The notes under the pieces were generated by a model that ran no database searches, was not told the DNA's origin, and worked only from the letters and a program-made list of their open reading frames with translations. Shown here piece after piece: positions 1 through 55,226 of a DNA stretch of 55,226 bases. Numbering within the stretch: position 1 is the first letter of the stretch; every line of letters begins with the position of its first letter. Origin of the DNA: an uncultured Traorella sp. (GTDB lineage: Bacteria; Bacillota_I; Bacilli_A; Erysipelotrichales; Erysipelotrichaceae); assembly GCF_944327115.1 (NCBI RefSeq), contig NZ_CALVGS010000039.1, positions 1-55,226 of the forward strand. Reading direction: 5' to 3'. The position numbers and the translations under genes were made by a program.

Positions 1-1
1 T

Positions 2-43
2 TATGAAAAGCAATTAAAGGAATTGGGTTTTAATGTCTATTAA
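2..43 (+). CDS. 3' end of an unidentified upstream gene (partial)
   Basis: An open frame runs in from the left edge and ends at TAA (41-43), encoding a 13-residue tail, YEKQLKELGFNVY. It is on the same strand as the dehydrogenase that follows about 50 bases later, so the two may be co-transcribed. Too little is visible to name the protein, and a chance open frame cannot be excluded. Confidence 0.45.
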   Translation, partial: YEKQLKELGFNVY

Positions 44-95
44 TTTAAATGATGATATGAAGATCATCCTCTATTTAGAATAGAAGGGAGCAATT

Positions 96-1262
96 ATGTT
101 AGGTAATTTTGAATATTTTAATCCAACGAAAATATATTTTGGTAAAGAAGCGATTCAACATCTGTTACCGGAATTAAAAAACTATGGACAAAATGTAACT
201 CTGGTCTATGGCAAAAATTCTATTAAAAAAATAGGTTTGTATGATGAAGTCGTTGCAATTTTGAAACAGGCGGGTAAATCAATTAGTGAGATAAGCGGTG
301 TCATGCCGAATCCTACGATTCAGAAGGTTTATGAAGGTATTGAAGTTGTCAAAGAGAATGAGACGGATTTGCTGTTGGCTGTGGGTGGCGGATCGGTAAT
401 TGATTATGCTAAGGCCGTTGCCGGCAGTGCTTACTGTAACGGTGATCCTTGGGAGAAGTTTTATATTGGAAGGGAAGAGTGTACGAATCAAGTGATTCCG
501 GTTGGCTGTATCTTAACGATGGTGGGCACTGGTTCAGAAATGAATGATAATGGTACGATAACCAATCATGAAACGAAACAAAAGATCGGTTACAAATTTG
601 GAAAGGATGCCTATCCTAAGTTTGCGATCATGAATCCGGAATATACATATTCTGTATCTTATTATCAGTTTGCTTCCGGTACTTTTGATATCATGTCACA
701 TATCATGGAACAATATTTTTCCAATGAAGATGATAATGTATCAGATGATATCGCAGAAGGTCTGATGCGATCAGTAATTCGAAATGCAAAGGTTGCTAAG
801 GGTGATCTTACAAATTATGAAGCACGTTCGAATCTGATGTGGGCGGCCACATGGGCCTTGAATAATTTGATTGCGATGGGAAAAACAGGTGATTGGGAGG
901 TCCATATGATGGGTCAGGCAATTGCTGCTTTTACGGATGCTACTCATGGGATGACATTATCATGTATTTCCATTCCATATTATCGTTTGATGGCTAAATA
1001 TTATCCGCCTAAATTTGCTCGGTTTGCCGTAAATGTCTGGGGTGTTGATCCAGGCAATAAAACAAATGAGCAAGTTGCTGAGGAAGGTTTAAATCGTTTA
1101 AAAGATTGGATGATTGAATTAGGCGTTGCGATGAGCATCAAAGAGGTAGGCATCAGCGAGGATATGATCGAAGAGTTAGCTGATAATACACCGATCAATG
1201 ATGCCGGATATCACAAGCTCAGCAAAGAAGAACTGATACAGATTTATAAAGATAGTCTGTAA
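96..1262 (+). CDS. Iron-containing alcohol dehydrogenase (butanol dehydrogenase-like)
   Basis: A 388-residue group III (iron-type) NAD(P)H-dependent alcohol dehydrogenase, which interconverts aldehydes or ketones and alcohols in the cytosol. The N-terminal nucleotide-binding half carries GGGS at 97-100 followed by the family Asp/Tyr/Lys segment. The helical C-terminal half carries the expected metal ligands Asp198, His202, His270 and His284. Length matches the YqdH/BdhA branch (about 385-390). An AAGGGAG ribosome site precedes the ATG. It lies 61 bases upstream of the AEC permease gene, itself preceded by AAGGAGG, so the two may form a small operon. The true substrate cannot be read from sequence; butanal is only the family default. 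Confidence 0.9.
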   Translation: MLGNFEYFNPTKIYFGKEAIQHLLPELKNYGQNVTLVYGKNSIKKIGLYDEVVAILKQAGKSISEISGVMPNPTIQKVYEGIEVVKENETDLLLAVGGGSVIDYAKAVAGSAYCNGDPWEKFYIGREECTNQVIPVGCILTMVGTGSEMNDNGTITNHETKQKIGYKFGKDAYPKFAIMNPEYTYSVSYYQFASGTFDIMSHIMEQYFSNEDDNVSDDIAEGLMRSVIRNAKVAKGDLTNYEARSNLMWAATWALNNLIAMGKTGDWEVHMMGQAIAAFTDATHGMTLSCISIPYYRLMAKYYPPKFARFAVNVWGVDPGNKTNEQVAEEGLNRLKDWMIELGVAMSIKEVGISEDMIEELADNTPINDAGYHKLSKEELIQIYKDSL

Positions 1263-1323
1263 ATGAATCAATGGGGTTTCCTGATGTGAGGGTGCCCCAT
1301 ATTATTTAAAAAGGAGGTATGTC

Positions 1324-2259
1324 ATGAAAGTGTTGGAAACTATAATCCCTGTATTTTTTATGCTTTTACTGGGATTTTTATCGAGAAGGTATCATTGGAT
1401 CAGTCCTGATCAAAAAGAAGGGGTAAAGAAGGTATTATTCAGTATTGTTTTGCCTATCGTCGTATTTAATGCAATTTTTACCTCTGATATCCAGCCATCA
1501 TTGTTTTTAGTGATTTTATATGCATTATTGGCATGGTGTGCTGCTTTTGTGATAGGTAAATTATGCAGCAAATGGATCAGTGAACGCTATTCCAAAATAG
1601 TACCCTATATGTTATGGACAGTGGAAGGCGGCAGTGTAGCTTTGCCTCTATATACATCAATCGTAGGTGAGGGATATGCCATCAATACGATCACTTTTGA
1701 TATGGCCGGTATCATCATTGGCTTTGTGCTGATTCCGATACTTGTATCAAAAGAGTCAGCCAAAAACGCTTCTTCATCAGAAATTATAAAGAAAATATTA
1801 ACAAATTCCTTTGTCTTGGCACTGGTTTTCGGTCTTATATTAAACTTCATGGGTGTATATTCATTATTGGATAAAATCAATGTCTTAACGATTTATACAG
1901 ATACGGTTTCGATGGCGACCGTTTCTTTGACAGGATTGATTTTATTTTCAATGGGGTATGAGCTAAGCTTAAAATTTTCAATGCTGATGCCTATCTTACG
2001 ATTATCTCTTATTCGTATCGTGACAAGCGTTATGATCGTCTTGGGTATTTTCTTCTTATTTCCTCATTTGATGGAAAATAGATATTTTATGATAGCTGTT
2101 TTGGTATATTTTTCATGTCCGACAGGTTTTGCAAATCAGCTTCAAGTACAGCCCTTATTTAAGGATGAAACGGATGAGAGCTTTTTATCAACCTACCTTT
2201 CACTTTATATGATTGTGACGCTTATTGCTTATGTGCTGATCGTATCGTTTGTTGTATAG
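1324..2259 (+). CDS. AEC-family transporter (auxin efflux carrier/malate permease type)
   Basis: A 311-residue, strongly hydrophobic protein with about ten membrane segments in the two five-helix halves typical of the auxin efflux carrier (AEC, PF03547) family, which in bacteria exports or takes up malate, malonate or other organic anions. The N-terminus starts with a membrane segment containing LLGFLSRRYHW, and the second half contains CPTGFANQLQVQ, resembling the conserved PxG/A region of the last helices. The start is set by AAAGGAGG seven bases upstream of ATG. Substrate is unknown; the neighbouring dehydrogenase suggests a fermentation product or organic acid, as inference only. Confidence 0.85.
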   Translation: MKVLETIIPVFFMLLLGFLSRRYHWISPDQKEGVKKVLFSIVLPIVVFNAIFTSDIQPSLFLVILYALLAWCAAFVIGKLCSKWISERYSKIVPYMLWTVEGGSVALPLYTSIVGEGYAINTITFDMAGIIIGFVLIPILVSKESAKNASSSEIIKKILTNSFVLALVFGLILNFMGVYSLLDKINVLTIYTDTVSMATVSLTGLILFSMGYELSLKFSMLMPILRLSLIRIVTSVMIVLGIFFLFPHLMENRYFMIAVLVYFSCPTGFANQLQVQPLFKDETDESFLSTYLSLYMIVTLIAYVLIVSFVV

Positions 2260-2288
2260 ATAAACGGGTAATGAAAATTCTATGAATC

Positions 2289-2317
2289 TTGCATGTCAAT
2301 GAAAGATATGGTATAAA
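2289..2317 (+). promoter_or_regulatory. Promoter of the ABC-F leader
   Basis: TTGCAT (2289-2294) and TATAAA (2312-2317) are separated by exactly 17 bases. Transcription should start near 2324, giving an untranslated leader of about 250 bases before the ABC-F gene. Confidence 0.65.
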
Positions 2318-2367
2318 TAATGAGGATGAATGTTATGGCTGCATAACATTAAAGGAGGCGAAGGACA

Positions 2368-2490
2368 ATGTTAGGTATGACAAAGATTTATGATCGTATC
2401 AAGAAACAGGACGCTTTTTGTCGTACCATTGTTTTCACTGTTTTCCTTTCTGATGGGACGAGTGCGTCCAAAATGCGGGAAAACAGATAA
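2368..2490 (+). CDS. Leader peptide of the ABC-F gene (40 residues)
   Basis: A short gene of 40 codons with a strong AAAGGAGG site (2350-2357) and an ATG at 2368, ending with TAA at 2488-2490. The peptide begins MLGMTKIYDRIKKQDAF and ends SKMRENR. It is followed by a Rho-independent terminator (2525-2553) and then the ABC-F gene. This is the arrangement of ribosome-mediated attenuation known for Bacillota ABC-F and erm resistance genes, where a drug-stalled ribosome on the leader prevents termination. I do not recognise the peptide sequence. Its role is inferred from position, ribosome site and the terminator. A longer overlapping frame at 2390-2584 has no good ribosome site and runs through the terminator, so I treat it as a shadow. 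Confidence 0.6.
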   Translation: MLGMTKIYDRIKKQDAFCRTIVFTVFLSDGTSASKMRENR

Positions 2491-2524
2491 AGCAGAATTG
2501 TACTTTTGTCATATGTATGATATG

Positions 2525-2553
2525 AGTCCGGCTCTGCCGGACTTTTTCTTTTT
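2525..2553 (+). terminator. Attenuator terminator between leader peptide and ABC-F gene
   Basis: AGTCCGGC (2525-2532), loop TCT, GCCGGACT (2536-2543), then a T-rich run TTTTCTTTTT. The stem is a perfect 8 bp. It sits 28 bases upstream of the ABC-F ATG, so it would block the gene by default. An upstream mini-hairpin, GGACG/CGTCC (2456-2469), lies inside the leader coding region and could be part of an alternative fold. Confidence 0.75.
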
Positions 2554-2580
2554 CCCGCTTCATATGGGAGGAGAAAGTAA

Positions 2581-4161
2581 ATGACGATACATATTAATGG
2601 AATAACTAAAAAATATAGTGATGATATCTTATTGGATGATATCACGTTAAAAATAAATGATGGTGAACATATAGGAATCGTAGGAGAAAACGGATGTGGA
2701 AAAAGTACGTTTCTTAAACTATTAGCCGGAAAAGAGAAATATCAGCAAGGTCAGATCATCATAACAAAACATACAAAGATCGGTTATTTGGAACAGAATT
2801 TTAAAGATTATGAGGGAAGCGTTCATGATTATTTGATGAGCAGCCGCCGTGATCTTTTGGAAATGAAGGATCAGATGCATCGCATGGAAATGAAAATTTC
2901 CGATCCTGATAATGCCCTGCTTTTAGATGATTTATTGAAAAAATATGGCAATTTATGCGCAAACTTTGAGATGGCTGGCGGCTATGATCTGCTTTACAAG
3001 GTGGATCAGATGGCACAGGGGCTACGGATTGCCCATCTTATTGACCATGATTATAACGTATTGAGCGGTGGAGAGAAGATGCGTGTCAATTTAGCTTACC
3101 TGCTTATCCAAGAATCAGATGTATTATTGTTGGATGAACCGACGAATCATTTAGATGTGGCAGGAATCGAGTGGCTGGAGAAATATATCAGTTTGCTTCG
3201 AAAAACAGTGGTCATCGTTTCCCATGACCGTCTTTTCCTGAATCATACGATATCGAAGATCTATGAGATCGAGCATGGTGAAATGATAATGTATTTGGGA
3301 AATTATGATGACTATAAAAAAGAAAAAGCTTTGCGTTTTGAACGTCTGAAGCATGATTATGAAGAACAGCAGAAGCAGATTTTGAAATTGAAGAATGCCA
3401 TACGGCGCTATCGCCAATGGGCGTATGAAGGGGATAATGAAAGCTTTTATAAGAAGGCAAAGCAATTGGAAAAAAAGCTGTCGCAGATTGAAAGACTGCA
3501 AGACCCAAAGCATGCAAATCGGAAAATGAAGATTGCATTGCCGGCATGTCAAAGAAGCAGCAAAGAGGTTTTGGTCATTGAAGATTTATGTAAAAGGTAT
3601 GGCGATCATATGCTTTTGGAACATGTTGATCTTTCTGTTTACTGGCAGGATAGAATTGCTTTGTGTGGCAGTAATGGCAGTGGCAAGAGTACATTGATAC
3701 GTATTCTGATGGGACATCTGCAAGCGGATGAAGGGAGTATTCGATTGGGAAATGATGTTGATATCGGATATTTGCCGCAAATCATCCGTTTTGATGATGA
3801 AAAACAGCGTCTTTTGAATCATTTTTGTTATGAAGCAGCTATGCATGAGGAACAGGCACGGCGTTATTTACATAAATTTGGTTTTGATGCTGAGGATATG
3901 GTAAAAAGGCTTCAAAATCTCAGCGGTGGTGAAAGGGTACGGTTGAAGCTGGCACTGATATTGGCTCATCATGTTAATTTTATTATTTTTGATGAGCCTA
4001 CGAACCATTTGGATTTTTCGAGCATTGAGATCATTGAAACTATTCTTGAAGAATTTAAGGGTACATTGCTGATCGTTTCCCATGATCGTTACCTGATCAA
4101 CCGATTGACTAAAAGACAGCTCATGCTTGCACATGGAAAATTGAGTGACTTGGAAAGGTAG
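2581..4161 (+). CDS. ABC-F ATPase, antibiotic resistance/ribosome protection type
   Basis: A 526-residue soluble protein with two ABC ATPase domains and no membrane segments. Domain 1 has Walker A GENGCGKST (35-43), signature LSGGE (161-165) and Walker B LLLDEPTNHLD (182-192). Domain 2 has GSNGSGKST (363-371), LSGGE (447-451) and FDEPTNHLD (470-478). Between them (about 245-325) is a charged helical linker rich in Arg/Lys, the part that reaches into the ribosomal E site and tunnel in ABC-F proteins. Length and the linker resemble Lsa/Vga/Msr-type protection factors more than housekeeping EttA/Uup. The attenuator-like leader supports drug-inducible expression. The drug class cannot be stated from sequence alone. 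Confidence 0.88.
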   Translation: MTIHINGITKKYSDDILLDDITLKINDGEHIGIVGENGCGKSTFLKLLAGKEKYQQGQIIITKHTKIGYLEQNFKDYEGSVHDYLMSSRRDLLEMKDQMHRMEMKISDPDNALLLDDLLKKYGNLCANFEMAGGYDLLYKVDQMAQGLRIAHLIDHDYNVLSGGEKMRVNLAYLLIQESDVLLLDEPTNHLDVAGIEWLEKYISLLRKTVVIVSHDRLFLNHTISKIYEIEHGEMIMYLGNYDDYKKEKALRFERLKHDYEEQQKQILKLKNAIRRYRQWAYEGDNESFYKKAKQLEKKLSQIERLQDPKHANRKMKIALPACQRSSKEVLVIEDLCKRYGDHMLLEHVDLSVYWQDRIALCGSNGSGKSTLIRILMGHLQADEGSIRLGNDVDIGYLPQIIRFDDEKQRLLNHFCYEAAMHEEQARRYLHKFGFDAEDMVKRLQNLSGGERVRLKLALILAHHVNFIIFDEPTNHLDFSSIEIIETILEEFKGTLLIVSHDRYLINRLTKRQLMLAHGKLSDLER

Positions 4162-4181
4162 TTATTTCAAATAAAAGGACC

Positions 4182-4210
4182 TTACTTTTTTTACTATGAT
4201 TATGTATAAT
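4182..4210 (+). promoter_or_regulatory. Candidate promoter for the DUF885 lipoprotein gene
   Basis: TATAAT (4205-4210) lies 17 bases after TTACTT (4182-4187). The -10 is perfect, the -35 is weak. It is close to the ATG at 4229, giving a very short leader with a GAGGTG ribosome site. Confidence 0.5.
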
Positions 4211-4228
4211 AAAAAAGTGAGGTGACGT

Positions 4229-5959
4229 ATGAAAAAATTACTACAAATTATTTTGGTGTTGTGTACGAGCGTAACGCTTTTCGCATGCAACAGGACAGAA
4301 GAAAATAAAGAAGATCCTGAGGTACAGGCCCAGTTTGATTCATATCTTGATGAGCTGTTCAAAGATGAGATCGAGGCTGATTTTCTGACTTTTCATTATA
4401 TGCTGGCAGATCCTGAAGCAGGCGGATATGAAAAGCCTGAGGTTGATTGGGGAAGCTTGACATTGGAATCCACGAAGCAGTCGATTGAGGATTCAAAAGA
4501 TGATCTGGATAAGCTTCATGAATTTGAGAAGGAAAAGCTGACGGATGACCAGCAGAAAATTTATCGCTTATTGGAAATTCAATTGGAATATAATGTTGAA
4601 TATGAAAATTATTATATGGAATATGGATTCTGTTTTGGTGAAAATAAGGTCAATGATAACCTGATTACGAATCTGACGGAATATCGTATTTCGAACGAGG
4701 AAGATGTTGAGGATTTTATCGTTTTATTGGAAGATGTCGATCGTTATATCGGCGAAGGCATTGAAGCAACTCAACAGATGGCGGATGAAGGCTATATCCA
4801 GAAAGAAAGTGAAAAGGAAGCGATCCTTGAACAATGCAGGAACTTTTTAGAAAGTGAAGAAATCGAAAAGTATTTTCATGATGAAGTAATGCAGCTGGAA
4901 GAGTTGAGCGAAGCGCAGAAGAGCGATTATGAAGCCCAGGTGGCAGAAGCTGTCGCTAATGATGTAAAGCCGGCTTATGAAAATATCATCACCTTATATG
5001 AACAGCTTCCGGAAGCTGAGAATCAGGGGTCATTGGCAGAAAGAGAAACAGGCAAAGCATATTTTGAATATCTTTTGAAAACACAGGTAGGTAAAGAGCG
5101 CAGCGTTGATGAGTGGATCAAAATCGTTGAAGAAGAAATAGAGGATACGATCTACAACTGGATCAATATCATGTTTCGTACGGATATTGATGCGGAATTA
5201 GAAAATGTGGAATTGCCTGCCGATAATGCGGTGGATCTCGTACATTATCTGGAGGGTTGTTTAGATGAGGAATTCCCGGCGATCGAACAGGTAGAATATC
5301 GTGTAGATTATTTGGATGCTTCTGTCGCAAATAATCTTGTGTCGGCTTATTATGTCATACCGCCGATCGATGCACCGGATCAAAATGTCATTAAAGTAAA
5401 TCCTTCAAATACGGATCTGGTTGATTTATTTTCAACCTTGGCACATGAAGGATTCCCAGGACATCTTTATCAGAATAATTATGCTGTACAGAATGGGCAG
5501 CCTAAAATTTATTATCTGTTGGATAATTTGGGAAGCAGTGAAGGATGGGCCGAATATGTGGGCATGGATGCTTATCGGATCGGTCATATCGGTTCTGAAG
5601 ATTTTCAGGAATACATGCGTTTATATAGTTATCTAAATCGAATGTTGAATGAATATATCGGTTTGCAGGTAAATTATAACGGTTGGCAGAGTGATGATAT
5701 TGCTGATTATTTAGATAGCATAGGTTTGGTATCTGATATTGCGCAGGATCTTTATGAGGATGCTGTGTTGCGGCCGGCGATGTATGCGCCTTATTCTTTG
5801 GGAACGTATGAGGTCTATGCTTTAAGGGAAAAGGCAGAAGATGCTTTAGGGGATAACTTTGATGTTCTTTCATTTAACCAGGCACTGCTGGATGCCGGTA
5901 CGGTTCATTTTGAAATTATCGAACAGGAAATTGATGAATATATTGAAAATAGTAAATAA
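4229..5959 (+). CDS. DUF885 family lipoprotein, putative metallopeptidase
   Basis: A 576-residue secreted lipoprotein. The N-terminus has Lys-Lys, a hydrophobic segment and a lipobox LFAC with the lipidated Cys at position 20, so it should be anchored to the outer face of the membrane, probably by the Lgt encoded in this window. The body is acidic and largely helical and contains HEGFPGH (406-412), the conserved motif of DUF885 proteins, which resemble zinc metallopeptidases of the gluzincin fold. A Glu-containing motif SSEGWAEYVG follows about 30 residues later and would supply the third metal ligand. Peptidase activity is inferred from the family motif. The gene is monocistronic and ends at a bidirectional terminator. 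Confidence 0.85.
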   Translation: MKKLLQIILVLCTSVTLFACNRTEENKEDPEVQAQFDSYLDELFKDEIEADFLTFHYMLADPEAGGYEKPEVDWGSLTLESTKQSIEDSKDDLDKLHEFEKEKLTDDQQKIYRLLEIQLEYNVEYENYYMEYGFCFGENKVNDNLITNLTEYRISNEEDVEDFIVLLEDVDRYIGEGIEATQQMADEGYIQKESEKEAILEQCRNFLESEEIEKYFHDEVMQLEELSEAQKSDYEAQVAEAVANDVKPAYENIITLYEQLPEAENQGSLAERETGKAYFEYLLKTQVGKERSVDEWIKIVEEEIEDTIYNWINIMFRTDIDAELENVELPADNAVDLVHYLEGCLDEEFPAIEQVEYRVDYLDASVANNLVSAYYVIPPIDAPDQNVIKVNPSNTDLVDLFSTLAHEGFPGHLYQNNYAVQNGQPKIYYLLDNLGSSEGWAEYVGMDAYRIGHIGSEDFQEYMRLYSYLNRMLNEYIGLQVNYNGWQSDDIADYLDSIGLVSDIAQDLYEDAVLRPAMYAPYSLGTYEVYALREKAEDALGDNFDVLSFNQALLDAGTVHFEIIEQEIDEYIENSK

Positions 5960-5980
5960 AAGCCTCGGAATGAGGCTTTT
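5958..5980. terminator. Bidirectional terminator between convergent genes
   Basis: AAAAGCCTC (5958-5966), loop GGAAT, GAGGCTTTT (5972-5980). Both flanks give T-runs on their own strand, so it can serve the lipoprotein gene on the plus strand and the transporter pair on the minus strand. Confidence 0.8.
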
Positions 5981-5983
5981 ATA

Positions 5984-6529
5984 TTAGAGAAGATAATAAG
6001 TGCCGACTTCAAATAATCCGCTGATGAGCATGACAAGGATCGGATTCCACTTAAATTTCCGCAAAAGGAATAAGGCAAGACAAAAATTAATAAGGGAAGT
6101 GATTTTAAATGTTGTCCCGTCAGGGAAGAAGCTGGAGGTGATCATCAAAAGACCGGCACAGGCAATTAAAGCGATAACAGCAGGACGCAGTGTTTTGAGG
6201 ATCGTCTGGATGATTGAAAGATTCTTATATTTGAAATAGAAATAAGAGATCAGACCTACGATGATGCAGCTTGGCAGGATGCAGGCGGCTGTTGCGATGA
6301 TAGCACCCGGGATACCGGCGATTTTGGTGCCGACAAAGGTAGCGGAATTGAGTGCTACCGGGCCGGGCGTCATCTGTGATATGGTGATCAGATCGTTAAA
6401 TTCCTGTAAGCTTAACCAATGATGGGCAGAAACGACTTGTTCTTCGATCAGGGCGATTGAAGCATAACCACCGCCAAAGGAAAACAGTCCTACCTGAAGA
6501 AAGCTGAGGATCAGTTGCAGATAGATCAT
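5984..6529 (-). CDS. Chromate transporter-type protein, half-size subunit
   Basis: A 181-residue membrane protein with one CHR domain (PF02417). It has the family motifs FSFGGGYASIALIEEQ near the N-terminus and QMTPGPVALNSATFVG around residues 53-68, then several membrane helices. Bacillota often encode CHR transporters as two short homologous proteins that together equal the long ChrA; the partner lies directly upstream. The ATG overlaps the end of the partner gene by four bases, so translation is coupled. Chromate export is the tested activity in some relatives, but for gut bacteria the natural anion is unknown. Confidence 0.88.
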   Translation of the reverse strand: MIYLQLILSFLQVGLFSFGGGYASIALIEEQVVSAHHWLSLQEFNDLITISQMTPGPVALNSATFVGTKIAGIPGAIIATAACILPSCIIVGLISYFYFKYKNLSIIQTILKTLRPAVIALIACAGLLMITSSFFPDGTTFKITSLINFCLALFLLRKFKWNPILVMLISGLFEVGTYYLL

Positions 6530-7074
6530 GCTTTTTTCTCCTTTCTGCTAAGTATGAGGCCTAACAGGATACAGAAGAGGATGATATAGGCGACATTTAT
6601 ATCAAAAAAGTAATTAGCGATAAAAGCTAAGATCAGGATCACATAAGAAAGAGTTGTTTTCTCCATTCCTAGGATCATGTCGATCACGACACTGGCAATG
6701 AGAGCCCCGACACCGGCCTGCATACCAAAGAGCATCAATTGTATCAGCTGGTTTTCGATGAACATCTGATAGAAAAAAGAAATGATTGATAGAATGATCA
6801 GCGGTGGTAAGGCACAGCCTAAAACAGCAACGGCGGCTCCCTGAAAGCCGGCAATCTTATAGCCGACAGAAATAGCACCGTTGATAGCGATGGGTCCGGG
6901 AGCACTTTGGGCAATGGCCACCAGATCAAGCATTTCATTTTCTTCGATCCAATGCAGTTCATCCACAAATTTCTGCTTCATGAGGGTCACGATGACATAG
7001 CCCCCTCCAAAGGTAAAGGCGCTTAGATATAAGGTTGAATAAAACAACTTGAATAAAATATATTTTTTCTTCAT
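6526..7074 (-). CDS. Chromate transporter-type protein, first half-size subunit
   Basis: A 182-residue membrane protein homologous to the downstream gene. It carries FTFGGGYVIVTLMKQKF and the motif QSAPGPIAINGAISVGYK, which aligns with QMTPGPVALNSATFVG of its partner. It starts at ATG 7074 behind GGAGGA and ends inside the start of its partner, giving a two-gene operon. The pair probably forms a heterodimer with inverted topology, as known for split ChrA systems. Transcribed divergently from the PHP phosphatase gene. Confidence 0.88.
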   Translation of the reverse strand: MKKKYILFKLFYSTLYLSAFTFGGGYVIVTLMKQKFVDELHWIEENEMLDLVAIAQSAPGPIAINGAISVGYKIAGFQGAAVAVLGCALPPLIILSIISFFYQMFIENQLIQLMLFGMQAGVGALIASVVIDMILGMEKTTLSYVILILAFIANYFFDINVAYIILFCILLGLILSRKEKKA

Positions 7075-7222
7075 ATGTCCTCCATTTCAGTATCATACCA
7101 CTCCTTATGATAATAATAAACAGTGAAGGTGTAAAAGATATGCAAATCATATGAAAAATAAAAATGATTGAATTGAAAAGTGCTGATATTGAGTATAAAA
7201 TGTACAAATAGGAGGAATCGAT

Positions 7223-8008
7223 ATGCTTGCAGATTATCATATGCATACTTCATTTAGCCCGGATTCACAGTTTGATATGGAAGATGAGATCCGTTGTGCC
7301 ATTAAAAAAGGAATCCGGGAAATTTGTTTTACAGATCATGTCGATCACAATATTCAGGCGCATCAGGATTGTCCTTTACGTGAATACCGTTTGAAATATG
7401 AGGAATGCCGCAGCAAGTATCAGGATCAAATCGTTTTAAAATGGGGAGCTGAGTGTGGTGTACAGACACATACCGTATCACTTTTCCAAAAGGATTTTGA
7501 TGACTATGATTTTGATTTTATCCTTCTGTCCTGTCATCAGATACAGGATCTTGAATTTTGGAATCAGCAGTTTCAAAAGGGTAAGAGCCAGAAGGAGATC
7601 AATGAAGCTTATTATCAGGAAATTTACCAATGTATGCAGTTATATAAGGATTACAGCGTTTTGGGACATCTGGATGCGATCAAGCGGGATGATCCTTATG
7701 GGGAATATGACGATGATCAGGTCGAAGAGATTTTGATGGCGATATTAAAAAAAGCGATTGCGGATGGCAAAGGCATTGAAGTGAATACTTCATGTTTCAG
7801 ATATCATCTTTCTGATTTGACACCTTCTAAAAAAATCTTGCAGATGTATCATGATTTAGGTGGCAGGATCCTGACTTTTGGCAGTGATACGCATAAAGAA
7901 GAGCATGTTGGTTTTAAAATTGAAGAGGTTAAAGAGATTGTCAGGGAAATAGGTTTTAAGGAGTTTGCGACATTCGAGAAGATGAAGCCGATCTTTCATC
8001 CGTTATGA
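7223..8008 (+). CDS. PHP-domain phosphatase, histidinol-phosphatase (HisJ/HisK) type
   Basis: A 261-residue cytosolic PHP-fold metal-dependent phosphatase. Metal-binding motifs are visible in order: DYHMHTSFSPDS (4-15), CFTDHVDH, WGAECG, LGHLDAIKRDDPYG and FGSDTHKEEHVG near the C-terminus. This spacing matches the histidinol-phosphate phosphatase branch (about 260-280 residues). No histidine genes are nearby, so the physiological substrate may be different. AGGAGG lies at 7211-7216, seven bases before the ATG. Monocistronic. Confidence 0.85.
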   Translation: MLADYHMHTSFSPDSQFDMEDEIRCAIKKGIREICFTDHVDHNIQAHQDCPLREYRLKYEECRSKYQDQIVLKWGAECGVQTHTVSLFQKDFDDYDFDFILLSCHQIQDLEFWNQQFQKGKSQKEINEAYYQEIYQCMQLYKDYSVLGHLDAIKRDDPYGEYDDDQVEEILMAILKKAIADGKGIEVNTSCFRYHLSDLTPSKKILQMYHDLGGRILTFGSDTHKEEHVGFKIEEVKEIVREIGFKEFATFEKMKPIFHPL

Positions 8009-8308
8009 GAATGGATGTTTTTGATTTGTTTATATTGCAGCTTAGAAATGTTAAGGAATCGTTGGTGAGGGTGATGGCTGATATGATTTTGATGAATATG
8101 TGATTTTTGCCGATATCATATCATAAACTGCATTAAAATGATATTTTATATAAATAAATATATTATTATATCGTAATTATGATATAATAATGATGTTTCT
8201 TGTGAGCTTTCAGTAAATTTGTTTCGGTATGAACGCTTTGATCGTGAATCAAATTTATTTCAATGCCGGATAAACTGGGGTATAATAAGAAGGAATTTGG
8301 AGGAAGCT
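8009..8308. other. 300-base intergenic region before uvrA with an AT-rich palindrome
   Basis: No gene found. It holds a perfect inverted repeat, ATTATTATATC (8162-8172), spacer of eight bases, GATATAATAAT (8181-8191). A TATAAT-like box at 8281-8286 stands 23 bases before the uvrA start with only a weak -35 (TTTCAA, 8258-8263). A frame in the uvrA phase extends upstream to 8219 but has no ribosome site. Confidence 0.55.
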
Positions 8309-11128
8309 ATGTCAAATGATAAGATCGTTATAAAGGGTGCCAGAGAGAATAATCTGAAAAATATAGATGTTGAGATTCCGCGTAATAAGTTTGTGATCAT
8401 GACAGGTGTCAGCGGCAGCGGCAAGACGTCGCTTGCTTTTGATACGATCTATGCTGAAGGACAGCGCAGATATATGGAAAGCTTAAGTGCTTATGCCCGT
8501 CAGTTTTTAGGTAATAGTGAAAAACCGGATGTTGATAGTATTGAAGGATTGTCGCCGGCTATTTCAATTGATCAGAAGACGACGCATAACAATCCGCGAA
8601 GTACGGTAGGAACGGTAACGGAGATCTATGATTATCTGCGTCTTTTGTATGCACGTATCGGTGTTCCATATTGTCCGGATCACAATGAGCCGATCGAGGG
8701 ACAGACGATCAAGCAGATGGTGGACCGTATCATGGAAATCGAAGATAAGACAAGGATCATGATCTGTGCGCCGGTAGTTAGGAATAAGAAAGGAACGCAT
8801 AAGGAACTTTTAGAGTCGCTGCGTTCTGAGGGATATGTGCGTGTTCGTGTTGATGGCGAAATCAAATATATTGAAGATGTCCAGCTTTTGGATAAGAATA
8901 TCAAGCATACGATCGATGTCGTGGTAGATCGTATCGTGAAGTCTGATGATCGTTCACGTCTGAATGATTCTTTGGAAAATGCATTGAAGCTTGGAAAAGG
9001 GATGGCATTAGTGTGCTACAACAATGAAGAGATCCTTTTTTCTGAGAATTTCAGCTGTAAGATATGCGGATTCAGCGTGCCTACATTGGAGCCACGTCTT
9101 TTCTCGTTTAATGCCCCTTTGGGAGCTTGTGAAACTTGTAAGGGATTAGGTATTACTCAAAAGGTAAATCTGAATTATCTGATGCCTGATAAGACGAAGA
9201 CGATTCGTCAGGGAGGTATTGCTTACTATAAAAACATCATTGTGAAAGAGAATATTGAATGGCTGAGATTTAAGGCCTTGCTGGATCATTATCATATTGA
9301 TATCGATAAGCCGTTGAATCAGATGACCAAAAGGGAAATGAGGATCATTTGTGAAGGTGCTGATGAACCGATTTCTTATACGATCACTTCTAAAAATGGC
9401 AACAGCTACAATAAAACCGAGTATATTGAAGGTGTTTGTAAATTGATCGAAAGAAGATATGCGGAAACGACGTCTTCGTTTTCAAGAGAGTGGTATGGCA
9501 GTTTTTTAAGTGAATCTACATGTCCGACCTGTGGCGGCAAACGTCTGAACCGTCAGGCGCTGAGCGTCCGGGTCGGTGGCAAGAATATTTATGAATGGAC
9601 CCAGATGTCGATCAAGCAGGCCTTGGAATTTATGGATCATTTGGAGCTGACTCCGAAGCAGCAGGAAATCAGCAAGCTGATCTTAAAGGAAATCCGGGAA
9701 CGCTGCCAGTTTTTAAGCAATGTCGGCTTGAATTACCTGACGCTGGATCGTCTGGCCGGAACGCTTTCAGGTGGTGAAGCACAGCGTATTCGCCTGGCAA
9801 CTCAGATCGGAAGTCATCTGTCGGGCGTCCTTTATGTTTTGGATGAACCGAGCATTGGTCTGCATCAAAGAGATAATGCACGCTTGATCGAGTCGCTGAA
9901 GGCCATGCGTGATTTAGGAAATTCATTGATCGTGGTAGAACATGATGAAGAAACGATGATGGAAAGTGACTATATCATTGATATCGGACCTTATGCCGGT
10001 GTTCATGGCGGTCAATTGGTTGCTTGTGGTACACCTCAGGAAATCATGCAGAATGAGAATTCGATCACCGGTAATTATCTTTCCAAGCGATGGTCAATCC
10101 CGATTCCTGAAAAACGTCGCAAAGGCAATGGAAAATATTTGGAGATCGTAGGTGCTACACAAAATAATCTGAAGAATATTGATGTGAAGATACCTTTGGG
10201 TACGCTTTGTGTCGTTACCGGGGTGAGTGGCAGCGGAAAGAGCTCACTGGTCAATGAAGTCTTAACAAAGGGTGTTCAGGCGGCATTGGGAAGAACACGT
10301 GTTGAACCCGGTGCATGTAAGAAGATCAAAGGTTTGAAAAACATTGATAAGATCATTGATATTTCACAGGATCCGATCGGTCGTACGCCGCGTTCCAATC
10401 CGGCCACTTATACTGGTGTATTTGATGATATTCGTGAATTGTTTGCACAGACCAATGATGCGAAGATGCGTGGCTATGATAAAGGAAGATTTTCTTTTAA
10501 TGTCAAGGGTGGCCGCTGTGAGGCCTGTCAGGGAGATGGTATCTTAAGGATTTCGATGCATTTTCTTCCTGATGTCTATGTTCCTTGTGATGTGTGTGAG
10601 GGAAAGCGTTACAACGAAGAAACACTGGCTGTTACATATAAGGGAAAAAACATTTATGATGTATTGGAGATGAGCGTTGAGGAAAGTGTCGAATTTTTCA
10701 AAAATGTTCCAAAGATCGCTCATCGTCTGCAAACGCTGCAGGATGTCGGGCTAGGTTATGTCAAGCTGGGACAGAGCGCAACGACGCTTTCGGGCGGTGA
10801 AGCACAGCGTGTCAAGCTGGCGAGCGAGCTTCAGCGGAAGGCGACCGGCAAGACGTTGTTTGTACTGGATGAGCCGACGACCGGTCTGCATACACATGAT
10901 GTGAAAAAATTGATGGAAGTATTGATGCGTATCGTTGATAATGGCGATACGGTCGTTGTTATCGAACATAATCTGGATGTCATCAAATGTGCGGATTACA
11001 TTATTGATCTCGGTCCGGAGGGCGGCGACGAAGGCGGCCAGCTGGTCGTCAGCGGAAGCGTTGATGAAGTCATGGCCTGCGAGAAAAGCTATACAGGCCA
11101 GTATCTGAAGAAAGTCATGGAGGGATAA
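8309..11128 (+). CDS. uvrA: Excinuclease ABC subunit A
   Basis: A 939-residue UvrA, the damage-sensing ATPase of nucleotide excision repair that loads UvrB. The start was moved to ATG 8309 (MSNDKIVIKG), which has GGAGGA nine bases upstream and gives the usual length of about 940; the frame extends 30 codons further without support. Two ABC-type modules are present, with Walker A GVSGSGKTS and GVSGSGKSS and two LSGGEAQR signatures. Zinc modules include CKIC...CETC in the first half, CPTC, and CEAC...CDVC in the second. uvrB is not adjacent in this window. Two bases separate its stop from hprK, so read-through into the hprK operon is likely. Confidence 0.96.
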   Translation: MSNDKIVIKGARENNLKNIDVEIPRNKFVIMTGVSGSGKTSLAFDTIYAEGQRRYMESLSAYARQFLGNSEKPDVDSIEGLSPAISIDQKTTHNNPRSTVGTVTEIYDYLRLLYARIGVPYCPDHNEPIEGQTIKQMVDRIMEIEDKTRIMICAPVVRNKKGTHKELLESLRSEGYVRVRVDGEIKYIEDVQLLDKNIKHTIDVVVDRIVKSDDRSRLNDSLENALKLGKGMALVCYNNEEILFSENFSCKICGFSVPTLEPRLFSFNAPLGACETCKGLGITQKVNLNYLMPDKTKTIRQGGIAYYKNIIVKENIEWLRFKALLDHYHIDIDKPLNQMTKREMRIICEGADEPISYTITSKNGNSYNKTEYIEGVCKLIERRYAETTSSFSREWYGSFLSESTCPTCGGKRLNRQALSVRVGGKNIYEWTQMSIKQALEFMDHLELTPKQQEISKLILKEIRERCQFLSNVGLNYLTLDRLAGTLSGGEAQRIRLATQIGSHLSGVLYVLDEPSIGLHQRDNARLIESLKAMRDLGNSLIVVEHDEETMMESDYIIDIGPYAGVHGGQLVACGTPQEIMQNENSITGNYLSKRWSIPIPEKRRKGNGKYLEIVGATQNNLKNIDVKIPLGTLCVVTGVSGSGKSSLVNEVLTKGVQAALGRTRVEPGACKKIKGLKNIDKIIDISQDPIGRTPRSNPATYTGVFDDIRELFAQTNDAKMRGYDKGRFSFNVKGGRCEACQGDGILRISMHFLPDVYVPCDVCEGKRYNEETLAVTYKGKNIYDVLEMSVEESVEFFKNVPKIAHRLQTLQDVGLGYVKLGQSATTLSGGEAQRVKLASELQRKATGKTLFVLDEPTTGLHTHDVKKLMEVLMRIVDNGDTVVVIEHNLDVIKCADYIIDLGPEGGDEGGQLVVSGSVDEVMACEKSYTGQYLKKVMEG

Positions 11129-11129
11129 G

Positions 11130-12071
11130 ATGGGCGTTACTGTAAAAGATTTAAAAGAGCATTTGAATTACATTCAAGTAACCGGTGATGAGCTCTCTTT
11201 GCAAAGAGAGATCGTTGTTGCGGATACCAATCGTCCCGGGCTGGAGCTGACGGGCTATTATCTTCATTCCCAACGTGAGCGGATCGTTATTTTAGGTAAT
11301 AAGGAAATGGGTTATATCCAGGGAATGAGCCATGAGGCCCAATATACGAGCTTTGAGTATCTGACCCAGGATGAAACGCCTTGTATCATCATTACTCATG
11401 GTGCACAGTGTCCGGATCTTTTGCGTGAAATAGCGCAGCGGAAAAAATTTCCGGTGCTGTGTACGAAGGAAGAAACATATCGTGTCGTCATTGATGCGGT
11501 TACCTTTCTGGATGAGAAGATGGCTCCTATGACATCACTTCACGGGGTTTTGGTACAAATATATGGAAAAGGCGTACTGCTTACAGGAGAGAGCGGTATG
11601 GGAAAAAGCGAAATAGCGCTTGAATTAATCAAAAGGGGTCATTTGCTGATTGCGGATGATCGGGTGGATTGTTTTTTGATCCATCAGGAAATTATCGGCC
11701 AGTCACCAGAGGTCTTAAAGGAAATGCTGGAAATACGTGGTGTAGGAATCATCAATGTATCCAAGATGTTTGGTATCAGCAGCGTATTAGATAAGACGAA
11801 GATAGATCTGAATATTCATTTAGAGCCTTGGCAGGTTGAAAAAGATTATGACCGGGTCGGTATAGAAAAAAAGAAATTTAAGGATATTTTGGGTGTTTCT
11901 ATTCCAAAGCTGGAGCTTCCGGTCAAAGAGGGACGTTCGATGGCGGCGATCATCGAGTCAGCGGTGACGAACTATCTGCTCAGCAGTATGGGACAGGATA
12001 GCGCTAAAGAGTTTGAGGAAAGGATTCTTCGCTATATTGAGATGAATAAGAACGGAGGAAATGAATCATGA
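11130..12071 (+). CDS. hprK: HPr kinase/phosphorylase
   Basis: A 313-residue bifunctional enzyme that phosphorylates HPr on Ser46 and removes the phosphate by phosphorolysis, releasing pyrophosphate. It is the sensor for CcpA-dependent catabolite repression. Visible features are His138 at the start of the catalytic domain, the P-loop GESGMGKS (153-160), and the signature EIRGVGIINV with the later EKKKFKDILG region. Length matches the family. It begins two bases after uvrA and its last codon overlaps the next gene by four bases (ATGA). A candidate CcpA site upstream of murQ in the same window fits an intact repression system. Confidence 0.96.
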   Translation: MGVTVKDLKEHLNYIQVTGDELSLQREIVVADTNRPGLELTGYYLHSQRERIVILGNKEMGYIQGMSHEAQYTSFEYLTQDETPCIIITHGAQCPDLLREIAQRKKFPVLCTKEETYRVVIDAVTFLDEKMAPMTSLHGVLVQIYGKGVLLTGESGMGKSEIALELIKRGHLLIADDRVDCFLIHQEIIGQSPEVLKEMLEIRGVGIINVSKMFGISSVLDKTKIDLNIHLEPWQVEKDYDRVGIEKKKFKDILGVSIPKLELPVKEGRSMAAIIESAVTNYLLSSMGQDSAKEFEERILRYIEMNKNGGNES

Positions 12072-13555
12072 GCTTTTTTCCAACAAGACAGATCTTTCTT
12101 GAAATAGGTCCGCTGTCAATCACATGGTATGCACTGTTAAGCATTCTGGGATTTATCGTTGCATATTATCTGTCACGTCATACGTTATTGAAGATGAAGG
12201 TGGATAAAGATAAAATTGAGGATTTCCTTTTCTATCTTTTGCCGATTGCTTATATCGGGTCACGTCTTTGGTATTGTGCGTTTGAGTGGAAACGTTATAT
12301 CAGTGATCCGATTTCAATATTATATATTTGGGAGGGCGGTCTTGCCTTTCATGGCGGTGTAGCCGCTGCTGTCATATTTTCGATTTATTATTGCCGGAAA
12401 AATAAGATTCATCTTCTGCGTTTTGGCGATGCGATATTTCCGAACGTCCTGATCGGGCAAATGATCGGCAGATGGGGCAATTTTGTGAATCAAGAAGCCT
12501 TTGGTCCGATCGTAAGTGCTGAAAGCTTGAACTGGCTTCCTGATTTTATCAAAGAAGGCATGTATATCAATGGAGCATATCGAATGCCTACCTTTCTTTA
12601 TGAAGGGATTGGCAATCTGATCGGATATATCTTGATTCGTTTTGTTTTTAACCGCTATGGACGAAAAAAACGTGGTGATCTCATGTATGCTTATTTTATG
12701 TGGGAAGGAATGGTTCGTTTCTTTATTGAGGGATTCAGGACAGATTCACTGATGGTAGGGCCACTAAAGACGGCTCAGCTTGTTTCTGTTGCGTTGATGG
12801 TGATTGGTCTTTTAGGTCTTTTAGGTGTATATGATCGTGTCTTTAAGAACTTTTATCCGTTTAAGAAAGAAAAGCCGGTCATCTTATTTGATGCAGATGG
12901 TACCTTGATTGATACGATACCTTTGATAACAGCCAGCTATAAGCATGTGATAGAGCTTCATCCATTAGAAAGAGAATTAAGTCCCATGGAATATAAAAAC
13001 TTACCGGGACCACCGTTGGAGGTTACTTTGAAGGAGCTTTATCCGCAAGCTGATCATGCGACGATCGAACAATATGCACAGGAATATCGTGAGTATAATA
13101 GTGCCCATCATGATGAGATGGTCAAGGTATTGCCGGGAGTTGTGGAAATGCTGGACTATTGTAAAGAAAACGGTTATCCGATCGGTGTTGTTTCGAATAA
13201 GGTAGAAGCAACGGTGAAGCATGGATTAAAATATTGCGGTATCGATGGTTATTTTGAAGTTGTGGTATGTAAGGAACAGATGGAAAAGGCGAAACCTGAT
13301 CCGGATGGCTTATTGAAGGGATGCGCCCTTTTAAATAAAGGTCATGATGACCTCATATATTGTGGGGATGCTCCAAGTGATATCATGGCCGCTAAAAACA
13401 TGTCAGCTTTCTCAGTAGGCGTTGTTTTTGACGAGGAAAGGAAAGAGGCAATCGAGAAGTTGCATCCTTGCGCAATTATTACAGAATGGAAACAGTTTTG
13501 TGAACTGTTAAAGGAGGAAAGAGAATGGAGCGACAATTCGACCTTGTTGTGGTAG
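12068..13555 (+). CDS. lgt: Fusion: prolipoprotein diacylglyceryl transferase + HAD phosphatase (Lgt-PpaX type)
   Basis: A single uninterrupted 495-codon frame encodes two enzymes. Residues 1 to about 260 are Lgt, which transfers diacylglycerol to the lipobox cysteine of prolipoproteins: about seven membrane segments, FHGGV (94-98) and the signature GRWGNFVNQEAFGP (134-147). Residues about 269-495 are a HAD hydrolase: FDADGTLIDT with Asp275 and Asp277, VVSNK as motif II, and CGDAPSDI as motif IV, most like pyrophosphatase PpaX or phosphoglycolate phosphatase. In Bacillus hprK, lgt and ppaX are separate neighbours, and PpaX destroys pyrophosphate made by HprK. Lgt ends in the cytoplasm, so the phosphatase would face HprK. 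The 3' end overlaps trxB by 31 bases. Confidence 0.93.
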   Translation: MSFFPTRQIFLEIGPLSITWYALLSILGFIVAYYLSRHTLLKMKVDKDKIEDFLFYLLPIAYIGSRLWYCAFEWKRYISDPISILYIWEGGLAFHGGVAAAVIFSIYYCRKNKIHLLRFGDAIFPNVLIGQMIGRWGNFVNQEAFGPIVSAESLNWLPDFIKEGMYINGAYRMPTFLYEGIGNLIGYILIRFVFNRYGRKKRGDLMYAYFMWEGMVRFFIEGFRTDSLMVGPLKTAQLVSVALMVIGLLGLLGVYDRVFKNFYPFKKEKPVILFDADGTLIDTIPLITASYKHVIELHPLERELSPMEYKNLPGPPLEVTLKELYPQADHATIEQYAQEYREYNSAHHDEMVKVLPGVVEMLDYCKENGYPIGVVSNKVEATVKHGLKYCGIDGYFEVVVCKEQMEKAKPDPDGLLKGCALLNKGHDDLIYCGDAPSDIMAAKNMSAFSVGVVFDEERKEAIEKLHPCAIITEWKQFCELLKEEREWSDNSTLLW

Positions 13556-14445
13556 GCGGAGGTCCGGCAGGACTAAGTGCTGCCATCTATGGTGCAAGAA
13601 GTGGTTTATCGGTAGCGGTGCTTGAATCTTATGCACCGGGAGGAAAGCTGGTAAAAACAGCACATATCGAAAATTATCCGGGCATTGAGTCAATGGAAGG
13701 AACGACATTGGCTATGAATCTATTGAATCATGCGACTCATTTAGGAGCTGAATATATTGCTTGTGAAGTGAGCAGGATAGAAGGAAAGAGCGTCATTTGT
13801 ACAGATGGCAGCAAAATTACAGGCAAGGCATTGATTCTTGCGACTGGAACCTTGGAGCGAAAGCTGAATATTCCGGGTGAAGAAAGAAATGTTGGCCGTG
13901 GTGTTTCCTATTGTGCCATTTGTGATGGTGCATTCTTTAAAAATAAAGTGATTACTGTCATCGGTGGCGGTAATAGTGCATTGGAAGAGGCTTCTTATCT
14001 AACGCAATTTGCCAGCAAAGTAAATGTGTTGGTAAGAAATGAACTGCGGGCAGATCAGAATATTCAGGATGAAGCCTATGCCAATGATAAAATTGAGATC
14101 ATGAAAAAGATCATTCCTTTGGAAATTTTGGATGACGGTAAAAAAGTGAATGGCATCAAGGTTAAAAATGTGTTGACAAATGAGGAATATGTCATGGAAA
14201 CAAGTGCGGTATTCCCATATGTAGGTGCCGATCCGGTCACATCTTATGCAAAGGATCTCGGTATTTGTGATGAGCATGGCTATATCATCACAGATGAAGA
14301 AATGGCAACAGCTGCTGATGGTATCTTTGCGGCAGGTGATGTACGTAAGAAAACGATTCGTCAGGTCGTAACAGCAGCCGGTGATGGTGCAATTGCCGCA
14401 CAAAGTGCCTTCCATTACATTAAAAAGCATGATGAAGGTAAATGA
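13525..14445 (+). CDS. trxB: Thioredoxin-disulfide reductase
   Basis: A 306-residue FAD-dependent NADPH:thioredoxin reductase. FAD-binding GGGPAGLSAA (11-20), redox pair Cys130 and Cys133 in CAICDG, NADPH-binding GGGNSALEEA, and C-terminal FAD motif IFAAGDVR are all present. Length fits the low-molecular-weight bacterial form. AAAGGAGG ahead of ATG 13525 lies inside the preceding coding region, so the genes overlap by 31 bases and are translationally linked. It supplies electrons for thioredoxin; co-location with hprK/lgt is also seen in Bacillus. Confidence 0.96.
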   Translation: MERQFDLVVVGGGPAGLSAAIYGARSGLSVAVLESYAPGGKLVKTAHIENYPGIESMEGTTLAMNLLNHATHLGAEYIACEVSRIEGKSVICTDGSKITGKALILATGTLERKLNIPGEERNVGRGVSYCAICDGAFFKNKVITVIGGGNSALEEASYLTQFASKVNVLVRNELRADQNIQDEAYANDKIEIMKKIIPLEILDDGKKVNGIKVKNVLTNEEYVMETSAVFPYVGADPVTSYAKDLGICDEHGYIITDEEMATAADGIFAAGDVRKKTIRQVVTAAGDGAIAAQSAFHYIKKHDEGK

Positions 14446-14755
14446 TTATCAAAAAAAGGCCCTGCGTACTTTGAATCCATCGCTTTCTAAATCAGAAATC
14501 CTGATCAATGGCGTCATGGGTCTTTGTGGTGAGTCAGGAGAAGCAATCGATATCGTCAAAAAGCATCTAGCGCAGGGACATAAGCTTGATCGGGAAAATT
14601 TAGCGAAAGAGCTGGGAGATGTAGCCTGGTATCTTGCGGAAACAGCTTATGCGCTTGATTATGATTTGGAGAGCATCTTTCAGATGAATCTTGATAAGCT
14701 TGCAAAGCGATATCCTCATGGTTTTGAAAAAGAGAAGTCAATTGATAGAGATTAA
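14432..14755 (+). CDS. MazG-like nucleotide pyrophosphohydrolase
   Basis: A 107-residue protein of the all-alpha NTP pyrophosphatase (MazG-like) superfamily. The metal-binding pattern is visible as GLCGESGEAID followed by LAKELGDVAWYLAE, the usual E-x2-E...E-x2-D arrangement. Such proteins hydrolyse (d)NTPs to monophosphates and pyrophosphate. I start it at ATG 14432 (MKVNDYQKKA), overlapping the end of trxB by 14 bases; ATG 14429 is equally possible. The frame extends upstream to 14381 only through trxB. It is the last gene of the hprK operon and is followed by a terminator. Confidence 0.8.
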   Translation: MKVNDYQKKALRTLNPSLSKSEILINGVMGLCGESGEAIDIVKKHLAQGHKLDRENLAKELGDVAWYLAETAYALDYDLESIFQMNLDKLAKRYPHGFEKEKSIDRD

Positions 14756-14761
14756 GAAAAT

Positions 14762-14798
14762 GACTATGTAAAGCATCTTGCGATACATGGTCTTTTTT
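14762..14798 (+). terminator. Terminator after the hprK-trxB operon
   Basis: GACTATGTA (14762-14770) can pair with TACATGGTC (14784-14792) over nine positions including one G-T, followed by seven T. It closes the operon before the DeoR regulator promoter region. Confidence 0.7.
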
Positions 14799-14848
14799 TA
14801 TGAAAAGTTAATGAAATAATCAAAAAATGATATAAACAATCATAAAAA

Positions 14849-14898
14849 TGAACAAATTGAATAGAATAACTATAAAAGTTGACCGAAATCAGTCAACT
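14849..14898 (+). promoter_or_regulatory. Candidate promoter with an operator-like inverted repeat for the amino-sugar operon
   Basis: TGAACA (14849-14854) and TATAAA (14871-14876) are 16 bases apart. Directly after the -10 lies a perfect inverted repeat, AGTTGAC (14877-14883), eight-base spacer, GTCAACT (14892-14898), covering the expected transcription start. This is a good position for a repressor site, most simply for the DeoR-family protein encoded next. The repeat could instead act as a 5' mRNA hairpin. Confidence 0.5.
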
Positions 14899-14970
14899 AT
14901 CTTTGGATGAATTATTTACTTCTTCTTTTATGAGCTGATATGATTGAAGTACCTTAAGGCGGTATCTATT

Positions 14971-15726
14971 ATGACAAAAGATTTACAAAAGAAAATGCTC
15001 GAGTATATTCAAATTCAGAAAACAGTAACAACAGGTGAGCTATGTGATAAGTTCAATATTTCTGAGAGCAGCAGTCGCAGATTCCTTCAGAAAATGTCAG
15101 ATCAAGGTAAAATTCAGCGATTTCATGGAGGAGCTATATTTTTAGAAGATGAAGATTCTTCTGAAATTCAAAAACGTTATCATGTTTGTGAGAAAGAAAA
15201 GGAAAGCATTGCGAAAAAAGCAGCGGAGCTGATCAAGCCTAATACAACGATTATCCTTTTAGGCGGAACGACCGTTTATCGGATATGTAAATATATTAAG
15301 CACATGAAACTTACTGTCATTACCAATTCGATGATCGTATTTAAAGAGCTTCAAAGCTCTAAAGGTATTCAGCTTGTCTTGCTTGGTGGCGAATATAATC
15401 GTGATGAAGAGGAGCTTTGTGGCGTTCTGACGAATAATAATTCTAAATTATTCGCGTGTGATCATTTATTTTTCGGGGCTGCGGGATATATTCGCAATAC
15501 AGGCTTTACTACTTCCGATATGAACTCGTTGCAAATGTATTCAGAATGTATGGCTTTAGCTAAACAGGTCACATTAGTATTTGACAGCTCAAAATTTGAA
15601 GAAAGAGGTAAGGCAATTACTGTTAACAATAAGGAGCTGACCTATCTTATTACTGACAGTAAGATCAAGGATGTCTATGTGAATGAACTAAAAAAAGCAC
15701 ATGTTCAAGTAATTGTGGCTGATTGA
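14971..15726 (+). CDS. DeoR-family transcriptional regulator (AgaR-like)
   Basis: A 251-residue sugar-responsive regulator. An N-terminal winged HTH lies at about 1-55 (VTTGELCDKFNISESSSRRF), followed by RFHGGAI, a hallmark linker of the DeoR family, and a C-terminal DeoR sensor domain of the phosphosugar isomerase-like fold with LGGTT and HLFFGAAGY. ATG 14971 is chosen because AAGGCGG precedes it; the frame extends nine codons to a TTG without support. It leads the operon for amino-sugar uptake and probably responds to a sugar phosphate from that pathway. Its stop overlaps nothing but lies 13 bases before the SIS gene. Confidence 0.88.
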   Translation: MTKDLQKKMLEYIQIQKTVTTGELCDKFNISESSSRRFLQKMSDQGKIQRFHGGAIFLEDEDSSEIQKRYHVCEKEKESIAKKAAELIKPNTTIILLGGTTVYRICKYIKHMKLTVITNSMIVFKELQSSKGIQLVLLGGEYNRDEEELCGVLTNNNSKLFACDHLFFGAAGYIRNTGFTTSDMNSLQMYSECMALAKQVTLVFDSSKFEERGKAITVNNKELTYLITDSKIKDVYVNELKKAHVQVIVAD

Positions 15727-15739
15727 AAAGGAGATTAGC

Positions 15740-16777
15740 ATGGAATATTATTCATATTTCGAAATTCATAAATCTTATGAACAGATGAAGCAAAGTGTTG
15801 ATGAAGTCATTAGAAGAAAGGATGCCATTGAGAAGGTATTTGAAGATATCAGCGAGATCATTTTCTTAGGATGTGGATCAAGTTACTGGTTATCTTTATC
15901 GGCATCGAGAACTTTCTCAAAACTTTCTAAGAAACATTCGCTGGCATTAAAAGCTACCGAGGTTTCAATGCATTTGGAAGAAATGAAAGATCGTTTTAAA
16001 CGACCGCTGTTTATTACACCGACTCGTTCAGGAGCTTCAAAAGAACTGCTTATCAGCATGGAGTATCTAAAAAAAGTATATCCACAAGCTAAAATATTAA
16101 CGCTCAGTGAATATCAGGATAATCAAATGGCAGCTATGAGCGATCTAAACATTGCTTTGCCATGGGCAGATGAAACTTCGATCTGTCAGACACGTTCGTT
16201 TAATTGTCTTTATATCTCGCTTCTTGCGATAGCGGGTCAGCTTTGGTCAAAAAAGCTTCTTGATGAAGTTATGGATTATCTGGCAATGTGTGAAACACTT
16301 TACCCGGATATTGAAACAAAGACAAAGAAGATCGTGAATCAGATGTGCGATCCGGAAATCGTCGTATTGGGAAGTGGGCCTGCATATGGCTGTGTCATAG
16401 AAGGAGCTTATATCGTTGAGGAAATGGCACAGCATATTGCGACATACTATCATACGCTGGAATATCGTCATGGACCTATCGTTTGTGCAAATAAAAACAC
16501 ATATTTGTTCTTGTGTCATACCTCATTGAATAATGAACAATTAGAAATTGATATGGCGGCAGAAACGAAGCACAAAGGAGCAACGATCATATGCTGTGGC
16601 TTTGATGATGAAAAACAGGTAGCAGACTGGAACTTTACATTAAAAGGAGATTTCGGTGAAGAAATCAGAGGTATCTATTTCACAGCTATCTTACAATCTA
16701 TTGCCTACTATCTTGCAGTAGCATCTGGATATAATCCGGATCAACCACAAGAATTAGTAAAATATATAACTTATTGA
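15740..16777 (+). CDS. SIS-domain sugar isomerase/deaminase (AgaS/GlmS-C-like)
   Basis: A 345-residue protein with two SIS (sugar isomerase) domains resembling the isomerase half of GlmS. The first contains FLGCGSSYWLSLSASRTF and TPTRSGASKE, the second LGSGPAYGC and EYRHGPI. The C-terminus DQPQELVKYITY matches the closing motif of GlmS isomerases. Family members deaminate or isomerise amino-sugar phosphates (AgaS) or deglycate Amadori products (FrlB). PTS genes and an AgaI/NagB-like gene downstream favour an amino-sugar phosphate. AAAGGAG precedes ATG 15740. A fructoselysine or glucoselysine role is the main alternative. Confidence 0.82.
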   Translation: MEYYSYFEIHKSYEQMKQSVDEVIRRKDAIEKVFEDISEIIFLGCGSSYWLSLSASRTFSKLSKKHSLALKATEVSMHLEEMKDRFKRPLFITPTRSGASKELLISMEYLKKVYPQAKILTLSEYQDNQMAAMSDLNIALPWADETSICQTRSFNCLYISLLAIAGQLWSKKLLDEVMDYLAMCETLYPDIETKTKKIVNQMCDPEIVVLGSGPAYGCVIEGAYIVEEMAQHIATYYHTLEYRHGPIVCANKNTYLFLCHTSLNNEQLEIDMAAETKHKGATIICCGFDDEKQVADWNFTLKGDFGEEIRGIYFTAILQSIAYYLAVASGYNPDQPQELVKYITY

Positions 16778-16792
16778 CAGGAGGATGAAGAA

Positions 16793-17257
16793 ATGCCGAA
16801 TATTTTGTTAACAAGAATTGATAATCGACTGGTTCATGGCCAGGTTGGCGTAACATGGGTTTCATCAGTAGGTGCGAATCTTTTGGTGGTTGCTGATGAT
16901 GCTGTGAGCAAAGATACGCTTCAACAGCAATTGATGGGCATTACCGCAAAATCTTCCGGCATCGATATTCGTTTTTTCAGCATTCAGAAAACGATTGATA
17001 TTATTCATAAGGCAAGCAGCAAGCAAAAGATCTTTCTGATCGTCCGTACACCGCAAGATGTCGTCAGGCTGCTTGAAGGAAATGTACCAATAACAAAGGT
17101 AAATGTCGGAAACATGCATTTTTCAGAAGGAAAACGGAAGATTTCATCAAAAGTTTATGTTGATGATCATGATCTTGAACAATTTAAAAAAATAAAAGAA
17201 TTTGGAGTTGAACTTTATATACAGGATGTTCCGGATTCAGAAAAGAAGGTATTGTAA
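16793..17257 (+). CDS. PTS mannose/fructose/sorbose-family EIIB
   Basis: A 154-residue cytosolic phosphocarrier of the mannose-family phosphotransferase system. The phosphorylated histidine is His15 in the conserved DNRLVHGQVGVTW segment. It accepts phosphate from EIIA and passes it to sugar entering through IIC/IID. AGGAGGA precedes the ATG, 15 bases after the SIS gene. No EIIA gene is present in the operon, so phosphate must come from an EIIA encoded elsewhere. Confidence 0.95.
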   Translation: MPNILLTRIDNRLVHGQVGVTWVSSVGANLLVVADDAVSKDTLQQQLMGITAKSSGIDIRFFSIQKTIDIIHKASSKQKIFLIVRTPQDVVRLLEGNVPITKVNVGNMHFSEGKRKISSKVYVDDHDLEQFKKIKEFGVELYIQDVPDSEKKVL

Positions 17258-17273
17258 AAAGGAGGGAAAAGAT

Positions 17274-18050
17274 ATGCATGAGATTACATTATTTCAAGGG
17301 ATTCTATTAGCAATCATGGCCTTTATCGTTGGAATGGATTTTTATCTGGAAGTGTTTTTCTGGTTCAGACCTATTATTTGTGGAACACTGACAGGATTGA
17401 TCTTAGGTAATTTGCAGCTTGGACTTGTTTGTGGTGGAGCAGCAGAGCTTGCTTTTGCGGGATTGACGCCTGCTGGAGGTACACAGCCGCCAAATCCTAT
17501 CTTAGCGGGAATCATGGCACCCGTATTGGCTTATTCAACAGGTGTTGAAGCAACCGAAGCTTTAGCTTTGGCTTTGCCATTTAGCTTTTTGATGCAGTAT
17601 GTGGTTTTGATGTTCTGGTCTGGATATTCATTTTTGATGCCGCTTATGGATAAATCATTATCAGAGCTGAATTTTAAAAAATTTAATTTTTTAAGTATCG
17701 GTTCATTGATCTTAGTGGGTATCGTGTATGCGATCATTGTATTCCTATGTGCTTATTTAGCACAGGATGTAATGAGAAATCTCGTAGGAATGATGCCTGA
17801 ATGGCTCTCTCACGGATTTGAAGTATTAGGAGGCGTTTTGCCTGCGATAGGTTTTGCAATGCTGCTCAAGATCATGTTGAAGAGCTGGCTGATTCCATAT
17901 TTGATTTTTGGTTTTATTTTCGCAACCTTCCTTCCATTCAGCAATCTGTTGCCATTGGCACTGACAGCTGTAGGAATGGCGTTGATTGATTATTATCGAC
18001 AGGACAATACCGTTGTGAAAGGAGAGATCGATGATGAAGAAGGAATCTAA
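17274..18050 (+). CDS. PTS mannose/fructose/sorbose-family EIIC
   Basis: A 258-residue integral membrane component forming part of the sugar channel with IID. It contains the conserved GMDFYLEVFFWFRPIICGTL region and GAAELAFAGLTPAGGTQPPNPI, typical of AgaC/ManY. ATG 17274 has AAAGGAGGG upstream; the frame opens 24 codons earlier within the IIB gene without a ribosome site. The final codons overlap the IID gene. Confidence 0.93.
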   Translation: MHEITLFQGILLAIMAFIVGMDFYLEVFFWFRPIICGTLTGLILGNLQLGLVCGGAAELAFAGLTPAGGTQPPNPILAGIMAPVLAYSTGVEATEALALALPFSFLMQYVVLMFWSGYSFLMPLMDKSLSELNFKKFNFLSIGSLILVGIVYAIIVFLCAYLAQDVMRNLVGMMPEWLSHGFEVLGGVLPAIGFAMLLKIMLKSWLIPYLIFGFIFATFLPFSNLLPLALTAVGMALIDYYRQDNTVVKGEIDDEEGI

Positions 18051-18837
18051 TAAAGTAATCACAAAGTCAGATCTTACAAAATTAGGATTAAGATCATCGC
18101 TTGTATGCCTGACCTTTAATTATGAGAGAATGATGGCTTCTGGTTTTACATATGTACAAGTACCTTTATTGAGAAAAATTTATAAAAATGATAAAGAAGG
18201 TTTAAAAGAAGCTTTAGCCGATAATATGGAATTTATCAATACACATCCAAATTTCGTTGGCTTTCTGACAGGTCTGCTTCTATCTTTAGAAGAAGCTCAT
18301 GAAGAAAGAGGCATCATTAAAGGAATCAAGACAGCTTTATATGCACCTTTAGCCGGTATCGGTGATGCCTTATTCTGGTTTACTCTTCTGCCGATAATGG
18401 CGGGTATCTGTTCATCATTTGCGCTAGAAGGCAACATTATCGGACCGATTTTATTTGCACTTGTCTATTTGGCATTGGTAGTTTTACGTATTCCTTTAAC
18501 TCATTTTGGTTATAAGTTAGGAACAAAGTCAATCGAAACGATCAATGAGAATGCCGCCAAGATTTCAAAAGCTGCGGGAATTGTCGGAATCATGGTCATC
18601 GGCGGATTGATTGCTACTTATATCTCTTTACAGCTGACGGTTACCATACCATTAAATGAAGGTATTACATTAGATTTGCAAACAGAAATGCTTGATAAGA
18701 TTTTCCCGAATTTATTGGCAATTACTTATGTAGGTATTCTTTATTATCTTCTTAAGAAAAAGAATATCAAGCCGGTATTATTGATTTTAGGAACGTTTAT
18801 CATTGTTCTGGCATGCTCATACTTTGGTATATTATAG
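18034..18837 (+). CDS. PTS mannose/fructose/sorbose-family EIID
   Basis: A 267-residue membrane component that completes the IIC-IID transport unit. The N-terminus is cytosolic (about 100 residues with GFLTGLLLSLEEAHEE), followed by PLAGIGDALFWFTLLPI, a conserved IID motif, and C-terminal membrane segments. The start at ATG 18034 overlaps the IIC end by 17 bases and follows a GGAGAG site; ATG 18031 is an alternative. Confidence 0.93.
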   Translation: MKKESNKVITKSDLTKLGLRSSLVCLTFNYERMMASGFTYVQVPLLRKIYKNDKEGLKEALADNMEFINTHPNFVGFLTGLLLSLEEAHEERGIIKGIKTALYAPLAGIGDALFWFTLLPIMAGICSSFALEGNIIGPILFALVYLALVVLRIPLTHFGYKLGTKSIETINENAAKISKAAGIVGIMVIGGLIATYISLQLTVTIPLNEGITLDLQTEMLDKIFPNLLAITYVGILYYLLKKKNIKPVLLILGTFIIVLACSYFGIL

Positions 18838-18844
18838 GTGAATT

Positions 18845-19543
18845 ATGAAGTTTATACATGTAAAAGATTATGATGAATTAAGCTTTAAAGCCGCTCAAAT
18901 CATGCTGGATGAATGTAAAGAAAATAATAAAACAAATATTTGTCTGGCTTCAGGTGATTCCCCTAAAAAAACTTATGAATTATTCACTAAGGAAGTACTT
19001 GCCCAACAGATAGATACACGTTTCATGACGATTACAAAGCTTGATGAATGGGTAGGAATAGAAAGAGATTCAGAATTATCCTGTGAGAAATATATACGTA
19101 CTATGGTAGTAGATCCCCTGCATTTACAAGACCGTTTTATTTCATTCTTGCCTGATGGCAATCCTGAAGAGGAAGTAAATAAAGTAAATGCTGAATTGTC
19201 AAAAAAACCTATCGATTTATGTGTGCTGGGATTTGGCAGAAATGGTCATTTAGGCTTGAATGAACCGGCTTCCAATTTATTTGCGCATGCCCATCAGATA
19301 CAAATTTCAGAAGTTACAAAGCATCATCCCATGATCAAAGCTAATCATAGTATTGAATATGGAATGACGATTGGTATGAAGGATATCTTAGATTCTAAAA
19401 AGGTATTGCTTCTTATGAGCGGAGAAGGTAAGAAAAAATTATATCAGGAATTTTTAACTGAAAAAATATCAACTCAGCTTCCTGCAAGCTTTTTATGGCT
19501 TCATTCAAATACGATTGTCATTGTAAGAGATGATCAGTTTTAA
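18845..19543 (+). CDS. Galactosamine/glucosamine-6-phosphate deaminase (AgaI/NagB family)
   Basis: A 232-residue enzyme of the NagB fold that converts an amino-sugar 6-phosphate to keto-sugar 6-phosphate and ammonia. Visible motifs are SGDSPKKTYE for phosphate binding, TKLDEWVG with the active-site acid, and GFGRNGHLGLNEPAS holding the catalytic Asp/His/Glu equivalents. LGLNEP rather than IAFNEP resembles AgaI more than NagB, from memory of these families. It ends the PTS operon, seven bases after IID. No nagA/agaA deacetylase is present, so the imported sugar is probably unacetylated, such as galactosamine. Confidence 0.85.
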   Translation: MKFIHVKDYDELSFKAAQIMLDECKENNKTNICLASGDSPKKTYELFTKEVLAQQIDTRFMTITKLDEWVGIERDSELSCEKYIRTMVVDPLHLQDRFISFLPDGNPEEEVNKVNAELSKKPIDLCVLGFGRNGHLGLNEPASNLFAHAHQIQISEVTKHHPMIKANHSIEYGMTIGMKDILDSKKVLLLMSGEGKKKLYQEFLTEKISTQLPASFLWLHSNTIVIVRDDQF

Positions 19544-19601
19544 AAAGACCTCACAAAATCTATTGAAGTAAAAAAGCTGAACACTGTGAATAAAAATAAA
19601 T

Positions 19602-19644
19602 AAAGGATTGACTGCTATTCTAACAGCCAATCCTTTATTTTAAG
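19602..19644. terminator. Bidirectional terminator after the amino-sugar operon
   Basis: AAAGGATTG (19602-19610) pairs perfectly with CAATCCTTT (19628-19636), with an inner GCT/AGC pair. A T-rich stretch follows on the plus strand and an A-rich stretch precedes, which is a T-run on the minus strand. It separates convergent genes. I see nothing else in the 140 bases to 19780. Confidence 0.7.
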
Positions 19645-19779
19645 ATATACAGATAATTGGATTTTTATGATGAGGGCAGGGAGTCTAAAAAAGATCTGGC
19701 ATCATGACCAGACCAGTTAGAGGAAAAGTTTGAATCACATGATGAAATAGGATATTAATTGAACCATAATCCGATGTGA

Positions 19780-21348
19780 TTATGATTCGATCCACTTAAA
19801 ATGTTTACAAGCATTATATAATCCATCATCTTCAATCCTATCCGTTACATAATCAGCAATATCCAGGCACTGTTGACACGCATTACCCATTGCAATCCCA
19901 ATTTGAGCCTTTTTTAACATTGTGATATCATTTTCACCATCGCCAAAAGCCACAGTGTTTTCACGATCATGACCATAATATTCTGCTACTTTTAGGATGG
20001 CGTTTCCCTTATCAATATTTCCCTGTGTAACTTCATGAGAAATTTTTAAATGAGTTATTAATGAATTTGTAAATATTTTATTCAAATCATCATTTTGGGA
20101 TTCTTCAAAAGGATAATATTGAAGATGAATGACTTTTTCATTTTCATATTTTTTTTCTGGTGGGACCATGCCATACTGATATCTAAATAATTCACGTACA
20201 AACTCAGTAGAATTATAAAGGTAGCTTTTTTCATCAATAGTTACAAAGCGATAGGGAATATGGTTTTTATCCAAATATTTTACTGCCTGACAGACTTCAT
20301 CATGATTTATTTCTTGATAAAAATCGTTGCCATCTATTGTTATATGTCCGCCGGCCAAACGGATAATCGCATCAAACATATTCAGATAATCTTCAGGCAA
20401 ATGAATCATTTCATCACTGCTTCTGCTTGTACAGATGCAACATTTTTTTCCTTTTTTTCTCAACATATGAATGGTGGATATCGTGGATTCAGGTGATGCC
20501 TGAATATCATTTCTAAAAGTAGTGCCATCAATATCAAAAAAGAATATGGTTGAATCAATCGGATCGATTAAGTTATGATCTGCACAGAAAGTATAAATGC
20601 CGGCATTTTCAATTGGATCACAAACAAAATCGGCATATTTTTTTAATTCATCGTTGCCATTTCCTACGGCTACGCCCATTCCGGCAGTCTTAAGCATGCT
20701 AATATCATTTTGGCCATCTCCGAAGCAAAGAATTTCATTTAAATCTAAACCATAATATTTACTGAAATATTTAATACCATATGCTTTATCAATATTTTTA
20801 GGATTCATATGGCCATTATTACCCCAGGTTTCTAAACTGTTTTCACCAACCAGATCAATAATTTCTTGTGTCTGTTTTTCATTTGCGTCATAGTAGACAA
20901 TATTACATAATGTTTCTCCGTTCCATTTTTGAACAGTTGGGCATTCACCGTCCCAGTCTAAATGATGTTTTTTTATTCTTTCACTCGGTTCACTGGAAAA
21001 ATGGGGGTTACCTTCCACAGGTGTCCATAAATAATACAGGTTCTCTTGCTGATCAAGATAATCTATATACGTCTTTGCATCAGATTCATCAATTTTTTCA
21101 ATGTGTAAGACTTTTCCATTTCTGATATAAATAGATCCTGTTCCTGCGATGATCATATCAAAGTCATCAAAAATATGTTCAGGTAAAGAAGAAAACTCCC
21201 TTGGAAAACGTGACGTGCACACGCCTAAAATATATCCATTTTCTTTTAATTTTTTTATTGTATATTTTGTAAGTTCAGGTACCCTGTTTAGCTTATGTGA
21301 ATATAATGTATCATCTACATCAAATATTATTCCTCTAATGTCTTTCAT
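19780..21348 (-). CDS. Tandem HAD (Cof-type) phosphatase, two fused domains
   Basis: A 522-residue protein made of two homologous HAD subclass IIB (Cof/YbjI-like) phosphatases in one frame. Domain 1 (about 1-262) has FDVDDTLY with Asp10 and Asp12, VCTSR, and GDGQNDISMLK (211-220). Domain 2 (about 266-522) has FDIDGTTF with Asp272 and Asp274, ICTSR, and GDGENDITMLK. Both keep all four catalytic motifs and a cap insert, so both could be active sugar-phosphate or FMN-type phosphatases. A single domain is normally 260-280 residues. It lies between two amino-sugar operons, so a role in detoxifying or overflow of sugar phosphates is conceivable but unproven. Confidence 0.88.
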   Translation of the reverse strand: MKDIRGIIFDVDDTLYSHKLNRVPELTKYTIKKLKENGYILGVCTSRFPREFSSLPEHIFDDFDMIIAGTGSIYIRNGKVLHIEKIDESDAKTYIDYLDQQENLYYLWTPVEGNPHFSSEPSERIKKHHLDWDGECPTVQKWNGETLCNIVYYDANEKQTQEIIDLVGENSLETWGNNGHMNPKNIDKAYGIKYFSKYYGLDLNEILCFGDGQNDISMLKTAGMGVAVGNGNDELKKYADFVCDPIENAGIYTFCADHNLIDPIDSTIFFFDIDGTTFRNDIQASPESTISTIHMLRKKGKKCCICTSRSSDEMIHLPEDYLNMFDAIIRLAGGHITIDGNDFYQEINHDEVCQAVKYLDKNHIPYRFVTIDEKSYLYNSTEFVRELFRYQYGMVPPEKKYENEKVIHLQYYPFEESQNDDLNKIFTNSLITHLKISHEVTQGNIDKGNAILKVAEYYGHDRENTVAFGDGENDITMLKKAQIGIAMGNACQQCLDIADYVTDRIEDDGLYNACKHFKWIES

Positions 21349-21449
21349 AAAAACCTCCGATATAAACTTATAATAAATGTTTTAAACTTTGTAGTAAAGA
21401 GAATTATATCCGTTTTAACTAAAATATATCATTATCTAAAATAGTAAAA

Positions 21450-21488
21450 AAACATGTATAAGATCTTATTAGGATTTTACACATGTTT
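21450..21488 (-). terminator. Terminator of the murQP operon
   Basis: On the minus strand AAACATGTGTAA pairs with TTATACATGTTT around a GATC-containing inner stem, followed by T7. It lies just after the murP stop. Confidence 0.7.
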
Positions 21489-21508
21489 ATAAATATCATT
21501 GACTTATA

Positions 21509-22924
21509 TTAAACGCTTAGTACGTCACTGTCTTTAATGACCATTTTAGTGATAATAAAGCCGGCTGCATATGAGATGACAAGACCGATAAAGTAATTCA
21601 TCATACCGTTTGTTCCCTGCATCAGAGGTATGGCTACCATGCCGCTAGGACCCCATGCATTGGCAAGCACCTGTGTAAACATGATATAAGCGCCTCCAAA
21701 ACCTGCACCTAAGCCTGCTGTGATAAATGGTTTAAACATCGGTAATGTAACACCGTAGATCAATGGTTCTCCAACACCTAAGAAACCGGCTGGAAGAGCA
21801 CCTGTGATGATTCCCTGCAAACGTTTGTTGCCAACTTTTTTGGCCACCATATAGATAGCAATAGCAGCTCCAACCTGACCGGCACCTGCCATGGCAAGCA
21901 CTGGGAATAATGATACGCCACCCATTGCTTCAAGCTGTACGGCGTATATCGGGATCAGGCCATGATGCAAGCCAAGCAATACCATCGGCAGGAAGATCGC
22001 TGATAAGATAAAGCCGCTGATGATACGGATGAATGGATTCGTTGAGTTGATGATGATGCTTAAAACTGAAACGAGGCCATCACTGACAAAGCCTGCCAAA
22101 GGCATGATCACAAAGATGAAGATAACACCGGCAATCAACAGACTTGTAAATGGTGTAATGATAAGATCTAAGACATCCGGTACACGTTTGCGGATATTTT
22201 TCTCGATGATTGATAAGATCCATACACCGAAAATAACGCCAATGATACCACCTTTACCTGTTGTTAATACAGATTCCAAAGGGACTGCTTCATTATATAA
22301 TCCTAACATCGTAGAGATATCGATCAAAGCGGCTCCGATGCTCATACCACCGATCATACCGCCAAGTGCCGGTGTTGCTCCAAAGACTTCAGCGGAACGA
22401 ATACCTGTGAAGATGGCAAAATAACCCAAAAAGGCAGTTCCAAAGAGTGAGAAGATCAGTTGGATCATTCTGAAGATATCTCCGGAAAGCATACCATCAC
22501 TCATCAGCTGACCAATCAGAGAAGCAAAACCGTTAAATAAGCCGGCAGCAATAACAGCCGGAATCAGCGGAATAAAGATTTCCGCAATCAGTTTTATGAC
22601 ATCTTTAAGCTTATTACTTTTTTGAGTGCTTTTAATGGCTGATTTATTTTCCTGCCAATCACCGCTCTCTTTTGGAAGACCCAGTTCCTGAATACAGATA
22701 TCCGTGATCTTTTTTGCTTTTCCCGGGCCTAATACGATCTGATAGCTGTCATGATCGATCACAAGTCCTAAAACACCTTCGGTATTTTTGATTCCCTCGG
22801 CATCTATTTTTGATACATCTTTGCATACAACTCTCAAACGAGTCATGCAATTTGCTGCTTTGACGACATTTTCCTTGCCGCCAAGTAATTCCACAAGTCT
22901 TTTCGCAAGATCCAAGTTTGACAT
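21509..22924 (-). CDS. murP: PTS N-acetylmuramic acid transporter subunit EIIBC
   Basis: A 471-residue glucose-family PTS permease. The N-terminal EIIB domain (1 to about 85) has the phosphocysteine Cys26 in NCMTRLR; a linker of about 25 residues leads to an EIIC domain with about ten membrane segments, including GHHGLIPI-like LGLHHGLIP and GVGEPLIYGV. No EIIA domain is attached, as in MurP, so EIIA-Glc from elsewhere is needed. The assignment to N-acetylmuramic acid rests on the immediately upstream murQ gene, two bases away; alone it could be a sucrose- or trehalose-type EIIBC. GAGGAGGAATAA-type ribosome site lies in the end of murQ. Confidence 0.9.
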   Translation of the reverse strand: MSNLDLAKRLVELLGGKENVVKAANCMTRLRVVCKDVSKIDAEGIKNTEGVLGLVIDHDSYQIVLGPGKAKKITDICIQELGLPKESGDWQENKSAIKSTQKSNKLKDVIKLIAEIFIPLIPAVIAAGLFNGFASLIGQLMSDGMLSGDIFRMIQLIFSLFGTAFLGYFAIFTGIRSAEVFGATPALGGMIGGMSIGAALIDISTMLGLYNEAVPLESVLTTGKGGIIGVIFGVWILSIIEKNIRKRVPDVLDLIITPFTSLLIAGVIFIFVIMPLAGFVSDGLVSVLSIIINSTNPFIRIISGFILSAIFLPMVLLGLHHGLIPIYAVQLEAMGGVSLFPVLAMAGAGQVGAAIAIYMVAKKVGNKRLQGIITGALPAGFLGVGEPLIYGVTLPMFKPFITAGLGAGFGGAYIMFTQVLANAWGPSGMVAIPLMQGTNGMMNYFIGLVISYAAGFIITKMVIKDSDVLSV

Positions 22925-22926
22925 AT

Positions 22927-23829
22927 TTATTCCTCCTCGTCAATTAAATCCTGAATACGTCCGTTCACTTTCATTAAGGCTTCCTTAGCCTGCGAAGAGT
23001 CACAGTCAAGCAAAATCATAGCGATTGCAAGGCGGACATTTCCTTTAGATTCCTTTAGCGCATGTAACGCTGTTTCTTTTGAGCAGCAAGTAACGCTGCA
23101 AACAATGTTTGTGCCGCGTGAGAACAGCTTTTCATTGCTCATCTTTACATCTACCATATAATTCTGATAGATTTTACCGATACGGATCATACTGATCGTT
23201 GAAATCATGTTCAATACCATTTTAGTAGCAGTTGCTGCTTTTAAACGGGTGGAACCCGTCAATACTTCCGGTCCTGTTACGATTTCAACTGTTAATGGGG
23301 TAATCTTTGAAATTTCACTATGTGGATTACATACGATCGCACATGTTGCCGCATGTACGCTTTGCGCGTATTTTAATCCTCCAATGACATAAGGTGTACG
23401 ACCACTGGCAGCAATGCCGATTACGACATCTTTCTCAGACAGCTGTATGTTACGTAATTCTTCTTCACCCAGCTCTTCAGAATCCTCAGCGCCTTCAACG
23501 GCCTTTACAAAAGCTGCATCCCCACCGGCAATCAAACCGATCACGGTATTCGTGTCAACATTAAATGTCGGCGGACATTCCACAGCATCCAAGACCCCTA
23601 AGCGGCCACTGGTGCCTGCACCCATATAAATGATGCGGCCATTGCTTTCAAGTGCTTCACTGGTCAGTGCAATGACCTGCGCAATCATGTCATATTGGCT
23701 TTCAATACATCTTACGGCATTGTAGTCCTCTTGATTCATGATTTTGATAGCTTCCTGAATACTCATAGAACTGAAATTCTTCGTATTAGGATTTGTCTGT
23801 TCAGTTACCATCTTTGATAAATCAATCAT
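22927..23829 (-). CDS. murQ: N-acetylmuramic acid 6-phosphate etherase
   Basis: A 300-residue SIS-fold lyase that cleaves the lactyl ether of MurNAc-6-phosphate, giving GlcNAc-6-phosphate and D-lactate, in cell-wall recycling. Conserved features: YMGAGTSGRLGVLDA for phosphate binding, ECPPTF with the catalytic Glu, AGGDAAF, IAASGRTPYVIGGL and the C-terminal helical part. Length matches the family. First gene of the murQP operon; AGGAGGT precedes the ATG. The product would enter the GlcNAc-6-P pathway, whose nagA is not in the window. Confidence 0.96.
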   Translation of the reverse strand: MIDLSKMVTEQTNPNTKNFSSMSIQEAIKIMNQEDYNAVRCIESQYDMIAQVIALTSEALESNGRIIYMGAGTSGRLGVLDAVECPPTFNVDTNTVIGLIAGGDAAFVKAVEGAEDSEELGEEELRNIQLSEKDVVIGIAASGRTPYVIGGLKYAQSVHAATCAIVCNPHSEISKITPLTVEIVTGPEVLTGSTRLKAATATKMVLNMISTISMIRIGKIYQNYMVDVKMSNEKLFSRGTNIVCSVTCCSKETALHALKESKGNVRLAIAMILLDCDSSQAKEALMKVNGRIQDLIDEEE

Positions 23830-23849
23830 CCGCTTTACCTCCTGACCTC

Positions 23850-23878
23850 ACTATAAACATAAACGCTTACATTTACAA
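23850..23878 (-). promoter_or_regulatory. murQP promoter with embedded CcpA (cre-like) site
   Basis: On the minus strand TTGTAA (23873-23878) and TATAGT (23850-23855) are 17 bases apart. The spacer holds TGTAAGCGTTTATG (23858-23871), whose plus-strand reading CATAAACGCTTACA matches 12 of 14 positions of the cre consensus TGWAANCGNTNWCA. CcpA bound here would block RNA polymerase directly. Confidence 0.6.
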
Positions 23879-23930
23879 TAAACGACAAGGATTATGAAAC
23901 AAAGTACCATATATTGACATCAAATTAATA

Positions 23931-24776
23931 CTAAGTTCCAGATTTTTCCAATAATTGATTTGTAGAAATGATTTTATCCATTGAGCTATCATGCATTTTT
24001 GTCAGATAGGCATGATAAAGAATATCAACGATACACAGCTGTGAAATCCTGCTGGAGCTCGCACTGATACGCAATGAAGCCTCACTGTCAGGCACATATA
24101 AATTATAATCACTCAAAGAGAGCAGCTTGCTGGTTCCATATTTGGTAACAGCAATTAAAATACCGCCTCTTTCTTTTATATTATGAGCAATTTCAATCAT
24201 TTCCTTGGTCAGCCCCGAATAAGAAAAGATGATTCCCAGATCTTTCTTTTCAAAATTCGTAGAATGAACCAGCTGTAAATGAATATCTTCATAGAGAAAG
24301 GTTCTCTTGCTGATCCGCTCAAATTTCTGCTGGAAATCTTTTGCGACCAAAAAGCTTGCGCCAATGCCGAATAAACTGATGAAAGAAGAATTTACTAAGA
24401 GATGAATGATGATTTCTAATTCATCCATATCTAAAAGAGCATATGTATTTTGAATGGAACGTATGTTCTCATTAAGCACAAGAGGTATGACCCTTAATGT
24501 GCTTGTCAGATCTTCGATTTTGCTTTGCATCAGCTCTTCATTAAACTGAAGGTCGTTCATCAATGCCAGCTTTAATTCCCGAAAGCCTTTAAAGCCATTT
24601 TTCTTGCACACACGTACGATCGTTGAAGCACTGCAATAATTTTGTTTTGCTAATGTGTGTATATCCATTTCGATTGCTTCACGGGTATGATTGAGGACGA
24701 AAAGCAGAAATTCACGCTCACTTTCAGTAGCATGCTGCTTATAATAGATTTCAAGACGATATAATGTTTTTTTCAT
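23931..24776 (-). CDS. RpiR-family transcriptional regulator (MurR-like)
   Basis: A 281-residue regulator with an N-terminal RpiR helix-turn-helix (about 1-80, with NYCSASTIVRVCKKNGFKGF) and a C-terminal SIS domain (about 120-260, FGIGASFLVAKDF and FSYSGLTKEM) that binds phosphosugars. It is upstream of murQP on the same strand with its own spacing of about 100 bases to the murQ promoter, so it probably senses MurNAc-6-phosphate and controls murQP. I start at ATG 24776 with GATGAGG upstream. The open frame continues 71 codons further, but that part overlaps the next gene and lacks family similarity. Confidence 0.87.
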   Translation of the reverse strand: MKKTLYRLEIYYKQHATESEREFLLFVLNHTREAIEMDIHTLAKQNYCSASTIVRVCKKNGFKGFRELKLALMNDLQFNEELMQSKIEDLTSTLRVIPLVLNENIRSIQNTYALLDMDELEIIIHLLVNSSFISLFGIGASFLVAKDFQQKFERISKRTFLYEDIHLQLVHSTNFEKKDLGIIFSYSGLTKEMIEIAHNIKERGGILIAVTKYGTSKLLSLSDYNLYVPDSEASLRISASSSRISQLCIVDILYHAYLTKMHDSSMDKIISTNQLLEKSGT

Positions 24777-24870
24777 ATAAGCCTCATCTTTCATCTCCAT
24801 TATAACTTGAATCAAGATAAAATACCTGAAAGCTGACTGTAAAGCATCATAAAAGACAGGATATACCTGT

Positions 24871-25704
24871 CTAAAGACGTTCAAAGAAAGTTTTACGTAA
24901 ATCTGTGATACGGATGTGAATGTCGGATAAGTCAATTTGATCATGAATGAGCTTCCCTTTTTCATACCATTCAAGAGGAAATAGTTCATATCCTATATAC
25001 AGGCCGTCTTTAACTAAATGTTTGGAGTTCTGTGTTAACGGATAATACTGGTTATCAAGCACTTGTACCTGACCGATTGTTTTATAATGAATTTGAGCTT
25101 GCTCATTGACGACCCTTTGATCAAGAAGCAAGATCATTGCTTCATCTGTATCACATTTTCCTTCAGAATAAAAATTGAGGAGATAGAAATTATCTTTTTC
25201 TGTGATTTCACTGATGGTCAGTTTGCAATCATCATCCTGATAAACAAGAAAGTCTTGATATGTACGTAAGTCTTTCGTTAAATCCAAAGTAAATTCAATA
25301 TCATGGATATTTTCATGTTTGACCAGATAGTGAGAATCATACATGATATAGGTTAAACCGTTTTGTTTTATTTGATAATTACTACTTAGTACATAGTGAA
25401 TCACATACTGATAACCGGCCAATAAACAACCACCGATTATTAAAACAGATAAAAAGGCATATTTTAAACGTTTGTTTCTTTGTGTTTTCTGATCATTCAT
25501 GGAAGATAACAAATTATTGTAGAATTCATGAAAATCGTGATGAATAAAATCATCCGCTGGCTTGCCTTCCTTTTGAGCATCTAAGAAAACCTCATGAAGA
25601 TCATCAAGAACCTGATCTGTCTTTTTATAATCAGCTAAATCAAAATATAATTTTCTTCTGATCTTCTTTAATAGTTTTTTATAATCGTGATTGAGTTCAT
25701 ACAT
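24871..25704 (-). CDS. Membrane protein of unknown function, PadR operon partner
   Basis: A 277-residue protein that I do not recognise. Residues 1-80 are charged and cytosolic, with a helical stretch YKKLLKKIRRKLYFDLADY. One membrane segment spans about 82-106, followed by about 170 residues outside the cell rich in beta-type sequence. The start is preceded by AAGGAGG lying within the end of the padR gene, so translation is coupled. In Bacillota many PadR regulators are paired with single-pass proteins whose N-terminal part binds or modulates envelope-stress signalling; that is the likeliest role but is inference. Confidence 0.7.
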   Translation of the reverse strand: MYELNHDYKKLLKKIRRKLYFDLADYKKTDQVLDDLHEVFLDAQKEGKPADDFIHHDFHEFYNNLLSSMNDQKTQRNKRLKYAFLSVLIIGGCLLAGYQYVIHYVLSSNYQIKQNGLTYIMYDSHYLVKHENIHDIEFTLDLTKDLRTYQDFLVYQDDDCKLTISEITEKDNFYLLNFYSEGKCDTDEAMILLLDQRVVNEQAQIHYKTIGQVQVLDNQYYPLTQNSKHLVKDGLYIGYELFPLEWYEKGKLIHDQIDLSDIHIRITDLRKTFFERL

Positions 25705-25705
25705 A

Positions 25706-26023
25706 TTATTCCTCCTTCATGATATGATTGACAGTTTTATATAAATGATTCCAGCTTTCTTCAAAGTTTTTAAGTTCCTGCTTGCCTTTTTCATTTAATC
25801 GATAATATTTTCGATGAGGACCATATTCAGTTTTGATTTTTTTGATTTCAAATAAATTTTCTTTTTCTAGGCGAATCAATAAGGGAAAGATCGTACCTTC
25901 AGTGATATTATTAAATCCATGGCTGTTTAATATTTCAAGAATCTCTTTTGAAAAATGATAGTCATTTTCAACAACTTTTAAAACACAGCCTTCCAGGATT
26001 CCTTTTAACATTTGTGTCTGCAT
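25706..26023 (-). CDS. PadR-family transcriptional regulator
   Basis: A 105-residue winged-helix repressor of the PadR type. Recognisable pieces are LKGILEGCVLKVVE at the N-terminus, GFNNITEGTIFPLLIRLEKENL as the recognition helix and wing, and GPHRKYYRLNEKGKQEL, the classic PadR signature. It is co-transcribed with the membrane protein gene that starts one base after its stop. A palindrome directly upstream is a candidate site for self-repression. Confidence 0.92.
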   Translation of the reverse strand: MQTQMLKGILEGCVLKVVENDYHFSKEILEILNSHGFNNITEGTIFPLLIRLEKENLFEIKKIKTEYGPHRKYYRLNEKGKQELKNFEESWNHLYKTVNHIMKEE

Positions 26024-26031
26024 ATAGCTAC

Positions 26032-26087
26032 CTTGTAATACAAGTTACCTTTCAATCATATTATATCGCTTTCTTAACTTTTGTCAA
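26032..26087 (-). promoter_or_regulatory. padR promoter and palindromic operator
   Basis: On the minus strand a near-ideal promoter is seen, TTGACA (26082-26087), 16 bases, TATAAT (26060-26065). Between it and the padR ATG lies the perfect palindrome CTTGTA-A-TACAAG (26032-26044), flanked by the longer imperfect repeat TACC...GTTACC. It would sit about 15-25 bases after the transcription start. Confidence 0.65.
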
Positions 26088-26181
26088 TGTATCATGATAT
26101 TTTCCAGCTGTTAGCTGTTTTCCTATTCTTCTTTTCTCATTTCTTAAAATGTGCTAAACTATATGAAAAGAGGGTGAGCCT

Positions 26182-27036
26182 ATGGAAGATGTGAATATCG
26201 TACTGATAACGGGAATGTCAGGTGCAGGTAAAACAACAGCGATGTCTGTTTTGGAGGATATGGGCTATCATTGCATCGACCAGTTTCCTGTTGAGCTGAT
26301 TCATGAGCTTGGAAAATTGTTGAAAGGCAAAAGTGATGTTCGTTATCACAACGTGGCACTTGCCACGACAGCCTTGGATTATACAAAGTTTTTAGTCTAT
26401 TTTGAAAATATCGGCATGAATGTAAGGGTCTTGTTCTTAGATGCCAGTAATGATAAGCTTTTAAAGCGTTATAAGTTTACTCGTCGTCAGCATCCTTTTT
26501 TGGTCAATCATATGGCCAATACTTTAGAGGAAGCCATTGAATCAGAAAGAGAATACTTTAATGCCATCAAAGAAAGAGCCAGCATTTATCGAATTGATAC
26601 GACTTATCTGCCGGTTTCACAGTTAAAGAATCAGATCGAAGATTATTTGAAGCTGGGTGAAAAGCCGTCTTTCAGCATTTCATTTGTTTCTTTTGGATAT
26701 AAGAATGGGATTCCTATGGATAGTGATCTTTTGTTTGATGTCCGTTTTTTACCGAATCCGTTTTATGTGGATGAATTAAAGGATCTGACAGGAAATGATC
26801 CGCCGGTGTATAACTATGTTATGAAGTTTGATGCTACTCAGGAATGTATTCGACATATTACTGAATTTCTGGATTATGTTCTTCCTGAATATGAAAAAGA
26901 AGGCAAGAATCATCTGACAGTGGGAATTGGCTGTACGGGCGGCCAGCATCGTTCGGTGACGATTACGAATTATTTGTTTGATCATTATTCTAAAAAATGG
27001 AACTGTTACAAGTCGCATCGGGAAATCAGGGAATAA
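26182..27036 (+). CDS. rapZ: RNase adapter/nucleotide-binding protein RapZ (YvcJ)
   Basis: A 284-residue P-loop protein. Walker A GMSGAGKTT at 11-19, a C-terminal domain with GIGCTGGQHRSVT, the signature of this family. In E. coli RapZ controls glmS mRNA through small RNAs; in Bacillus YvcJ affects competence. GAGGGTGAG precedes the ATG. It heads the conserved rapZ-glmR-whiA operon, three bases before glmR. Confidence 0.95.
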   Translation: MEDVNIVLITGMSGAGKTTAMSVLEDMGYHCIDQFPVELIHELGKLLKGKSDVRYHNVALATTALDYTKFLVYFENIGMNVRVLFLDASNDKLLKRYKFTRRQHPFLVNHMANTLEEAIESEREYFNAIKERASIYRIDTTYLPVSQLKNQIEDYLKLGEKPSFSISFVSFGYKNGIPMDSDLLFDVRFLPNPFYVDELKDLTGNDPPVYNYVMKFDATQECIRHITEFLDYVLPEYEKEGKNHLTVGIGCTGGQHRSVTITNYLFDHYSKKWNCYKSHREIRE

Positions 27037-27039
27037 TCT

Positions 27040-27978
27040 ATGAAAAATGTAGTAGTAATTGGCGGCGGAAGCGGACAGTCGGTCATATTAAAGGGCTTGA
27101 AACAAGTAGCGGATATCAATATAACGACCATCGTGACGGTAGCTGATGATGGGGGAAGTACCGGGAGGCTAAGACGGCAGTTTCATATTCCTGCCATGGG
27201 AGATATTCGGAATGTCATGTGTGCCTTGGCAAAGGAGGAAACTCTTTTTACCCATCTGATGGAATATCGTTTTGAAGGAGAGGATGATGTCGGCGGCCAT
27301 AACTTAGGTAATCTGATATTGACGGCATTGACAGAAAAAGAAGGCAGCTTTATGGATGCCATCAGTGAAATCAGCAAGATCTTGAATGTGAAGGGAACGA
27401 TCCTTCCTGCCACGACGCAGGTGATCACGCTGTTTGCGAGGATGAGCGATGGTACGGTAGTACGTGGTGAAAGCAATATTCCAAATTTTGATAACCGTAT
27501 CCTTGATGTCTTTTATGATGAAAAGGTTGAGGCCAATCCTGAAGCGATGGAGGCCATCATTCAGGCAGATGTGATTTTTATCGGTATCGGATCGCTTTAT
27601 ACGAGCGTTATCCCATGTCTGATCATTGATGGTATTTGTGATGCGATCAAAAAGTCAAAGGCAAAGCGGTATTATATGTGCAATGCCATGAGCCAGCCGG
27701 GGGAAACGGATTATTATTCGGTAGAGGATCATGTCGATGCGTTGGAGAAGCATACGTTTAAGGGAATCGTTCCGAATGTGATCGTTGCACCCAATCATGC
27801 AAGTGAAGAGCTTTTGAAAAAATATGAGAATAAAGGGTCTTATCCGGTGAAACTCAAGCAGGATAAGCATGATTATCATATTATCATGGAGGATCTTTTG
27901 GATGTGAAGGGTAATTTTATCCGCCATGATCCGATCAAGATCCGTGATTTTGCGATTAAATTGTTGAAAGAGAGTTGA
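27040..27978 (+). CDS. glmR: Gluconeogenesis factor GlmR (YvcK)
   Basis: A 312-residue member of the YvcK/CofD-like family. The N-terminus has IGGGSGQSVILKGLK for nucleotide-sugar binding, then TVADDGGSTGRLRR and GDIRNV. In Bacillus it binds UDP-GlcNAc and stimulates GlmS, linking carbon flow to the cell envelope. Middle gene of the rapZ-glmR-whiA operon. Confidence 0.95.
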   Translation: MKNVVVIGGGSGQSVILKGLKQVADINITTIVTVADDGGSTGRLRRQFHIPAMGDIRNVMCALAKEETLFTHLMEYRFEGEDDVGGHNLGNLILTALTEKEGSFMDAISEISKILNVKGTILPATTQVITLFARMSDGTVVRGESNIPNFDNRILDVFYDEKVEANPEAMEAIIQADVIFIGIGSLYTSVIPCLIIDGICDAIKKSKAKRYYMCNAMSQPGETDYYSVEDHVDALEKHTFKGIVPNVIVAPNHASEELLKKYENKGSYPVKLKQDKHDYHIIMEDLLDVKGNFIRHDPIKIRDFAIKLLKES

Positions 27979-27982
27979 TTCG

Positions 27983-28927
27983 ATGTCTTTTACGGCTTCG
28001 GTAAAAAGTGAGGTTGCTGCCAATGAGCTGAAGGAGTGCTGTGCCAAGGCTCAATGCAGTGCTTTGATCAAAATGTGTTCGACGCTGAACATCAATGCAC
28101 AAGGAATGTATCTGACGATTCAAAGCGAAAGTGCTCCTACGGCTAAGAAAATATTAAAGCTGTTGAAGGATCGCTATCAGATTCATAGTGAGCTTTCGGT
28201 CATGAAGAAGATGAATCTGAAGAAAAATAATATTTATGTCTTGCGTATCTTTGATAATACGCAGATGATCCTGAATGATCTTGAGATCATGGATAAAAAC
28301 GGGCTCAGAAGCCATCCTAGTGCCAAGATGGTCAGTAAAGACTGTTGTGCAAGGGCTTTTCTGGCCGGGGCTTTTCTGGCAGGAGGAAGCGTTAATTCGC
28401 CTAATAAGACTAACTATCATTTAGAGATTGCTACCGGTGATGAAAAGCTGGCAAAGTTTATCCAAAGACTGATGGAGCGTTTTTATCTTCCGGCCAAGAT
28501 CATCACTCGAAGAAATCAACAAGTCGTTTATTTAAAATCGAGTGAAAAAATTGCGGACTTTTTGAAATGTATCGAAGCGACCAATTCGGTCTTTGAGTTT
28601 GAAGATGTTCGTATCCAGCGTGATTTCATGAATTCATTGACACGATTGGATAATTGTGATTTTGCCAATGAAATGAAATCGCTGGCAGCCGGAAAAAAAC
28701 AGTGTGAGGATATCGAATACTTAGAAAATTATGGAGCATTGGAATTTTTACCGACAAAGATCAAACAGGCGGCCCTGCTTCGAAAAAAACATCCTGAAGC
28801 CAGTCTGAATGAGCTTTGTGAATACTATGAACAGGAATATTTGGAAACGATATCGAAGTCGGGAATGCGTCATCGTTTGAATAAGATGGCTGAGATTGCC
28901 GCAACATATCGAAAACAAGAGAATTAA
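27983..28927 (+). CDS. whiA: WhiA DNA-binding protein
   Basis: A 314-residue WhiA with an N-terminal LAGLIDADG-like homing endonuclease fold, here FLAGAFLAGGSVNSPN without the catalytic acids, and a C-terminal helix-turn-helix (about 250-310, HPEASLNELCEY and SGMRHRLNKM). In Bacillus it affects division and chromosome segregation. Last conserved gene of the operon, four bases after glmR. Confidence 0.95.
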   Translation: MSFTASVKSEVAANELKECCAKAQCSALIKMCSTLNINAQGMYLTIQSESAPTAKKILKLLKDRYQIHSELSVMKKMNLKKNNIYVLRIFDNTQMILNDLEIMDKNGLRSHPSAKMVSKDCCARAFLAGAFLAGGSVNSPNKTNYHLEIATGDEKLAKFIQRLMERFYLPAKIITRRNQQVVYLKSSEKIADFLKCIEATNSVFEFEDVRIQRDFMNSLTRLDNCDFANEMKSLAAGKKQCEDIEYLENYGALEFLPTKIKQAALLRKKHPEASLNELCEYYEQEYLETISKSGMRHRLNKMAEIAATYRKQEN

Positions 28928-28963
28928 AATGATAAAAAGGCTCAAGATAACTAAGGTGATCTT

Positions 28964-29395
28964 ATGTGGATGAGTCTTTTATTATGGGTAAATGTAAGTC
29001 TTGCCAGATGTGATGAAACACAGCTGGTATTCATGAATGAAGAAGCACAGATTCAGACTGATTTTTTTAATGTGCTTTTTTATGATGAAAGCGGACGTCA
29101 ACAAGCCTGTGAATATCTAAAAAAAGCAGAAATCATTCAATTGGAAGAAGAGGTGACGATGGATAATGCCTATTATATCTATATTGATGAAGTTCTTCTC
29201 CAGTCAAAGCTGATTAATGAAGGAGTGGCAAGAGTGAATGTGGAATTTGAAGGTTATTTGCATAAGCTTCAAAAAGATGAAGTCATTGTGATCGCACAAA
29301 ATGAAAAGCCTGAAAGAGAAAATTCTTCGTTATGGGTCCTTTCGGGATTGTTTCTCTTATGTATTTTATGTGCTTTTCTGGCGATAAAGCTGTAA
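28964..29395 (+). CDS. Membrane-anchored SNase-like domain protein (degenerate)
   Basis: A 143-residue protein with a short hydrophobic N-terminus and a C-terminal membrane helix (about 121-142). Residues about 42-116 can be laid beside the second half of staphylococcal nuclease: AYYIYIDEVLLQSKLINEGVARV against its [21 protein letters not shown], and EKPERENSSLW against its ending KLNIW. The catalytic Arg before YIY (Arg87 in SNase) is not kept, nor is the first half, so nuclease activity is unlikely. The comparison is from memory, not a search. It follows whiA by 36 bases and may be transcribed with it. Confidence 0.55.
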   Translation: MWMSLLLWVNVSLARCDETQLVFMNEEAQIQTDFFNVLFYDESGRQQACEYLKKAEIIQLEEEVTMDNAYYIYIDEVLLQSKLINEGVARVNVEFEGYLHKLQKDEVIVIAQNEKPERENSSLWVLSGLFLLCILCAFLAIKL

Positions 29396-29461
29396 GCTTT
29401 GTGTCAAAAATGTAATATACAATTTTCAAAGTTTCATGTATAATTGATGCAGGTGATGAGA

Positions 29462-29731
29462 ATGAGAGATTTTATTACGATTATTATATATGGAGCCATT
29501 ATTTTAGCAGTCATCGCATTTTTTATAAATCTGCTTCCAATCATTCTTCCGATTGTTGTAGTTCTGATGGTCATCAGCTATTTCAAAAGAAAAAGACGTC
29601 TGGATCATACGACAAGCTATTATTCTTCGAGAAGTTATGAAGATGATTATGAACCTCGAAATTATCAGACAAGAGGAAAGATCAAAAGTGATGTCATTGA
29701 TGTCGAATATACGGAAACAGTAGAAAAATAG
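29462..29731 (+). CDS. Small membrane protein of unknown function
   Basis: An 89-residue protein with one or two adjacent membrane segments (about 3-43) followed by RKRR and a hydrophilic cytosolic tail rich in Tyr, Ser and acidic residues. Not recognised. ATG 29462 is chosen because AGGTG stands seven bases upstream; the frame opens 18 bases earlier. A TATAAT box lies at 29439-29444. Its stop abuts the GNAT gene's ribosome site. Confidence 0.65.
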   Translation: MRDFITIIIYGAIILAVIAFFINLLPIILPIVVVLMVISYFKRKRRLDHTTSYYSSRSYEDDYEPRNYQTRGKIKSDVIDVEYTETVEK

Positions 29732-29740
29732 GTGAGAAAG

Positions 29741-30652
29741 ATGATCAAAGAGGCTAGTGAAAAAGATAAGAGCGCCATTTATAATCTCTGGCAAAGCAGT
29801 TTTTCTATAAAAAACAGTGAAACGATCAACTGCTTTTTTAATTATGGCATGAATGATGGGAAAACGATCTTATGTGAAAAGGATGAAAAGCTTGTTGCCA
29901 GTGTTTTTATGCGCGATATGAATATCATGTTTCATAACCGCCTTTTAAAGAGTACATTTTTATCTCATGTTGCCGTTCATCCCGATTATCGGAAAACTTC
30001 ATCATTGGATGAATGTTTAAAAAGTGTGATCGATGAATGTGAAAAGAAGGCTTTGTTTACCTTTGTGGAAGCTACCTCTTATAAGTTTTGGGAAAATTAT
30101 GGTTTTCAGGAAGGAACGCAGCATCGCTATTATGAGTTAAATGAACGTCATTTTGAAAATGTCAGTCAGAATGATGTGTTTGAAGATGCACAGGCTTTTG
30201 AGCTCAAGGAAGCCTATGATGAATTCATGAAACATTTTGACGGTTATAAAGTGCGTTCGCTGCATGATTTCGAAGTGATGATAAAGGAAGCCAACAGCAT
30301 GAATGAGAGGATACTGATCGTTCGGCATCGTGCCAAGCCAATGGGATATATCCGCTTTTCCACAGAGAAAAAACAAGTGAAGGTAAAAGAGATCATCTAT
30401 CTTGGAAGCAATGCTTTTTTGCGTTTGTGCAGGGCTGCTTTGGGGCTGAATGATCTGATCATATTGGAGCTGAGCGAGGCCGAGCATATTGAAAAGCTCT
30501 TTCCATTGGCGATTCCGAGAAAAAGGTGTGCCGTCATGGTCCGCTGCAACAATTTTCCTCTTTTTAATAAGCTTTATAACGCTCGTGTAAAGACAAGCAA
30601 GGAGGCTTATTTACTGACAAAAAAACCACGGTTCATGAATGAAAAATATTAA
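29741..30652 (+). CDS. GNAT-family N-acetyltransferase
   Basis: A 303-residue cytosolic acetyltransferase. The N-terminal half is a GNAT domain with HVAVHPDYRKTSSLDECL as the acetyl-CoA-binding segment (about 87-104) and FWENYGFQEG as the C-terminal motif. The second half looks like another, weaker GNAT-like domain, giving an Eis-like layout without the C-terminal sterol-carrier domain. ATG 29741 has AGGTGA five bases upstream; GTG 29732 is the alternative. Substrate unknown. Immediately downstream of the small membrane protein. Confidence 0.8.
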   Translation: MIKEASEKDKSAIYNLWQSSFSIKNSETINCFFNYGMNDGKTILCEKDEKLVASVFMRDMNIMFHNRLLKSTFLSHVAVHPDYRKTSSLDECLKSVIDECEKKALFTFVEATSYKFWENYGFQEGTQHRYYELNERHFENVSQNDVFEDAQAFELKEAYDEFMKHFDGYKVRSLHDFEVMIKEANSMNERILIVRHRAKPMGYIRFSTEKKQVKVKEIIYLGSNAFLRLCRAALGLNDLIILELSEAEHIEKLFPLAIPRKRCAVMVRCNNFPLFNKLYNARVKTSKEAYLLTKKPRFMNEKY

Positions 30653-30765
30653 GATAAATATATGGAAATCATTGGTTTGTTTGTCTTTTGATGAATGTAT
30701 GCGCTTATATTCGCTCTTTGTTCATATAGGTGCATGAAAAAGTGGATAAGTGAAAGATTTCTCAA

Positions 30766-30793
30766 TTGACTTTTCTATTAAAAATTGTATAAT
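30766..30793 (+). promoter_or_regulatory. gapA promoter
   Basis: TTGACT (30766-30771) and TATAAT (30788-30793) with a 16-base spacer, about 30 bases before gapA and followed by AGAAGGAGG. Strong, as expected for a highly expressed gene. Confidence 0.75.
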
Positions 30794-30823
30794 ATGTTTG
30801 TTTAGAAGGAGGACTTTAAAAAA

Positions 30824-31837
30824 ATGACAGTTAAAGTTGCAATTAATGGTTTTGGACGTATTGGACGTCTTGCATTCAGACAGATGTTTGGTGCAGAAGG
30901 TTATGAAGTTGTTGCGATCAACGACTTAACAAGCCCTAAAATGCTTGCTCACTTATTAAAATACGATTCAGCTCAGGGAAGATATGCATTAGCTGACAAG
31001 GTTAGTGCTGGTGAATCTTCAATCACTGTAGATGGCAAGGAAATCGAAATCTACAAGGAAGCTGATGCATCTAACCTGCCTTGGGGCAAATTAGGAGTAG
31101 ATGTTGTATTGGAATGTACAGGATTCTATACTTCTAAGGAAAAAGCTTCTGCTCATATCAAAGCAGGTGCTCGTAAGGTTGTTATTTCTGCTCCTGCAGG
31201 AAACGATCTTCCTACAGTTGTTTACAACGTTAACCACACAGTATTGAAGCCGGAAGATACAGTTATCTCAGCTGCTTCTTGTACAACTAACTGCCTGGCT
31301 CCTATGGCTAAAGCATTGAATGATTTAGCTCCTATCCAGTCAGGTATCATGACTACTGTTCATGCTTACACAGGTGATCAGATGACTCTTGATGGACCTC
31401 AGAGAAAAGGTGATTTAAGACGTTCAAGAGCTGCTGCTGTGAACATCGTTCCTAACTCTACTGGTGCTGCTAAGGCTATCGGTTTGGTTATTCCTGAATT
31501 GAACGGTAAGTTGATCGGTTCTGCTCAGCGTGTTCCAGTTCCTACAGGTTCAACTACGATCTTAGTTGCTGTTGTTGAAGGAAATGTAACTGTTGATCAG
31601 GTAAATGCTGCTATGAAGGCTGCAAGCAACGAATCTTTCGGTTATACTGAAGAACAGTTGGTATCTAGCGATATCATCGGTATCACTTATGGTTCATTGT
31701 TCGATGCTACTCAGACAATGGTTAAGCCTATGGATAACGGAACGACTCAGGTTCAGGTTGTTTCTTGGTATGATAACGAAAATTCATACACTAGCCAGAT
31801 GGTTAGAACAATCAAATACTTCTCTGAATTAGCTTAA
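30824..31837 (+). CDS. gapA: Glyceraldehyde-3-phosphate dehydrogenase
   Basis: A 337-residue NAD-dependent glycolytic GAPDH. NAD-binding [14 protein letters not shown] (7-20), catalytic Cys153 in [12 protein letters not shown] and His180 in VHAYTGD. Codon use is visibly different from most of the window, favouring gct, gtt, aac and ggt, as in highly expressed genes. Monocistronic with its own promoter and terminator; no pgk or tpi follows. Confidence 0.97.
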
Positions 31838-31853
31838 TTAAAGATAAAAGACA

Positions 31854-31883
31854 AAAACCGGGGCAACACAACCCGGTTTTTTT
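31854..31883 (+). terminator. gapA terminator
   Basis: AAAACCGGG and CCCGGTTTT around a short loop, followed by T-rich sequence. Confidence 0.85.
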
Positions 31884-32013
31884 ATATATTAGGAAATTTC
31901 AATTTTGATGGACAGGAAGATAATGAAAGAGAATAAAAAAAGTTAAGTGTGATTTATGTTATGATAGTCATTAATATCTGTGTGAATACTCTTTTTTCTA
32001 TCAGGGAGACATC

Positions 32014-32298
32014 TTGAAAGTCTTTTCTCTTTCCAACCGTTTCTATTACCATGAATTCCCTGATCTGAAGCCTGCCCATGTTCTTCATAAGGTGTTCGAG
32101 AACAGCGGGCTTCATCAGCTTCTTAAAAAGCAGTTTCATCTCAGTGACCATATCCCTCTGTCTGCCACCCATGAAGCCAAGGTCTTGTTAAAAGCGAATG
32201 CTTCCTTGAATAACAATCTTATTTTGGTGGAGATGAAAATAAGGAAAGATCAAAGTATGCCTGTCAATAAATATGAAAAAAGAAATTTCATGGGGTAG
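32014..32298 (+). CDS. Orphan open frame of unknown origin, possible gene remnant
   Basis: A 94-codon frame starting at TTG with GGGAG seven bases upstream. The first 60 residues look protein-like (HEFPDLKPAHVLHKVFENSG), while the rest becomes low-complexity, and its composition is richer in C-runs than the flanks. No family recognised. It lies in a 480-base gap between gapA and the T-box and might be a truncated transposase or other decayed gene, or a chance frame. A frame on the opposite strand (31954-32172) has no support. Confidence 0.25.
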   Translation: MKVFSLSNRFYYHEFPDLKPAHVLHKVFENSGLHQLLKKQFHLSDHIPLSATHEAKVLLKANASLNNNLILVEMKIRKDQSMPVNKYEKRNFMG

Positions 32299-32315
32299 AA
32301 TCGTGTGTAATTCTG

Positions 32316-32344
32316 TTTACATTTTATAGGAGTTGTGGTATAAA
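32316..32344 (+). promoter_or_regulatory. Promoter of the cysS T-box operon
   Basis: TTTACA (32316-32321) and TATAAA (32339-32344), spacer 17 bases, directly before the T-box leader. Confidence 0.65.
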
Positions 32345-32349
32345 GATTA

Positions 32350-32551
32350 AGTAAAACCGGTGATGAAGGAAAGAGCATCCATAGAATAACTTCAGAGAGG
32401 CTTGAAGGGTGGAAAAAGCTGTTAGGAGTGGATGAAATGCACCTTCTAGGGACTTTAATCAAGTACGTGGATGGCGTTAACATAAATGAGTGGATATATT
32501 CAATTAAAGTGGAACCGCGTGATCAAGCGTCTTTAAGAGATGCTTTTTTTA
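32350..32551 (+). ncRNA. T-box riboswitch, cysteine-specific
   Basis: A leader that reads tRNA charging. Seen in order: stem I with AGAGAG-type loop (about 32394-32399), GGTGGAAAA element, specifier loop with GAAATGCACC where TGC (32438-32440) is the cysteine codon, the T-box sequence TGGAACCGCG (32510-32519) that pairs with the tRNA end, and the terminator AAGCGTCTT/AAGAGATGCTT with T7. Uncharged tRNA-Cys should stabilise the antiterminator and turn on cysS and genes downstream. Confidence 0.9.
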
Positions 32552-32569
32552 TTATCAGGAGGGAAAAAG

Positions 32570-33904
32570 ATGAAATTATTTAACAGCTATACCAATAAGA
32601 TGGAAGAATTTATTCCTATTGAAGAAGGAAAGGTCAGTATGTATGTGTGCGGACCTACGGTGTATAACCGTCCGCATATCGGTAATGGGCGGCCGATCAT
32701 TGTTTATGATACGCTGAAGAAGACCTTTGAAGCATTAGGTTATGATGTTACCTATGTATCGAATTTCACGGATGTGGATGATAAGATCATAAAAAGGGCA
32801 AAAGAAGAAGGTATTAGTGAAGCGGAGCTGACGGAGAAATACATTGAGGGATATAATGAGGACCGCCGCAGCTTAAATGCGGATATCCCGGATATCACAC
32901 CGAGGGTAACGGAAACGATGGATGAGATCATTGCTTTTATTGCGGATCTGGTAGATAAAAAAGCAGCTTATGTCGTTGATGGAGATGTTTATTTCAGAGT
33001 TAATGCTGTTGAACATTATGGTGCTTTAAGCAAGCAGCGGATCGATGATCTGATGGTAGGTGCCAGAATTGATGAAAATTCCTTAAAGGAGAATCCGTTG
33101 GATTTTACATTGTGGAAAAAGACAGATGAGGGTATCAACTGGGATTCACCTTGGTCAAAAGGACGTCCGGGATGGCATACAGAATGTGTGGTCATGATCA
33201 ATAAGGAATTTAAGAGTCATCGTATTGATATTCATGGTGGCGGTATGGATCTGAAGTTTCCGCATCATGAAAATGAGATTGCACAGAGTGAAGCTTGTTT
33301 TCATACACACATTGCGAATTATTGGCTGCATAATGGTATGCTGAATCTGGATGGTGTAAAAATGTCCAAGTCTTTAGGCAATACGCTTCTGATCAAGGAT
33401 ATGGTTAAAGAGATTGGCGGCAATGTCTTGAGATGGGCTTTCTTATCGGCACATTATCGTGCACCGTTGAATTTTAATGATGAAGTCATAGAAAGTGCTC
33501 GTAATGAATTGAATAAAGTGATGAATTCTTACAAGCAGGCTTGTGTAAAAATGCAATTGGCTCACAAAGATTTTAAAGCTGAAAAGGATGAAAAATTGTG
33601 GAATTCTTTCCTTGATGAAATGAGCGATGATTTAAATACTCCGAATGCCTTTAGTGTTGTTTTTGAAACGGTAAAGCAGTTGAATAGCGCCTTGCGTGTC
33701 CGTGAGATCGATTATGATGCCGTATCAAAGCTGGTGACAGCTCTTGAAGGAATGATGCATGTCCTTGGCATTCGTATCGAACGTACGGTGCTGGATGAAG
33801 AGAGTTACGAATTGTATCAGAAATGGAATGAAGCTAAGGCTGTCAAAGATTTTGAAAAGGCAGACGGCTATCGTCAGAAGCTGATGGAAAAAGGGGTCTT
33901 ATAA
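32570..33904 (+). CDS. cysS: Cysteinyl-tRNA synthetase
   Basis: A 444-residue class I synthetase that charges tRNA-Cys. HIGN (36-39), KMSKS (264-268) and the zinc ligands beginning with Cys27 in CGPTVYN and including HTEC and HHENE segments are all present. The start is ATG 32570 behind CAGGAGGG; the frame opens ten codons earlier inside the T-box terminator. It leads the operon with mrnC and rlmB; its stop codon shares a base with the mrnC start. Confidence 0.97.
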   Translation: MKLFNSYTNKMEEFIPIEEGKVSMYVCGPTVYNRPHIGNGRPIIVYDTLKKTFEALGYDVTYVSNFTDVDDKIIKRAKEEGISEAELTEKYIEGYNEDRRSLNADIPDITPRVTETMDEIIAFIADLVDKKAAYVVDGDVYFRVNAVEHYGALSKQRIDDLMVGARIDENSLKENPLDFTLWKKTDEGINWDSPWSKGRPGWHTECVVMINKEFKSHRIDIHGGGMDLKFPHHENEIAQSEACFHTHIANYWLHNGMLNLDGVKMSKSLGNTLLIKDMVKEIGGNVLRWAFLSAHYRAPLNFNDEVIESARNELNKVMNSYKQACVKMQLAHKDFKAEKDEKLWNSFLDEMSDDLNTPNAFSVVFETVKQLNSALRVREIDYDAVSKLVTALEGMMHVLGIRIERTVLDEESYELYQKWNEAKAVKDFEKADGYRQKLMEKGVL

Positions 33905-34287
33905 TGGAAATCGTTCCTTATAATGGTACTACATTGGCTTTTATCGGTGATGCGGTCATGACTCTTTGGGTCAGGGAAAGGCTCGTTCGGGCAGGCTATC
34001 AAAAGCCAAATGATCTTCAGAAGATGACCTCTCATTATGTCAGCGCCAAGGCACAGGCGCATTATCTGAATGTTTTGATCGAGAAGAATTTCTTTGATGA
34101 AGAAGAGCTGGAAATTATCAAGCGCGGCAGAAATGCTCAGACAAAAACGATTGCGAAAAATGCAGATATGATCACGTATCGCATGGCTACCGGATTTGAA
34201 GCGATCGTTGGTTATTATTATCTGAGCGGACAGTGTGGAAAACTGGAAAAACTGTGGAACGAAGTTGTTGAGCAGGGAGAGCAATAA
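33904..34287 (+). CDS. mrnC: Mini-ribonuclease III
   Basis: A 127-residue RNase III-like catalytic domain without a dsRNA-binding domain, which finishes 23S rRNA ends in Bacillota. The catalytic region LAFIGDAVMTLWVRERL (12-28) with Asp16 and the C-terminal EAIVGYYYLSG match the family. Position directly after cysS is conserved in Bacillus. Confidence 0.93.
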   Translation: MEIVPYNGTTLAFIGDAVMTLWVRERLVRAGYQKPNDLQKMTSHYVSAKAQAHYLNVLIEKNFFDEEELEIIKRGRNAQTKTIAKNADMITYRMATGFEAIVGYYYLSGQCGKLEKLWNEVVEQGEQ

Positions 34288-34288
34288 T

Positions 34289-35014
34289 ATGGCACAATAT
34301 ATGTATGGAAAAAATGTCGTTCGTCAGCTATTGAAGGGCGATAGAAAAATCTATGAGATTCTTTTGGCAGAGGGCTTTAAGGATAAGGAACTGGAGAGTT
34401 TGGCCTTGAAAAAACAGGCGGTGATCAGAACCGTTCCTAAAAGAAAGCTGGATCAGCTTTTGAAAACGACCTATCATCAAGGAATTGCCGCAAGTGTCGA
34501 AGAGTATAAGACCTATACGCTGGAAGAGCTGCTCGCAGCCATCCCTGATTCAAAGCAGCCGCTTCTGGTCATGCTGGATGGGTTGGAAGATCCCCAAAAT
34601 CTTGGAGCGATCCTGAGAACCTGTGATTGTGTAGGTGCTGATGGTGTCATCATTGGTAAAAATCGCAGCGTACAGCTAAATGCAACTGTAGCAAAGACCT
34701 CGACCGGGGCCATCGATACTGTCAAGGTGGCCAGTGTGACCAATCTTGCACGTTCGATCCAGGCTTTAAAAGAAAAAGGTTTCTGGGTCGTAGGGGCAGA
34801 TATGGAAAAGGCCATCGATTATCGGGATATGCAGTGTGATGTGCCGCTTTTGCTGGTCATTGGAAGCGAAGGCTTTGGTATTTCATCTTTAGTTAAAAAG
34901 AACTGTGATTACATGGTTGCGTTGCCGATGACAGGTTCGGTTACATCGCTGAATGCTTCTGTTGCTTGTGGAATCCTTCTTTATGAAATTTATTCAAAAC
35001 GCCATCCCCGTTAG
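34289..35014 (+). CDS. rlmB: 23S rRNA 2'-O-methyltransferase, TrmH/SpoU family (RlmB)
   Basis: A 241-residue SPOUT methyltransferase with an N-terminal L7Ae-like substrate-binding part (YGKNVVRQLL) and a knotted C-terminal domain: LDGLEDPQNLGAILRTCD, VIGSEGFGIS and LPMTGSVTSLNASVA. It methylates a guanosine ribose in 23S rRNA. ATG 34289 follows GGGAGAG; the frame extends into mrnC without support. One base after the mrnC stop. Confidence 0.92.
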   Translation: MAQYMYGKNVVRQLLKGDRKIYEILLAEGFKDKELESLALKKQAVIRTVPKRKLDQLLKTTYHQGIAASVEEYKTYTLEELLAAIPDSKQPLLVMLDGLEDPQNLGAILRTCDCVGADGVIIGKNRSVQLNATVAKTSTGAIDTVKVASVTNLARSIQALKEKGFWVVGADMEKAIDYRDMQCDVPLLLVIGSEGFGISSLVKKNCDYMVALPMTGSVTSLNASVACGILLYEIYSKRHPR

Positions 35015-35035
35015 CTGACGAACTCGGGAGGGACT

Positions 35036-35641
35036 ATGAACGATTATGAATTACTTTATTATATCTATCAGAATGATGATGAGGCTTTGCAGCTGCTGAT
35101 GGAGAAATATGAGAAAACGATCTATTTTACTGTGAAAAAGACAGTTGAAAAATATGCTTATGTCTGTGAAATCAGTGATGAGCTTGATGAAATGCGTCAG
35201 CTGTCGATGCTTGAGTTTTATCATGCCATTTATCGATATTGTGATGATGGGAGATGTTCGTTTTCTGTGTTTGCACAGAAATGTATGGAAATGTGCGTCA
35301 GAAAGTATATTCGTTCACGTCGTAGTCAGGCAAATTCCAGCATGTCGAAAGCACTTCGTCTTGACAGTAAGGTCAAGGAAGAGGAGGGCATTTATTACGT
35401 CGATACTTTTCCGAATATAAATCATGAGTTTGAAGGAGATGCATTGATGAAATGGTATCATGAGAAAAATCTGCTGGCTTATCTGAGAAGTGAGTTGCGC
35501 GATGATGAATTCATGATCGTCAGGATGAAGCTGGAAGGATATAATCAGCGGGAAATCGGCCAGATCATGGCTGTTAATAATAAAAGAGTGAGCTATGTGT
35601 GTAAGAAGATGCAAAAACTTTTGTTGAGTTACATTGACTAA
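35036..35641 (+). CDS. Sigma-70 family factor, SigH-like
   Basis: A 201-residue RNA polymerase sigma factor with region 2 in the N-terminal half (DELDEMRQLSMLEFYHAIYRY) and region 4 helix-turn-helix near the end (LEGYNQREIGQIMAVNNKRV). Position between rlmB and rpmG-secE-nusG is that of sigH in Bacillus, supporting orthology, but the sequence is divergent and I withhold the symbol. yacP, which lies between rlmB and sigH in Bacillus, is missing. GGGAGGG precedes the ATG. The usual SigH roles are sporulation start and competence; none can be shown here. Confidence 0.78.
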   Translation: MNDYELLYYIYQNDDEALQLLMEKYEKTIYFTVKKTVEKYAYVCEISDELDEMRQLSMLEFYHAIYRYCDDGRCSFSVFAQKCMEMCVRKYIRSRRSQANSSMSKALRLDSKVKEEEGIYYVDTFPNINHEFEGDALMKWYHEKNLLAYLRSELRDDEFMIVRMKLEGYNQREIGQIMAVNNKRVSYVCKKMQKLLLSYID

Positions 35642-35688
35642 AAAAAAGTATTGTGATAAAGTAAATAGGCAGTTAGCGAGGTGAGGGT

Positions 35689-35838
35689 ATGCAAGAAAAA
35701 ATCATTTTGACTTGTACACAGTGTTTATCCCGTAACTATACGACTTATAAAAATAAAAATACACATACGAAGCGTATGGAACTGAAAAAATTTTGTCCGA
35801 AATGTAATTGTCATACAATTCATAGGGAAACAAAATAG
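35689..35838 (+). CDS. rpmG: 50S ribosomal protein L33
   Basis: A 49-residue basic protein with the zinc-ribbon cysteines in TCTQC and CPKC, so the zinc-dependent (C+) form. Start at ATG 35689 after GAGGTGAGG. It occupies its usual place before secE. Confidence 0.95.
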
Positions 35839-35848
35839 GAGGGCACTT

Positions 35849-36025
35849 ATGAGATGGTTCAGTATAAAAGGAATTATTGAGGAAATGAAAAAGGTACACT
35901 GGCCGACTGCCGGTGAGTTAACGCGTTCTTCACTTACGGTTATTTTATTTACGGGAGCTTTTGCGGCGTTCTTTGTTTTATGTGATTTTGTTGCCGCATG
36001 GTTTTTCAGAACAATGGGAATTTAG
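35849..36025 (+). CDS. secE: Preprotein translocase subunit SecE
   Basis: A 58-residue single-membrane-segment protein. The conserved amphipathic segment EEMKKVHWPTAGEL precedes the membrane helix (about 26-52). It braces SecY in the general secretion channel. AGGAGGG precedes ATG 35849; ten bases after rpmG. Confidence 0.95.
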   Translation: MRWFSIKGIIEEMKKVHWPTAGELTRSSLTVILFTGAFAAFFVLCDFVAAWFFRTMGI

Positions 36026-36034
36026 GTGAGTACA

Positions 36035-36583
36035 ATGGCAGAAGAGAAGAAACAGTGGTATGTTGTCAATACTTACGCCGGTCATGAAAATAAGGTAAAG
36101 GAAAATCTTGAAAGGCGTATTGAAACGATGGGATTGCAGGATGCGCTATTCCAGATCGTTGTTGCGGAAGAAACTGAAATTGAATACAAGAACGGAAAAG
36201 AAGTTGAAAAGACATATAATCTTTTCCCGGGATATTTGTTTGTGGAAATGATCATGACTGATGAAGCATGGTATGTCGTGCGTAATACGCCGGGCGTTAC
36301 CGGATTTATCGGATCAAGCGGTGGCGGAGCAAAGCCTTTCCCGGTAGCGGAAGCTGAAATTGAAGCGATCCTGAGGCGTCTGGGCATCAAGGAAAAACGT
36401 GTTCAGATCGATTTTAAAGTGGGTTACCGTGTCAAGATCTTATCAGGATCATTTAATGGCAGCGAAGGAACGGTAGAATCGCTTGATGATGAAAATCAGA
36501 CGGCCAAGGTATTGCTGATCCTGTTCGGACGTGAAATTCCGACGGATATCAGTTATTCAGACTTGGAAAAGCTGGAATTTTAA
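36035..36583 (+). CDS. nusG: Transcription termination/antitermination protein NusG
   Basis: A 182-residue protein with the NGN domain (about 7-115, WYVVNTYAGHENKVKENL and FPGYLFVEM) and a C-terminal KOW domain (VKILSGSFNGSEGTV). It binds RNA polymerase and modulates pausing and termination. ATG 36035 has AGGTGAG upstream; GTG 36026 is less likely. Followed by a strong terminator. Confidence 0.96.
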   Translation: MAEEKKQWYVVNTYAGHENKVKENLERRIETMGLQDALFQIVVAEETEIEYKNGKEVEKTYNLFPGYLFVEMIMTDEAWYVVRNTPGVTGFIGSSGGGAKPFPVAEAEIEAILRRLGIKEKRVQIDFKVGYRVKILSGSFNGSEGTVESLDDENQTAKVLLILFGREIPTDISYSDLEKLEF

Positions 36584-36590
36584 GGGTTAG

Positions 36591-36630
36591 CTGTATGGAT
36601 ATGGAAGATTCATATCCATGCAGTTTTTTT
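36591..36630 (+). terminator. Terminator after nusG
   Basis: A 13-bp stem, CTGTATGGATATG with CATATCCATGCAG (one G-T), loop of seven bases, then T7. It separates the secE-nusG unit from the ribosomal protein genes. Confidence 0.88.
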
Positions 36631-36651
36631 ATATTCAGTAAAAATGGAGGT

Positions 36652-36726
36652 ATGAAATATATAAAGCGTAAGAAATGCTTACTATTTCGTATATCTTCTT
36701 GTTTTCGATATCAGATGGACGTATAA
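36652..36726 (+). CDS. Possible 24-residue small protein
   Basis: ATG with ATGGAGG upstream opens a short basic peptide (begins MKYIKRKKCLLFRISS) ending at TAA (36724-36726), which overlaps the -10 box of the next gene. Support is only the ribosome site; it may be fortuitous. Confidence 0.2.
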   Translation: MKYIKRKKCLLFRISSCFRYQMDV

Positions 36727-36727
36727 T
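36699..36727 (+). promoter_or_regulatory. Promoter of the small lipoprotein gene
   Basis: TTGTTT (36699-36704) and TATAAT (36722-36727) with 17 bases between. The gene's ATG is 28 bases downstream behind AAAGGAGAG. Confidence 0.65.
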
Positions 36728-36754
36728 GATAATATCAGTAAAGGAGAGATGTAA

Positions 36755-37195
36755 ATGAGAAAAACGGGAATGATAATGCTTACTGTTTTGATGCTTGCAG
36801 GCTGTGGCGGAAAGAGGGGGGATGTTACTGCGAGCGTGGCTGTGAATAAGCTGGGTACCTCTTTAAAAGAGGCGGTGTCAGAGTATCAGGCAGAGCAGGC
36901 TTACTTGAAGGATGCAGAGATGTATGAAGCGCTTCTCTTTGAAATTAAAAAATATGATAATGGACTCAGTGATGATGATTATGCAGGACAGGAAATATGT
37001 CTTCATGACCGTGGTCTTTATGAAAATGGTGAAGTCACTGTACAGATTTACAGCGAGCCTCATATCTATTATCCATATATCGTAGATATTACGTTGAAGG
37101 GCGAATCAGCCAAGCGTGACAGAACCTATGTTGATTTTGACAGCTATGAGGATATACAAAATCTGTTAGAAAGTTATGGTTTTGTGCGCCAATAA
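36755..37195 (+). CDS. Small lipoprotein of unknown function inserted between nusG and rplK
   Basis: A 146-residue secreted lipoprotein: Arg-Lys start, hydrophobic segment and lipobox LAGC with Cys17. The remainder is acidic and contains a region YENGEVTVQIYSEPHIYYPYIVDITLKG split across beta strands. No family recognised. It has its own promoter and is flanked by the nusG terminator and the rplK promoter, so it is an independent unit placed within a normally compact ribosomal cluster. Confidence 0.75.
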   Translation: MRKTGMIMLTVLMLAGCGGKRGDVTASVAVNKLGTSLKEAVSEYQAEQAYLKDAEMYEALLFEIKKYDNGLSDDDYAGQEICLHDRGLYENGEVTVQIYSEPHIYYPYIVDITLKGESAKRDRTYVDFDSYEDIQNLLESYGFVRQ

Positions 37196-37216
37196 TTTAA
37201 AAAGTGAAAAAAACAC

Positions 37217-37245
37217 TTGATTTAAAGGCTTTTATAGTGTAAAGT
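37217..37245 (+). promoter_or_regulatory. rplKA promoter
   Basis: TTGATT (37217-37222) and TAAAGT (37240-37245), 17 bases apart. A leader of about 85 bases follows. Confidence 0.55.
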
Positions 37246-37249
37246 AATG

Positions 37250-37310
37250 GAGCACGTATGTGCTCTTTTGTAATGCGTGGAAGAATGCGCAACCATTCGT
37301 ACCACTGCAT
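37250..37310 (+). promoter_or_regulatory. rplK leader: two hairpins, probable L1-binding autoregulatory site
   Basis: First hairpin: GAGCAC (37250-37255), GTAT, GTGCTC, then TTTTG. Second: ATGCGTGG-AA-GAATG (37273-37287) pairs with CATTC-GTA-CCAC-T-GCAT (37294-37310), giving two helices around an asymmetric internal loop. L1 represses its own operon by binding such a leader structure ahead of rplK, so this second hairpin is a good candidate. The exact L1 consensus was not checked. Confidence 0.5.
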
Positions 37311-37338
37311 AAGACAACAAATATAGGAGGTGTGTCTT

Positions 37339-37758
37339 GTGAGTAAAAAGAAAATTGTAAAAGTTGCGAAGTTGCAATTCCCAGCAGGAGGGGCTAAACC
37401 GGGACCGGCTTTAGCAAGTGCCGGAATCAATATGCCTCAGTTCTGTAGTGCATTTAATGATGCAACCAGAGATCGTGCGGGAGATATGGTGCCAGTAATC
37501 ATTACTGCGTACGAAGACAAGAGTTTTGATTTTGTGTTGAAAACAACACCAGCTGCCATCTTGATCAAGAAGGCTGCAAAGATCAGCAAAGCTGCATCAA
37601 ACCAGAAACAGACTGTGGGTACGATCACAGCTGATCAGGTAAGAGAAATTGCTGAATACAAGATGCCGGACTTGAACGCCAATTCAATCGAGGCTGCAAT
37701 GAGAATCATTGCTGGTACTGCTCGTAATATGGGTGTTAAAGTAGAAGGTATGGAATAA
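37339..37758 (+). CDS. rplK: 50S ribosomal protein L11
   Basis: A 139-residue L11 with the two usual domains, including the proline-rich hinge [19 protein letters not shown] and the RNA-binding C-terminal domain ending [12 protein letters not shown]. The start is GTG 37339 with AGGAGG at 37326-37331; no ATG fits. First gene of the rplKA pair. Confidence 0.95.
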
Positions 37759-37778
37759 GAAAGGCTCGGTAAAGTAAA

Positions 37779-38459
37779 ATGGCAAAAGTAGGAAAGAAAT
37801 ATTCAGAAGCTGCTAAATTAGTTGACCGCAGCAAGACTTATACGATTGAAGAAGCAGTAGCTTTGGTAAAGAAAGCAAGCTTTGAAAAATTCGATGCTTC
37901 AGTAGAAGTATCTTATAACTTAAATGTAGATCCTCGTCATGCTGATCAGCAGATCCGTGGAGCAATGGTATTGCCAAACGGAACAGGTCGTACACAGCGT
38001 GTTTGTGTTATTGCTACCGGACCACAGGAACAGGAAGCAAAGGATGCCGGAGCTGATTATGTAGGCGGTAAAGAAATGATCGAACAGATCTCTAAGGGAT
38101 GGTTCGAATTTGATGTGTTGGTAGCAATTCCATCAATGATGGGAGAGCTTGGTAAGTTAGGACGTCTTTTAGGTCCTAAAGGCTTGATGCCAAACCCTAA
38201 GACCGGAACGGTAACGATGGATGTCAAGAAAGCAGTTGAAGACATCAAAAAAGGTAAGGTAGAATATCGTGTTGACAAGGAAGGTAATATCAACCTGCTG
38301 ATCGGAAAGGTTTCTTTCGATGAAGAAAAGCTGGTTGAAAACTTCAAAGCGATCAACGATACGATCCTGCGTGCTCGCCCGGCAGCTGTAAAGGGTGCAT
38401 TTGTTAAGAACTGTACGATCTCATCAACGATGGGTCCGGGCGTTAAAGTAGGCGCTTAG
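37779..38459 (+). CDS. rplA: 50S ribosomal protein L1
   Basis: A 226-residue L1 that builds the L1 stalk and represses its own operon. Conserved pieces include [22 protein letters not shown] and the N-terminal [10 protein letters not shown]. It starts 20 bases after rplK; AAGGCTCGG is the only ribosome site, rather weak. Confidence 0.96.
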
Positions 38460-38461
38460 TC

Positions 38462-38490
38462 TTGACAAACAGATAGAATTTGTTTAAAAT
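38462..38490 (+). promoter_or_regulatory. rplJL promoter
   Basis: TTGACA (38462-38467) and TAAAAT (38485-38490) with exactly 17 bases between, starting right after the rplA stop. Confidence 0.8.
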
Positions 38491-38499
38491 TGGATTGTT

Positions 38500-38608
38500 C
38501 TCAATATATACCAAAGACAGCAACGGCTTACGCTTAATCAGGTTGCCGAGGTAGAAAGAGTATTTTTTCGTAATCTTTCAACTCACGCTGTCAATGCGTG
38601 AGTTTTTT
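38500..38608 (+). ncRNA. Ribosomal protein L10 leader with attenuator
   Basis: The conserved L10-leader pieces are visible: ACCAAAGACAGCAACGGC (38510-38527) and GTTGCCGAGGTAGAAAG further on, which form the kink-turn structure bound by L10(L12)4. It ends in a Rho-independent terminator: ACTCACGC (38581-38588) with GCGTGAGT (38596-38603) and T5. L10 binding favours termination, so the rplJL unit is self-regulated. Confidence 0.85.
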
Positions 38609-38650
38609 ATGGATATATATTGGATCAATATAGAAACAGGAGGTGTAATT

Positions 38651-39142
38651 ATGAACCAAGCGGTCATCGAATCAAAGAAGGCTGTCGTTTCTGAAATTAC
38701 TGAAAAGCTGAAAAATTCAGAATCAACAGTAGTTGTTGAATATCGTGGATTGTCCGTGAAGGAAATCACAGATCTGCGCCGCGCTTTAAGAGAAGAAGAC
38801 GTTGAAATGAAGGTTTATAAGAATAAGCTTTCACAGCGTGCTGCTGCTGAAGCAGGTTATGAAGGATTATGTGAAAGTCTGACAGGGCCGAATGCCCTGG
38901 TATTTGGTAAGGATGCAACAGCACCGGCTCGTGTTTTAAGCAAGTTTGCGAAGGATCACGAATTCCTGGTAATGAAGGCTGGTACTGTCGAAGGAAAATT
39001 GGTTGATTTAGATACGTTGAAATCAATTTCTCAGCTTCCAAACCGCGAAGGTATGTACTCAATGCTGTTAAGTTGCCTGCAGGCACCTGTGCGTAACTTT
39101 GCTTGTGTTGTAAAAGCTGTAGCTGATGCGAAAAGTGAATAA
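38651..39142 (+). CDS. rplJ: 50S ribosomal protein L10
   Basis: A 163-residue stalk-base protein, starting at ATG 38651 (MNQAVIESKK) behind AGGAGG. The frame opens further upstream inside the L10-leader terminator and is not used. Contains VVVEYRGLSVKEITDLR and the helix for L7/L12 dimers at the end. Confidence 0.95.
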   Translation: MNQAVIESKKAVVSEITEKLKNSESTVVVEYRGLSVKEITDLRRALREEDVEMKVYKNKLSQRAAAEAGYEGLCESLTGPNALVFGKDATAPARVLSKFAKDHEFLVMKAGTVEGKLVDLDTLKSISQLPNREGMYSMLLSCLQAPVRNFACVVKAVADAKSE

Positions 39143-39164
39143 GAAAAAATAGGAGGAAAAGAAA

Positions 39165-39533
39165 ATGGCTAAGTTAACAAACGAAGAAGTAATCGCTTCT
39201 TTAAAAGAAATGACAATTTTAGAATTAAATGATTTGGTTAAAGCAATCGAAGAAGAATTTGGAGTTACTGCTGCTGCACCTGTGGCTGTTGCTGCTGTTG
39301 CTGATGCTGCTCCTGCCGGACCTAGCGAAGTAACTGTAACATTGACAGATGTTGGTGCTACTAAGGTTGCCGTTATCAAGGCTGTTCGTGAAATCACAGG
39401 TCTTGGATTGGTAGAAGCTAAGGGTCTTGTTGACAAGTGCCCAAGCGCTATCAAGGAAAACATCAAACCGGAAGAAGCTGAAGAAATCAAGAAGAAACTG
39501 GTTGATGCCGGCGCAACTGTTGAAATTAAATAG
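39165..39533 (+). CDS. rplL: 50S ribosomal protein L7/L12
   Basis: A 122-residue acidic stalk protein with the N-terminal dimer domain, the Ala-rich hinge (about 35-50) and the C-terminal factor-binding domain ([20 protein letters not shown]). AGGAGG precedes the ATG. Followed by a hairpin terminator. Confidence 0.97.
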
Positions 39534-39553
39534 TTTTTAAACGGAAAAAGTGA

Positions 39554-39580
39554 CATAAAAAAGGCGTAAGCCTTTTTATG
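39554..39580 (+). terminator. Terminator after rplL
   Basis: CATAAAAAAGGC, loop GTAA, GCCTTTTTATG; the T-run is part of the arm. It may be partial, allowing some read-through to the methyltransferase gene. Confidence 0.65.
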
Positions 39581-39601
39581 TCTGAAAAGGCAGGCGATAT
39601 T

Positions 39602-40198
39602 ATGAGTCATTACTTCACAGATAATCGTCAATTAGCACAAAACCGAAAGGAGATATCTTTTCGGTTTTCGTGCTTTAATTTTATGTTCATATCTGACAAT
39701 GGTGTTTTCTGTAAGGATAAAATTGATGAGGGCTCGATCATCTTATTGAAAACATTAAATAAATACTCGCTTGGAAAACGGATCTTAGATGTCGGATGCG
39801 GATATGGCGTCTTAGGTATTACCCTGAAGAAATGTTTTCCTCAAAGCAGTGTCGATATGATTGAAATTAATCCGCGGGCTATTGAATTAGCACAAATCAA
39901 TGCGAAAAAAAATGAATGTGATGTGCATATCTTTGAAAGTGATATCTATTCTAATGTGAAATGCTTTAATTATACCGATATCGTAACGAATCCGCCCATT
40001 CGTGCCGGAAAGAAAGTGATTTATAAAATTTTTGAAGAAGCTTATGATCATTTGGATAAAAATGGGGCATTATGGGTAGTGATCCGTAAAAATCATGGTG
40101 CTCTGAGTGCCTGTCGCTTTATTGAAGGTATATTCGGAAACTGCACGATTCTGAATAAAGAAAAGGGCTATTACATTTTAAAATCTGAAAAGAAATAA
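39602..40198 (+). CDS. Class I SAM methyltransferase, RsmC-like (YbxB)
   Basis: A 198-residue methyltransferase of the RsmC C-domain type, which in enteric bacteria modifies 16S rRNA G1207. SAM-binding LDVGCGYGVLG and the catalytic TNPPIRAG motif are present. Its place between rplL and rpoB is that of ybxB in Bacillus. ATG 39602 (MSHYFTDN) is favoured; an in-frame ATG at 39578 lies in the rplL terminator. Confidence 0.88.
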   Translation: MSHYFTDNRQLAQNRKEISFRFSCFNFMFISDNGVFCKDKIDEGSIILLKTLNKYSLGKRILDVGCGYGVLGITLKKCFPQSSVDMIEINPRAIELAQINAKKNECDVHIFESDIYSNVKCFNYTDIVTNPPIRAGKKVIYKIFEEAYDHLDKNGALWVVIRKNHGALSACRFIEGIFGNCTILNKEKGYYILKSEKK

Positions 40199-40310
40199 TT
40201 GACAACTTGACATAAATAAGATAATATAATAAATTGCATAATAGTATAAAAAAATATAATGGCGAAAGTGTCCTTTTTGGGCACTTGTCATGATGAAAGG
40301 ACGTGTGTGT
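40199..40310 (+). promoter_or_regulatory. rpoBC promoter region and leader hairpin
   Basis: Two overlapping TTGACA boxes (40199-40204 and 40207-40212) precede an AT-rich run. From the second, TAAATT (40230-40235) is 17 bases away, while a perfect TATAAT (40225-40230) has the wrong spacing, so the exact -10 is unsure. The leader then carries a perfect stem-loop, AAGTGTCC (40266-40273), T5, GGGCACTT (40279-40286), just before the rpoB ribosome site. Confidence 0.5.
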
Positions 40311-43300
40311 ATGGAAGAAGAAAAAAAGACTTATAAGATCGTACCTTCAGGGAAGAAAGCAGAACGTCGTAACTATTCAAAAGTAAGCGGGAGTCTGGAA
40401 CTGCCAAATCTGGTAGAAATTCAGACAGATTCTTTTGAGTGGTTCATAAAAACAGGAATCCGGGAAGTTTTTGAAGAAATTTATCCGATTTCTAACTTTG
40501 GTGGCAATATTAAACTGTATTTTAAAGACTATGAATTTGAAAAGCCTAAATATACTGCTGAAGAGTCACAATATCGTGAATGTAATTTTGCTGCGCCTTT
40601 GAAAGCGACCATGGAGCTTGAGATCGTTGACAGCAATACCGGTGAAGTGCTGACGAAGCAGGAAGAGGTGTTCCTCGGCGATTTTCCTTTGATGACAGAA
40701 ACAGGTACTTTCATCATTAACGGGGCGGAACGTGTTATCGTATCGCAGATCGTGCGTTCGCCGGGAGCTTATTTTGACAGTGGTTTTGAAGAAAAAACAG
40801 GTAAAGAAACATATAGCTGTGAGCTGATTCCTAGCCGTGGAACATGGTTGGAGTTTTTTACTGAAACGAAGAAATCCTCAAACGGAAGAGCTCTTACTGT
40901 TAGTGTTGACCGTAAACGTAAAATCATGTCGACAGTTTTATTTAAAGCCATCGGTATGGCTTTAGATATGGATCGCAGTGATGATCCGATGGACACCAAG
41001 CAGATTACGACTTTCTTAAATGCTTTGGGAAGAAATACGAATTTTGAAAAGCCTGAGATAGATGAAAGCAGAGAGTATTTAGATATTTATCTGACTTTAT
41101 ACGGTGCTTATTTTGGAAAATATGAAGATATCGAAAATACGCTGATCAATGATAAGGTAAAGACGACGCAGGAAGCATTGTTGTCGATTTATGAAAACCA
41201 GCGTCCTGATGAGAATCCGATCCTTGATGGTTCTATCAACCTGATGAATGCGAAATTCTTTGATCGCCGCCGATATGATCTGACAAAGGCCGGACGTTAT
41301 AAGCTGGAGAAAAAACTGAATGCTATCAATCGTATTGAGCATCATGTATTAGCTCATGATATCATCGGTGCAGATGGCAAAGTATTTATGAAAAAAGGTA
41401 CTCTGATCAACCGTGATGAAAGAGAGATTCTGAAACCGGAATTGAAAAAGGGTATCTATGTGAAGGCCTTCCCATTTAATCCGCTGTTTGTTCACGAAGA
41501 TATAGTAGCTGTTGAAACGAGCTGCAAGCGTGGACTTTTAGGACGTATCTTGGCGAAGGATGTAGAGTGTGCTGATGAAACCTTCTATGAGGGTGATGTC
41601 ATCACCGAACATGTTTTAAGCGTTCTTGAAAAAGAATGTGAAAAGGTAAGTATTTATGCCGGTGTCATTGCCCAGCCGGTAAAACTGACACCTGAAAATG
41701 TCAAGGCTGTCTTAAATTATGGACATCGTCTTTATGAGCTGGGCTGTATCAGTGATGAGAAGGGCAATGTTGTCCTGACAAATGAAGGCGGCAGATATAC
41801 AGAAGGATTTATGCCTCGTGTTAAGTCAAATGCCTTAAGCAGTGATCTTTATGAGGAATTGGTCAATCGGGTACATAACGATGAAAAACTTGTGGCATGG
41901 CTGGTTGGAGCTGCCGTACAGGAAGTTATGATCCTCGATTCTGACGGTCATGAAATCAAGGTAACAGGAAATGATCCGTTTGCGAATAAGCATACGATCA
42001 CCATTTCAGATATGTATGCTTTCTATGCTTATATGTTGAATGTCATGGAAGGTGTCGGTGAAACAGACGATATCGATATGTTAGGAAATCGTCGTATCCG
42101 TTCGGTTGGCGAGCTGATTCAGAATCAGTTCAGGATCGGTCTTTCAAGAATGGAAAGAGTTGTTAAGGAAAGAATGTCGATTGCTGAGATCGAATCGCTG
42201 ACACCGAAGAAGCTGACCAATATTCGTCCGCTGACAGCGGCAATTAAAGAGTTCTTCTCTTCAAGTCAGCTTTCCCAATTCATGGATCAGCAGAATCCAT
42301 TGGCTGAATTGACGAATAAGCGTCGTATTTCAGCCTTAGGTCCGGGTGGTTTGAATCGTGACCGCGCAGGCTTTGAAGTGCGTGACGTTCACTCTTCACA
42401 CTATGGAAGAATTTGTCCGATCGAAACACCGGAAGGTCCGAATATCGGTTTGATCAACTATCTGACCTCTTATGGTAAGATCAATGAATATGGCTTTATC
42501 CAGACACCTTATCGTAAGGTGCTCAAAGATGGTACGGTTCTTGAAGATGCAGTTTATCTGTCTGCCGATGAAGAACAGGATTACATTATTGCACAGGCCA
42601 ATGAGGTCATTGATAACAAGCTTGTCAATGAAAAGGTCGTTGCCAGATATCGTGGTGAAACGATCTTAGCGAATCGTGAACGCGTGGAATTGGCGGACGT
42701 TTCGCCAAAGCAGATCATTTCGATTGCTGCGGCTTGTATTCCTTTCCTTGAAAACGATGATGCTTCTCGTGCCCTGATGGGTGCGAACATGCAGCGTCAG
42801 GCAGTACCTCTGCTTCGTCCGCATGCTCCGTTTGTCGGAACAGGAATGGAATATCGTGTAGCGAAGGATTCCGGAAGCTGTGTCGTATGTAAGGAAGATG
42901 GAATCGTTGAATATGCAGATGCTTCTCGTTTGGTCGTTGCTCAGGATAATGGCGAAAAACGTGAATATCGTCTGCGTAAGTTCCAGCAGTCCAATGCCGG
43001 AACAACGATCAACCAGATTCCGATCGTCGATAAAGGCGAGCGTGTTGAAAAGGGTGATATTCTGGCCGATGGTCCATCCATGGAAAATGGTGAATTGGCA
43101 TTGGGTCAGAATGTGACGATTGCCTACATGACATGGAATGGTTATAACTATGAAGATGCGATCATCATGTCTGAAAGATTGGTACGTGATGATGTTTATA
43201 CATCGATTCATATTGAAGAATATGAAATTGATTGTCGTGAAACAAAGCTGGGTCCTGAAGAGATCACACGTGATATTCCAAATGTCGGTGAAAATGCCTG

Positions 43301-44456
43301 CCGTAATCTGGATTCACGAGGTATCATCATGGTGGGTGCCGAAGTACGCGAGGGTGATATCCTTGTTGGAAAGGTAACGCCAAAGGGACAGAGCGAGATC
43401 TCACCGGAAGAAAAGCTTTTATTGGCAATCTTCGGTGAAAAATCACGTGAAGTACGTGATAATTCATTAAAGGTACCTCATGGTGGTGCGGGTATCGTTC
43501 ATTCGGTGCGTGTATTTAAACGTAAGGATGGACATGAGCTGCCACCGGGAGTCAGTGAAACCGTAAAGGTGTACATCGTTCAGAAGCGTAAGATTTCTGA
43601 GGGTGATAAAATGGCCGGACGTCATGGAAACAAGGGTGTTATTTCTAAGATCCTGCCTGTGGAAGATATGCCGTTTATGCCGGATGGAACGCCGGTTGAT
43701 ATCATGTTGAACCCATTCGGTGTGCCAAGCCGTATGAATATCGGACAAGTGCTTGAAATTCATTTGGGTTTTGCCGCTAAGAAACTTGGCGTCAAGTTTG
43801 CGACACCAGTATTTGATGGTATCAGCAACGAAGAGCTTGAGGACATCATGAAAGAAGCTGATATGACCAAGGATGGTAAGATGGTCTTGTATGATGGACG
43901 TACAGGTGACGCTTTTGATGAACGTATTTCTGTAGGTGTCATGTATATGATCAAGCTGGCTCACATGGTTGATGATAAGTTGCATGCTCGTGCAACAGGA
44001 CCTTATTCTTTGGTAACTCAGCAGCCTTTAGGTGGTAAGGCTCAAAACGGTGGTCAGAGATTTGGTGAAATGGAAGTTTGGGCTCTTGAAGGATGGGGCG
44101 CTGCTCATACCCTTCAGGAAATCATTACGATCAAATCGGATGATATCGTGGGCCGTACCAAGACATATGAAGCCATCATCAAGGGCAAGGATATTCCTGA
44201 ACCGGGAATTCCGGAAGCATTCAGAGTTATGAAGCATGAATTGCAGGCTTTGGCCCTGGATGTGATCTTGCGTGATGATGAAGGCAATGAGATTGATTTA
44301 TCGAAGATCGATGGTGATGATTCACAGCCATCAGTAAAGCCTCAGCCACAGCCTCCTGTTGATGTGAAGGATGAGAGCGAGGAAGAGGAAGACGATCATT
44401 CAGAATCGATTGATGATCTGGAAACGCCGTTATTTACAGATGGTGATGAAGAATAA
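40311..44456 (+). CDS. rpoB: RNA polymerase beta subunit
   Basis: A 1381-residue beta subunit from ATG 40311 ([10 protein letters not shown]), chosen because AAAGGA lies upstream. The rifampicin region reads [22 protein letters not shown]; Asn669 (codon 42315-42317) replaces the His equivalent to E. coli His526. Further conserved parts include [10 protein letters not shown] and the C-terminal clamp region. It is about 190 residues longer than in Bacillus, partly from extra sequence at roughly residues 350-560 and partly from an acidic, Pro-rich tail of about 50 residues after the conserved end ([14 protein letters not shown] then Glu/Asp runs). Twelve bases before rpoC. Confidence 0.97.
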
Positions 44457-44468
44457 GGAGGAAGAAAG

Positions 44469-47400
44469 ATGAGCGTAAACAATATTAGTTCTATACAAGT
44501 TCAATTAGCTTCTCCTGAACGTATTCTTGAATGGTCACATGGCGAAGTAAAAAAGCCGGAGACGATCAACTATCGTTCGCAAAAACCAGAAAGAGACGGA
44601 TTATTCTGTGAAAGAATATTCGGTCCAAGCAAGGACTGGGAATGCTACTGTGGAAAGTACAAGAAGGTTAGATATAAGGGAGTTGTATGTGATCGCTGTG
44701 GTGTTGAGATAACCAAGTCAAGTGTTCGTCGTGAAAGAATGGGACATATTGAATTGGCAGCACCGGTGGCTCATATCTGGTATCTGAGAGGAATTCCTTC
44801 AAGAATGGCACTTCTTTTGGATATCACTCCAAAACAGCTGGAGGAAGTTGTTTACTTTGTAAGCTGGATCGTAACGGATCCGCGTGATACAAAACTGATG
44901 TATAAGCAGATCCTTTCAGAAAGAGAATATCGTGAAAATGTTGCGATTTATGGTCCGGGATCATTTAGCGCACAAACAGGAGCTGAAGCTGTTCAGACGC
45001 TATTGAAAGAAGTAGATGTCGAAAAAGAATTTAAAGCTATCACAGCTGAGCTTGAAAATGCTCAGGGTGAAAAGCGTAAGAAGCTTTTGAAAAGATTGGA
45101 TACAGTGGATGCCTTCCGTAATTCAAATAACAAACCTGAATGGATGGTATTAACGGTATTGCCGGTCATACCTCCTGATTTAAGACCGATGCTGCAGCTG
45201 GATGGCGGTCGTTTTGCGACAAGTGATCTTAACGATCTATATCGTCGTGTCATCACACGTAACAATCGTTTAAAGAAGCTTTTGGATCTGGGAACGCCGG
45301 CCATCATCGTGCAGAACGAAAAGCGTATGCTTCAGGAAGCTGTCGATGCTTTGATTGATAACGGACGTCGTTCCAAACCGATCACAGGTGCCGGTGGAAG
45401 GGCCTTAAAGTCACTTTCACATGCCCTGAAAGGAAAGCAGGGACGTTTCCGTCAGAACCTTTTAGGAAAACGTGTCGATTTCTCCGGACGTTCTGTTATC
45501 GCGGTAGGACCGGATCTGAAAATGTATCAGTGCGGTATTCCTCGTGAAATGGCATTGCAGTTATTTAAACCATTTGTTATTAATGAAATTGTAAATAAAG
45601 AAATTGCCAGCAATCCAAAGACAGCTGAAAAGCTGATCGATCGTCTGGATCCACGTGTATGGGACATCGTTGAAGAGGTTATCGATGGTTATCCGGTACT
45701 CTTGAACCGTGCTCCGACATTGCACCGTTTAGGTATCCAGGCATTTAAACCGAAGCTGGTCGAAGGACGTGCCATTCGTCTTCATCCGTTGGTATGTACA
45801 GCGTTCAACGCTGACTTCGATGGTGACCAGATGGCAGTGCATCTTCCTTTGAGTGAAGAGGCACGTGCAGAAGCTTTAGTGCTGATGTTGGGTTCTAACA
45901 ATATTCTTTCACCAAAAGATGGAAAACCGATCGTTACACCTTCTCAGGATATGGTTCTTGGAAACTATTATCTGACGATGGAAGAAACGGCAGATTCCAT
46001 GCGTGAAGAAGCACAGCGTTACCGTGATGTTGATTGTGAAGAACAGGCACTTGAATGGGAACGCTATGCGGATAACGAAGGACATGTCTTTAAAGATGTC
46101 AATGAAGTGTTGATGGCCTATGATCAAAAGGTCGTTCACTTACATTCAAGAATTGCCATTCTGGCAGGTTCTTTGAAGAAAACAACGTTCACTCCTGAAC
46201 AGAATCAGATGTATCTGATGACGACTGTCGGTAAGATCATCTTTAATGAGATGTTCCCTGAGGATTTCCCTTATCTGAATGAGGTTTCTGATGAAAACTT
46301 TAAGGCTACGCCTGATAAATTCTTCATCAAACCGGGAGAAAATATCAAAGAGATCATTGCTGTTCAGCCGATCGTTCCTGAGGTAAAGAAGAAACAACTG
46401 GGATTGATCATCGCAGAGATCTTTGCAAGATACTCAACGAAGAAGACTTCAGAGATATTGGATGCCATTAAAGACATGGGATTCAAATATTCTACGGTAG
46501 CTGGTATCACGGTTGCGTTAAGCGATATTCAGGTCGTAGAAAATAAAGGTGAAAAAATCGAAGAAGGAAAGCGCAAGGCTGAAGAATTGATGCAATTGCG
46601 TCGTAAAGGTAAGTTAACGATGCAGGAGTGGGAATCACACCTGAATCGTTTGTGGGATAACATTAAAAATCAGATCGGTGATGAGCTGATGGCTAATCTG
46701 CCTCATAAGAATTCCATCAACATGATGGCGGATTCAGGAGCCCGTGGTAATAAGTCAAACTTTACACAGCTGGCTGGTATGCGTGGTTTGATGAGTAAGC
46801 CGAGCCAGTCAAAGTCGACTAGAAGTTATCAGCCTTCGATCATCGAGGTGCCGATCTATTCTTGTTTCCGTGAAGGTTTGAATGTGTCTGAATTCTTTAT
46901 TTCTACTCATGGTGTGCGTAAAGGATTAACAGATACAGCCTTAAAGACTGCGGAATCCGGATATCTGACACGTCGTCTTGTCGATGTTGCACAGGATATC
47001 GTCGTTCGTGAAGATGACTGTGGTACAGATAATGGTTTCATGGTCGAAACGGTTATCGATCGTAAAACAAATACTGAGATCATTCGTTTATATGATCGTC
47101 TGGTAGGACGTTATACGAAGCAGACTGTCACAGATCCGAAAACCGGTGAAGTGATCATTGAATCAGATGAGTATATCGATGAAGCAATTGCCAAGAGGAT
47201 CGTTGATGCCGGAATCAAGCAGGTATTGATCCGTACGGCATTTACATGTAAATCTATCTATGGTGTATGTAAGAAATGTTACGGCCGCAATATGGCAACA
47301 GGAAAAGTTGTTGAGGTTGGTGAATCCATTGGTATCATGGCTGCCCAGTCAATCGGTGAGCCGGGTACTCAGCTGACGATGCGTACCTTCCATACAGGTG

Positions 47401-48308
47401 GTGTCGCAAGTGCCGGCGGAGGAGATATCACGCAAGGTTTACCTCGTGTTGAAGAGCTTTTTGAAGCACGTAATCCAAAAGGTGCGGCTGTTCTTGCTAA
47501 GATTTCAGGTGAAATTACTTCTATCACTCAGACCAATACAGGTTATGAGGTCGTGGTTACGAATGAGCATGAAAGTCAGGTGCATAAGCTTGGACCGACA
47601 CAGGTCATCCGTTCATGGCTGAAAGAAGGCAGTATGATCGAGGCCGGTGATAAGATTACTGAAGGTCCGATCTATCCAAAAGAACTGTTGGAAGTTGCTG
47701 GTGTCTTAGAGGTTGAAAAATATATCCTGAAGGAAGTTAAGAAGGTTTATAATTCTCAGGGTATTGATATTTCTGATAAACATATTGAAGTCATGATCCG
47801 TCAGATGCTGCGTAAGGTAGTCGTTATTGATGGCGGTGATACGACATTGTATCCTGGTGTTCAGATCTCCCTTGTAGAGATTACCAAGATCAATCGTCGG
47901 GCATTGCTGTCCGGCTTGCGCCCGGCACAGTTCAAGCCGGTGCTGTTAGGTATTTCAAAGGCTTCTGTCGAAACAGATTCCTTCCTGTCAGCCGCTTCAT
48001 TCCAGGAAACGACAAAGGTTCTGACAGAAGCAGCTGTTAAAGGTAAGGTCGATCATCTGATCGGATTGAAGGAAAATGTTATCATCGGAAAACTGATTCC
48101 GGCAGGAACCGGTTATAGTGATGAAAGAGAAACTTCAATCGAGATCAATAAGCTTGCAGCTGAGCTGAAAGCGAAACGTAATGCTCGAAATCATGTCGAA
48201 GAAGAAAGCGAAATGATGAATTACGTAACAAATGATACGGTAAATGATGACGTCATTCAGGATATGATTGACGATGATCAGCTAAGTGTTAAAGAAAGTG
48301 CGGAATAA
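44469..48308 (+). CDS. rpoC: RNA polymerase beta' subunit
   Basis: A 1279-residue beta' subunit. The zinc ribbon is formed by Cys59, Cys61, Cys74 and Cys77, and the catalytic Mg2+ motif NADFDGD is at 447-453. Bridge-helix and trigger-loop sequence [21 protein letters not shown] and the second zinc site [11 protein letters not shown] are intact. The C-terminus carries an acidic extension of about 35 residues. AAGGAGGAAG precedes the ATG; a terminator follows directly. Confidence 0.98.
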
Positions 48309-48332
48309 AGTGAGAGAAATCTCACTTTTTTT
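48308..48332 (+). terminator. rpoBC terminator
   Basis: AAGTGAGA, loop GAAA, TCTCACTT followed by a T-run; it begins at the rpoC stop codon. Confidence 0.85.
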
Positions 48333-48377
48333 CGTTCAGTTGTGGTAAAATATATAAGGTGACTTAGGGGGAATAAG

Positions 48378-49271
48378 ATGAATAAGACATTATTTATAGG
48401 ATCCGTGGTATTAGACATGATCGTTCATGTTGACCATTTACCAAAGCTGAAAGAAGATATCAATACGACAAATATTAAATTTTCCATTGGGGGCTGCGGT
48501 TATAATGCCAGCAGTATCGTCAGACATTTCCATCTTCCTGCGGTATGTACCTCACCTATCGGTACGGGAAGATTTGCGGATATTTTAAATGATTTATTGA
48601 CAGATAGAAATTATCAGCCGCTGATAAAGATCGATGATGAAGATAACGGCTGCTGCATATGTCTGGTAAACGCCAGTGGTGAAAGGACGTTTTTATGTCA
48701 GCATGGTGCAGAATATCAATTTAAAAAATCATGGCTGAAGGATGTCTGCCGAGATGATCTGGATTATATCTATGTAAGCGGGCTGGAATTAGAAGAAAAA
48801 GATGGTGATGAGATTTTGGATTATCTTGAAGAAATGCATGTACCTGTTTTCTTTGCTCCGGGTGCCAGAATCATGCATATTTCTGAAGAAAGAATGAAGA
48901 GGATGCTGGCGCTTCATCCGATCATACATCTGAATGAAGATGAGATAACAGCATATACAGGATGTGAAACGATCAGTCATGCGGCTCAGCGCCTTCATGA
49001 TAAATCAAAAGAATTAGTCATTGTAACCTGTGGTGAAAGAGGTGCCTATTATACTGACGGCAACATAGGAAAATTAATAGCCGGCTATAAAAACAAGGTC
49101 GCAGATACGATTGGTGCCGGGGATTCTCATGCCGGTGCCTGCATTGCCGGATTAAAGATGAAAATGGGTATCGAGGACATCATAAAAATGGCTAATAAAA
49201 TTTCGTCAAAAGTCGTAGGAATTGAGGGCAGTGAGCTGAGTGAAGAAGAATTTAATGAAATTTCTTTATAA
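48378..49271 (+). CDS. PfkB-family carbohydrate kinase
   Basis: A 297-residue ribokinase-fold kinase. The N-terminal GGCGYNAS region binds sugar, and the C-terminal signature DTIGAGDSHAG with catalytic Asp249 is intact. Substrate unknown; adenosine, ribose, fructose phosphate or a nucleoside are possibilities. A GGGGG site precedes the ATG. It stands 120 bases before the ABC transporter and has a separate promoter region, so functional linkage to that transporter is uncertain. Confidence 0.87.
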   Translation: MNKTLFIGSVVLDMIVHVDHLPKLKEDINTTNIKFSIGGCGYNASSIVRHFHLPAVCTSPIGTGRFADILNDLLTDRNYQPLIKIDDEDNGCCICLVNASGERTFLCQHGAEYQFKKSWLKDVCRDDLDYIYVSGLELEEKDGDEILDYLEEMHVPVFFAPGARIMHISEERMKRMLALHPIIHLNEDEITAYTGCETISHAAQRLHDKSKELVIVTCGERGAYYTDGNIGKLIAGYKNKVADTIGAGDSHAGACIAGLKMKMGIEDIIKMANKISSKVVGIEGSELSEEEFNEISL

Positions 49272-49320
49272 AAAATAAGTAAAATTATGTAATAAGTTGC
49301 GATAAAAGATCAGATTTTTA

Positions 49321-49348
49321 TTGACATTTAAAGGCTTAAAATTATAGA
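49321..49348 (+). promoter_or_regulatory. Promoter of the ABC transporter operon
   Basis: TTGACA (49321-49326) and TATAGA (49343-49348), spacer 16; TAGAAT at 18 bases is an alternative -10. Confidence 0.6.
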
Positions 49349-49391
49349 ATGAATACGTTATTAAGTATAACAAGGAGGAAAAGAAAAGTTT

Positions 49392-50654
49392 ATGAAAAAA
49401 CTTGCAAAGCTGTTAGTTGCCTTTGCGATGACTGCCGGTTTGGCTGCATGTTCAGGTAATGGCACAACGACAGGAGATGAGGCCACGACGATTACGATCT
49501 GGCATACCTTTACTGAAGATCAAGAGGATTTGCTGGAAAAGATCGCCGATGATTTTGAAAGCGAACACGAAAATATCACGGTTGAGGTTCATGGCGGTTA
49601 TGATGCCAGTACGTATGAATCCGTAGTTACGGATGCCATAACAAATGAAGTAGGACCTAATCTGGTATTCAATTTTGCTACATTTGCTAAAAACTTTGAT
49701 GGTACAGGTAAACTTCTTTCATTTGATGATTATTGGGACTTTGATTATGCTGATATTACATCTGCAGGTATCGTAGACGAAGCTACGAATTTCTCTGATG
49801 GAAAGATTCATGCTGTTCCTATTTATACTGCAGGTCCTGTTTTGTTTGTTAACAAGGCTATTTACGATGAAGTGGGTGTTGATATTCCAACCACTTGGGA
49901 TGAAGTAAAAGAAACTTCTAAGAAGATCTATGAAGAAACAGGTGTTGTAGGTTTGTCAATCGACTCATTGACTGATTTTGCCCAGTTATTGATCTATCAG
50001 TCACATCAGGGACAGATCGTTGATCTTGAAAAGAATGAAGTTGTTTTCAATGATGATAAGACTCTTGAATGGGTTAAATGGTGGGCAGAAGGCGTTCAGG
50101 AAGGTTATTTCCAAGTAGCTGCTCAGGGTGCTGACGGATATAACTCAGGTGATCTGAACAGTGGTCTGATTGCTTCTTATATCGGTTCATCCGCTGGTAT
50201 GCCTTATCTTGATCTTTCAGATATCAACGGTGATTTGCAGGTTGTAAGAGTTCCGAAGATGTCTGATAAAGAATACGAAAATGCTGGTTTGATCTGGAAC
50301 CGTGCTGCTATCGGATTCAATGGTACAGAAGCACAGAATCAGGCTGTTGCTGATTTTGTCGAGTATTTCATTAGCCGTAATGCTGAATGGGTAGAGGTCG
50401 TAAATGCTAACTCACCATACACAGAAGTTCTGGAAGATGAAAGCTATCAGGAATTCGTAAATTCTGATAAGGCTTTGAAAGCTCTTGGTGAACAAGTACC
50501 AGTTTCATTCGTTGCTCCTGTATTTACAGGTTCTACTGAAATGCGTAACCAGTTAGAAGAGTTATTTAAAGGTCCGGCTGATCCATCCTTCGATGCCGCA
50601 ACGGCTTTACAGAATGCTGCTGACAGAACAAATGCAGCAATGCAAGCTGAATAA
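49392..50654 (+). CDS. ABC transporter substrate-binding lipoprotein (UgpB-like)
   Basis: A 420-residue extracellular binding protein of family 1 (sugar/glycerol-3-phosphate type). Signal peptide with lipobox LAAC (Cys20), then ITIWHTFTEDQEDLLEKI and the central FVNKAIYDEVGVDIPTTWDE typical of UgpB/MalE-like proteins. AAGGAGG lies rather far (about 14 bases) from the ATG. Codon use is of the highly expressed kind. A strong hairpin after it keeps its mRNA level above that of the permease genes. Confidence 0.9.
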   Translation: MKKLAKLLVAFAMTAGLAACSGNGTTTGDEATTITIWHTFTEDQEDLLEKIADDFESEHENITVEVHGGYDASTYESVVTDAITNEVGPNLVFNFATFAKNFDGTGKLLSFDDYWDFDYADITSAGIVDEATNFSDGKIHAVPIYTAGPVLFVNKAIYDEVGVDIPTTWDEVKETSKKIYEETGVVGLSIDSLTDFAQLLIYQSHQGQIVDLEKNEVVFNDDKTLEWVKWWAEGVQEGYFQVAAQGADGYNSGDLNSGLIASYIGSSAGMPYLDLSDINGDLQVVRVPKMSDKEYENAGLIWNRAAIGFNGTEAQNQAVADFVEYFISRNAEWVEVVNANSPYTEVLEDESYQEFVNSDKALKALGEQVPVSFVAPVFTGSTEMRNQLEELFKGPADPSFDAATALQNAADRTNAAMQAE

Positions 50655-50662
50655 AACTTTTA

Positions 50663-50698
50663 AAAAGGTTGAAGGAAATTGATTTCCTTCAACCTTTT
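50663..50698 (+). terminator. Internal terminator after the binding-protein gene
   Basis: AAAAGGTTGAAGGAAAT pairs with ATTTCCTTCAACCTTTT (17 bp, tiny loop), followed by ATTC. Probably partial, giving more binding protein than permease. Confidence 0.8.
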
Positions 50699-50751
50699 AT
50701 TCAATGAATAGATATCATAGATTCCGTTATGCTTTGAAAGGAAGGGAAGTT

Positions 50752-52044
50752 ATGCGTAAATTACTGGTTTTTTGTTTAGATGCGCTATGTACGCTGGATT
50801 TGGAATATATGAAGACACTGCCTCATTTTAAGGAGGTTTTTGAAAAAGGAAGTGTGGTCAAGCATGTTGAGCCTGTTTATCCGACCTTGACCTATCCGTG
50901 TCATTGTTCCATATTGACGGGAAAAACAACTAAAAATCATGGAATCATACATAATGAAATTGTCGATGTTGAAAATCCAAACGCTCCTTGGTATTCACTT
51001 CGTTCACAGATCAAGGGAAAGACGCTGATGGATGTCGCAAAGGCCAACGGACTTACGACATGTTCGCTTACATGGCCTGTGTCAGGTGGAGCAGATATTG
51101 ATTACAATATGCCGATGATTGTTCCGATTGATTATCAGGGCGATGATCCATATCAATTTTATGAAAATTATTCTACCCAGGAATTGCTGGATCGCTATTA
51201 TTGGAAATATGAGCACTATCTAAAGGGAGAAGATAAAAATTTAGATGAGTTTACGATGCATCTTGCACTTGATATCATAGAAGATTATCATCAGCCGGAT
51301 GTCATGCTCGTTAAGATGTGTGATCTGGATACGGTCAAGCATTGTGAAGGTATCGACAATGATGAAGTAAAAAAACAACTTAGAAAACATGATCGTCAAT
51401 TTGGACAGATTTTAGAAGCTGTCAGACGTTTTGGTGATTATGAAAACACAAATTTTGTAATTCTTGGTGACCACGGTCAACAGAATATCAAGCGTCATAT
51501 CAATTTTAATTTATTGCTGAAGGAAAATGGATTTATCCAGACAGATGAACAGAATCGTTTGATTGACTGGCAGGCATATTGTCATTCCGCTTCTATGTCA
51601 GGCTGGATCCAGCTGAAGGATCCTAATGATGAAAAGCTTCGTAAAAAGGTATATGATTTTCTGATGGAAATTAAAAAGGATCCGCAATATAACATAGGAT
51701 ATGTATTTACTAAAGAAGAAGCAGATAGGGAATTTGGTTTAGCTTCTGAAAAGATTGACTTTGTAATCGAGGGTGATGAGCCGATGTCCTTTGACAGTAC
51801 GCTTTCAGGAAAAGATCTGTTTGAAGAATATTTGAAGCCTGGATGGCATCACTCACTGGCTTCTCATGGATATCTGCCATTTAAAGATGAAACGACTGCT
51901 TTTCTGGCATTTGGAAAAAATGTACAGCAAGGGGTCGTGATCGAAAGAGGAACGATGTTGAATGAAGCTGTCACGATGGCTGCCATGTTGGGACTGACAA
52001 TGGAAGACACCGAGGGAGCAGAGTGGCAAGAACTAATAAAATAG
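50752..52044 (+). CDS. Alkaline phosphatase-superfamily phosphodiesterase (nucleotide pyrophosphatase/phosphodiesterase type)
   Basis: A 430-residue enzyme of the NPP family. Metal-binding Asp near LLVFCLDAL, the nucleophile Thr in YPTLTYPCH, TGKTTKNHGI, MCDLDTVKHCEG, ILGDHGQQ and a final SHGYLPF give the full set of two-zinc ligands. It has no signal peptide, so it acts in the cytosol. GGAAGGGAAG precedes ATG 50752; the frame opens 16 codons earlier at the terminator. Between binding protein and ATPase genes, it probably hydrolyses the imported compound, for example a glycerophosphodiester. Confidence 0.85.
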   Translation: MRKLLVFCLDALCTLDLEYMKTLPHFKEVFEKGSVVKHVEPVYPTLTYPCHCSILTGKTTKNHGIIHNEIVDVENPNAPWYSLRSQIKGKTLMDVAKANGLTTCSLTWPVSGGADIDYNMPMIVPIDYQGDDPYQFYENYSTQELLDRYYWKYEHYLKGEDKNLDEFTMHLALDIIEDYHQPDVMLVKMCDLDTVKHCEGIDNDEVKKQLRKHDRQFGQILEAVRRFGDYENTNFVILGDHGQQNIKRHINFNLLLKENGFIQTDEQNRLIDWQAYCHSASMSGWIQLKDPNDEKLRKKVYDFLMEIKKDPQYNIGYVFTKEEADREFGLASEKIDFVIEGDEPMSFDSTLSGKDLFEEYLKPGWHHSLASHGYLPFKDETTAFLAFGKNVQQGVVIERGTMLNEAVTMAAMLGLTMEDTEGAEWQELIK

Positions 52045-52054
52045 GAGATAGAAG

Positions 52055-53113
52055 ATGAAAGTTACAATACAAAACTTAACAAAATGCTTTGGTGCAACAA
52101 CTGCTGTAAATGATTTTTCGGCGGTTATTGAATCCGGAGAATTGATTGCACTGCTGGGCCCTAGCGGTTGCGGTAAAAGTACGATGTTAAATATGATTTC
52201 AGGTATTTTGCCGGTAACAAAGGGAAAGATCTTTTTCGATGATGAAGATGTTACCGATTTAAGCCCCGAAAAACGTGGTGTAGGTTTAGTATTTCAAAAC
52301 TATGCTTTATATCCGCACATGACTGTTTTGGAAAATATCTGTTTTCCGCTAGAAATTAAAAAAGTTAAAAAAGAAGAGCGCATTGCCAGAGCCAAGGAAA
52401 TGGCTAAGCTGGTTCATGTTGAAGCCTTGCTGGATCGAAAGCCAAGTCAGCTTTCAGGAGGACAGCAGCAGCGAGTAGCTATTGCCAGAGCTTTAGTTAA
52501 ACATCCGCGCATCTTGTTGCTAGATGAACCACTTTCAAATCTTGATGCTCGTTTAAGAATTGAGATGCGTGAGGAAATCCGTCGTATCCAACAGGAAACA
52601 GGCATTACAACAATTTTTGTTACACATGATCAGGAAGAGGCGATGAGCATTTCAGATCACATCGTTTTGATGCGGGATGGCTTCCTCCAGCAGATTGCCC
52701 GTCCACAGGAATTATATGATGAACCGGCGAACTGCTTCGTTGCCGATTTTCTTGGTACACCACCGATCAATAAGACTTATGGTGTTGTAAAAAATGGCAC
52801 GATCGTTCTTGAAGGAGATTGCACAGTAGCCTTAGAAGCTGCGAAAAATCTTGATGAAGGACGTGAAGTGATCCTTTCCATGCGTGCCGAAGCTATTATT
52901 GTGAATGACAGTGTTCCGTTAGCTGAGGGTACGATCGATGAAGTCTATGTCATGGGTAAGGAAGTATTGGCTTATGTGCAGCTGGGCAGCAAAAGAGTGA
53001 GAGCCTATGTCGAAGCTGATGAAGAATATGGCAAAGGTGAAAAAGTTAAAATCGGATTAAAGAAACGTGGTGTTTTTGTTTTTGATAAAGAAACGGGAGA
53101 ACGTTTAGTATGA
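52055..53113 (+). CDS. ABC transporter ATP-binding protein (UgpC/MsmK type)
   Basis: A 352-residue ATPase with Walker A GPSGCGKST, signature LSGGQQQR, Walker B ILLLDEPLSNLD and the H-loop VTHDQEEAM, followed by a C-terminal TOBE regulatory domain (about 240-350). It energises the two permeases downstream. Ten bases after the phosphodiesterase gene; overlaps the first permease by four bases. Confidence 0.95.
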   Translation: MKVTIQNLTKCFGATTAVNDFSAVIESGELIALLGPSGCGKSTMLNMISGILPVTKGKIFFDDEDVTDLSPEKRGVGLVFQNYALYPHMTVLENICFPLEIKKVKKEERIARAKEMAKLVHVEALLDRKPSQLSGGQQQRVAIARALVKHPRILLLDEPLSNLDARLRIEMREEIRRIQQETGITTIFVTHDQEEAMSISDHIVLMRDGFLQQIARPQELYDEPANCFVADFLGTPPINKTYGVVKNGTIVLEGDCTVALEAAKNLDEGREVILSMRAEAIIVNDSVPLAEGTIDEVYVMGKEVLAYVQLGSKRVRAYVEADEEYGKGEKVKIGLKKRGVFVFDKETGERLV

Positions 53114-54030
53114 AACAAGTGCCATCCAAAAGCGTCAGCAGATTTTCTTTAGAAAAGTTGAAGAACAAATCAGAATGGCTGATTTACCTTGTTCCATTTG
53201 CTGTGGGAGTGATCATATTTACGCTTTATCCGATCATCAATGTATTTTTGACCTCATTTAAGGAAAATTTTAATTACATGACCAAAGAATTCAGTGGCTG
53301 GGGATTGGGTAATTATACCTATGTGCTGCAAGACCCATATTTCCATCAGGCACTGAAAAACACCTTCTTTTATGTATTTATCGTAATTCCGATCTCTACT
53401 TGCTTAGCGGTTTTGATTGCAACCTTATTGAATCAAAAGATCAAATTCAGCGGGTTATTTCAAACGGCCTATTTCTTGCCTATGGTCACATCAACGATTG
53501 CCGTTGGTTTGGCATGGCGATTCATGTTTAATTATAAATCAGGTGTTTTCAATTATTTCTTAGGGCTTTTTGGCATAGATGCCATAAACTGGCTGCAGGT
53601 AACAACGGGTAATTTTCCGGCATTGTGTATCTATGGTATTTGGGCTATCTTACCGTTTACGATCATTTTGCTTCTTTCAGGATTGCAAAATATCGATCCG
53701 ATGTATTATACTGCCGCAAAAGTTGACGGAGCCGGTCCTATTCGTATCTTTTTCAAAATTACGGTTCCATTATTGATGCCGACGATATTCCTTGTCATGA
53801 TCGTTAATACGATTAGCTGTTTCAAGGTATTTAATGAATTATTCCCGTTATTCAGCGGACCGGGTGTTGCCAATAATTTATATACAGCTGTATATTATAT
53901 TTATTATCAATTCAGAATACAGATTCCTAGCCGTTATGGCTATGCGACAGCAGCGGCAGTCATTTTGTTTGGTATCATCTTTGTATTTACGATGCTTCAA
54001 CGCATTATTGAAAAGAAGTTAAAAAACTAG
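53110..54030 (+). CDS. ABC transporter permease 1 (UgpA-like)
   Basis: A 306-residue permease with six membrane segments and the EAA loop, here AAKVDGAGPIRIFFKITVPLL, contacting the ATPase. Starts inside the end of the ATPase gene (ATGA overlap). Family is MalF/UgpA. Confidence 0.93.
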   Translation: MKQVPSKSVSRFSLEKLKNKSEWLIYLVPFAVGVIIFTLYPIINVFLTSFKENFNYMTKEFSGWGLGNYTYVLQDPYFHQALKNTFFYVFIVIPISTCLAVLIATLLNQKIKFSGLFQTAYFLPMVTSTIAVGLAWRFMFNYKSGVFNYFLGLFGIDAINWLQVTTGNFPALCIYGIWAILPFTIILLLSGLQNIDPMYYTAAKVDGAGPIRIFFKITVPLLMPTIFLVMIVNTISCFKVFNELFPLFSGPGVANNLYTAVYYIYYQFRIQIPSRYGYATAAAVILFGIIFVFTMLQRIIEKKLKN

Positions 54031-54039
54031 GAGGATAAG

Positions 54040-54876
54040 ATGAAAAATATTTTTAAACATCTGACAATTGGAAGAGTTTTAACTTATTTCTTTCTGATCA
54101 TCGGTGCACTGATCATGGTGTTTCCGTTTTATTGGATGATAACAGGTGCTTTTAAGACCTCGTTGGAAATTCAAATGTTTCCTCCTCAATGGATACCGTC
54201 TTCATTCAGCTTTGATAATTTCAAAGAGGCTTTGGAGAAAGCTCCTTTTGCTACTTATTTTATTAATTCCGTTATTGCGATGGTATCGAGCGTTACCTTA
54301 TGTACGATTACGACGATTTTGGGAGCCTTTGCTTTTTCAAAGCTGAATTTCCCGGGAAGACATATTATCTTTGGGCTTCTTTTAGGACTTATGATGGTTC
54401 CATTTGAAATGATCGTTATTACCAACTATCGTACAATAATCGACTGGGGAATTTATAATACACTTTTGGCACTGATCATTCCATTCACATCGAGCATTTT
54501 CTATATGTATATATTGAAAGGGTTCTTTGACAGCATACCTGACAGCTTGTATCAGGCTGCCAGGGTCGACGGTTGCAGCAATTGGAAATATTTATGGCGA
54601 GTAATGGTTCCGATCGCAAAGCCATCATTGGTAACAATAATTCTTTTGAATGCAATTGCTTCGTGGAATAGTTTCTTATGGCCGATGTTGGCGGTTGTTG
54701 ACAGGGAATTAAGAACCTTGCCTTTCGGATTATATGCATTTGTATCTGAAGGTGGTGCGAAAACAGAGCTGATGATGGCCGCTTCAACGATCATCGTCAT
54801 ACCAATGATCATTCTGTTTATATTTGCAAGAAAACAAATCGTTAATGGTGTGGCCCGTGGCGGTATCAAAGGATAA
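54040..54876 (+). CDS. ABC transporter permease 2 (UgpE-like)
   Basis: A 278-residue permease with six membrane segments; EAA loop AARVDGCSNWKYLWRVMVPI, and a conserved N-terminal FPFYWMITGAFK. Family MalG/UgpE, which forms the heterodimeric channel with permease 1. AGGAGG precedes the ATG. Confidence 0.93.
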   Translation: MKNIFKHLTIGRVLTYFFLIIGALIMVFPFYWMITGAFKTSLEIQMFPPQWIPSSFSFDNFKEALEKAPFATYFINSVIAMVSSVTLCTITTILGAFAFSKLNFPGRHIIFGLLLGLMMVPFEMIVITNYRTIIDWGIYNTLLALIIPFTSSIFYMYILKGFFDSIPDSLYQAARVDGCSNWKYLWRVMVPIAKPSLVTIILLNAIASWNSFLWPMLAVVDRELRTLPFGLYAFVSEGGAKTELMMAASTIIVIPMIILFIFARKQIVNGVARGGIKG

Positions 54877-54900
54877 CAATTTATCTTATAGATTGAAATG

Positions 54901-54933
54901 GCGGATATGATGAATTTCATGTCCGCTTTTTTT
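54901..54933 (+). terminator. Terminator of the ABC operon
   Basis: GCGGATATGA, loop TGAAT, TTCATGTCCGC (one G-T type mismatch), then T7. Confidence 0.85.
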
Positions 54934-55086
54934 ATATAACATTTTTCAATTGGCGAAGATTTAAAAAAAAGAAGATACATTGATAAATTGATCCCGGAAA
55001 AAAAGGAAGGATCATGCATGAAACGGCTAACAAAAAAGGGGAGAGGGAGGAGGGGAGAAAAAGAGAAAAAAAAGTAAAAAAAAGCG

Positions 55087-55226
55087 TTGACAGGAGAGAG
55101 AGTAAGTGGTATTATATACAAGCACTCGCAAGAGGGCGCACGGTCTTTGAAAACTGAACAAGAAACGTCAATTTCAAAAGGATAAAAAAAGAAAGAAAAC
55201 GAACGCGAGTTCGTTCATAAAGAGTC
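55087..55226 (+). promoter_or_regulatory. rRNA operon promoter and 16S leader
   Basis: TTGACA (55087-55092) and TATTAT (55110-55115) are 17 bases apart, with a GC-rich start region after them. The leader holds GGTCTTTGAAAACTGAACAA (55141-55160), a sequence typical of spacers just ahead of 16S or 23S genes, and a small hairpin ACGAAC-GCGA-GTTCGT (55200-55215). The 16S gene itself must start just beyond the window. The A/G-rich 55 bases before the promoter hold nothing else I can name. Confidence 0.8.

Follow-up and report, generated by a model that had tools for sequence, protein, structure and literature searches.

The window analysed here, a stretch of 55,226 nucleotides from an uncultured Traorella sp. 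(Erysipelotrichales; Erysipelotrichaceae; assembly GCF_944327115.1, contig NZ_CALVGS010000039.1, positions 1–55,226, forward strand), carries a gene for an ABC-F protein of 526 amino acids. The only NCBIfam model passed by this protein is the ribosomal protection-like NF000355, and it falls under every cut-off of the named antibiotic-resistance ABC-F (ARE) subfamily models listed there. The region ahead of the gene, positions 2356–2577, is probably a leader-peptide attenuator, judging from sequence comparison and modelled folding. RNA 2324–2600 folds with -90.1 kcal/mol (z = -5.9), and none of 200 shuffled sequences is as stable. From 5' to 3' the elements are ordered S, V, U (in the motif codons), W, H, X, X2, terminator, Y and Z, and the features, all on the plus strand, are:

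2289–2317, plus strand: putative promoter TTGCAT-17-TATAAA, seen in the sequence
2351–2358, plus strand: leader Shine-Dalgarno AAAGGAGG, upstream of the ATG at 2368
2356–2370, plus strand: strand S (leader Shine-Dalgarno/start region), partner X2, from duplex and swap test
2368–2490, plus strand: leader ORF of 40 codons, MLGMTKIYDRIKKQDAFCRTIVFTVFLSDGTSASKMRENR, from the sequence and a frame test in 17 relatives
2373–2387, plus strand: strand V, partner U, from swap test and alignment pair count
2410–2439, plus strand: codons of the candidate arrest motif DAFCRTIVFT (DAFCRTITFT in relatives), from leader comparison
2414–2428, plus strand: strand U, partner V, from swap test and alignment pair count
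2438–2446, plus strand: strand W, partner X, covered when a ribosome stalls at the motif, from swap test and simulated folding
2455–2469, plus strand: hairpin H, GGGACGAGUGCGUCC, from RNA-level conservation, read in three frames in relatives
2475–2486, plus strand: strand X, partner W or Y, from swap test and simulated folding
2496–2511, plus strand: strand X2, partner S, from duplex and swap test
about 2524–2544, plus strand: intrinsic terminator AGTCCGGC-TCT-GCCGGACT with T-rich tail, nested between X and Y, from scan and folding
2548–2558, plus strand: strand Y, partner X or Z, from swap test and simulated folding
2566–2577, plus strand: strand Z, ABC-F Shine-Dalgarno region, from swap test
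2581–4161, plus strand: ABC-F gene (NF000355, 436 bits, cut-off 380)

Rfam scans of the whole window and of the local region gave nothing above threshold except an L10 ribosomal protein leader (RF00557) at 38493–38618, an ordinary known element, and SorY and further low scores are regarded as chance. The promoter of the original prediction is present, but a consensus scan found two such matches with 2.8 expected, and they are thus no commoner than chance. Between promoter and leader there is a hairpin AATGTTATGGCTGCATAACATT at 2329–2350, a genus-level feature, and the sister species has ATATGTTATTGCTAATAACATAT at this place.

The predicted 40-codon leader gene is real and should be translated, because its frame contains no stop up to the hairpin in 17 relatives, compared to 42 and 53 stops in the other two frames. 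An AGGAGG-like ribosome site precedes the leader in each of these relatives. The leader has 35–43 codons in the 13 Erysipelotrichales copies and 36–48 in the remaining relatives. Another open frame, 64 codons long (2390–2584), overlaps the leader and the start of the ABC-F gene and is probably due to chance. The N-terminal part of the leader is variable and downstream of the motif the reading frame drifts between copies, while DAFCRTITFT is retained by the 13 Erysipelotrichales copies. In its codons GCU UUU UGU CGU the wobble bases are almost invariant. A conserved R/K-X-R/K (macrolide +X+) arrest motif is absent from the window and most copies, and a macrolide RVR reading was rejected, R-V-R appearing only in copies whose frame reads hairpin H that way. 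A literature search on the leader motif found nothing relevant.

Since MAFFT did not bring W, X and X2 into register in every sequence, the helices were evaluated by swap tests, in which native strand pairs are compared with pairs swapped between genomes. The strands of S:X2, V:U, W:X, X:Y and Y:Z differ in sequence between genomes, and all five pair more strongly within than between them: W:X with -11.4 against -7.0 kcal/mol (p=5e-5), X:Y with -14.9 against -8.2 (p<5e-5), Y:Z with -10.5 against -8.2 (p<5e-5), V:U with -15.9 against -12.5 (p<2e-5) and S:X2 with -18.1 against -12.1 (p<2e-5), where related sequences count as independent and exchangeable, so that independence is overstated. An alignment pair count gave 75.9% of cells paired, a value reached by none of 500 shuffles and falling to 42–51% when the strands are slid. 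X:Y is made of GCGGGAAAA/UUUUCCCGC in the window and of GAAGGAAUCC/GGAUUCCUUC in L019, and in the V:U helix of L017 a codon change, UGU to AGU, is accompanied by a matching change from A to U in strand V. Taken alone, Y:Z does not stand out significantly from shuffles in most of the individual sequences, and pairing of the leader Shine-Dalgarno with U is at background level except in L028. Taken from the comparison of sequences, the five helices are maintained by compensating changes. The folded leader recurs, pairings included, in related gut bacteria and probably also in Listeria. The original prediction had also noted a 9-base complementarity, GCGGGAAAA (2475–2483) with TTTTCCCGC (2550–2558), and a small hairpin in the coding region (2455–2469); both are present, but rather than being extras they are two of about six conserved elements.

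No other RNA stretch of the element is as conserved as this small hairpin, H, whose conservation goes beyond the needs of its short stem. Its consensus GGGACRAGUGCGUCC is translated as GTSAS, GRVRP or RDECV depending on the copy; with all three frames in use, the conservation is at the level of RNA. The distance from the motif to H is 45–47 nt in the 13 copies despite the frame variation, and the leading edge of a ribosome presumed to stall at the motif would coincide with the start of H. The related forms GGGACAAGUUUGUCC, GGGAGAAGUAUGCUC and GGCGAAGUCUGCC have a central RAGU in common. The motif codons GACGCUUUUUGUC (2410–2422) are complementary to GACGAGUGCGUC in H (2457–2468) over about 11 pairs, which are kept in the core group. 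As a helix, this U:H pairing (GAYGC..UUUGUC with GACRAG.GCGUC) was rejected, with no covariation (p=0.62) and, by eye, a loss in L047 and L054.

In the ermC-type translational attenuator (ErmCL) helices 1:2 and 3:4 alternate with 2:3, and a ribosome that stalls over strand 1 exposes the ribosome site further down. W:X, X:Y and Y:Z would form a similar relay of mutually exclusive helices. Without stalling, the leader RNA would be folded as S:X2, V:U and W:X with H at the tip of W:X, Y would remain available for Z, the ABC-F ribosome site would be hidden in Y:Z, and the nested terminator would also end most transcripts. A ribosome arrested about the DAFCRTITFT codons would cover U and W, leaving X free to form X:Y before Z is made, so that the ABC-F ribosome site would be open and the protein made, which would rescue ribosomes. 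If the ribosome goes on to the leader stop, it would cover X instead, and the switch would stay off.

Folding was simulated with and without a stalled ribosome. When the nascent RNA extends as far as Y, 11 of the 13 copies form W:X without a ribosome, the two exceptions (L019 and L020) preferring X:Y even then, and all 13 form X:Y when the ribosomal P-site is over the T of FT. A ribosome placed on the leader stop prevents or weakens X:Y in nearly all 13 copies. At equilibrium of the whole RNA Y:Z is often favoured over X:Y, also when W is covered, and the ON state therefore needs a co-transcriptional order in which X:Y forms first. The original claim that a translated leader acts as ribosome-sensing attenuator of the ABC-F gene is strongly supported by the open frame and by the leader and structure, both conserved in relatives, so that the refuting condition set for it, a lack of conservation there, does not hold, and a ribosome-mediated attenuator is the explanation that we consider best and probably correct. 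The stalling signal, the stalling site and the induction are what we infer, and the model does not cover the passage of RNA polymerase through the terminator or the strength of the sequence conservation of H.

The conserved codons might be kept for V:U pairing and not for a peptide arrest, in which case any ribosome held early would open the switch and the leader would sense slow translation in general. V:U covaries, the wobble bases named above are nearly fixed, and a ribosome over codons 1–5 is already sufficient for X:Y in several copies; furthermore, known ABC-F uORFs stall ribosomes right after initiation with little context dependence (PMC10201436). However, the early block does not give X:Y in L013, L014, L015, L018 and L042, and the motif peptide stays similar where the RNA differs (DAWCHTITFF in L028, ISFCHAIAF in L047 and IAFSHAIGF in L054). 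We give this reading somewhat less than an even chance. The retention of one leader motif in different genera suggests that the ABC-F subfamily has a stalling signal in common, and an inducer, once found, would point to the drug that is the substrate of this subfamily.

The perfect 8-bp terminator of the original prediction is located near 2525–2543 (one found in the scan, 0.3 expected), and terminators are present in 13 of 13 Erysipelotrichales copies and in Listeria, which fits a control mainly by transcription attenuation. Arrest near the leader start would then free X2 to pair with the terminator and allow read-through, as in vmlR and Rli53. X2 is complementary to the terminator arms or the U-tract in several copies, for instance AAAAAGCC/GGCUUUUU in L014, a ribosome placed at the motif abolishes the terminator in L015 and largely in L014, and for lmo2760 a putative conditional terminator, RliI, is reported in PMC8079631. 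Against this, the terminator stays folded in 11 of the 13 copies at every ribosome position simulated, and the staphylococcal copies have no terminator between X and Y, leaving transcription attenuation as the main control a tentative reading. The view of the switch as centred on the terminator was given up for the same two reasons, and we favour a switch that is mainly translational, acting on the ABC-F Shine-Dalgarno, with the terminator as a second brake.

The original prediction described a known layout of ABC-F and erm control. This is correct for the kind of attenuator, with its ermC-like relay, but the layout is neither that of known ABC-F leaders, with uORFs of 3–6 codons (MIN, MRI, MAGN, MYLIFM), nor that of macrolide RLR leaders. 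Like ermC, the element would have a 1:2 and 3:4 versus 2:3 relay with strand 1 under the stalled ribosome, but it adds a nested terminator in the 2–3 loop, S:X2, V:U and hairpin H, and its leader is about twice as long. With vmlR, cplR and Rli53/lmo0919 it shares the ABC-F target, a uORF and the combination of terminator and translational control (PMC9226507, PMC10201436), but the uORFs of these systems and of LsaA have 3–4 codons (MIN, MRI; MAGN in LsaA), while the window family has 35–48 with an internal motif. In MsrDL, MefAL and rli80-hflXr a gene for resistance or ribosome rescue is likewise under leader peptide-dependent control (PMC10314930, PMC6310831), but a conserved RLR or +X+ motif is lacking in the window family. 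As a kind, the system is already known and would work like ermC translational attenuation plus a terminator, as in vmlR and cplR (PMC9226507, PMC10201436).

ABC-F proteins matching at E<=1e-100 are found in 12 of the 273 genomes of the family, and the leader precedes the gene in 11 of them but not in L023. The motif pattern was found in 13 of 316 genomes of the order (reversed control 0), in 11 before the ABC-F gene, in one (L028) before an MFS transporter gene and in one (G066) by chance, inside an unrelated gene. L028 belongs to another family of the order, and its leader element (1501–1578, minus strand) precedes a gene for a 405-residue MFS transporter (252–1469), indicating that the module is reused. 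No match to the motif pattern was seen in 273 genomes drawn around a Lachnospiraceae genome, a scan of viral contigs with the motif gave four matches, all by chance, and blastn with the motif against plasmids and phages gave nothing real.

The Listeria region before lmo2760 is RliI (RF01487, 282.6 bits), and the product of lmo2760 is 38% identical to the window ABC-F, the window gene being its best match in this genome. The region has a 36-codon leader with a ribosome site, S:X2, V:U and W:X with hairpin GGCGAAGUCUGCC, the terminator, and X2:Y before the gene, a helix that in simulation forms even with the ribosome at the leader stop. The window scores 16 bits to RF01487, with a gathering threshold of 45 bits, and the Enterococcus leader 17.2 bits over the full model length. 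Going by its Rfam score, the window does not count as RliI; it resembles RliI in its position directly upstream of an orthologous ABC-F gene and in its leader, helix order, hairpin and terminator, while the sequence is diverged. On gene neighbour and architecture the two are quite probably homologous. In the literature RliI counts as an sRNA acting in trans and a putative conditional terminator of lmo2760, its physiological role being described as unknown (PMC8079631), and the passages of PMC8079631 and PMC11394854 that describe it make no mention of a leader peptide; the comparison of ABC-F leaders would give it a function in cis.

The terminated 5' RNA could, as proposed for RliI, act mainly in trans, and in Listeria RliI is stated to bind the lmo1035-lmo1036 mRNA (cited in PMC8079631) and Rli51 (PMC11394854). 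But from genus to genus the element remains in cis, ahead of the same ABC-F orthologue or else of an MFS gene, Y:Z is retained on the ribosome site of the downstream gene, and the conservation can be explained without targets in trans, which makes a principal role as sRNA improbable. A leader followed by a terminator is common to amino-acid operon attenuators, but an attenuator of the codon-run type responding to amino-acid starvation is very improbable, with no tool result in its support, no run of a single codon in any leader examined and ABC-F or MFS rather than biosynthetic genes downstream, and so is a chance arrangement, excluded by the conservation in the swap and frame tests.

Returning to the ribosome-mediated attenuator, the ABC-F proteins of Enterococcus gilvus, Staphylococcus and Listeria monocytogenes show 43, 40 and 35–38% identity to that of the window, and each gene has a leader and the same helix order. 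The chances seem to us about equal that these leaders and those of Erysipelotrichales constitute a new family of ribosome-arrest attenuators, with a long leader, a DAFCRTITFT-type arrest motif and a conserved hairpin at the edge of the stalled ribosome, whose target is an uncharacterised subfamily of ABC-F proteins (in one case an MFS pump) and in which RliI would be a ribosome sensor. The family, the motif, the hairpin and the link to RliI appear to be undescribed within the literature searched, and what began as an isolated hunch from one sequence is now a family built on comparison, whose switch can be tested. L054, an unverified contig whose deposited name is that of a Listeria phage, carries the leader MMRMTKITSNENYQRYHIAFSHAIGFTVAVDGTSLSKTVEFT and scores 33.8 bits to a model trained only on the copies of the order. 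In the staphylococcal copy the leader, W:X, X:Y (11 bp) and Y:Z are all kept. L048 and L052 are staphylococcal plasmid copies with the element about 170 bases before the gene, in which the terminator is absent and the leader and switch helices are kept, and on pEpi56 the ABC-F gene is located near an epidermin immunity gene.
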